From Branchiostoma floridae (lineage: Eukaryota; Chordata; Leptocardii; Amphioxiformes; Branchiostomatidae), in assembly GCF_000003815.2 (NCBI RefSeq), contig NC_049984.1, positions 14,527,314 to 14,591,313 of the forward strand: a stretch of DNA of 64,000 nt, read 5' to 3'. Positions 1-64,000 of the stretch are shown piece by piece. Each line of letters starts with the position of its first letter. Within the stretch, counting starts at the first letter, position 1. A model generated the notes under the pieces. That model was given only the letters and a program-made list of their open reading frames with translations. It made no database searches and was not told where the DNA came from. Position numbers and translations under genes: made by a program.

Positions 1-175
1 TAAGAGACCACAGGGCATGGTGCTACCGCAAATTTAAAACCACTGCAAACATTTTTCCATAACAGTAAGAGAACACAGGGCATGGTGCTACCGCATAATT
101 AAAACCACCGCGAACAGTTCATTTTCCCGCTAACGCAATATCAAATCTCCGCGAACTTAAATGCATTTACAGTAA
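1..175 (-). repeat. Dispersed repeat copy, with internal 66-bp duplication
   Basis: Positions 1-66 and 67-133 are near-identical (ACAGGGCATGGTGCTACCGC). The outer end reads, on the - strand, TTACTGTAAATGCATTTAAG followed by TTCGCGG. A related copy is at 62597-62765. Confidence 0.75.
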
Positions 176-3100
176 TCCACTTGCAACATAAAAGGCATGT
201 GTGTCTCTGCAAGCTGAAAACTGATGTCTATCAAAGGTACCAGCCATGAAAGTCATAAATAATGGATGTGGTCTGTTAAAATTGCATGAGGCAACCATGT
301 TATGGTGTGTCCAGTGGTTACTTGAGAGTGTTGACGTTGAACATGCCACAACATATGCATGAACACTCGTGGATACAGGAGGACATTTGATTTGATTTGG
401 TGCACAGCAGATTCAATTATGTTTTCAGAAGTTGACAGGTAGTGAGGTTGAAGAGTGTTTAGGGAGAAGCTGGGGCAAAAGGAGCCTGTGTCATAAAATC
501 ACGACAAATAAGAGTCCAAATATCTCTCTAACATTCTTTGTGTTGTCTTTAATTCATTACTTATGCAAATTACGTTTTGATTGAAATTACATCTGTTAGC
601 ATATGGAAAATATATGCAAAAACACTGATAAAAAGACCGCTTTATGAATTAGTAGTCTCTTCCATTGACCCCATGACCTGGAATGTCTGTAAATGGTGAG
701 TTCTATCACTTTCTGCCAGCCTGCAGGAAAACCATTATCCCCTCAATGTCAACCTTTACATCCTGCCAGTCTCCAATTACACCATCTTCCACCTCACATC
801 CCGTCACTCTACTGCATTCAAATAACTACAAACACAGAAAAACACAAACATCAAGAGACAAAACAAAATCTCCCGAACCACAGAGGCAACTGTGAAGTGT
901 CCTTACCTCAACATCTCAATTCATGTATCATTACATGTAGCATTTCGTAAATTGGTGACATAGACACATAATTCTGCATCAGAATTTTCTGGAATGACAA
1001 AAAAGTAAACATGAAACATTTAGAGGGAAAGCTTCAAATCAAGGGTAAGAGTTCCTCCTATGTCTATAGCCTCATACATAGTACATAGGGCAGGTCTACC
1101 ATAACTCCTGCATTCACAATATGTACATTAACCTTCTGTCTGGATATCAAAAAGCATGTTTCTCTTACTGTGGATGATATGAAAGGGAAGGCAGAAGGCA
1201 AATGACAGATGACTTTTTGAGAACAAACTGTCATCTGACATTCTAAGCCGTATGAATATGAAGTAAAGCCCCATCCTCTGACAGCACCGGTGCCCCTTTC
1301 AAGACAGATAAATGCCACTGCACTCCCAAATGTCAGAGGTGAGAGGCCACTGACCATGCTGTATTTCATGCCTGCCTGAAGGTAAAGCCCTCCCCAAGGC
1401 AGAAATACACAGATCAATATCTATTTCCTGCCAGTCGGGCAGAACGAATCCTCCAGCAGGTTCAGGCAAGGAGGAAACTGGAAAGACAAATGTTCAAGAC
1501 CCGCATACTAATAAACCGATCAATTTTCCTGAGAATGAGAAGGAAGGAAACGAAGTGATGATTCAGAGAAGCAGAAAGAATTCTAATTCATCATCGTAAG
1601 GAATTGGCAACAAAGTGCAAGTCATCCTAGCATCCCTTTTTGATGAGTCATAGACTGTTGGCATATTGTCAACCAGTGCAGCCTCTCTTGGCAGAGAAAA
1701 TCGTCTACTCCAAATGTTTAACACTGACATTTTCTCCTAGCAGACGGGAATGATGATAACTCTGCTCACAGATGAGGTCTGAATAAAACAGTACCATTCC
1801 GCAAATGGTTGATGGCATATCACAAGTGTGAGGAGTCTATTGGGGTTGTGTAACAAGTAGGGTTGTCTCCAGCTTTAAATTTATGTCATTCTCATTCATT
1901 ATTGAGGGAGTTTATCTATTGCAGGTCTCGGAAAACATTAACCATGATTCCAAAAGAAAAGGCAAAATTTGGAGCATTCCAAAGGGAAAGACAAAATTTG
2001 AATTTGGAAGACAAGGTTGTTAATCTTGATTTTTGTTGTTAAATCTATCATTTTACTCGAGTAAAAAAAATGTAATGTAATGAAGTTCTGAGTTTTTAAC
2101 ATGGATACTGTCTGTCCCAACAAGCAAATTTTAGTCCCAGGATAGGTCTCGGAGACAAACATGTCTCAAGAACATATCTAACAATATTTGTTAACTAGGT
2201 TAAGATGGAATCTGCATTTTCTGTGGCATGTAGGAAATTGAAGAGACGAAATAGGATTTCTGCTGTATCAAGGGTTTAGCATTTGTTTAATAATGCGCTG
2301 CTCAGACGCAAATTACCTGCCATATTTGTATGCTGTACCAGCTTTAGTAATAAGTGAGAAATGTCATCTAGGATGCCTGACAGAATATCAAAATTTCCTT
2401 AACTATGATAGATATTGCTTTCTGAAATGAGTACTAGATGAAGTATGTTTGCTGCATTTAAAGCCTTCCCATTTCACTAGTATTTTCTGAAAACTCAGGA
2501 CATTATTTCTTGAAAATCATGTCTTACAAACATTTCTCAGCTTTTAAGCCTTACGTTACAAATGTCATGACAATTTACTGCAAATTTATGACATTTTTTT
2601 GAAAAGCAAATCATACAAAAGATTCTGCTGCTCTTTAAGCTACTTGATTAGATTTGTCTTACAAATCCCACCATTTGTTTGCATGTCATTAAGTTGATAA
2701 ACATGCCAATTTGTCAAATAGAATCCCAGGTTTAAAGTTTGTCCATGGGACAGAGGAAAGGTTGAAGATATCGACCCATAAAACAGGTGCAAACTGTGAT
2801 ACATGCAACATGTTCTCACAGTCAGATAAGATCCTACTCTGACAGAACTGGGGTGATGTTGAAAGCACCAAAGATTCATGGCTCTCTGAACACCGGCTCA
2901 TGTTTAAATGATGACACAGAAAAGCATATGGCTCCATAGATTGTGTATAATGAGGAATACACATTGCAGTCTACGTTGGAATCCTATGACTAACTAACGC
3001 AACTCATGAAAAATTTATGCATAGATTAAATGTACAGTAGGTTATTAAAATATGACATAAAATAATCTGTAACATTTATTAAGATCTTCTTAGTATGTGC

Positions 3101-3433
3101 TTAAATGATACAACACTGGCCTCCTAAACTTATGAAGAAGGTATTTAGAAATCAGATATTAAAACAAGCATCACATCCGTTTGATGCAAAATGTATACTG
3201 ACTTTGATGTTTTGCATGTCAATTGGAAAACCATGCTTCCCTCTCAATATCTTAATTTTTGTGAGCACTTTTGATGCAATTGAGATATTCTTTCGAATGT
3301 CTTTAAAAAAAATCGAGATTGACCATTTTTCCATGATGTTATGAACAGAGTTTTATGATGTGGCATGACCTTCCTTTGAATCTGCACATAATTTTTCAAC
3401 GGGAGTTTATATAAAAGATGTTCTTCCTTGCAG
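1..3433 (+). other. Probable junctophilin intron
   Basis: No MORN-type coding sequence found. Positions 1-175 are a dispersed repeat (listed separately). The rest is AT-rich with short unconvincing open frames. Taken as intron because the exon at 3434 opens mid-codon after a good acceptor. Confidence 0.6.
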
Positions 3434-3552
3434 AACTGCCCACGCGAGGGCAAAGGCCGAACAAGCAGACATTGCCAGACAACACGCAAGAGAAGAATCA
3501 GACATTGCACGATTAGTCGCACGGCAACTGTCTCCAACCTTCCACCAACCAG
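3434..3552 (+). CDS. JPH: Junctophilin exon: alpha-helical domain
   Basis: The acceptor is the cag at 3431-3433 after a T/C-rich tract; the donor is ag|gtaag at 3552/3553. The first base completes a codon begun in the upstream exon. The translation is Arg/Ala/Glu-rich (AHARAKAEQADIARQ...ARQLSPTFHQP), the signature of the helix that spans the ER-plasma membrane gap. The last G pairs with GT of the next exon to make Gly. Confidence 0.92.
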
Positions 3553-6500
3553 GTAAGAGCAGCGCTCATTGGTAACGTTACATCAGGCTTGAACTCATTT
3601 TTGTGTAAAGGTGCTCTGGTGCACTTATCCTCACAATTTATGTGCACAGATTCTGAAGAATTTTGGGTGAACAAAGTCAAATAAAGTAGAACATACTGTA
3701 ATGTTAAAGTAAGTGCCTTTGCATGCATAGCCCTTCACAAATAGCTACATGTAGGTGCACCAGTGCATCCACAGTTTAACTCAACATTTGCCAGGTTTGC
3801 CAAAAGCCAGTAAGTAGTAGGAAGCAATGTTAGTTTGCAGGTTTACTAGTCAAACACTAATCATCGCCATGTCCACATTTCTGAGGAAAAATAAGAACTC
3901 GAGTTACTCTAGCCAACTTCACACCTACTTGTAAGTCAACTAGGCATGCCTGATGTATCTCCTGAAAAGCAACAGTCAACATCACAGAAATCCCAGTCTA
4001 CAGCTAGTCACATGTATGTCATTGATGGTCCAAGTCCAGAAAGTGTCCCAGAGAGTTTATGAACACGGTGATGTCATCATACTGTTTGCTTGTAATAGGT
4101 TTCCAGTATTGAAACTTATTCTTTCTGTGTTATATTTTCATATTTTTCATGTTCATATTAGACAATGTCCACTTTCTTTGTCACATTACAAGGAAATTTA
4201 TCAGACACCAAGACTACTGAGGAAAATATAACACTAGTTCCCTTTATTTGTGGGGTAACTTATATCCGTTATTTTGAAATAAAGTTAAGTCGACAATGGT
4301 TTCAAATTGCACTATTTTCACCACGTAGAAAATATGAAGGTATTGAAAACCAACGTCCGTCAACTTGATACCCTTAAATACCTTAAAACAACGGATATAG
4401 GCTATCCCACGGATAAAGGTGAACTAGCGTTATCAGATTGTCTGACAAATAGAACCTAAAAATACCATTCAAAGATCATGAGTCTTTCTAGCACCATCAA
4501 CAAACTGTACTCAGTCCCAATAAAAAGCGGTAACTGTTTCTGTGATAGCAATATAATGGTAGCTCTCTGGAGAAAGGCATGCGCAACTCGGGCAGGAAAC
4601 GAACCATCAGTTATCACAATCAGGTGTGTCAAAGAAGGCATGGAATGATGGTAATAAATCGGGCAGGGGAGGGACCTTGATGGAACAGATACACACAGCT
4701 ACTTCATGAAAACTCTGAGCTGGAAATTGGCTTTCCTATCAAAGCCTAGCAAATTACGAGTGTTTTCATAAACCCTTAATGGAGCATGCTTGGTTGCATC
4801 ACCTTCTGTGTAAGATGATATACAATTTAGTCAGTCTGCAAGACTACGTAAAAAATATGGCATGAAACAGTTTATTAACAAATCAAATTCATGTTCAGTT
4901 ACAAAACAATCTAAGTTAAAGTTTCAGTCAACATTCAGTGTTCTGGGGTCAGATTTGGGAGCTTGCTTGGCAGCCCTCGCATTGTGGCATTGGTGATGTA
5001 CATTTTGTACAGTCCTGATATATGTCAGCCCATCCTGCAGTACCCTTTCCTGTAACATACAGCATTATACACAGCATTTATATAAGCGCCCCAAGGGTCT
5101 ATATGCAGCATGGAATTCCGGACGTGAATTATGGCTTGCCGTCCCTTTCGGCAGTTTGATAATGGAATTATTCAGCATCAGGAAATTGATCAGTAAAGAA
5201 ATAAATCTTTCCAGGTGGTCTCCTTACATAAGGGTGGCCAGGCTTTTGATGTTGTGATGAGAAAATATTTCATTACATTCTGTGCTTTGAACCAACTGGA
5301 AGGAAGTGGCTTGGGTACTAGGAATGAGCAATAAAAAGAAAATAGTCATAATATATATAATTTTCATTTCGTAAAAAGGCAGTGATTGTATAGCCTTCAA
5401 AGTAGGTGCCGTATGAGTTACTGGTAGTTTACAAAGGCTGCCATACTTAAACCCTTATATTAGTTATAAACCAGTTTAGACTAGTGCAAACTAGTACATT
5501 ACTGCTGTGAATGTGTGCTGCTTTATAATGAATGTAAAATAGCCACCACAACATCAATGGCTTCTAATAAATTCAATTTACATGCAATGAAAAGCAATTA
5601 CTCATATTACATACAATATCTCTTTCATGAAAAGGTAGTGAATGTTGAACACTTTGTAATATAAATGTATCGTAGCAACAAAAACATAAATACGCAGTCA
5701 GTAGTAATAGAATATTCTTCTACCAAGCTAGTTAGAATGAAAATAACCGTGAAAGACATGCTGACAAATGATGTCCAAATATCTCATTTATGTTTCCATA
5801 CAATGGACATTTCTTAAATTGGACATTAGCATTTTGGGTATTCCAATATTCTCAATATTCTTACACAATCTGGGACATAATGGTACTTATTGCAAATGAA
5901 AATGGTACTTGTTGTTTCTCTACAGTCTAGCAACAATATACAAACCTTCTTTTATAGAAAACCCTTGTATGAAATAGAGAGACCTCATCAGAATGCTAAT
6001 GAAATGGGTAGTATTTAGTGCTATATATGGCATATGTTGTCCATATTGTCTCATTGATTACTTTTGGTGCCTATCAATCATTGTCTGGATGGAATGAAAG
6101 TTGAGATCATCCTTTTTCATGTTTGTCTTAATGAACTTAATAAACATTTCTGATTCCATACCTTAAAGTATCAGATTGCCAACAATTCTCAGTCTGTTAT
6201 CTGCTGAGGGTATCTAATTCAATTGTAGGTATAAGAAAAATCGAACATTTCTATTTGCAAGTATATTTATGTTGGAGCCACTTGAACAGATTTCCTTGTC
6301 TCTTTTTTTATTTCTCTCTCTATGTACTTTTATATGTATTGCAAATGTATACAAACCATCCCTTGATATGCCACTGAAGTACTGCACCGAACACTGAGTA
6401 CCTAGCATTGGTTAGGGCAGTCCTTCATATTGGACATTAGATTGAGGTTCCATGTTTGAGTAGAGCTACATCTCGAGCACCCGAATTCCCCACACTTATC

Positions 6501-9500
6501 GAATGAGTACGGGACCGTCCAAGTGCGAGTGGTTCAAAACCTACAATGCTTTAGCGGCATTTGGGGTAACTACTGTTACAGTAAAGTTCACTTGAGTTAG
6601 TGCCGAATACCAACGGTTCCAGACCCTTTCGAATTAGTCCTGCCTTTGGTAAGATCCACGTACTTCAGCCCCTGGTTGCCAAGAGAGAGTAGTCGACCCA
6701 CCCAATAACTATAACAAATTCCCTGGCAAGGTCCCAGTTCAAACAAATATAGTTTGTATGTGACGGCAAGAAGAAAGGACGCAGATTGATAAGATAAAAA
6801 GTCTAGAGGACGTGCCCTGGCCCCGTACTTTACAAGTGACGAAATATGTATAAGATTCTTATCATTTGTTGGGGGAATGTCATGGCGTGCATTTCAAGGC
6901 AGCTGCGGCACTTTGATGTGTAATATGCCCTATGCCGTGGTGACTTCTGATATTCAATCACTGGCATTCAATTCGCTTTCTCTTAATATTAGACATGTGG
7001 CTGAAAATGTTGATGAAGTCTTGGGGTTTCAAATCTAAGAATGTAGAATTAAGACTGATACACACGCCTATAAAAGCTTCTTGGTGACTTTCAAGTGGCA
7101 TCTGCAATTTTGCGTCAGCTCAGAATAGGGTCGTCACGGTTACATGGAAGTCAAAGGTCACAGACACGACATGAGGGGGGGAAGGAGGTGGCAGCCTTGA
7201 TCATGGTTTGATAAGGATAGTCTGGTAAATCTAGTAATGACTTCTGGTTGGATGTAAAATCAGTAAACATGCTTTCTGGCCACCCAAATCTATTACGAAA
7301 TCCTTACATGTACTTCTCAAGATCCAAATAAGGGCTGGGAGAAAAACTTGAGCCCAACTACGTCCATTCCTGAAACTGCGTGAACAAGGGTACCTCTCAG
7401 ACTATGTTTTAATTGTGATATTCCATATCAGTATTTAATTTTTTGATCCAAGAATCAATGGCTCCAACCAATTATGCAGGAATGATATTTCTCCATGTCA
7501 TATAAATGCGCCTCTGCCCTTCATCCATTGCCAAACCTCATTCTTTAACAGTCATGTTGAAGTACAATTACAGATGTCCTTGATGACAGGGTTTACTACA
7601 TGATGGAGATAGGAAACCACTTGATGAAGTTGCTCTCCACTGTATGACTGGGATGGAATTGTGATTCAGTGAACATCTCATCTTCACTTCATACATATTA
7701 CTACAACGTGTCCTCGTACATCTATGTACACATTGGTGAGGGTCTGCATGGGGGGACCTAGTAATGCTTAATGGTAAATCAAATTCCTATAGTACACAGT
7801 GCAATAGATACATGTATGAGCATCTCAATTTGGGTAAAACTAGAATTCTGTTGCTCGACTACATGTACGTGATACATATAATTTGTCAATGTTGCTCTAC
7901 AATGAATTTGGTATAACAAATAACGAAGAGTGAAAATGACCAATTTCATGAATACATGTAATTCTCGTTAAAAACTAGTGTCAGATTAGAGTGGATCAGG
8001 TAAGATTAACATTGAATCAAAATGGCTCTTTATGCCTCGCTCTAAAAGGCATGCAGACCCTCATTGGAACATGAAGATGAATGGGAAGGGGATGACATTA
8101 GGGTTGACTTCTGCACACACTGAATGAAATTGTGTTGTCAGCGGTTGGCAGATACCGAGGGTGAAGAGAGTTGAGTGGCAGACTTGAGTGAAATTAGCTC
8201 TGATGTAAAACCACACCAGAATACCAAGTGTCGTTCATTCAACATTTTGTTCGACGCACATCGTATGATTTTCGAAAATGCTCACGTGGGGCTTCATTTC
8301 TACATCAACATAGACTAATCATTTAATTCTTTTCAATGTCATCAGCATTGATCAGTCAATTGCTTTAGCCGCTGTTTCAGTTCTGCTCAATATTCTTCTC
8401 AATAAGTCAAAATGATACAAAACAAAAAGCAAATATTGAGTGTCAGTTCAGGAAACAAAGTAGAAAATACTGTAGATAAAATCTTGCCTTGTGTACCAAT
8501 TCGCAGTAGCCATTAAGAAGTCTTGGGTAAAAGCAACTTGTTAATGAAATTTTACACAATAGCAACTTGTTAATGAGATCTTACATAAAATAGCAACTAC
8601 AAATTTTTTTATAGTGGCAACCAAGCAAAACCTAATCACTTCCTATTTACAGTCTTTTGGCACAGGTTTTGTTAAACAAGCAATCAGTGGAGATTTGGGA
8701 TGGCTCAGTGAGCAACTTAATTGCTGCTATGGCATGTCTGATAGCTTTTTCTCTGCCTCTGAATTTCTTAGCTATGGCATTTGTGAGTCACAATGTGTGG
8801 AATAAGATAAAGGGAAAGGTATCTAGCATATTCACCTGTCTTTGCTGCGGTGTTGTGTTGTTTATCAGCTGAACTGCTTTTGTTAAGTCATTGGCCCAAA
8901 GGAGTCTAGGTCTAGGTCTAGTCTCTAGCTCCTGGTGCAAGCTTTCATATTTGTGTTCTCACGTTTTCTTCCAAGAAAAATCTCTTCAGAGGAAGATTTC
9001 CTCATGTAGAGTTCTAAATGCCTGAGAGGCTGGCAAAGTGAGCAGTTATCGGAAGGGTTTTCCAGCAAAAATTGGGGGCAATTAGAGAAAAATAAGCGGG
9101 CTGCAAGATTAAAGCACTGTGGCAGCTTGCCGCCTCTTATTTATGGCAGTCCGTAATGGATGCAGTCTCGGCGGGTCTCAAGCCCCACATACTAAAGGTT
9201 GAATTAGCATGCAGAGATGGAGAGAGGCAAAGGGGAGAGGGTATCAAGAGGATTCCGGTCTTGACGTCAGAGTCCTACAGGCACTGGGAATACCAAAACA
9301 TCCAAGTTAAGCTGCGGGCTCTCGTTAAGGAAGCCGTCTGGATAGCGTTCCCGACTCCTTTCCGATGCGAAGTAATATTTTTTCTCCAGATGTTAGCACA
9401 CCATACAGGAATGAATGTTGTTGATTATCTTCTGTCGAAGCAGTTTGGAAAATAGGATGATGAATCGTAGCATCTCAAGCACTTGCATACATGTACCTCA

Positions 9501-12500
9501 TTAATCTAGCAAGCAAGAGGTAATGATCATTAGTCCAACCCCCTCTGCGACAGTAAGCGACTCCGTCTGCCTTATATCAGTATCACCGATTTCCTGAGCT
9601 CCACCAGCAACTACATCAGAATTGTCTCCATCTTTAAGATTCTTTCAGAGCAGGGAATTATTGTTTTTTGTCTTCTCATTGAGAGAACACCTCTAAGAGG
9701 AAGCGACATGTGGTTCCCCACCTCGATATGTACACTTGTATTCAATTAGATAGTTTGATCAATATTTCGTTATCCAATAAAGAGGTCGGCAGCATTGGAT
9801 GCTCATTAGACACCACAGCAGAAGCACTCATTAAAAACCTGTTTGTCTCGAAGCTCATTTAGTGAGAGACCTTGGGCCTAGGAAAAATATTTTGTGTTTC
9901 CCATTATCCGACTGACAATAGCAAAAACCTGCTGACCCTATTTTTTTTTGCCGCAAGCATAAGGCATAAAATTTTAGATCTGACATCTTGGTCATAAATT
10001 TCAAACCAAACATCCTGTATTTCAATTTTCAAACTCTGTTAACAGTTCATTGCTTAATGCTGTTAACACTTGACATAAAAATGTGTAGCAAACATTGTTC
10101 TTTTTTGTTCAGATACTTATACAGATGTACTGTATATCTGTATAATAAAAATATGAAATTGAAAATATTGGTGCCTTTCAGTTTTACCGTGCTCATCTTT
10201 ATTTATCAGAGGCCTTTGGCCAAGATCTGAAAAAACTACAGCAGAGAATCCCTACACACCGACCCCATTCTTTAAAGGACCACATTGACGTCGTAACCGG
10301 AAACCATTTTTTCTGGCCAGGCCTTGGACATAGACTCAACACTGGTGGCAACAGGTGATGGTGTAGAATGGCTGGGATGGAGGTGCTGCATTGCAAAGTA
10401 GTCCCACAGCAGCAGAGGGAGGATGAGAGGAGGCCTAACTGGGAGTTACCGAAAATGAACATCCGTGCAATCACAAATAGGTCGTGTTATTAGCTTCTCA
10501 GGAACTGCCATGCAACGTGTTGCTGTGAGGGCCAACGTAATGAACTGATCAATCATTTTACTAGAAAAATTGAGCAAGGAAATAATCTTGATCGAAGCAT
10601 GCAGAAAAATACAAAAATTAAGTGGGTGTCAATGTTATACTTTACTGCAAAAATATCAATACAGGAAAAATCACTAAGATTTAGGCATTTGCAAATGTAC
10701 ATGTAAATGCCATGTCGTCTTCAGACACTAACTGGAGTCTTTAATATTGAAATGTAAGGTAAAACCCATCATATGGAAATCAACATATCTGATGTCTATG
10801 TTAAAACCTGACATAAAAAAGACATGGCTAGAATAATCCTACCACCGACACATCTGTATGGATGCTATGTCATCTTCAGACATTGTTTACTAACTGTAGG
10901 TTTAAACATTAAAATGTACGGCACAATCTATTACATGGAAGTCAACCTATCCGATGTCTATAGATGTCCTTGACATAAGAAAAGATGTAGCCAGAATAAT
11001 CCTACCATGGATACGTCTGTATTACAGCCATGTCATCTTCAGACCCTACTTATATCAACTACAGTTTTAAACATTAAAATGTATGGAACAACCTATTACA
11101 TGTATGTAGACGTAAACGAGATGTGAAACTTGAAACACTAAAAGACATGTCCTGAACCACAGACACATCTGTATTAAAGCTCCTTCATCCAAGAGAGTGC
11201 TAGATGGAACATTCTTTTAGAGCTTTACAGCCCATGTTTGGATTGGTTGCTGAGCAGTTAAGCTTAATAAGAGCTTTTAAGGTTAAAAGGCAAGACTGTT
11301 GATAAAATTTCACTGTTTGACATTTTCCTACACTCTAATATTCACTTAACACCTGAGCTGATAATCATACTTGCTTTATATGACTGTCACTGCTTATGGA
11401 TAAGATGGGTGCGATGGGAAGAAAAAATTAGAATTGGGGCTTTCTCTGTCTTTCCATTCCAGGATGGAATTTTGCTACTCGAGAAAAACAAAGACATGAG
11501 CATATATATCAACTATTCCGTCCACCTAGATGGATAGTCAAAAATCAATCTAACGATAAACTTTTGCAAAATTAAAACAATGCCACTTGTAATTTTCCCC
11601 TTCAAGAGAGATTCGGAGAGAGGCCCTGATTAAAACTTACTGTTTTTGGCAAGAGTATTGAGTACTGTGAAAGTGGGTATCCAGTTACCTGTTTGAAATT
11701 GAAGTACACCTTGAGAATCAAACTCACAAAGAAGGCTGGGGTGGGGGTTTACAAAATTATCTTTCTATACTGCTAAAAATTGACAATTCGTAACAGCTTG
11801 CTTCACTGTTTGTACACATTGAATTGTCTGCTTGTGTGGGTGGATTCTCAGAACCCTGGGCTATACTGCCAGAACTGTCACTTGGCATTCTAAATAATGA
11901 CGTTGAAGCCCTCTGCCTTACAGACGGAGAAAGCTCAGAGTTTTGCAGCAATATGAAGCACCACTTGATCATGACATTGAAGTGTCCACTCCTCTCCTCG
12001 CTGCAGGTCTAGAGTACATAAAGAACAGGGCAGAAGCGGCGGCCAAGGCTGAGGCTGCTGAGACAGCGGAGCTGGCCCTCGCTTCAGCTGCCTCTCCCTC
12101 CCAGGCCAGCCCACGCCCCAGCGCCAGACTCGTCACCCCCGACATGGCCAGAAAAGCTGCAACAACGGAAGATCATCCACTCGATCAGAAAGGCAACAAG
12201 AAGGTAGGAGGGGGAGGGGTGGCACAATAACTCTCTAACAAAGTTTCGGGTCTTCTCTAGAATAATCTTTCCCTTTACGAATACTTCACATTTAGCCAGT
12301 GTAGCACTCTGGGAGGGGATACCCAAAGGGACAATCAACTAACTTGTAAACTACAAGATGTTAGAGTTTATGAGTAGAGATGTGCAGTGGAGGGGTTGGG
12401 ATTGAAGGCCCTACAGGTGTGGTTCCTGTGCCCGATGTGTCCCTCATCAGGCGGTGCTCACCTCTCTACCTATCTATCTATCTGTCCACCAAAGGAGCAG

Positions 12501-15500
12501 GATTCAGAGCAGACCACCCCCAAGAGGAAGTTCAGCATGAAAGCTGTGCAGGATTGGCTCGGTTCCTCCTTCAAGAAGGAGGAAAAGCCTCCCCCTCCTC
12601 CCGAGCCCCAGACAGTGGAGGCCATGGCCACTGCCATGGACGTGGGGATGTCAGCGGGCAGGCCTGACGTGTATGAGAACATAGGCACCAACTTGGAAGC
12701 CCCGAAGGTACCTTTGCAAACGAGGCACCGCACAAATATGGCCACCAAAAGATTAAGATCCACACCCTTAAGTTGGCACTGGCACCAGAGTGGGCCCCGC
12801 CCATACGAACCCACAGATTGGCTTTGGGAATGGCAGTAGGTGTAAGGAAACTGGACTGTCTGAAGTTATGGGTGTCTTGAGTAATTTCTACGAATGAAAA
12901 CAACACCATGCATGCTTCCTTTTTAATTTTTGACATCAAAATTGGAAGATATTCAGGCTTGACTTAGTTTACAAACTCCATGCCAATGTAGATCATATTT
13001 CCCAAAACATTTGTTGCAGAAAATGTGAAAAGTCTTTTCTTATACCATATCACTGGAAATCTTAAGACGTCATCCACAATGATTACTTAAGACACCCCAT
13101 GCACCAGTTAAAAGACATGCCCGCCACTAATCATTTAGGTAGACAGCACTTCTAACCCCTCAAGCTTCTCTCTTCGAAATACATTCCACTTTCATTGTAA
13201 ATGTACATGTACCTGTTACAGGGTTCAGAGTATGCCATCTGCATATGCTGGCTAACACAGACCAAAAATTTTCAGGCATTTCAGATGTCTTCCTGTACCT
13301 ACATTACAGGATTTAAGATGGCACCAGGACCAGGGCTCTGTTCCTCCGTCCTGGGATGAAAAGTTGCTTGTTGAGACGGACTAAAATTTCCATCCTTCCA
13401 ATGAATCCAAAATTCATGACATGAAAAAGTATGTTCATTAGCTTTAGGATGACATATTCAACATGGGCTTCCAAGCAATAAGTGGGACAAAAAAATTTTT
13501 AAGCTGCAGACAGCCAAGACTAGGACCATCTTTGTTATGTTTCTTGTGGTCACTGCTGCTGATGGAAAAAAGCTATCCAAGATATGCAGAATAATAGTAT
13601 TCTTAGCCCTGGTATAGTTATTCGCTCTACTTTCCTTCTGTCTGATCTAACTGCACGTTACGTGCCTGTGTTTTTCCCTTCCTGTTTTCCATTTTTCCGT
13701 ACAAGGTTCCTCCCAAGTTCAAGTATCTCTTTGGCGACGAAGGCGAGTTTTACGAAGACGAAGGTTATGACGAATACGGCCCTGCCGCCGACACCACCCC
13801 GGATTCAGGCATCGGTTTCGAGTCAGAGTCCACGCTACGACACAGGAGGAGATCCCCGCACACATTAGACGTCTTCGAGCCAACGGTAGAGGAAGCAGCG
13901 CCGGTAGGGAAGGACGAATATCTGGAGAAGGAAGGAGAGCTGTACTTGGAGGAGGTACCAGCTGGAGAAGAAGGATATCCTGAGGAAGAATATACAGCTG
14001 AAGATCAATACTTGGAGGTAATCATTCACTCTATACGGAAGAAAATAACACTTACTAATGGGAAAACCACTGTGAAATCCTGACCTCCATAATATCATGA
14101 CGTATGTATCATTTGTACATGTGTAAGTATGGTTTTTAGATTCAACAACATTTTCACACTATCTTGCAATAAAGGTGGACTGCTTTTATATATTACTATT
14201 ATTAGGCATGAAAAGCCTCTGCTGTAGATACCAATCACAACATTTTGCTAAAAAAATAACCACTTAACTACTGGTTAACCAATTCCGCATCAATTCATTG
14301 TGTTCCATCATAGAAAATGTCTTACTGAAACCAACTCTCATTTTTCTTGTCTTTGTGGCATTGTGTGTTACTTTGCAGTGTCTTTCTGACTTCTCCCCTG
14401 AACTTCCCTCTAAACCACCCACCCCTGTTAACCACCGAATCTGTTTAAATGTACAGAAGTTAAAGAAGAAGGTGACTTTTAAAAATACTTGAACACTAGA
14501 ACTGCTCTTCCACCACAAATTGTCCCGAAATTTGATTAAAAATGAAATTTAAAGTAATTTGTAGATTTCACCTGCATGCAGAATTTTTATTGCTTATTGT
14601 TGTTAGAATTCCTTGTAGTGTTGTGCTGTCCAGAAAAGACTATTGTCTAGAGTGCAAAATGAAATGTTGTATCATGTCAGTTGCCTTCCTTGACAATAGT
14701 CCCATCCCATTGTCCCAACCACCTCCGTCAAAACTTAGAAATGTAACATAAAAACACAAAAATGGAAATATTTAACGAACACGCAGCCCCTCTTTCATTT
14801 GTTCTTCTAATGATTGCCATTCTCTCATTGGTTGAACTGCTAATTGTGATGTACAAGTAGGATCACTCTATTCCCTGTAGTGTTGTACAGACAGTTCCAT
14901 GTATGACTGTTGTCCTCTGTTGTGTTGTGAGCATGTGAGGTGTTTTGTGTCTTGCAGGAGTACCCCGAGGATTACATCGACACCCCCATGGAGGAGGTGG
15001 AAACCGTGCAGGCTGTACAGGCCGTGCAACCGGGCACCATGATACACACGGTGACAGCGCTAGAACCGGTCACACCGACACTCGTAGAAGAACCTACACC
15101 AGAGCCCGAGCCCGAGCCGGAACCTGAACCAGCACCACCGGCACCCGTCGAGCCCTTGGCGCCGAATGGAAAGCCTGTCGCTGCCGCCCCAACTGAACAG
15201 AACGTCGTGGACACAACATGGAAACCAACGTCAGAGATTATGATGGTAAAGGAGGTGGTGAGTTATTACATAGCAATGGTTAAAAGTGTTCCCCCTGTCC
15301 TGTTCTGTTTTGTCCATCCTGCTTTCTGTCCTTTGCTTAAAGGCCCAGGAAAGGAGCTTTACTTGGCACAAGGCTACCAATTGTGTTTGGCATAACATTA
15401 AAACAAACAAAAGCAATGTTAAGAAAAACTAATAATCTGGGGGCACATTAATTTGCATCTTAACATTGATATCGAAAATTCCTTATAAATGCAAAGACAA

Positions 15501-18500
15501 CAAGCAGATAATGAACCCTGAACATCAAAATAAGTAAATTAAAGTAGATAGTTATAGAGAGAAAAGGTTGCTTTTAACAGTACCTCACCTAAAATATGCA
15601 AATTTATTTCCTTAAGGGTGTATCTCAATCGACTGCGATACATCACTGCGTTCTAACCTGAATTTGTGTAACCCGTGACTTCATGATATCATGCAAAACT
15701 TACAAGAATACCTAAAAAGACATTAAAACACAAATGATGAAATTTGTTGAGTGCTATGTCAAATCACTTGGCAATGATGCCAACGTACCACAGCTTCAGT
15801 GAGACAACTTTTTGGGTTTGTTGTCTGGTCGAAACAAGTTTGGCTGCCAAAATATATTGTGGCTTCATGGTTTAGAAATAAGGTTGGCTGCAATGTAAGC
15901 ACACCTGAAGAAACTGTGTCCCATGTCTGCTGGATTGCCAGAACTTAAGATCTTTCAGGACTGTTGCAATATGTTTCATATGCTTCTGTAGAAAACACAT
16001 TGACTTTGACTTTATTTGGATCCACATTTAGCTTAACACACTGATTGTACAAAAATGTTTGACATTTATATAAAGTTTAAAACTAAATCTTGCTTTTAGG
16101 ATGACAAATAATACATCTTCCTATCTGTTACAATGTAGATAAATTACCCTATGAAACATGCACTGAAATGCTGTATATGATTTTGCCCAGTCCAATGTCA
16201 TAGACCCTGTGGAAGTGCTAGTCACAAAATTACCGCTGGAAAATTTCGCATGACGATGAAAGAAAGGAGAGCCAAGAGACTCTGATGACCAGATTTCATA
16301 GTTGTATGTAAATGGGAATTAGCAAACAGATTGTTAAAACATCATCGGTTTCACTTAATGCCTCAGCTGGGCTTTGAATAAGTGGCATACCTTTCCCCCA
16401 TGCCATCTATTTTTGTATCTCCCCAAGCATTGGTCACTCGCTGAGTGAATCTCTTGTGTTTTCTTTCTAATCCCCGCACTTGTTTGTGTTGCAGAAAAGC
16501 CATTTTTCACTCCAAGTGTGCATCCTTGCTTACTGTATATTACATACCCTGGTAATGATCATGATTTGCTTCTCCCCCTCAGTGTTGAGTCAGCTGTTCA
16601 TGAATGTTGTATTACATTACTTCTATTTGAGCTAGATGGGGGTTGGACCAAATTCTAAAACTGACACAAGTAGCTTAGCCTGGATGCCAGACTGTTTCCA
16701 GGGCCTACACAGGCAGATCCTCAGCTCCAAGGCGAACATGTCCTAAAAGACATTTTACACAGGCCCTCCTGAGTGCAGACTCGAAAACTCAGTCTAGGGT
16801 GCCAACAATGGGAACAGGACTATTTCTCTCTCCGCTGAGGAGTATATAGCCTTTGCTCAGTGGTCTTGTAGCCAGGCTACAAGTAGCTATGAACAGAACC
16901 TGATCTAACTATACCTTATCATCATACACACAGTTGCCACACTGGTTTAAAAAGCAAAGCTGTGTCACATTTGCGCATTAGCTATTTAGGAGCATGATTG
17001 ATGTAAAGGACATCCCGTAACCCCTCTTTGGCTGCTATTTCGGGAATGATAAATTTTGCCTTTAAAACACAAGCTCAGTGCTGCCAAATGCTGATGAAAG
17101 GATTAGGAATTCCGACACTCAGCTTTAACTCATCTCTGGCATCTTGTGAAATGTCATCATTAAGTCAAAAATATAATCGACAACACTTTCGGCAGAAACT
17201 TCTGGACGTATTGCAGGAAGAAGCAGAGTTTGCCTGCACACATGCACCGTCGACACGGACAACACACGTCCGAGAAACTGGCAGGCTCCGATGGCGAGGA
17301 GATATTCCCTTTCCCCAGTTTGAATGGCAGCCACAACTGAGGAATGCTGGCTGATACAGTGAGAAGCGGTCCCACACAATGTGGCACAAGAGTAACAATA
17401 GCAGCATGCCAGCACCGATATAAACTGGTATGCAGACACGGCAAACCTCGGGACGGCTAAAATTACCCGCCCAAGTTTTGGTCTAGCAAGCAGCTTTGGG
17501 CAGAAATGGGACATTTTAATCCATACGGAGGTATTTGAAGGTTAAGGAAGGATGGCACAATGGTGCCCCAACGGGGTCAGCCCAGTCTACGCACTCTGTC
17601 GACGATAGGCGGTTTGCTCTATCTTTACTGAGTGCACAAGTTACATAGTCATGGCTGCCACGTCCAAATATAGACTGCAAAGTAATGAAGTGGCACTGAG
17701 TGTCAGCAACACTGACAATCTACCATATGGGATTTAGCTGCAGATTTCTCCTTTAACGGACGACTCAAACCAGAATGGCTTTCAGGATAGCAAAATGCCA
17801 ACGGCTTTAGGAAGATTTGGAAAAAAATATTCAGAAATATACAGGACTAAACAAATGGCAAAAATTTAGACATTAAACAAGGCTTTACAAGAATATTGAC
17901 AAAGCAAATGCTGAACAGAAAATAATGAGGCTATAAAAAACATTCAGCCAACTTCTCTAAAAAATGCAGCAAAACGTGCACCATACATGTATGTTATTGG
18001 AGGTCTGAATGTCATCGTGGGAATTCCACTATCTGTAATCCATACTGTGATTAGTTCTTAATCCAGTTCAGCTACTGACCTTATGTAAAGCACAGGTGAA
18101 ACCTACTTTTGACCAGGGATTTGTGAACGTAATTCTAAGCTCAGTCTGATTGGCTCCTGTCAGAAAAGAAAAACACATCACCAAAAACAATGTTTTCCCT
18201 GCTGGAAAAAAAACATAATTAAAAATGCAAATATTTGATGGACATGCAGCCACTCTCCCCTTGGTCGAACCAATAATTGATATGGTATCATTGGTTGGAC
18301 CAATAATTGATGGACAGTCAGGGCAGGGTGAACTGATTAAAAAGTCACACAAGGACATATTTTTTTGTTGCTATCCTTTATCATTGCAACACAACAGCTC
18401 ACAGCAATCTTTGTCATGCAAGATTTGTTTGTTGGATCTCTATATCTTGTTATTTTTGGCATTTCTTTGTGCTTCTTGGAATGGCTTTGTACACAAATGC

Positions 18501-18915
18501 TGAGCATCATCCACAAAAATTAATTTTAAATCTATCCTCAAGCAGATGTACTTGTTTGGTTGCCTCTCCGTTTTTTCAGTTATCTTGGATGTTTTTCTAG
18601 TGCAGCTAATCTCTCCGTGCATGCCTTGCCCTCAATGTTGTACGCTTGGAGACTATCTGTATCTGTATCTGTATCTATATAGCCGGTATAGCCGGTATAA
18701 CCGCCGTTCGGCGTAACACACCAGCTTCGCAGGCACGCGACGCGGCAGCAGCTGGTTATATTACACCGAACGACTACATACCTTCGAAGTTGTATTGCTG
18801 ACTGATTTTTTACTGTTGCTCTCTCTCCTTCCAGAATCCGACAGCCCACATCATCATCCTGGTTATACTGTTGAACATCGGCTTTGCAGTGCTGTTCTGC
18901 CACTTCCTGACGTGA
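3434..18915 (+). CDS. JPH: Junctophilin, 3' part of gene (six exons; 5' MORN exons outside window)
   Basis: Junctophilins bridge the plasma membrane and the ER/SR. N-terminal MORN motifs bind plasma-membrane lipids and a C-terminal helix is inserted in the ER/SR. Exons read here: 3434-3552, 12007-12203, 12495-12707, 13706-14017, 14958-15257, 18835-18915. Every junction has GT/AG and keeps frame, giving about 406 residues before TGA. Family marks seen are a helical segment with AHARAKAEQADIARQ and ARQLSPTFHQPG followed by LEYIKNRA, a long divergent region rich in Pro and Glu, and a C-terminal hydrophobic anchor (ILLNIGFAVLFCHFLT, then stop). The order matches vertebrate JPH proteins. No MORN repeat is seen in 1-3433, so the start lies upstream. 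Possible poly(A) signals are AATAAA at 19310 and 20603. The gene converges on KLHDC4. Identification is firm; the exact donor of exon 5 and acceptor of exon 3 are not. Confidence 0.93.
6588..6720 (+). repeat. Dispersed repeat copy A
   Basis: Shares with 61569-61800 the ordered blocks GAGTTAGTGCCGAAT, CCAGACCCTT, ATTAGTCC and a 3' end CCACCCAATAACTATAACAA. The 3' AATAAC repeats suggest a retroposon tail. Confidence 0.6.
8525..8600 (+). repeat. Short tandem duplication
   Basis: AGCAACTTGTTAATGA occurs twice about 31 bp apart and partially a third time. Confidence 0.75.
10700..11180 (+). repeat. Diverged tandem array, about 155-165 bp units
   Basis: About three units, each starting near CATGTCATCTTCAGAC (10712, 10866, 11030) and containing AAACATTAAAATGTA, GATGTCTAT and AGAATAATCCTACC. 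Confidence 0.8.
12007..12203 (+). CDS. JPH: Junctophilin exon: end of helix, start of divergent region
   Basis: The acceptor is ctgcag at 12001-12006; the donor aag|gtagga begins at 12204. The phase joins exactly to the previous exon (Gly-Leu-Glu-Tyr-Ile-Lys-Asn-Arg), as in other junctophilins. It then becomes an Ala-rich helix (AEAAAKAEAAETAELALA) and Ser/Pro-rich linker. It ends in phase 0. Confidence 0.92.
12495..12707 (+). CDS. JPH: Junctophilin exon: divergent region
   Basis: 71 codons in phase 0, containing KRKFSMKAVQDWLGSSFKKE and a Pro run; the donor is aag|gtacc. The acceptor may be at 12495 (ccaaag|GAG) or six bases later (gagcag|GAT). Both keep frame and differ by two residues. 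Confidence 0.85.
12708..13705 (+). other. Junctophilin intron
   Basis: AT-rich intron of about 1 kb with T-rich sequence before the acceptor acaag at 13701-13705. I see no other structure in it. Confidence 0.8.
13706..14017 (+). CDS. JPH: Junctophilin exon: acidic divergent region
   Basis: 104 codons in phase 0 from caag|GTTCCTCCC to GAG|gtaatc. Very rich in Asp, Glu and Tyr (GDEGEFYEDEGYDEYG and later PEEEYTAEDQYLE), with a central basic patch RHRRRSP. The divergent region is the least conserved part of junctophilins, so assignment rests on frame continuity and neighbours. Confidence 0.88.
14018..14957 (+). other. Junctophilin intron
   Basis: AT-rich intron of 940 bp with an acceptor tgtcttgcag just before 14958. 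Short open frames on both strands show no family features. Confidence 0.8.
14958..15257 (+). CDS. JPH: Junctophilin exon: Pro-Glu repeat region
   Basis: Phase-0 exon with a VQAVQAVQ tract and a (Pro-Glu)n stretch (PEPEPEPEPEPAPPAP). Three in-frame donors are possible: after 15245 (ATG|gtaaag), 15254 (GAG|gtggtg) or 15257 (GTG|gtgagt). I prefer the last as the best consensus. Read-through into the intron adds 46 codons before a stop at 15393-15395. Confidence 0.85.
15258..18834 (+). other. Junctophilin intron before the anchor exon
   Basis: 3.6 kb, largely featureless. Near its 3' end it holds a hexamer microsatellite and small hairpin repeat (18652-18785), only about 50 bp upstream of the last acceptor. 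A short direct repeat (ccaataattgat) occurs twice at 18270-18312. Confidence 0.75.
18652..18785 (+). repeat. TATCTG microsatellite and hairpin repeat near the last JPH acceptor
   Basis: CTGTATCTGTATCTGTATC leads into GCCGGTATAGCCGGTATA. The blocks CGTTCGGCGTAACACACC and GGTTATATTACACCGAACG form an imperfect inverted repeat. Likely a small mobile element. Confidence 0.6.
18835..18915 (+). CDS. JPH: Junctophilin terminal exon: ER/SR membrane anchor
   Basis: After ctctccttccag the exon encodes 26 residues and TGA: Asn-Pro-Thr-Ala-His, then a hydrophobic helix with LLNIGFAVLF and the end HFLT. This is the conserved C-terminal transmembrane segment of junctophilins. It is too short to appear in a long-ORF scan, and the overlapping ORF in another frame (18795-19325) is a shadow. 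Confidence 0.93.
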   Translation, partial: NPTAHIIILVILLNIGFAVLFCHFLT

Positions 18916-21900
18916 AGACGTCCAACACGTGGAGGAACGACTCGGGTGTGACCAATGGCGACGTGTCGGGGTGGGGTGTACCGGCTCCCAGCAAGAGGGC
19001 CCGATGCCATGCTCGCATGGGAAAACATGACCGCTCTTCACTATCTGTGCTTGAACCATCAAGAATCACCCCATCACCTGTGACAGCACTGCCTGCATCG
19101 GGCCCTGTTTATTTTTCTTGTGTATGCATTTACAAGAGGAAAAAGAAAGAAAAGACCGCAGGTTCGAATCACGTCAGAAAAAAACAAAATCATGCTCTGC
19201 ATCATCCTTTTTATATAATGAACACATGTATATTCATAAAGAAAATTCTCATGCTCTGCCTTTTGAACTTCTCAAACATGACATTTGAAGACTCTACATC
19301 ATTCTGGGAAATAAACAGACTATAAATCTACATGTTTAAGTTTTTTATTGCCACGTTGTGAGCCTGTTGATGATAATTATTGCATCATCTCCCACCTGTC
19401 CTTCATATTTAAGAGACTTCAAGGCCATGTTGCCTGTTTGGTGAGTGGAAATAAGAAAGAATTGGATTGTGGGATTTATGGAGGATTCTGGGTAACTAAG
19501 ACCTTTGACCCAGATGGCCTGTTGTGTTGAACTCTGGGAAGGGAAAAAATGTAGCCATTTGTAGTAAGAATAGTTAGACAATGAATAGTACGATGATAAC
19601 GGAAAAAAATTGAAATAAAAACGAAAACCGAAAGGTTTGCCAAGAAAACATAGTTTTGGGAGAAATGAGTGAGAAAAGGAAATATTTTTCTGGCCACAAT
19701 TCAGATTCAGATCTTGTCTTTGCCAGTGATTCTAACTTGCATGTTGAGTGTTTTTGAATGGAGAGCTGCCCGCCCTGTGGATTGCAGCTAGACTTGTTGC
19801 CAAAATCTTAGTGTAAGCAATGGCAATCCTTTTCTTGTAAATTCATTGTTTGCTGCATCACAGGAAAGTGTCAAGAAGGAATGTGCTTTGAATCTTGCAC
19901 ATTTGTACAGTATATTCAATGAATTTTGTGAATGGATTTCTTTGTTACGTTTTTATACTTGTGGTCCAAATGTAGTCATATCATACGCGAAAGCGACAAA
20001 AACTTTCTCTGCGTAGAATGTAGTTGGACTGCAGAGTTGTACTACTTCGTGTTGTCTTGCCCTCTCTACCATGTGCTTATTCTGATGTACGTTTATTTGA
20101 CAACCCTCCTTTCATGCATATGTACCTACCTTATACTGCGTCCGTGCATGTGTGTATTAGTTTTTGTCGAGGTAAAAAAACATGCGCACTCACTCACTTT
20201 GCTGAACCCTTGTAATTTAGAACACCTGTATTGTTGTGAGGGTACTTGTATTGCTTGTCGCAGTCAACTATCAAACATGACTGAATGGTGAACAACGTTT
20301 TAAGTGAGACAAAAATCAAGCGATCAAGTTTTCCCCTGAGTGCTGATTTTCTGTATTTACCATGTGCAATGTTTTCTGACCTTAATAATAGACTTTTCAA
20401 TCAATGATCCAAGATAGGAGATGTATCCATAGTGGTGTGTTTTCATGTTGATGAGCAGCCTAGATTTACAAACCAGTAGTAGAGGTGTCGAGACGACAAA
20501 ATCTTTTCAAATGGGAACTTTTCATACAGCACAGTAAGCTGATTTTCCAGTTAAAGGCATATTTTATATGTCTTTAGTGTATGGAATTCTAGTCTCCATG
20601 TAAATAAAGGTTATGCAGGTGCAGTTTACATGAGAACTGGCTCTTTGTTATTTTTGTGCCTCATGTTTGATGTTTATTGGATACTAGTAGGATATATTTT
20701 GAGCTTTTGCAGTCAAAAGCAACAAGACCTACATACACACCAAATATCATCACTACCGGTATCTATTTAGAGGTTCTTACTAATAGGTAATGCTGAGCTA
20801 AAATATCTCGCAAGACAAACAGATACAGACACACAAAGCAACACACGCACACACAAACACACTGGCAAATCAAAACAGTACCTCCATTTTTCATGAAGGT
20901 AATAATATTAGTGCAGAAAAACCCAAACCAGAAAAAAGCTCTTCGACATCTCTGCCAAGGAAAAATACTCTTTAGTTTCAAATTTGTCCACAGGATCTAT
21001 ATTTGATGGGTTATCTACACAGAGAGAGCATGAAAATCCTTGAGGGACAGTGTTCTCTAAGGAACCTAAAACAAACTCTCACAAAACAAAAACATTAGTT
21101 GGCATCGAAAATGAAAGGAAAGGTCTTTCATGTAAAAGAAAAGAAGTCCCTCCCCAAAAAATACAGCAGGAAGACGTGCTGACTGTTTACCATTTTGTAA
21201 CTGTAAAAAACTTTAAAACTGATAATACTTGAGGTTGAAGTCAATATTTGAAGAAGGATTCCAATTAATGCAAAGAGTTGCCACAAATCAACCTAGACCA
21301 AATTAGACCACAGTGTAATAATACCACCTGTCTTCCCAGCTCTTTATTTATTGCACTAACTGGTCAAGGCTAAATTCCAGTAGAGTTTGGCAGATATAGA
21401 TTTGGAGACCAGGTTATCATATAACAAAAAGGACACATTCTTGCTTCAAGAATTTCTTGTAATAGTACATATGTCATGTTGCCTTTAAATTTAAAGATCT
21501 AAAATCAGGCATGATTTAACTGTAATATTGCAACATTGCACTTGTCACTTCAGAATTAGCAAGACCCTGAATTTAGGAAATTCAATAACTTACGGCTTAA
21601 CATGTCACCTAGATTCATAATAATATCAAAGGACATGGTTCTTTCTATATTGGGAATTTTTTTTTGCCACCATAGTCGCAGACCTATATGTATTTCATTT
21701 TACATCTGATTGAATTGTCAAAATCTTCATTGCAAATTTAAAGAAAGTGACCATCATTTTTGGCTGATTTTTGAGAAAAAAGACTGTCTATCCAAATTAT
21801 CCTTCTTGTACCTTTGACATGCACTTGGTGCACCAGTTTGCATTTGTTGCACAATCTCTTGCTGCCTAAGGGCATGACTCGTGTGATTGTTGCTACATTT

Positions 21901-21992
21901 GTAGACACATGATTTAGTCAGGCTAGTGTACCAGTGATTCCCGTTACCATCCTATCTAATGTCCTCACAATAAAAGCTACAGTTCACATTAA
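18916..21992. other. Junctophilin 3' UTR and convergent intergenic region
   Basis: No coding exon seen. For the + strand, AATAAA occurs at 19310-19315 and 20603-20608; the second is followed by GT-rich sequence and would give a UTR of about 1.7 kb. For the - strand gene, AATAAATAAA lies at 21343-21352, about 640 bp past its stop. A CA-rich microsatellite lies at 20826-20866. Confidence 0.6.
20826..20866. repeat. CA-rich microsatellite
   Basis: Imperfect ACACAC tract in the convergent intergenic region. Confidence 0.8.
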
Positions 21993-34276
<12,284 letters not shown>

Positions 34277-34568
34277 TCCACTTACCACTCTGCTCTTGTT
34301 TACCTAGAAATAAGAGTAATTGACAAAAATTCAAGTCAAACTCCTCACAAGATTTCAATATTCCGCCATGTTTCGCTAATAATAGAGGCCCATGGGAAGG
34401 GTCAAAGATGAAAACTATTTTTTGGGCAATTTTACCCAGGATTTCGAGCACGTCCGTTACAGCAATGATACCACATGTATTCCACCAAAAGACAATGACT
34501 GTTATCGTAATAAATCACTGGCCATTTATTCGCCGGAAAAAATATGGGTCACACACCGAAACTATTAT
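34277..34568 (-). promoter_or_regulatory. KLHDC4 5' flank / promoter region remnant
   Basis: About 290 bp between the KLHDC4 start and the inserted element. No TATA box evident. Any more distal promoter sequence was pushed 14 kb away by the insertion. Placement of the promoter here is inference. Confidence 0.35.
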
Positions 34569-34575
34569 TTCCACT
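34569..34575. repeat. 7-bp target-site duplication, left
   Basis: TTCCACT directly before GAGGTAACTCC; the same heptamer follows the right end at 48641-48647. The eighth bases differ, so the length is 7. Confidence 0.8.
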
Positions 34576-34750
34576 GAGGTAACTCCTGCCGTGATAGCCA
34601 CAGAGCAGCCGTGGATAGCAGCCGGGACACTATTATTTAAATGAGCCAAATGGTTGAATCCTATTGGTCGATTCTCCCCACACATGCGGGATTACTGCAG
34701 TATCGCCATTTTGCTGTCGGCTTTAGTAATGTAGCCGAGATTTGGTAAGT
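34576..34750 (+). repeat. Left 175-bp terminal inverted repeat
   Basis: Compared by eye with the reverse complement of 48466-48640: no difference found. Includes TATTGGTCGATTCTCCCC and GCCATTTTGCTGTCGG. Similarity stops after TTTGGTAAGT. Confidence 0.9.
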
Positions 34751-34917
34751 CTCAATAGCGCATACAACATAATCTAAGTAGAGTCAACACCTCAAAGGAA
34801 ACGTAGAGAAGACTAAAAAGTAGTAGAATGTATGTTTGGCTCTGGGGGAGACCACGAAAATCTCAGTGGCTCTTGTTCTCGTCACCAAGAAAGGCGTCGT
34901 ACTGATGAATGTAACGT

Positions 34918-36950
34918 TATGGTTCTTAGCTCTTGGGACCAGGTACAACACCTTACAGGTAATATTTGTGTGGCTCTTAGCTCTGGGGACCAGGTAACAC
35001 ACCTTACAGCTAATATTTGTGTGGGTCTTAGCTCTGGGGACCAGGTAGGGCACCTTACCTGTATCATTTGTGTGGCTCTTAGCTCTGGGGACCAGGTAAC
35101 ACACCTTACAGGTAATATTTGTATGGCTCTTAGCTCTGGGGACCAGGAAAGGCACCTTACAGGTAATATTTTTGTGGCTCTTAGCTCTGGGGACAAGGTA
35201 AGACACCTTACATGTATCATTTGTATGGCTCTTAGCTCTGGGGACCAGGAAAGGCACCTTACAGGTATATTTGTGTGGCTCTTAGCTCTGGGGACATGGT
35301 AAGACACCTTACATGTATCATTTGTGTGGCTCTTAGCTCTGGGGACCAGGTAACACACCTTACATGTAATATTTGTATGGCTCTTAGCTCTGGGGACCAG
35401 GAAAGGCACCTTACACTTACAGGTAATATTTGTGTGGCTCTTAGCTCTGAGGACAAGGTAAGACACCTTACATGTATCATTTGTGTGGCTCTTAGCTCTG
35501 GGAACCAGGTGAGGCACCTTACAGCTTATATTTGCATGGCTCTTAGCTCTGGGGACCAGGTAGGGCACCTTACATGTGATATTTGCATGGCTCTTAGCTC
35601 TGGGGACCAAGTAGGGCACCTTACATGTGATATTTGCATGGCATGTGATAGTTGCATGGCTCTTAGCTCTGGGGACTAGGTAGGGCACCTTACAGGTGAT
35701 ATTTGCATGGCTCTTAGCTCTGGGGACTAGGTAGGGCACCTTACAGGTGATATTTGCATGGCTCTTAGCTCTGGGGACCAGGTTTGCATGGCTCTTAGCT
35801 CTGGGGACCAGGTAGGGCACCTTACAGGTGATATTTGCATGGCTCTTAGCTCTGGGGACCAAGTAGGGCACCTTACAGGTGATATTTGCGTGGCTCTTAG
35901 CTCTGGGGACCAAGTAGGGCACCTTACAGGTGATATTTGCATGGCTCTTAGCTCTGGGGACCAGGTAGGGCACCTAACATGTGATATTTGCATGGCTCTT
36001 AGCTCTGGGGACCAAGTAGGGCACCTTACATGTGATATTTGCATGGCATGTGATTTTGCATGGCTCTTAGCTCTGGGGACCAAGTAGGGCACCTTACAGG
36101 TGATATTTGCGTGGCTCTTAGCTCAGAACTAGGTAGGGCACCTTACAGGTGATATTTGCATGGCTCTTAGCTCTGGGGACTAGGTAGGGCACCTTACAGG
36201 TGATATTTGCATGGCTCTTAGCTCTGGGGACTAGGTAGGCCACCTTACATGTGATATTTCCATGGCTCTTAGCTCTGGGGACCAAGTAGGGCACCTTACA
36301 TGTGATATTTGCATGGCTCTTAGCTCTGGGGACCAAGTAGGGCACCTTACAGGTGATATTTGCATGGCTCTTAGCTCTGGGGACCAGGTAGGGCACCTAA
36401 CATGTGATATTTGCATGGCATGTGATATTTGCATGGCTCTTAGCTCTGGGGACCAAGTAGGGCACCTTACAGGTGATATTTGCATGGCTCTTAGCTCTGG
36501 GGACCAAGTAGGGCACCTTACAGGTGATATTTGCATGGCTCTTAGCTCTGGGGACCAGGTAACATACCTTACAGGTAATATTTGTGTGTGTCTTAGCTCT
36601 GGGGACTATGTAACACACCGTACAGGTAATATTTGTGTGGCTCTTAGCTCTGCGGACCAGGGAGGGCACCTTACAGCTAATATTTGTGTGGCTCTTAGCT
36701 CTGGGGACCAGGTAACACACCTTGCAGGTAATATTTGTGTGTGTCTTAGCTCTGGGGACTATGTAACACACCGTACAGGTAATATTTGGGTGGCTCTTAG
36801 CTCTGGGGACCAGGGAGAGCACCTTACAGGTAATATTTGCGTGGCTCTTAGCTCTGGGGTCCAGGTAGGACACCTTACAGGTGATATTTGAGTGACTCTC
36901 AGCTCTGGGGACCAGTGAACACACCTGACAGGTAATATCTGAAGACCAGG
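34918..36950 (+). repeat. 51-bp minisatellite array, left arm
   Basis: About 40 units of 51 bp, core GGCTCTTAGCTCTGGGGACC then AGGTAGGGCACCTTACAGGT and GATATTTGC. Because 51 is 17 codons and units lack stops in several frames, long repetitive open frames arise on both strands (for example 34882-35973). Some units carry an extra GCATGGCATGTGATA segment (near 35640, 36045, 36417) or deletions (35780, 36124). Degenerate units trail to about 37200. Confidence 0.93.
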
Positions 36951-37530
36951 TCATGTGCTATACAGGTAACATATACATAATGTATATGGCTTATTGTTCT
37001 GTATATCTGTAACCAGGAACTGTACAGGTAATATATGCATGACTTGTCAGTCTCGAGACAAGGTAGGTACTCTATCTACAGATAACATATAGATTGTTGA
37101 TCTGGATACCTGTAAGTATATGTATATAAATAGGTGACATATGCATGGATGTTTGGTTTGGACTAAGGTACCATACGGGTAAAATTTACGGGTAAAAGTT
37201 CGTTGGCTGGCTAGACACTAAAAATGTACAGAATTGGTGCTGTTTGTTTGATTTTTGGTCTAGAGAAGGCCAAGGGTGAGGTAAGGTATTGTACAGGTTT
37301 ATCACACAACTTACAAATGCGAGAACAAGATTACTGCTCTTGATATCTCCATGAATGACTGGGTTTTGCATGTTTGTTTACAGACATCACTGAGACCATT
37401 TCTTCTTTTTTCAGGGGATTGATGCCTGAAAACGTGAAATGGCAGAAGAAGACAGGCTGATTACACAGCAGGAGTCAGAGCTCTTCATGCATCACTTGTC
37501 TGTCTATAGAGTGGTCATCAAAGTACCTGT

Positions 37531-38230
37531 TAGAGTCCATTCCAAGACACCATGCGGATGTTTGTTGCCATTGTTTAGAATTGATTTTAAAGTTTTGTAA
37601 TTATATGTCTAGGACATTTGATACTTAAGAAATATTTTTAACACTGTTTCAACTTTATAAATATATCCCTGGTCCTGTAAAACTTTGGAAATATTCATGG
37701 TGTGAAATTGGATACTTCTAATGGTTTCTAAATAATGATAACAGCATTCTACCATTATTTACCATTTTCTACCATTTTTTGTAAATGGTTCGGTGGGCTG
37801 GGAAGATAGCAATTCACACATCCTTGCAAAGTATGCTTGGGTGCCATGCAACAATGGCCCACCACAAAGGATCCACCAGTGCCCAGCAGTGAAGTCTAAA
37901 AATATACAGATGCAACAATAGGGCTTACTTTTATGGGGGCAATAAACTAATTCTACCATTTGGCCAGGTTTACCATTTTTTGTAAATATTTGTAAATGTG
38001 AAATAATCACAGAGAGGTTTCACAATTATTCTAAATAAAGATATTTTTGTACAGTTACTTTCAAAATGTTTCTAAAATATTCAAAGAAATTCAAATAAAT
38101 GAGTATTTTCTTAGTCAATTTTTTGAAAATAATTTAATTATTGTGGCTCAGATATTCTTTTATTCAAAATAATTTAGACTAATTATAAATATCGCCTAAA
38201 AACCCTCATGGTGTCTTGGAATGGACTCTA
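37531..38230. mobile_element. 700-bp MITE with 24-bp inverted ends, TA-flanked
   Basis: The first 24 and last 24 bp are exact inverted copies (left GAGTCCATTCCAAGACACC, right GGTGTCTTGGAATGGACTC). TA sits at each edge, so a Tc1/mariner-like TA insertion is possible. No coding capacity; the middle repeats ACCATTTTTTGTAAAT. Confidence 0.75.
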
Positions 38231-38554
38231 GTTGTTAACGTTAACAACATTGTTGGTCCAACTGAATACTACACGTTGTATAGAAAATATGAAATTTTCA
38301 GGTAGATTGGTCAGAAGTACAGTGTCCTGATAAATTGTGGAATAAGACTGTTGGTTTGTTTTGACCCCTTTGATACAAAGTCATCTGAGTGACACATGTT
38401 TGGGGCTTCAAAACCATATTAGCATATACTGGTAATAAATGAACATGTATGTTATATTTAGCACAATATTTTATCTTCTGCTGGTACTAAGATATATGTG
38501 AGTTTGCTTTGCCAACGTGAGTACTGTGTATAATTAGCAGTATATATACATATA

Positions 38555-38960
38555 GAATACAACACGATGTATTCCGTATCACTAGAGGTATCAGCCCAAC
38601 CGCGGGTCGGATCACCCGACGGCCGGTGATCCAACCCGCGGGAGGGCTGGGACCGAGGCCCGAGGGTGATGCGGAATACACCGTGTTGTGTTTTATTTAT
38701 GTCATACCCACCTGAGATGCTTTGATGCGAAATGCGCCAGAAGTTGAACAAATTTGGTGCCCTCAAACAAAAAGTGTTGCAACAGCAATGTTCCAATGTC
38801 CGAATCAGGTGTTCGAATTGCAAACCGTGCCGTATTCGGCCCGTTCGATTTACTCGAAGGAAGCATGTGTGATACGCCTTTCGAACCTGTGCGATACGGA
38901 AGTTATGGCCTGGTCTGGAACACCCGTATCGAACGTTTTCACGTCACAGGTATGACATAA
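38555..38960 (+). repeat. Dispersed repeat with GC-rich palindromic head
   Basis: Positions 38555-38693 form a long imperfect hairpin: outer arms ACAACACGATGTATTCCG and CGGAATACACCGTGTTGT, inner arms around CGACGGCCGG. The following sequence (ATGCGCCAGAAGTTGAA...) recurs inverted at 24304-24560. Confidence 0.7.
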
Positions 38961-39389
38961 TATTCATGATAGTTTGATCTGCCATTTTTTAAATTCTTAC
39001 CAAAATGAACTACACGTGTCATCTCTATTGTTCCAAGTGTCTTTGTGTGCAGTATATATAGGTCATATTCATATGTTCATATTTCAATGATGCCTGAGAA
39101 ATGTACGTCAGCAATCACTGTATATAACGTTATGTTACTGCATCTGTAAGCAGTGACACCTATAGCAGTAACGTTAGGGCAATATAAACTAGTCTGAATT
39201 GCTCTGAGGAAGGTGACAGATGGCCGGTGACATTGGTGTGAAATAAAGAAAGGGTTGTGAGAAAAAGAGTCTCTTCATTCACTGAAATGTACATTTTGAT
39301 AAGAAATACTGGGGTGCATGGAGGGTGTTAACCTTTTTTTTTAAATTTCGTTGGCGGATTAAGTGCATCTGTATAATGTTTGCCAGTTT

Positions 39390-39392
<3 letters not shown>

Positions 39393-39420
<28 letters not shown>
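39393..39420. repeat. TA microsatellite
   Basis: Uninterrupted TA dinucleotide run. Confidence 0.95.
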
Positions 39421-39999
39421 GGAATATGGATATGGGTGGTTACCGGATCACCGGACCTGTGTGTAATATCCAAAACCTGTCCCCAAGACACCTTAAATAA
39501 AAAAACCTGATTAAAAAAAACTTACGCGTGCTGCTTTCGTGCGGTTTCCCTACTCACATTGGTTGTGCAGGGCACGCCCGTCCTGGCTCGTACGGGGGTG
39601 AATCCGCAGCTCGAGCACAGAGAAAGTTCTGCATGCATTCTGTTAGGTTTTCGTATGAAGGCGTTACTTACCACGTACGGATCGCAAAGGATTGCCTACG
39701 TTTTGTACGTAGACAGCACGTACGACGGGTTGTGCCCCTAGCTTACCCTGGATTGGACCCAATAAAATGAAACGATATCCACCTCAACGACAAGTACTAG
39801 TGTAGTAGTAGTATCCTGCATAATGTGGAGCCGAGGTGTATAAATAAAGTGTACTCGTTTATGTGTGTGGATTATGTTTGTAACTTATGAACCCCAAATA
39901 AATATAGAGCTTAGAAGGCACTATGTTTTGGAAACCAACGCCCAATGTGTTTGAGACCACTGATCACAAAGTTACCTAGTAACAAGTAACTCGATAATG

Positions 40000-42300
40000 A
40001 TCAATGATTTCAGTATAGCAATTGGCATAGCGACTTTGCAAGCATTTATGAACATTTCAGCCAAATTTGAAAGAAATCCGATTTTCATAAAAGAGTCATA
40101 AGAGACATATGAAGTTTTAAACGTTCACGTTCAGATCGCGGAAGCCGCGTTCCAACCGCTATGTTCCGCAGAGACGATTCTGAGCACACACCTGTAACGT
40201 TACGTTTTTACAGCCTGACGGTTGATGGGAAACTACCATGTTTCTCCATATTGGGTTTTGATAAGGACTTCTTAGTGGTAAGATATATTGTGTTAGATAT
40301 CGATAAACGGAGCCAGTCGGACCTGGGCCCGAAATGTCCTGAATCTGAGGCCGAAATGTCCTCGGCCTAGGCCTGGGGCCAAAACACCCGGATTGGAATG
40401 GGGCCTATCTGCCCAAGTGCCGAACAGCCCTACATTCGAGGGGGAGCTATATTTTTACTTAAAACTTTCACAACGGTGGGCTAATATACTGAGCTATCTG
40501 TGTTGTTAGAAATGAGCTATCTGTGTTGCTAGAAATGTTGCACTTTTCGTTATTTTACAATTGTTTGAAGGTACATGAGTCCATTTATCTGTCGAAGTCG
40601 TCAGTTTCCGTGATCTCACAAAAGTCCAAACCCGGAAAGTCCGACATTACAAAATGATGTCCATCCTGAAATAGTCACAAATTTCCATATAACTCTACTA
40701 AAAGTAGTTCGGCGATATCAGCACTTCCCTCTGCAAGTGGTTACACCCGGTATACCCGAACGTTTATCTATGAAGTCCTCTTTTTATTTTCCAAACTTCA
40801 ACAGCTCAAAACTCAATAACCAATCAATATGATTTAATGAGAATTCATACAGCGACTTAGTAAGTTTTCATAGACATGTCGACCAAGTTTGGTACAAATC
40901 CGTCGTTTCCTAGGAGAGATATGAAAACCACTGCTGACGTTCCAGTATCGCACAAAGTGAGGGCGCACCCGACCGATATGTTCCACATAGGCAATTTTAG
41001 GCCAATTTGAACCCCGCATGACGGGAGTGCGTTTTACTTTATGAAACGAGGAAAAAGCGTTGTATATCGATGAAATTTTCACCACGGTAGGCTAATATAC
41101 TGATCTATAAGTAAGTCAAGCGATTTTGCTCTTCTAACTATCTACTTGGAGATATAGGCGATTCATATTTCCTCATTTTTCAGCTCGTGCGATATCTTTG
41201 CAGCAGGTGGCGCTTATCGGTGTCATTTGTCGACGTTTGACTTACTTGAATTCATCAATTGTCATCTGTACAATTGGCAAACATCCGTATGTTGATATTC
41301 CACTTGTCAAATGGCCTTCACAGTGCGCCTTGATGAATACATTGACAAAGAAAATACTAGTTATACATAATGGCGACATTCTATATCCTGGCGAGTCAAA
41401 CTCCAAAACTTTAACTGAGAGTTACTTGGAAACGAATCATCATCTGGTACTGGGATTTCAGAGAAAGGCTGAATAGGTTCACATGAACATGTGTGACGAA
41501 TATGACAAAAAATCTGTTGCATCTCAGATGAGATACAAATATGTTTAAAAACTGGGACCAGAGTACGTCACCTGATCTCACCTATGAGTCTGCTCTGCGC
41601 ATAACAGGTCTCAGTCGTCTGAACGCTCAGCTGAGGAGGGACATCCTATGTCTTAGATGTGCGCAGTCTCTTGCGAACTCTAGCAGATACAGTTCATGGC
41701 TCCCATTGCGGCGGGGGAACTTATAGAAATAATGTCAGCTTCACTAGTTTCAAATGTAGGACGTCCCGGTTGAGTAACAGCACTTTCCCCTATTGCGTCA
41801 GACTCCTAAGTGAAAACTTGCAGTGTTTTTTTAAAGGAATCGGACATATTAGTGTAACGTATTTAATATGTTGTATATGTACGTATATGTGAAGTGAACA
41901 ATGTACAAAAATTGCAATTCAGCCCTTTAAGGACCGGTGCAACAGTTTTTAATCTAATAAACCATTTCAGCATCATTTCATGTTACAGTTTTGCGCTCGA
42001 TGCAGGGCCACATCGTGACATCCACGTTTCGCATCCGCAAATCAAGGTCGATTTGAAGCGCATCACGAACAATCGCAGTTTCCTTCGTAAAACAAGAACG
42101 GCACGGTGATTTTCGATGAACCTTTTACAACGGTAGGCACATATCACTATCTACACTTGCCGTTAATAGGTTTGTCCTTCCTTTATTCAATTGGAAGTTC
42201 AATTAATTTCTTCTATTTTTGGACGGATGCTAAAAAACGTACCGGGAAAGTCCGTCATCACAAAAAGAAGAGGTAGGGTTAGGTAGTTCACTCGTCCTCA
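40000..42300 (+). repeat. Degenerate duplicated modules in the element core
   Basis: A motif near TTTTCACNACGGTRGGCTAAT recurs around 40470, 41080 and 42115. Upstream of the first two, similar text (AAATCCGATTTTCATAA / AAATCCGTCGTTTCC) recurs near 40074 and 40896. CCGGGAAAGTCC-like text recurs near 40633, 42241 and 44147. Spacing is irregular. Confidence 0.5.
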
Positions 42301-42649
42301 TTGAAATACAAAAATGGCGATTCTTGGGTCGAAAAATAAAACAGCTCATTTTTCAGTCAAAACTACATGATTGTTTGGGAAAATTCCTCTTTTACCCATA
42401 GCCAAAAATGGCAACTTTTTATTTTTGTACCCATTGGTTGTGTATTACAGGGCAGGTAACAAACGTTACTGGCAACGTTTGTTACAGCGGTACTCTTTAC
42501 CTTTTTTCTTCGAGTTGATTGACAGTATTGGCTACATCTTCTAGGTATAAGAGGACGTACCTAGGGACATTTAAATTAAAAAGTAGGCATGCGCAGCTTT
42601 TTTACACCAGGTCAGATAGATGATGTTAACGTTTATTACCGAATTTGGC

Positions 42650-44090
42650 GACATAAGATATCGCGAAACGATTTTCTTTGAACCAACTTTGTTAGGTGCA
42701 GAATAATGTTGTAACATAAAATATGCAAATTATTGGTCAAAATAGCTCAATTTGCCCTTCTGAGACAAAAAGAGCATTTTTCCGCAAAAACATAAGATAT
42801 TGCGAAACGATATCCGATTTTCTTCAAACCAACTTTGTAGGGTGCGGAATAATTTTCTGAAATGAAATATGCAAATTATTGGTAAAAACAGCTCAATTTG
42901 CTCTTCTGAGCCAAAAAGAGCATTTTTTCGCAAAAAAAAAAGATATCGCGAAACGATATCCGATTTTCTTCAAACCAACTTTGTTGGGTGCGGAATAATT
43001 TTCTGACATGAAATATGCAAATTATCGGTCAAAAAAGTTCAATTTGCTCTTCTGAGGCAAAAAGAGCATTATTTTTGCAAAAACATAAGATATCGCGAAA
43101 CGATGTCCGATTTTCTTCAAACCAACTTTGTTGGGTGCGGAATAATTTTCTGAAATGAAATATGCAAATTATTGGTAAAAACAGCTCAATTTGCTCTTCT
43201 GAGCCAAAAAGAGCATTTTTTCGCAAAAAAAAAAGATATCGCAAAACGATATCCGATTTTCTTCAAACCAACTTTGTAGGGTGCGGAATAATTTTCTGAA
43301 ATGAAATATGCAAATTATTGGTAAAAACAGCGCAATTTGCTCTTCTGAGCCAAAAAGAGCATTTTTTCGCAAAAAAAAAAGATATCGCGAAACGATATCC
43401 GATTTTCTTCAAACCAACTTTGTTGGGTGCGGAATAATTTTCTGAAATGAAATATGCAAATTATTGGTAAAAACAGCTCAATTTGCTCTTCTGAGCCAAA
43501 AAGAGCATTATTTTTGCAAAAACATAAGATATCGCGAAACGATGTCCGATTTTCTTCAAACCAACTTTGTAGGGTGCGGAATAATTTTCTGAAATGAAAT
43601 ATGCAAATTATTGGTAAAAACAGCTCAATTTGCTCTTCTGAGCCAAAAAGAGCATTTTTTCGCAAAAAAAAAAAAGCGCGAAACGATATCCGATTTTCTT
43701 CAAACCAACTTTGTTGGGTGCGGAATAATTTTCTGAAATGAAATTTGCAAATAATTGGTCAAAAAAGCGCAATTTGCTCTTCTGAGGCAAAAAGAGCATT
43801 TTTTCACAAAAAAAAAAAGATATTGCGAAATGATGTCTGATTCTCGTCAAACTAACTTTGTTGGGTGCGGAATAATTTTCTGACATGAAATATGCAAATT
43901 ATTGATCAAAATAGCTCAATTTACCCCAAAAGAGCATTTTTTTTTTGCAAAAACATAAGATATCGCGAAACAATGTCCAATTTTCTTCAAACCAACTTTA
44001 TTGGGTGTGGAATAATTTTCTGACATCAAATATATATATGCAACTTGTTTTAAAAATTCCATTTGCTCTTCTGAGGCAAAAAGAGCATTT
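42650..44090. repeat. 146-bp satellite, about 10 units
   Basis: Units of about 145-147 bp share ATATCGCGAAACGATATCCG, TTCTTCAAACCAACTTTGTT, GGTGCGGAATAATTTTCTGA and GCTCTTCTGAGCCAAAAAGA. Central units look nearly identical; end units are diverged. Open frames here are repeat products. Confidence 0.92.
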
Positions 44091-45377
44091 GTTATTAACG
44101 ATATCACAAAGCAATTTGTTTTTGGACAGGTGCTACGGTAAAACATGTACAGGGAAAGTACATCATTACAAAAATGAGGTAGGGTTAGATTGTCATATTG
44201 TAAAATTGACATAATTTTTCATATAAATCCGTATATGAAATATCAATAGTATCACTGCTTCCTTTTTCGTGATACCACAATCTCTTTGGAGTTATTCCAA
44301 CTTTTTATTGTAGAGTTGTGAGAAATAGATGTCGATTCAAATAGATAAACTCCCATCAGTTCTTATAAAAGTCTAAATTTTGTCATCAGTTAATCTTTAC
44401 TCATTTACTGATTATTACGAATCCATTTTCGTCTTCTCAGTCACCAAGATCAAGTCATATTGGTTGTATTAGATGTATACAAGTGGAATAATAAATGAGA
44501 AGGTTTTAATGCTATGCATCATAGAATATGCAGTGTATTTCTAACTTTACTACAATATACTGTACACAAAAGAAAATTAAAGCAATAGTCTAGTGAATCT
44601 GTATAGGTTCAAGAACTTTATTGTGCACCAGTAGGTAATGTAAACAGACTTAATTCACTATCTCCTTCGCTCTGTGACACAATTTGCACATAAACAACTT
44701 TGGGACAAAGTAATAAATTAATTAATAGTAAGTGACAAAGTTATAAACAACAAAAGACATGTCATCTCTCTTCCTGTAAGTTCTTCGGAAAAACTTTTGT
44801 GTTTTTGACAAAAACATAATTTAAGTATTGAGCTATTCAAACTAAATATTGTCACCAAATTTCATCACAATGTTGCCATGTTCACTGTTGGAAAATATTA
44901 ACACCTCTCAACATCAAAGAACCGACTCATTATATGACACATTGGACCCTTCCTTTTCCAAAGCTGACAGAAAAGAAGTCAACCTGAACATATTTACACT
45001 TTGGATATCACCATTTCACATCAGAGTAGCCACATGTCCCACATAGTCATTGTCATGTGTAACAAATTACAACCTTACAGAGTACGACCTAGGCTACTGA
45101 AGAGAATCAAGCACAAATTATAAATATAGAACATGACATAGAACATCCATCACAAACTTCCAGATAATTCACACAAAATCAATGTCTAAAAACTAAAAGG
45201 TACACATGACAACACTCCTGTGCAGCCAAGAAGTTGTCAAAATTGTGATAGAATTAAGATGGGTGTCATATTGTTGCAGACTGTATTATACAACAAAGGG
45301 AAATAGCTTCAATTGCATACAATATATGTTCCATATCTTCTGATATCAACATAGCACAGGAAACCTAATCTTACTTA

Positions 45378-45808
45378 GGCCACACCAATTTAATTTCTTG
45401 GTTCACGGATTCGCTCGCTCCTATTTTTTGGGGAAAAAATAAAAATAAAAATTACCACTCAGCAAATTTTCACCATCAATGAAACCATTCACCAACTTTC
45501 TGGTGTAACAAATTGGCCTTAATATTATATAAGCTTCTTAAAATGTGGGTATTATTATTGCAGTCATATTTTTCATTCATGAAGAATGGGACAAACATAA
45601 AAACTGACACTACTTTTGTAATTTTAAACAAACTGGTGCTGTAACTGTACAGTAATAGTGTTTTTGTACTTTTTTCAAACTGAAAACCTTTTAAGTTTTA
45701 TTCTTTATGTTTTGGATTAGCCCTTACCTTTACCCCAACCATTTTACAAACTCGCTCCATATTTTTTATGAAAAAATCCGTGAACCAAGAAATTAAATTG
45801 GTGTGGTC
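45378..45808. mobile_element. 431-bp PIF/Harbinger-type MITE
   Basis: About 33-bp inverted ends (CCACACCAATTTAATTTCTT then GGTTCACGGAT), one mismatch seen, flanked by TTA at 45375-45377 and 45809-45811. A 3-bp TTA duplication is typical of PIF/Harbinger. No ORF. Confidence 0.82.
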
Positions 45809-45845
45809 TTAGTATGTAATTAGACAAACCATGTAATAAAAGCTG

Positions 45846-46225
45846 AGGGCTCAAAATACTGGGTGCGTGTGCACCCTGGTGCACCCAAAATTGGAGCTAT
45901 GCACCCAATTTTTTTCTGTGGGTTCACCAGCACAGTGCACCCGAACATTTTATTAGGTTTACACAAAGGTCATGTTAGGATATCAGAGTATACTAGTATA
46001 CACAATGGTCTTCGCATCTAAGTAATAGAAAGACAACTAAAATGTCTGTCATGGTACAAAATGTACTTGTTTAGGAATTTAATTTAATAAGCTTGTAATT
46101 ATCAAGTTTTGTAATTACTTTTTTTTTTCTGACAGTCTACTTTATTTTATGTGGTGCACCCAAAATCTCACCCAATTTTTTCAGTGCACTGTGCACCTAA
46201 TCCAAAAATTTGAATTTCGAGCCCT
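45846..46225. mobile_element. Inverted-repeat element, hAT-like ends
   Basis: Begins AGGGCTCAAAAT and ends ATTTCGAGCCCT, with internal GGTGCACCC/GGGTGCACC-type repeats mirrored. Ends resemble hAT termini, but no 8-bp duplication is evident. Confidence 0.5.
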
Positions 46226-46680
46226 GTAGCTCCATCCTTTCCATACATTCATAGCTGCAAGAAGCGAAAAGTGGAACCTATCCCAGACTTTGCTCCAGGA
46301 TCTTAGTTCGTTCTTCTGGTTGAATAAAGTCTTCATCAGTGTGGGTCTGTGAGAAGCCTTCCCTGTAGACTCTTCCTTTCCTTTGTGACTTTCTCCATCT
46401 AAAACAATGTACAAAAAAATTATTACCTCACAGGCGAGACAAGATATACAACAAGGTATTGGCCATCAATCTTGTTCCAGTGGTCTGACCAGTGGGTCTG
46501 TGCTGCTACAGGAATGATTTATTCCCAGGCTAGAAAAGTGCTAAATAAACCTTTAAGCAAAAAAAAATAAGGTAACTTAAGGTATGCTTACTCTCATTAG
46601 ATATAATGGGAAGTTTCTGGCTTCAGAATGTGTCTTCAGCTAAACATGTACTAGTACAGTGAAAACAAGCTAAATGCAGA

Positions 46681-48430
46681 ATTGTGTTACCTGGTCCCCA
46701 GAGCTAAGAGCCACAAAGATATTACCTGTAAGATGTGTTACCTTGTCCCAAGAGATAAGAGCCACACAAATATTACCTGTGAGGTGCCCTACCTGGTGCC
46801 AAGAGCCAAAAGCCACCCAAATACATGTATTACCTGTAAGGTGCCCTATATGGTCCCCAGAGCTAAGAGCCACACAAATATTACCTGTAAGGTGCCCTAC
46901 CTGGTCCCCAGAGCTAAGAGCTACACAAACATTACCTGTATGGTACCCTACCTAGTCCCTAGAGCTAAGAGCCACACAAATATTACCTGTAAGGTGCCCT
47001 ACCTGGTCCCCAGAGCTAAGAGCCACACAAATATCACCAGTAAGGTGCCCTACCTGGGCGCAGAGCTAAAAGCCACAGAAATATCACCTGTAAGGTGCCC
47101 TAACTGGTCCCCAGAGCTAAGAGCCACAGAAATATTACCTGTAAGATGCCCTAACTGGTCCCCAGAGCTAAGAGCCACGCAAATATCACCTGTAAGGTGC
47201 CCTAACTGGTCCCCAGAGGTAAGAGTCACACAAATATTACCTGTAAGGTGTCCTACCTGGTCCCCAGAGCTAAGAGCCACTGAAATATCACCTGTAAGGT
47301 GCCCTAACTGGTCCCCAGAGCTAAGAGCCACGCAAATATTACNNNNNNNNNNNNNNNNNNNNNNNNNNNNNNNNNNNNNNNNNNNNNNNNNNNNNNNNNN
47401 NNNNNNNNNNNNNNNNNNNNNNNNNNNNNNNNNNNNNNNNNNGAGCCACGCAAATATCACCTGTAAGGTCCCCTACCTAGTCCCCAGAGCTAAGAGCCAC
47501 GCAAATATTACCTGTAAGGTGCCCTAACTGGTCCCCAGAGCTAACAGCCACGCAAATATCACCTGTAAGGTGCCCTCCCTGGTCCTCAGAGCTAAGAGCC
47601 ACGCAAATATCACCTGTAAGGTGCCCTACCTGGTCCCCAGAGCTAAGAGCCACCCAAATATCACCTGTAAGTTGCCCTACCTGGTCCCCAGAGCTAAGAG
47701 CCACGCAAATATTACCTGTAAGGTGCCCTCCCTGGTCCACAGAGCTAAGAGCCACCCAAATATTACCTGTAAGGTGCCCTCCCTGGTCCACAGAGCTAAG
47801 AGCCACAGAAATATCACCTGAAAGGTGCCCTACCTGGTCCCCAGAGCTAAGAGCCACGCAAATATTACCTGTAAGGTGCCCTACCTGGTCCCCAGAGCTA
47901 AGAGCCACGCAAATATCACCTGTAAGGTGCCCTACCTGGTCCCCAGAGCTAAGAGCCACGCAAATATCACCTGTAAGGTGCCCTACCTGGTCCGCAGAGC
48001 TAAGAGCCACGCAAATATCACCTGTAAGGTGCCCTACCTGGTCCCCAGAGCTAAGAGCCACGCAAATATCACCTGTAAGGTGCCCTACCTGGTCCGCAGA
48101 GCTAAGAGCCACGCAAATATCACCTGTAAGGTGCCCTACCTGGTCCCCAGAGCTAAGAGCCACGCAAATATCACCTGTAAGGTGCCCTACCTGGTCCCCA
48201 GAGCTAAGAGTCACGCAAATATCACCTGTAAGGTGCCCTACTTGGTCCCCAGAGCTAAGAGCCACGCAAATATTACCTGTAAGGTGCCCTACCTGGTCCG
48301 CAGAGCTAAGAGACACAGAAATATCACCTGTAAGGTGCCCTACCTGGTCCCCAGAGCTAAGAGCCACACGAATATTACCTGTAAGGTTCCCTACCTGGAC
48401 CCCATAGCTAAGAGCCACGCAAATATTACA
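46681..48430 (-). repeat. 51-bp minisatellite array, right arm
   Basis: Same 51-bp unit as the left arm but inverted (GGTCCCCAGAGCTAAGAGCC on the + strand), interrupted by 100 N at 47343-47442. Long open frames here (46682-47527, 47477-48451) are products of the repeat, not genes. Confidence 0.93.
47343..47442. other. Assembly gap (100 N)
   Basis: Exactly 100 N inside the right minisatellite arm, a conventional unknown-size gap. The true array may be longer. Confidence 0.99.
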
Positions 48431-48465
48431 TTGATAGTCCCAGAAATACAATATTTCAGAACGAA

Positions 48466-48640
48466 ACTTACCAAATCTCGGCTACATTACTAAAGCCGAC
48501 AGCAAAATGGCGATACTGCAGTAATCCCGCATGTGTGGGGAGAATCGACCAATAGGATTCAACCATTTGGCTCATTTAAATAATAGTGTCCCGGCTGCTA
48601 TCCACGGCTGCTCTGTGGCTATCACGGCAGGAGTTACCTC
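48466..48640 (-). repeat. Right 175-bp terminal inverted repeat
   Basis: Exact inverse of 34576-34750, immediately followed by the TTCCACT target duplication. Confidence 0.9.
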
Positions 48641-48647
48641 TTCCACT
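48641..48647. repeat. 7-bp target-site duplication, right
   Basis: TTCCACT directly after GGAGTTACCTC; pairs with the left copy. Confidence 0.8.
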
Positions 48648-50073
48648 GGCAGGCCATTTCCACAGGCAGGGGCCCATAGGTTTGACAATTCTGCGTGATG
48701 ATGTCGGAGGCAGGAAGGGGGCGGGTCCACGGAATAACTTCGGCGTTGAAAGCTTCGAGCCGTTAAACGGTTTTGACATTTAAAGATCTTTAAAGTCAGG
48801 AGAAGTTTGCAAAGAGGTTCTCAAGAAGAACTCAAACATTTCTAGTGGTATCGGTGATGAATAAGCATGGGTCCATACATAAATAGGTAAAGGGAAATAT
48901 TAATCTATTTTGAAAACAACAAAACAACACGCTGCTGTACTATTCACTTGGCAACAGAATTGCTTAAAAATCTACTGTGTTGTCAATGTAAATCTAACGC
49001 TCTGTTAATTTATCTAATATACCATTTCAGCTAAGCTTTAGTTCATACATTTGCATATCAATAGTGAATTGTGCTACTGACGTCCAGGCTCTGACGTCTC
49101 ACAAGTCCTGGCCCTTGAACCAAGGAGGTTTTATAAACAAAAATGAGCGTAATCTCTGTATAGACATAAGCTTGTGTGATTAACTGTTTTACGTGTAATT
49201 TTCTGTGCCTTTCCAGTGATTGACGCTCCCAGCCTTCAGAATACAGTATGGAAATTTAAATTATTTTAACGTAAAACACTGAGCCCGACCGCCTTGAACA
49301 ATATGTGCTTGAACATTAAACAAAGAGTCTTTGCATTTGAAAAGCAGCGCAATACACATTTGATATTCAACTGCTAGTTCACATGTCTGCCTATGCCCTG
49401 TGACACAAAAGCTATCCACAAGGGGTAAGACAAACCAAGGAGCTTTTATCAGGCTCCTTGGACAAACTGTACGTATTGTTTCAGTGTTTCATCAACAGAA
49501 ATGATTCATGAACATGATCATAACAAAGAAGTTCTCCATTGTTGGGATAAAAACAAAGAGAGAGCTTTTGTTGACTAAATGCCAGTCAGAGCTAACGCAA
49601 GATTTCTGTACTCGGATGGTTTAGAAAAAAAAAATCAAATAGAAATTTTGACAAAAACTCATGGTTTATTGATGCGCAACGTCGTTTAAATTAACCTCAT
49701 TGGATGATATTAATTTGACAAGTTACCACAATTTTCCGAGTACGGCATGATCGAATATTTCCAACGTAGAAGCTGTGTAGAAGGAAAATCCTTTCAGACT
49801 ATGATTTCTCGCACAACGTTATTTTCTAAATGTCAGCCTAAAAGTCACGCCATCTATTGAAAAACACCGTGAAATTGCACGTGCAGGCCGCATGCAAGGC
49901 ATACTCTCAATTATTTTGTTACGTATGGGGTCTTGTAAAGTGCCCGGATGAGGTTTCCTATGCCAAAATTCGACAGTAATGGCGGCCGGTCGACCCAGTG
50001 ATCAGCATATACCGGGGTTCTTCTCTCGTTTTCTCTTGCTGGAGTAAATGTATCGAGCCGACGTTACGCAGAA
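48648..50073 (+). promoter_or_regulatory. 5' flank and probable promoter of the ZCCHC14-like gene
   Basis: No gene seen. The 3' end becomes GC-richer and contains TAATGGCGGCCGG at 49977-49989, which resembles a YY1 site. Transcription probably starts nearby. This is inference from motif and position. Confidence 0.4.
49979..50047 (+). CDS. Possible upstream ORF, 22 codons
   Basis: ATG at 49979 opens MAAGRPSDQHIPGFFSRFLL plus two residues and TAA, out of frame with and 26 bp before the main ATG. It matters only if transcription starts upstream of it; the ATG overlaps the YY1-like motif, so it may be untranscribed. Confidence 0.3.
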   Translation: MAAGRPSDQHIPGFFSRFLLLE

Positions 50074-50953
50074 ATGGTGTGCAAGGAAGAGGTCTTCTCC
50101 TGGTTCCAAAGTTTGACCAGTCCCAAAAGGATAGAATTTTTGTGCGGGCTGTTGGATTTCTGTCACCCTATCGAGCTTCGATTCTTGGGAACCTGTCTAG
50201 AAGAGCTGTGCCGAAAGGATTACAACTTTCTCAGGGACTCCGAGCAAAAGGCGAACAACACACATGAACTACAGTCACTGGACGATATCGGAGATGATAC
50301 CGTACGGACGAAACTTATCGTGTATCTGGCTCTGTTGTACACGACGAATAGTCAGGGGTCGAACGTTCTGTCCCATACATTGAATCACGTTGAAAGCACC
50401 GTTCTGAATGGGCTGCAGCTCACAGAGCAAATCAAGGAGGAGTTTCTCCTGCTCCTCGCCATGGCAGCTAACCACCCCGCGTTTTCCATCCACCAGCGTC
50501 TGACTTTCAGTACCCAGATGGAAAGGTTACAAGCTCAGCCAACTGTTGAAGTGTGTAAGGTAAGTACCCAAGCCTGCCAAATCTCACCACCCCCTGGAGT
50601 AAACCCCCTTCCCCTTGGGGAGGGGGGTCACTTTGGGTTTCTGCACCAGATTTGCTAACAGCTGGCAGAAGATAGTACAGACAGCAGGGAATCCCACCCA
50701 CTTCTCCTGAAATGTCTGGATCTAATTCTCCCATCCTTTCCCCAGACCTTCTCTGCTATTTTTGAATACCAACTATGGGCACAACTTTTAACCTGAACCT
50801 GTAACATATTTAGTTGCATCTTGGTTGTCTAAATGTAGGGGTCAAGTGCAGATCATAGGAAAGAGGAGGAGGAGGTCATCTCTGAGGAGAACTTCACAAC
50901 TCCTGGTACGCAGCCCAACACAGACAACAGCAAGGAGACTCAACAACCAAAAG
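50074..50953 (+). CDS. ZCCHC14: ZCCHC14/ZCCHC2-like protein, first two coding exons (gene continues)
   Basis: Exons 50074-50559 and 50839-50953 join in phase 0 (AAG|gtaagt, aaatgtag|GGG). Exon 1 (162 codons) matches the conserved N-terminal region of ZCCHC14/ZCCHC2: FSWFQSLTSPKRIEFLCGLL, HPIELRFLGTCLEELCRKDY, LRDSEQKANN, and FLLLLAMAANHPAFSIHQR. Exon 2 is an acidic/polar linker (38 codons plus one base). SAM and CCHC zinc-knuckle exons, expected downstream, are not in the window. Vertebrate ZCCHC14 binds RNA stem-loops and recruits TENT4 poly(A) polymerases. The choice between ZCCHC14 and ZCCHC2 cannot be made from this part; an ancestral single gene is likely. It is head to head with KLHDC4, separated by the 14-kb element. 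Confidence 0.88.
50839..50953 (+). CDS. ZCCHC14: ZCCHC14-like exon 2
   Basis: From tag|GGG to AAAAG|gtaggt. Encodes KEEEEVISEENFTTPGTQPN and flanking polar residues. Reading frame and phase fit exon 1; the sequence itself is too low in complexity to identify alone. Confidence 0.75.
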
Positions 50954-53900
50954 GTAGGTGTAGGTCAACTTCACTTTCTACACCACAGGGTATCTATTAC
51001 ATATAGTCCAGGGTGCTGCCAGTGATTTACCCTTTTATCCTCAGTATCTATCGGCAACTTGTAAACACTGGATAGGTGATAGTATGGCCATTAAACTAAT
51101 GACCCAAAAAATTATTGTTAGATGGGAGTGAATGGGAAAAAAGCAAATCTATTTGGCCAAAGGATTTAAGATCTCCAGGAGCTCTTCTTGTGGTTGGATT
51201 CCCAGACCTTGGGGTTACCTGGAATGTGTACCTTCTCTGGAGGGGCATCCGATCCTGTCAACAGACTGATGCAGATTTGGTCTTGCCCCCATAGTGCGGG
51301 GATGAGTCGCAGAACCTGCTGTATTCTAAACAAAGCCAAGTGCAAAGCCATTATTGGGACACAGCCTTTAAGGAAGCAGGGTTACGGGGTAGACTGTAGC
51401 CAGACAGATTAAAGTGACCTTCCCTTGGCAGATTGGAATGAGACCCTCGGCCGCCACCCTCAGAGACTGTGGTTATTGTTTCCTATGCCAAGAACGACTG
51501 AGTTCTTGAGCAGGCCGTTGGTCGGGCCGCACCGTGTACAGACTTTGCGCACAGCTGAGAAAGGAAAAATAAACAGGGAAGGTTTTGTCATGTCTCAGTG
51601 GCTACTTGGATCAGGGGATCACCACAGATTATTACAGTGCCTCAGGCAGATTTGGTTGCTGATAGGGGGATACCCTAGTCCCGGTGAAACAATAGAAGTG
51701 TGCTTGTGTTGCACAACTTTCACTTACAGGAAACGCAACACAGGAGGAAAACAAAGGGAGGGGGAATTCGATGCTCGGTGGTTTAGAGAGTGGGCTTGGT
51801 TTAATTGAGTATTATTTGTTTGAGTTGAATAGATGACATAAACCATTTAGGACACCTGGCTGACATCTTGCCACCTGGATAATTGCTTAGTCAAGCAGAA
51901 ATTGTTGGGTGATTTTTCAATGTCAACTTAGCAAATCCAAGATTTGGTCTGTTTTGCTTTTTACATATCATGACCAAATATACAAATTACACTGTATAAT
52001 GAAAAGGTTTTAAAGGGCTTTAAATCATAACAAATCATAAAGAGTTTATATCATAACGGATTTCTCCATTTCAACATAAATCAATCAATTTTTATTTTCT
52101 ATAATTTAATTACAAATTAAGTGTCTTGTATAAGGATATGTTTTGATAAGTTGGAAGCTGTCTTGTTTTCATAACAAAGAGATTCAAAACTGAAAGAATG
52201 TTGAGGTTAGATTTTTGTGTTAGGACCAAATAAATGTGTGGTCAAGCATTGTTTTGGTTTAAAACACTTCCACTAGTTACCCTTAAATCAGCTGATGTAA
52301 GAGTCAATAAAACCATGGACTGCTGAGCTCAACAACAAAATTCCTGTACTGTATGCAAGTTCTGCTTAGTCTTTAGGTAAACATTTAAAAGGTCCAGTGG
52401 GCTGTGATTGGACGGAGGGTCGTTAGTTTGACAGGTGATTGTTTTGTCTATTCAGGTAGCAGCAACCTTTGCACCTGAAGTGTGATAAATAAGCTTGGAG
52501 ACCCATTGATGTGTCAAAGTCCTATGTATAAACTGCATATAGTTGCCTTAAAGTCTCTTTCCATCCGAATGATGCTGTATATTTTTATTAAAAATTCTTC
52601 AAGATTCTGTAAACTAAAAATGGCCTATATAGAGTATTTTGACTGCTATTAGAGGCTGCTTTTTGACTTAAAAAATTGTTTCTTCTTATAAACATTTGCT
52701 TGTAGAATTCTAATGACTACTGTCATAATGAGTACTGTAAGGTCATTCTAGTCGTGTGCCTGTGAGTGTGAAGCTGGCGTGTAACAGTATGCAGGGACTT
52801 TGACAGATTTTCACCTTCAGCAATATAAACTGAGATATTATGCAACCTATGTATTCTAAAGAGGAATTTGATTTTAAGAATTATGTCTCTGAACGTTGCA
52901 AGTTTTTGATGTGATAGTTTTTTGTTCTGTATTTCTGTATTCCATAGTCTAGTTTCTGGTAGTTAATTTGTAGAGACTAGAGGCCAGTGGGCATGAGACC
53001 GGTAAGGCAAAACCTGTGATTGGGTACCAGTAATCATAGCAGGCTGTTGTCACTGATGTAGTGATAGTGGTGGTAGTTGTTGTTGTCTAGTGGTTTAGGC
53101 CTTGCCCAAAATAGGCATCAGATGTAGACTAATAGTACTGAATAGAGGTTCCAGTTACAATCAAAATTTACTTCATTATTTGCATTTTGTCAAATCTTAT
53201 ACCAATTCTGATGGTCTGACAAGAAAAGTCCTATTCTTTGTATAGATGGATGCAGTTTTTTTAATCTTCTAAAAAGGAATGCTGAAAATTGTTGATTATG
53301 TTTTGCCGGTAGGTTAATCCCAATGGAAATTGGCCAGACATATTAAAAGAAAGCAAAGGTCTGGGTTAACATTTCATAAGCTCCAGGTTGATATTAGTGT
53401 ATAGATTCAAAGAACACACTTTCAACCTTCATGACGTGATGCATACCAAATCAGTTCTACAGAAAAAAGCTTTAATTCCTTTTTGCTAATGTAGGAAATT
53501 ATGGCTCTGCCTTAAGATTTACCTGAACGAATTAAGCACTATTGCAAAAGAAAAGGAAGTGACCCCTTTCCGTTAAAGGAGCACTAAATGTTTAGTCTGG
53601 TAATCTGCATTCCCCAGTCAATCACCACTAAGTGCTGAATGTCAGGTGCACATTTTTCCACGCATTATTACTGAGCACCCCGAAACCAAGCCTCTCTGTT
53701 ATACAGTCTTCACTTAACCTTCTATCTACCAAGGTAGGCTTTTGGTGCCAAATTTTCCTTGGTTATGGCCTTATGGGGTTAGGCGGCTGGGAGAAATGCC
53801 ATGGTCTGAGGCAAGGTATTTATAGGCGACTAAGTGTAGTAGCAAGTCATGGTGGTCCGAGAGTTCCACATTCGAGGTACATACCAGCATATCCGATTCA

Positions 53901-56900
53901 TTTGTCTGTACATTGGTATACTGCATATTCACCTAAATTCACAGAGGTTTAATTTTGCTGTGAAGAGGGGAAGGAAGTTATCACATTGAAATATATGGTA
54001 CCGTATCAGCACTAATACAATGGAAATACATATATTATTATTATAAGGAGTCAAGATTTCTCATTGGAAAGGGGACCACAAAATGAAATTGAAATATTTA
54101 AAGATTTACAGTATTTATAGTGATTAAGCCTAAATTATGGAATTGATATTCATCAATTTTTTAAAGGTATGAAAGATGTGTAATTAGTAGATCTAGTGGA
54201 GAAAATTGCTTACTTTTGAAATCTCACCATTTCTATTCTTGAGTAAATACTACCTTTTGAAATTCAAAATACAAACGTTCATGTGCAAATGTTTACCTTA
54301 TTTATACAATGTCACTGTATTTTCAACTTTATTTGTCAGAAAAATCATTCTCTTGTCCAGTTGTCCTATTTCCCACAGAATGTTGTTGTCGATTTACAGT
54401 TGATTTTCAATGGTTCTGGCATTTTTATCACGTTGTTGGAACCAATAAACACAGAGATATCTGATCCACCATACATGTGCATGGTGAAAGAATGCCTTCT
54501 GTCTGGTGTATCAGTTTTTTTCTATGCCTTGTCTCTATTGATGTAATATAAGTATAATAACAATGCCAGGGTCAAGGCAGTTCACGGTAGTGCATCGATG
54601 GCATGCTTATAGCCAACAGAAATAGACCAGTTTTACGTCAGCGACCTATTAAAATTTCATGAGACAGATGTGCTATTCACAGTTTGTTAAAGGTATTTGC
54701 AATATATGTGTTGACATTTGGGCATATATGTAGCTTGTTAAGCTATCTTGTGCCTTTTTTTCTAAATAAACATTGCTATGCTTACATTAACTTTGACATT
54801 TCGCGTGCCTAGAATGCACATGTAATAAAATTGTGGGTGTTTCATCACAGTATTGTTTTAATAATATGGACAAATTTGATATCACGCTCAACTCCTCAGT
54901 ATGTGTGTTTTCTTTAGGTATGTATTCAGCATCTGGTTCTTGGAAAGAGGGCAGGGTTTCTGCAATAAAATATAAGGATTCATCTTGAGAGTTTTCATGC
55001 CTGGATGAAAATTAATTTAAATGCAGCACCTAAATGGATCACGGAAGCTTGATACTGCACACAGGGTTATCTCGCCTTCACCTAGATACAGCATACTTTG
55101 TCGATACCAGGAAAAATTTATGTTATTTCCGTGAAAGTGGATTGGGGCATACATCTCCTGGTTGCTTGTAATCTCTGCATGGAACCCTGGCGGAATTTTT
55201 CATGGAGGTAAATTCCGTGGGATTTTTAGCTTGACGATGAAGCTAAGGTAGATTCCTATTGCAATGCAGCCTCACTACTAGGTTTTATTTAACGTTTAAT
55301 AATATATTGTTTCTCTTCGAAATCGACCAATATTCTAGTTTCCTAATCGATATGATTTATGCCTGTTCCAGTTTCTTCTGTTTTGTAATTATCTGGTGTG
55401 GGCTAGGGAGGCCAAACTTGATTACTGGTGCCTTAGTCTCCTTAATCTTGTTAGGTTTGGGTCACTGCCACCACCCAGCAAAAAAACATCAGGCCTAGAT
55501 AACCCTCTCTATATTCTCTGTGATTATGTTTAAGAAAACCTAGAAGACACCATAAATAGACGTTGAAAAATACCACTGTGATTTGGAATTATAGCAGTAG
55601 GGAGTATGATTTATTCTATTCACAGAGGCTGATATTAGATTATTTGTTCCTGGCAGCGTGTTATTATTATTTCATACACCCTGGCAGCCTAATCGAGTCC
55701 TTCAGTCGGCGGCACCCGTTCAGAGTGCCTTTGAACATGGCTGTTGTGTGTTTTTGTTTGACATAAACAGTGGGCCGGGGAGCATGCTACTTCAGTGGTG
55801 TGCTTATTTTGTTGAGGCCAGATATGTCAGTAATGTAGCCGCATGCCAGCGTGCACCAGAGACACCATCGCGGCATTCCCCCATTCTACTCCTCCACAAC
55901 ACACCATAAATGTTTTACCTAAAGACCCAATGGAGACTGCGCTAACCCATATTCATTATAGAACATAGACGTCCTGACAGTTACGTTGATGTGTATCAGG
56001 TATATATTACAGTCCCAGAACATTAAGGTAATACCCATAGTGTTTCTCTGTCTGAGAATCTGGAAAAGTACAAGTACGAATGGAGTCGTCGTGGTGTTAG
56101 TGTAACGAGGAATATGTTTTTACTTGCATGTTTTAGATTCCTTGTGATACCAAGGAAATGACCACCATGGTGATACAAAATACAAGTGTATTGTCTTGTT
56201 CTTTGATGCCATACAGTTGAAGGCTGATTTATTGATTTCTGGCTATAAAAAGAAATAGGGTCTGTTTGTTGTTTTGGTGTGTTTTTGATGGTTGGGCCAT
56301 ATCAGCATAATTGCATATAGCCAGACAGGTAGTAAAGTAACCCTCAGACACCCAAGACAATTCCCTGCAAGTGATTTCCCTCTTGGCTAGTCTGGACTGT
56401 CCGACATCAGACCTCCAGCAATAAAAAGAACAGTTGTGGTCAGACATTAATCTGTTACAGGTTTGTTAAGTCTGGCTTTAGCTCAGTTCTGTTCACTAAA
56501 CCCTATATACATGTTCCTATTGTCTGTGCAAGAACACTTTCATGCGACCACCCAGGAAACAGTTCAAAGTGATGTTGTTATGTATATACAATATATATAC
56601 AAACGTTATTTGTATAAAAGATGTTAAGCACTAGCTTCTGTCTGTATCAGTTTTTTTTGCAACCCAGGAAATTATGCATTATCATTATGACATAAGGACA
56701 TGCTGAGCTTTTAATTATTGTCATAATAAAAAATATTGTGGTGCTCTGACAGTACATATGCAAATGTGGATCCGTATTCTTACTGCCGTATTCTAGATGA
56801 GGGAGGGGGGCAGGTAACTTATGGTTTGAATTTGCGTGCAGAGCAACCAATTTCATTGTGAACACTTGACAAGGTCGCGAAATCTTTTTTTGCAAAAGTA

Positions 56901-57327
56901 GTTTTTAACAAGGTTTGTTCCCTGAATACTCATATTTCATAGTTATGTGGCCCCTGAAAGGTTGGTTCGTTTGTGTTTGGCATTCAAAAGGCAATACTCT
57001 CGAACAAAGGATATACAAGCAAATGGCCTTCCTGGGCCTCGCTAGTTGTGTCATACTTTATATGGAGAAGACAGATGCTTTTGATAAGGAAGCTCCACAC
57101 CCTGCTTCACGGGTCATGGTGGTGTCAAAGGAACCAAAGATCCTCCTGTAGTGCCTTGTCAGACAGGTCATTCATTTGTGGCGTATGTATGAAGAATTCT
57201 GAAATATTTACCTGGGTAAACTGTAAAGGATGGGTGGTTATGATTTATTGCCATTTGTGTATGTCACATACAGTATGTGTAAATATTCAAATATGCCATT
57301 TGTGTATGTGTGTGTGTGTAAATATTG

Positions 57328-57530
57328 TATATATTCAAATGTTCAAGAAGAATATATGACAGAAAATAAAGGCATATCCTGCATATGTTATATAATGGAT
57401 ATAGAGTTAAAACAACTGTAGAGGTTATCAAGGTGTGTATGTGTAGATGTGTGTTTATAGATATTCAAATATTCAACAAGATCATAATGAATATATGACA
57501 AAACATTGAGTTGTATCCAGCTTATGTTGA
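57328..57530 (+). repeat. Diverged tandem duplication, about 130 bp
   Basis: ATATTCAAATGTTCAA...GAATATATGACA...TATCC near 57328 recurs as ATATTCAAATATTCAA...GAATATATGACA...TATCC near 57459. Confidence 0.6.
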
Positions 57531-59504
57531 TTTTGATAGAACATTGACTTGAAACTACTAGAAATTGTTAAGATCAATGATACCAAATGGTATTTATAGA
57601 ACTTAACAAATATGCCAGGTACATTAATTGAACATTTGCAAAATTCCTTCCCAAAATTGCAGAGTTTAAAATAGATAAAAGAGAAAGTCAACAAGTAGTC
57701 AACAGACTGGAAAGATTGGATAGTTTGACAAGAAACATGATACCTTATCAACATGTATAGATGAGTGGTATTGTTTGAAATTATCGATATATCATATGGA
57801 TGTTGTAGCGACAGATAACTGTCACAGGTGTGGGAACATCTCATTGGTAGCCACCAATGTGTCTGAATATCCATGGAATAATGATGTGAAATTACCCTGC
57901 ACCCAAAGGAGAGACATTCAGGCAAACACTATTCAATTTGGCCAGGGTAGAATGTAGGAATGGTTAGGGCTCATTTAGCAGTGCCATTCGCTCTAACTGC
58001 TCCAATGTGCAATGTATTGATTCTTCTGTTTGTGTGGAAACACAGTAGAATGGCAGCGGTTGATAATGATAATCATAATATGAAGGTTATACAGTTACAA
58101 AAGGGTACTAACTGTCAAGCTGCCAGCTCTATTACTCAAGAGATGTTGTTATAGGGCCTTTTATTTGCTCAATCATTCTATGGACTTAAACACAGATGAC
58201 CTATTGGGTATACTCCAGGCAATATTCCTTTGGCTCGATCATGTTCTTGTTAGCACAGCTCCAGTTTTGGCAACTGTACAGAGGACTAGTCTAATGTGGC
58301 CTGTTGTTAATATTGATAGCTTGCCCATTGCCTTGCATGGGAGAGCCCAACCAAAACAATGGTCAGTCAGTGGAAAATGGGATAAGCAGAAAAATCAATC
58401 TTGCTGTGCTCTGCATGGATATCAGCCTTACAACTTGAGCGAGAATGGTGTTGGTCAACTACATTGCTGTGCACAGCGTGCTACCAATTAAGACAAGTGC
58501 ATTCAGAAATGGAACGATTTGCAGAATTTTGTGATTAATGATAATAGAAGAAGTAATATGATACAGTGTGAACACCTGGGTAGCTAACATTTGATTCAAT
58601 GTTGCGGTGTTATTTGTTTGAACGATTGTTTTGCCCATGATGTACAAAAATAGATGGCTAAGGAAACATATTGAAGGCCTATTTATCATGCAGATGGTTT
58701 GACCCTAGGTCATGGCCTGGCCTGACTATGCTGGCCTAGTCGCCCATATCTCAAATGAAACTTTAATAGGTACCAGATAGAGACAAATCACCAACTATGT
58801 TCGCCTCCCAGATTTTTTACTGCCTCCTGGAATGAGGAGTTAAAGAGAAATTTATGAAGCAATACAATTTTTTAAATCTGATTTAGAAGGTATGTACTGC
58901 TACAAATGCATGTTGTATGTGTAGTTACTGTTGATAAGTGCTTGTTACATGTACAGGTATTTCTGCAACAACAGCAGTCATTGCAACAGATGTAAACAAT
59001 CTTTTAGTAGGAGTAGGGGAGCTAAATAAAAAAAATCATGCAATGAATTAATATGCTTATAGAATACTATTTCATATTGCCCATTTTATTATAACATTTA
59101 GATAGTACAGTATATCCAGGTTACAGTAGAAGGCACGTATATATTTTCTATATTGAAATGGATTTGTAATGTGTATATTGCACTGACCTATATGTAGCAT
59201 GGTGGTTTATAGTGGTCATATGGGTATGACTCTCAGGCCATACCAATGCATTACTTTGGTTCTCAGAGATTTTAGAATAAAAATTTAGGTAGAAGTCAGA
59301 ATGAAAACAAACCGAGGCCTGGGTGAAAATTTGCATTCAGCTTCATTTGCTCCTTGGAACAACCAATGTACAAACCTTTTCCCTGATAATTTATTATCGT
59401 TTTTATTGATGTGTTCCTTTTTATTTCTTCTTCTGCCAGGAAATTATCAGAGCTTATAACTGCTTTAGGATTAGCTGTATACTATAAATATGAGCCATTT
59501 ATTT

Positions 59505-59640
59505 TCTCACACACAATACTTTAGGACAAGCCTAATGGTATAGTTATGTGAATGACCTGGTCCAAAAACCAAGTAGATGTAGTTGTTTTGTCTCTTTTTT
59601 ACTCACACACGATACTGTGTGCCGAGCCTAATGGTATAGC
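59505..59640 (+). repeat. Direct repeat pair
   Basis: CTCACACACAATACTTT...GCCTAATGGTATAG and CTCACACACGATACTGT...GCCTAATGGTATAG, about 98 bp apart. Confidence 0.75.
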
Positions 59641-60084
59641 ATAGTGTCAGAGCAGCTTGACAAAAGGAAAAACATTCTGCACTTTGGTGAAATTGTTGCC
59701 TTTGTAGTTTTCATGTAGTTCATTCCATATCTAGGGCTCGGTAGATATTTGAGAACCGGCAAATTAAGTTGATGTGTCGTCATCATCCATCCTGTAAACA
59801 CTTCCCTGCCAACACACGTAGCGGCACTTTTGGTACCTTCGGAACGACCCGGGGAGATATGCGACTGTGGACGTGGAATGTGACAAGCAGAATGTATGAC
59901 CTGGGGAACATGTGACCGCATGGTTGGGCCTGCTATTGATGAACTCTCGGCCCCTAGGTAGCAGTTATATCAGTCAAATCTCATCTTCTTACTGCAACAC
60001 GCCAACATATGGTATATTCAAAAATGGGAGTCCTACGGTTGAAGAATTTGTATGTGAGGGTTGCAGTTGCAAGTTGATTTTTAT

Positions 60085-60145
60085 ATACTGGATAGCTGTC
60101 ATAATGAATTTCTATATACTCAATAGCTGTCATAATGAATTTCTT
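60085..60145 (+). repeat. 32-bp direct duplication
   Basis: ATAGCTGTCATAATGAATTTC occurs twice in tandem, each preceded by TATATACT. Confidence 0.85.
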
Positions 60146-61568
60146 TCTTTTGTTTGAATTTCAGGTATGCAACCCATAGAAAATAATCATACAAACATAA
60201 GAACACAAACTTTACATACAAGAATTTGTACACATTTGTAATAAAAGAATTTCTAAACTGACAACTAAATCATAGTAAATGTTATCTTATAATGATAAAC
60301 CTAAGAATGTTGCAGTAAGTATAGCCAAACATTTTAGTGAGACATCTTTGTAGTGTTAGGATGTAGATGTTTGCAATGTTGACTGATAAGCTCGCATGCT
60401 AATCTTTATATAATATAGACATAAATAAATCATCTATGGGGTTGCATGATCATGAAAAAAATAGTGCCTCTATGTAAGGGGATAATATTAAGGGTTGAGA
60501 CCTTTACTCTAGGATTGACGTCAGCAGTCAAGTCATTTTTATAGCGGGTGTAATTCTACCACTTAAACCCTGGTATTGAACTCCTCCCTAGCCCTGTGAT
60601 GTCATTGCCTTGACAAATGAGCTCTTGGATTCAAGATGAAGTGTAGATTCCAAAGTAGCCCCGAGGCAATGGTTACATAACCATACTGTCTACAGTAGTT
60701 TGATCTTATATATGCCAGGAAGGTTGAGAATAATCCAATAACAACTGGGCAAAAATGCTGATGAAAAACAGGAAAAAAGCAGACTGTTAGTATTAACACT
60801 CAATGTGAGTAAAGTGTGTGGAACTGGAATGGCCAAGCAGACATGAGCCTTTTGCCTTGATTAACCCCCTCCACATGAGTGGCATAGTCCATGTGAACTG
60901 AGGTTTCAGTGACAGGTTATGCCTGAATGGAAAGTGCCAGTGAATAGTGATGTCAGATTTTTCTTGCCAATACTAGAGTAAAGTAGAGTTCTTTTGGCAA
61001 AGGTAGGAACGTCCTGTTCCAATTTAGGCTGTTCATTCATTTTCAGGACACTGTCATCCCTGGTAACTGTGGGTTACCAAAAGATCTTTGTCTACAAGGC
61101 TTGGAAAAGTTAGATGCAGCCACCCACACATAAACTGTCAATGTCTGCAGTATAATGATAGAGGGAGTGATGCCCACACAGTTGCTCACTGCCATTAAGG
61201 CAACCATTCATCCACAAGGAACGGATTAAGGCTGTGGTTCTCCCCTCCTTCTCTCTGTGGGGTCACAGGGTCACCATAACCTAGGATTTATGCCTAGTTG
61301 TGAAGCCAAATAATCAACTGTGACTGCGGGCCTACTGGTGGGATCTGTGTCATAGACAGGACTGGTATATGGTAGCATTACAAACTAACTTCAGTGAACT
61401 GTCAATACTCATAAAATGGCAGGAAAACAACATTGTTGTGGAAGGAAAGTGTTGCACAAACAATAAAGGACGTTTTATAGCTTGTTTGGTGAGGATTGTA
61501 TAGGGAAGGCGGGGGGAAGGTGATTTTGAAAAGGATGTTACTTGCACGTGATACTGTGATGGCCACAA

Positions 61569-61800
61569 CTGGGGCAGTTGCTTTTGCATTAAGGTCACCT
61601 GAGTTAGCGCAGAATGGCTACCGCTCCAGACACTCGTATCAACAGTCGTATCAAGGCCACCTAAGTTAGCACCAAATGGCAACCCCTCCAGACCCTTGCG
61701 ATTTAGCCCCGCCTATTGTAATCTCCTCGCAACACGGCCCATGGCTGCAAAGATAATGTATCTGGCCCACCCAATAACAATAACAATAACAATATTATAG
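61569..61800 (+). repeat. Dispersed repeat copy B with AATAAC tail
   Basis: Same family as 6588-6720; the leading block is duplicated (ACCTGAGTTAGCGC and ACCTAAGTTAGCACC). Ends CCCACCCAATAACAATAACA, a simple-repeat tail. Confidence 0.65.
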
Positions 61801-62596
61801 AATAGCGTGCAACACATCAACTCAGCAGGTGTATCAACACGTGCTATAGATTTAACATTTTGCCCCTTTGACACCAAATTTGGCGCAATAAAGCACCAGT
61901 AGAATGCTTCAGATTAAAGAGAGATGAGAGAAATTGATCCTCAGAATGACCTTTGACTGCAGTTGTTGTGACAACAAATACAGTAATACAAGGATACACC
62001 TTGTCTGAAGTATTCTGGACCCTTGCCATCATCTCAATCAAATCCTTTGTATCATAAGACATGTAAATAGATTTTCCATTCTTCTTAATTCTCCATTGGC
62101 ACAAAAGAATAAGAATCTATGGCCAGAGATAATATTAATAATGATATAGAATTACTGTAACCTTCACCAGCCAAGGTTATATCAGTGATTACAGGATATT
62201 GATGTGCGAGGCTGTAAGCTCTGATATATCTAGGCTCCCACGGGGCATACTAGGGATTAATAAATGAATGAAATATTGGGACAGGTTAGGGTGTATCACT
62301 GCCCAGAGGTACAGGGAATAGCTAACAGTCACAACCTATCAACACTCGAAACCAGAATTGTAACTTTTCCATAATATAGTACAGACGTTTAGTACAAGGA
62401 ATGCAGAGAATCTAAATGTGTCAACAGTTCTTTCAAAATGTGGGCTTACAGAGTCTGTGAGCTATGTTATTAACTGTGACAGGAAGAGGCGATTAGAATT
62501 TTAAACTTACACTTGACTGAAGTTTACCCAACATCAAAGCAAGGATATATTTGCTTTGATGGCACAAAACTCTTTTGATATAGGTCATATTCCATA

Positions 62597-62765
62597 TACT
62601 GTAAATGCATTTAAGTTTGCGGAGCAGGAAAATGATTACGGTGGTTTATGTTCGCGGGTACATAGTCACATACTGTGATGGCAAAATGTTCACGGTGGTT
62701 TTAAAACTGCGAACATAAAACCACCGCGAACGTTTCTGTATTTACCGTACAAAAAATTACAGTAC
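62597..62765 (+). repeat. Dispersed repeat related to that at 1-175
   Basis: Starts TACTGTAAATGCATTTAAGT then TTGCGGAG, and contains AAACCACCGCGAACG; opposite in orientation to the copy at 1-175. Ends near TTTACCGTA with an inverted-like end. Confidence 0.7.
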
Positions 62766-63764
62766 ATATATAGTAATAGGTTTTTGAAATTCAGGTTGGT
62801 CATTCCTTACCAAAATGCTCAACACATTCCGTTTTGTTTTAGTTCTTATCGGGACCAAAATGGACTGTTGTAAATTGTTCAATAAGCTTTAGTTTATGTG
62901 TTTGTGATTAGACATATAAGTAAAGCCCATGGGCTTACTGATATTGTTGAACACAATCCCATATAATATAATACCTGTACCTGTATTCATGCTTGGTGAA
63001 CCAAGTCAGCTGTCTGTACTCATTACTTATCTTGATGTTCGCTTGTAAAAACCAATGGGTAGCAAATTGCTTGAACAGCGATAGTCAGCTTTACAAGCAT
63101 GTTTTACTGTGTTACATTAAGCTGGTGTAGGTAATTACTCTTAGTCTTAGTGGATGATACCAACGGTCAAAACATTTACATATGCAAATTGCAATGAAGG
63201 TAATGGAAATATGTTTAGTCTAGAAGAGTCATTTCTTGTTTATGTGTCATTTGATACTAGTGATGATGTTGCACCAAACATTAAATTCAACGTGTAGACT
63301 AGTACCATAAATCAAATTAATAAGACTGTATGTATACATCTTTGTTACATTCTAAAGCAATAAAATATCATGACGTAAAGACCAAAGTCGTATGCGTCAG
63401 TGAGACTTGATAGTGACTCGGGAGTGTTTAAAGCCTGTACAGTTGCGTATCTTTCCAGCTGGCTTCATGCTACATGTTTCTCACCCTTATCGCACGCATT
63501 TCCCTCCGTCTACATTGTGTGCACCCCCATAGTGTAATTTACCTGCTAAAAATATCCGTCTGGCTTATTAGTAACAGTTTAGCTTTTGTAAGAAATATGA
63601 CTAAGAAGTCAAGATTACCCTGTACTAGTATGTTCAACGGCATAGATAGTTAGTCAAGTGATAAATGTTAGAAAGATGACAATTTTCTTTCTTTCTTTTT
63701 TAAGTTAGTTTTTATGACAAATTTGTAGCCCTTCCTTCTACCTGTTCAACCAAGTATGCATTGT

Positions 63765-64000
63765 GTGGCGTAATGGCAGGTTGTTCGGCTCAGACTATAT
63801 AAAGGTCCAGGGTTGGGTACACAATTACTCAAGCAACGCGATATGATTTTGGAAACCGTCAGATGTTTGATGATGAAATGTCAGTGACACTAGGTTTGAA
63901 TCTCCTGACGTACATTGTTGACATTGTGCCCTTGGCAAAGGCACGTTACGACTACTTTCCTCACTTCACTCAGGTTGAAAATAAGTACCTAACTCAGTAA
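63765..64000 (+). mobile_element. SINE with conserved central domain (runs off window)
   Basis: A B-box-like GGTTTGAATCTC (63892) is followed by TTGTGCCCTTGG, AAGGCACGTTACGACTA, TTCCTCACTTCACTCAGG and AAGTACCT. This order matches the conserved core of widespread metazoan SINEs (Nin-DC type, from memory). The tRNA-like head is degenerate. Confidence 0.6.

Follow-up and report, generated by a model that had tools for sequence, protein, structure and literature searches.

Organization of the element

The window analysed here is a stretch of 64,000 nucleotides of the Branchiostoma floridae genome (contig NC_049984.1), in which the element under study, E1, spans positions 34576-48640 (~14 kb). It is bounded by two terminal inverted repeats (TIRs) that are identical at 175 of 175 bases and are adjoined, at both outer ends and in direct orientation, by the heptamer TTCCACT, a target site duplication (TSD). 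Each TIR is followed inward by an array of a 51-bp unit, 167 bp away on the left and 36 bp away on the right. The two arrays are in mutually opposite orientation, and their units are similar rather than identical (83-92% matches in the TRF rows). An earlier note on this DNA had described the exact TIRs, the 7-bp duplication and the mirrored arrays, and all three are confirmed in E1. The features are listed below, E1-E6 and R1-R5 being copies that belong to two subfamilies, E and R.

34569..34575, no strand: left copy of the TSD, TTCCACT (flank comparison)
34576..34750, plus strand: left TIR, 175 bp, tip GAGGTAACTCC (exact against the right end; genome search)
34663..34667, plus strand: ATTGG (inverted CCAAT box) in the block CTATTGGTC, TIR position 88
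34704..34712, plus strand: CGCCATTTT, candidate site matching the YY1 motif CGCCATNTT (motif as given in PMC7481187)
34744..34750, plus strand: GGTAAGT, splice-donor-like, final bases of the identical TIR
34918..36938, plus strand: left arm, array of inward-pointing 51-bp units (TRF; 38 core matches, plus strand)
36942..46687, no strand: interior, without recognised transposase (frame and Pfam checks)
37415..37531, plus strand: exon-like stretch after ttttttcag, with the ATG frame MAEEDRLITQQESELFMHHLSVYR.. within it (6/6 E copies)
37532..38229, no strand: ~700-bp insert with inverted ends (E1 alone among the six E copies)
39671..46655, no strand: zone with blocks collinear with subfamily R (82-97% identity, ~84% in long blocks)
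41443..41446, no strand: site of an insert found in E3-E6 and absent from E1
42669..44090, no strand: second tandem array, 146-bp unit (TRF; also in E2-E6 and R1-R5)
46456..46508, minus strand: 53-bp exact match between E1 and R4, open on the minus strand (AAQTHWSDHWNKIDGQY)
46688..48429, minus strand: right arm, array of inward-pointing 51-bp units (TRF; 31 core matches, minus strand)
47343..47442, no strand: assembly gap of 100 N, inside the right arm
48466..48640, minus strand: right TIR, 175 bp (exact against the left end; genome search)
48641..48647, no strand: right copy of the TSD, TTCCACT (flank comparison)

The interior is largely common to the other E copies, and the block containing ATTGG is common to both subfamilies. 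In R1-R5, the 146-bp-unit array displays 83-95% identity to the E version. A nested repeat near 45374-45820 of E1 is inverted in subfamily R, and the surroundings of the 53-bp E1/R4 block are less conserved. Neither Rfam nor tRNA scanning gave a match in the window, which covers E1 among the copies. Because the 100-N gap lies within the right 51-bp array, the length listed for this array is provisional and the right end of E1 is attached through scaffolding. A false join at this gap is unlikely, since the TSDs match and ten other loci exist.

A family of eleven copies

A search of the 513-Mb B. floridae assembly yields 11 full elements spread over eight contigs. Subfamily E comprises six copies of 14.1-17.2 kb that have TIR and interior in common, and subfamily R five copies of 8.2-11.3 kb, ~84% alike to E in the long shared blocks. 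The 175-bp TIR has 13 matches in its own genome, forming six inward-facing pairs plus one partial match; the 12 full-length matches are the six E pairs, E1 counted. The five R pairs were recovered through interior sequence. A pattern drawn from the TIR core of both subfamilies matches 21 times in the 513 Mb, as compared to zero for a backward-read control. All 21 matches are ends of the six E and five R elements, the sole miss among the 22 ends being the right end of E3, and this pattern search found no further copy with an exact TIR core in the genome. The tips read GAGGTA in E and GAGCTA or GAGGTA in R, together GAG[GC]TA.

The foldback-like arrangement that the earlier note had recognised in E1 recurs throughout the family: tandem-repeat inverted arms mirror each other in 11 of 11 copies, with plus-strand units on the left, minus-strand units on the right, and both arrays facing inward. 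The copies are dispersed, and ten of them are flanked by matching TSDs, which are 7 bp long in nine copies and 8 bp in the tenth and differ from one copy to another. Partner flanks share 7 or 8 bases in 10/10 pairs; among non-partner flanks of these ten copies, none of 90 pairs shares 5 bases or more, and one shares 4. The remaining copy, E3, has unlike flanks (AAACACT and GTTACAT), a lack that the earlier note would have counted against its reading, but the contig carrying E3 runs only 7 bp beyond the TIR. No clear target consensus was found across the insertion sites. The expectation that the TIR would reveal many pairs with 7-bp TSDs is thus borne out as regards the pairs, but these are 11, not many; the 7-bp length applies to nine copies.

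Some features might evoke an assembly artefact, or two independent satellites facing each other by chance: the 100-N gap in the right arm of E1, N runs in several other copies, and the unlike flanks of E3, which sits at the end of its contig. Such a reading is extremely improbable given that paired ends recur at 11 loci on eight contigs, that ten of these loci have matching TSDs which vary from locus to locus, and that E4 and E5, flanks included, are free of any N. The paired copies elsewhere and the TSDs in 10/11 copies bear out the claim that E1 is a transposed unit and not two independent satellites.

The right interior segment 46228-46660 occurs at 14 places, namely the six E and five R copies and three further loci, C3, C15 and C1, which resemble it at 76-83% in their main pieces. 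Gene capture was considered for this segment, which did not fall in any distinct host gene among first-look candidates. Outside B. floridae, a predicted protein of Branchiostoma belcheri contains about four of the array units.

Transposase search and possible affiliations

No transposase was recognised in the 11 copies, using open frames and Pfam scans of part of them (for E1, 14 interior frames; for E3, E5, R4 and R5 together, 11); short exons, including those of a transposase split into such exons, may be missed by these scans. A coding interior was further sought with codon-position counts and PDB searches, which together with the frames and partial Pfam scans gave no transposase, and none was recognised in the readable 2.5-kb pieces of C15 and C1. 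Longer copies with a THAP/P-type or MULE transposase, for which the earlier note suggested a search, were not recognised among the 11. The genome itself was searched with one P-type profile (PF21787) and one MULE profile (PF10551).

Inverted arms of short tandem repeats flanking an unrelated middle are found in Foldback (FB) of Drosophila and TU of sea urchin, a likeness by description; their duplications are of 9 bp (FB) and 8 bp (TU), against 7 bp in nine copies of the family. Galileo is a Drosophila element of the P superfamily. As described in PMC3573991, it has foldback-like long ends and 7-bp duplications, one group carries tandem repeats inside these ends, repeat numbers differ between the two TIRs of a copy, and chimeric copies with non-matching 7-mers occur, all of which resembles the family. 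E1 could accordingly be placed beside Galileo in the P superfamily, moved by a THAP/P-type transposase for which the arms would hold extra sites. The duplications fit, 7 bp being the Galileo length and 8 bp, seen in one copy, the P length, and P-type RNase H domains do exist in the B. floridae genome. However, no P-type transposase (THAP and RNase H-like domains) was recognised among the open frames of the copies or in the part of these frames scanned with Pfam, and their tips are GAG[GC]TA instead of starting with CA as in P and Galileo. None of the three genomic PF21787 matches lies within 0.4 Mb of a copy, the closest being 0.42 Mb away. Two of these three loci were examined: neither has a convincing inverted pair at up to ~4.4 kb from the domain, and both have only chance-length matches to the element; P-type genes as source are not supported for these two. 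Nor is the 51-bp unit significantly TIR-like, as 70/300 and 135/300 shuffles score equally high, which leaves a derivation of the unit from the TIR unsupported. The family also differs from Galileo by its long interior (9.7 kb in E1), its 51-bp unit and its chordate host. The Galileo/P-type link proposed earlier is thus not upheld, and we consider this affiliation unlikely.

Alternatively, a genomic MULE transposase may move E1, which would then be a foldback element of the Mutator-like (MULE) kind. PF10551 has at least 27 matches in the genome, and several of those listed have long open frames and occur in equal-scoring pairs. The tip GAGGTAA is similar to the Mu tip GAGATAA. Most foldback elements are considered Mutator-like in PMC4079207. 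Against this, no MULE transposase was recognised in the element and no autonomous copy linked to it was found, the nearest of the at least 27 matches, among those listed, being 2.0 Mb from a copy. Furthermore, the duplications are of 7 bp in nine of the ten matching copies, whereas MULEs usually produce 8-11 bp. Tetris, a foldback element of Drosophila virilis, also has duplications of 8-10 bp (PMC4079207). A Mutator-like origin is therefore doubtful. Tetris otherwise resembles the family: in the account of PMC4079207 it is non-autonomous, with no known transposase and few complete copies, and its TIR assembles a flanking domain and a tandem-repeat domain. Its unit is of 220 bp, whereas the family has a 51-bp unit and, internally, a second, 146-bp satellite.

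Two other systems were compared. ProtoRAG of lancelets is likewise a TIR transposon with a YY1 motif in its TIRs, as CGCCATTTT is in the E-type TIR, but it makes 5-bp duplications and encodes RAG1-like and RAG2-like proteins (PMC7481187). Dada is described in PMC3706591 as devoid of TIRs and inserting into small-RNA genes. Its duplications of 6-7 bp are compatible with the 7 bp observed here, and it is ruled out by the long TIRs and by the target, no small-RNA gene having been found by the Rfam and tRNA scans of E1 and the rest of the window. No earlier description of the family was found in the literature; a Repbase entry may exist.

A probable non-autonomous foldback-like family

The best explanation, to which we assign a probability of about 0.9, is that E1 belongs to a small B. 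floridae family of foldback-like elements within the TIR order of DNA transposons, non-autonomous and built on one plan: a GAG[GC]TA tip, a long interior and, flanking it, two inward arrays of the 51-bp unit. Since neither a transposase nor an autonomous copy was found, we infer movement in trans: a transposase supplied from elsewhere would recognise the TIR, perhaps through the shared CTATTGGTCRAT...CGCCAT core, and would excise the unit in full and reinsert it through cuts staggered by 7 bp. Pairing of the inverted arms could then lead to conversion of one by the other, while each array would lengthen and shorten on its own.

To our knowledge, foldback-type elements are poorly documented in chordates, and the family offers 11 assembled copies, a compact set divided into two subfamilies, in a chordate host. 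A single transposon family here links a minisatellite and a 146-bp satellite, and the missing transposase becomes a defined target. In flies, foldback-type elements such as Galileo and Tetris have caused inversions and seeded satellites (PMC3573991, PMC4079207).

Putative promoter and splice signals in the termini

The E-type TIR contains a CCAAT-type box, a YY1 motif and a terminal GGTAAGT. Judging from the motifs, YY1 may bind at CGCCATTTT in the E1 TIR, and GGTAAGT might be used as a splice donor. Amphioxus 'mirage' minisatellites, many units of which carry splice signals, are located at exon-intron borders of host genes, while the arrays of the family are parts of a mobile element; the likeness is one of description (PMC3087553). 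It can be imagined that the arrays are kin of these intronic minisatellites, with the TIR supplying a promoter and a first exon that closes with GTAAGT, the first intron holding the array, and inward transcripts reaching the exon-like stretches of what would be the remnant of an autonomous two-gene element. Besides the TIR motifs, the left polypyrimidine/AG followed by an ATG frame in 6/6 E copies, the exact 53-bp E1/R4 block on the right side, the CAG|GTAGGG within the 51-bp unit and the tandem repeats reported at amphioxus exon-intron boundaries (PMC3087553) are consistent with such an organization. Conversely, codon-position counts reveal no coding constraint, although variable sites are few, and the exon-like stretches have no significant Pfam or PDB match, the best being HTH_Tnp_2 at 46281-46427 (12.8 bits, below the cut-off of 23.8; E 0.11). 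Moreover, no counterpart of the left exon was detected in R1-R6, and the first 370 bp of the left end of R4 contain no GTAAGT, GTAAG being present only at 190. This organization is thus rather improbable.

Age of the copies and conversion between arms

The E copies are young, because their interiors differ by only 0.31-1.77% pairwise substitutions over 3.3-6.9 kb per pair. This is below the heterozygosity of 3.2-4.2% given for sequenced amphioxus species in PMC12500494, and insertion polymorphism of the copies is therefore likely.

One arm of E1 has been converted by the other, with a sharp boundary. The E1 ends are identical to each other, differ by 3-5% from the ends of E3-E6 and are 98.3% like the left end of E2; the right end follows the left-type sequence until homology stops exactly at base 175, past which the right arm belongs to the other type. 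The earlier proposal that TIR identity stems from recent insertion or gene conversion is backed on both counts, by the low divergence and by this arm conversion. Arm homogenisation is not general in the family, however, because E2, E3 and the R copies do not have identical ends. Exact end-to-end runs reach 175 bp in E1, 288 in E4, 299 in E5 and 288 in E6, as compared to 76 in E2 and 77 in E3. The R copies, 5/5, have unlike left and right ends over the first 11 bases, followed by an exact run of only 17-185 bp. Since E4, E5 and the left end of E3 have one TIR sequence in common, youth alone may explain the identical ends of E4-E6.

A more speculative and quite improbable idea is that transposition rebuilds one arm from its partner by self-templated repair, post-excision or during repair, the arrays serving as a pairing platform, so that a new insertion would have like ends and reset arrays. 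Were this true, end identity within a copy would date its most recent jump instead of the age of its lineage.

E3-E6 carry, at one and the same place, an insert of ~1.14 kb with a reverse-transcriptase (RVT_1) fragment. E1 is devoid of this insert, and E2 has a deletion across the site.

Structure of E1

The feature at 34576-48640 (copy E1) is real and belongs to a mobile element family of foldback-like build. The identical 175-bp inverted ends and the flanking TTCCACT claimed in the earlier note are both confirmed on the sequence, the heptamer standing in direct orientation at both outer ends of the TIRs. The mirrored 51-bp minisatellite arms that it described correspond to TRF arrays at both ends, and the same plan recurs in R1-R5, the full elements of a second subfamily (R).

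Features of E1
34576-34750, left TIR, 175/175 bp identical to the right TIR
34918-36938, left 51-bp array (TRF)
42669-44090, 146-bp array (TRF)
46688-48429, right 51-bp array (TRF)
47343-47442, run of 100 N
48466-48640, right TIR, 175/175 bp identical to the left TIR

Copies of subfamily E

A search of the B. floridae genome (513 Mb, 431 contigs), in which the window spans C6:14527314-14591313, with the 175-bp TIR returned 13 matches: six inward-facing pairs and one partial match. The six pairs (E1-E6) have in common the arrays, the 146-bp satellite and a large part of the interior; inserts and gaps differ per copy. Duplications of 7 bp flank E1, E2, E4 and E5; E6 has one of 8 bp, and the flanks of E3 are mismatched.

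Copies of subfamily E
E1, C6, 34576-48640 in the window, 14065 bp, duplication TTCCACT
E2, C2:12466822-12481990, 15169 bp, duplication CACTGAC
E3, C299:10452-24808, 14357 bp, flanks AAACACT and GTTACAT
E4, C6:6177066-6191138, 14073 bp, opposite orientation, duplication CGCGTGA
E5, C4:923278-940014, 16737 bp, duplication CAGTGTG
E6, C13:2583664-2600861, 17198 bp, opposite orientation, duplication AAATTTTG (8 bp)

Contig C299 stops 7 bp past the E3 TIR. With its unlike 7-mers and two ends that are 98.3% identical, E3 may be a recombinant copy or an assembly join.

Subfamily R and diverged relatives

The stretch 41100-42500 of the E1 interior, used as query, led to more loci; with 40 of 580 candidates scored, five (R1-R5) matched at 82-84%. 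The full R elements are 8195-11287 bp long and carry mirrored 51-bp arrays as in E.

Full elements of subfamily R
R1, C5:16.90 Mb
R2, C5:12.15 Mb
R3, C4:21.19 Mb
R4, C19:7.19 Mb
R5, C8:13.41 Mb

The 146-bp satellite is present in all five (83-95% identity), and the order of the interior blocks, shown for R3 and R4, is that of E. The R tips read GAGCTATAGGT on the left and GAGGTATTAT on the right, followed by an inverted repeat of ~360 bp; duplications are 7 bp long in 5/5 copies (AGTAGTG, AAATACC, CTCACAA, AAATGTC, TCAAAAC). R6, a sixth locus, is fragmentary and lacks the arrays.

The TIR core shared by E and R, CTATTGGTCRATN{25,48}CGCCAT, has 21 genomic matches (control, 0), each at an end of one of the 11 elements (6 E and 5 R; 21/22 ends). 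The exact core is absent from diverged relatives such as P7, the partial TIR match on C2. In P7 a TIR core resembling that of E is combined with a subterminal zone resembling that of R and a single unit-like stretch of 38 bp; it is a relic linking the two subfamilies. The right interior has further relatives on C3, C15 and C1; 2.5-kb pieces of those on C15 and C1 display partial similarity, and no transposase was recognised in them.

The 51-bp array matches a sole predicted B. belcheri protein, Bbelb_208780 (~four units, 73% over 70 residues); the unit thus appears to predate any single species. In this gene model the units are read through as coding sequence. No earlier account of the E/R family was found in the literature searched.

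Divergence, arm types and conversion

For each pair of E copies, up to six interior segments were aligned, 3.3-6.9 kb in all; substitutions in them amount to 0.31-0.67% within E3-E6 and to 1.12-1.77% in pairs with E1 or E2; BLAST identity of such segments to E1, with gaps counted, is lower, mostly 93-99%. By this divergence, the family appears young.

The exact run shared by the two ends of a copy measures 175 bp in E1, 76 in E2, 77 in E3, 288 in E4, 299 in E5 and 288 in E6. One TIR sequence over 175 bp is common to E4, E5 and the left end of E3, with E6 99.4% like it; the E1 TIR is 94.9-96.6% like the E3-E6 ends and 98.3% like the left end of E2. The arms fall into two types, the left arms of E1 and E2 versus their right arms and both arms of E3-E6. 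At the right end of E1, the first 175 bp are of left type and what lies beyond is of the other. The simplest reading is that the right TIR of E1 was converted by the left TIR, the tract being bounded by the end of homology, and that the left arm was replaced in the ancestor of E3-E6. E2 and E3 speak against conversion as a general rule at each jump, as do the 11-base tips, unequal in 5/5 R copies, and the short exact runs of these R copies (17, 61, 168, 185 and 30 bp). Unit numbers vary freely among copies, with 24-56 units in the left and 18-42 in the right arms of E, and 4-41 and 5-15, respectively, in those of R.

Interior content and source of the transposase

Among the open frames listed (at least 90 aa in E, 85 aa in R), no transposase was recognised. 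Pfam analysis of 14 E1 interior frames gave nothing above the curated cut-offs, the strongest match being CIP2A_N (E 0.0056, 15.8 bits, cut-off 26.3); HTH_Tnp_2 at 46281-46427, minus strand, is also below cut-off (E 0.11, 12.8 bits, cut-off 23.8). Ten more frames, from E5, R4 and R5, likewise gave none above cut-off, and codon-position counts, with few variable sites, did not reveal protein constraint. As far as seen, the family is non-autonomous.

The genome holds at least three matches to the P-type RNase H domain (PF21787), the nearest listed being 0.42 Mb from a copy, and at least 27 to MULE (PF10551), the nearest listed at 2.0 Mb. Two examined PF21787 loci presented no convincing inverted pair within ~4.4 kb. 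We therefore infer that the transposase acts in trans. The 7-bp duplications favour P/Galileo, whereas the GAG tip does not. The MULE matches at C2:20560291 and C13:5001006 score equally and contain long open frames of 1384 and 630 aa, and multi-copy MULEs with open frames thus seem present in B. floridae.

E3-E6 contain, at the same place, an insert of ~1.14 kb that includes a fragment of a reverse transcriptase (RVT_1, E 3.4e-19 in E3); it is absent from E1, and E2 is deleted over the site. A nested insert was thus carried along as copies multiplied. The left interior of 6/6 E copies has an ATG frame downstream of a polypyrimidine-AG; in the right interior, E1 and R4 share an identical stretch of 53 bp amid less conserved surroundings. 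A nested element with 40-bp inverted ends (45372-45814) seems to multiply inside the family, given its several copies or pieces, partly inverted, in E2 and R4. A dispersed repeat of ~420 bp is also nested in E1 (41551-41968); when 40 of 580 candidates were scored, about two dozen other places in the genome matched it at 75-84% identity.

Signals in the TIRs

The E TIR contains CTATTGGTC (inverted CCAAT) and CGCCATTTT. The latter matches CGCCATNTT, given in PMC7481187 as the motif bound by YY1 in lancelet ProtoRAG TIRs. This motif occurs five times in the 64-kb window, two of these in the two TIRs, and the left TIR of R4 has CGCCATGCT, which differs from it by one base. The identical 175 bp end with GGTAAGT. 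The TIR may have a promoter role.

Surroundings of E1

E1 is neighboured on one side by a minus-strand gene that includes 28590-29693 and on the other by an open frame (50074-50658) with a Vts1-type domain. The protein of 28590-29693 matches a predicted B. floridae protein at 100% identity across 98% of its length, and a B. lanceolatum protein at 85%. The gene as a whole (28590-31017, minus) encodes HTH_Tnp_4 and DDE_Tnp_4 domains, and a THAP domain is present as well in its predicted full-length product, P0001 (exon ~30694-31017, located by eye); it is possibly a domesticated transposase. Immediately downstream of it lies a 155-bp tandem array (28002-28537), and a 469-aa open frame at 26151-27560 harbors a viral recombinase domain of the YqaJ type (Pfam E 1.1e-19).
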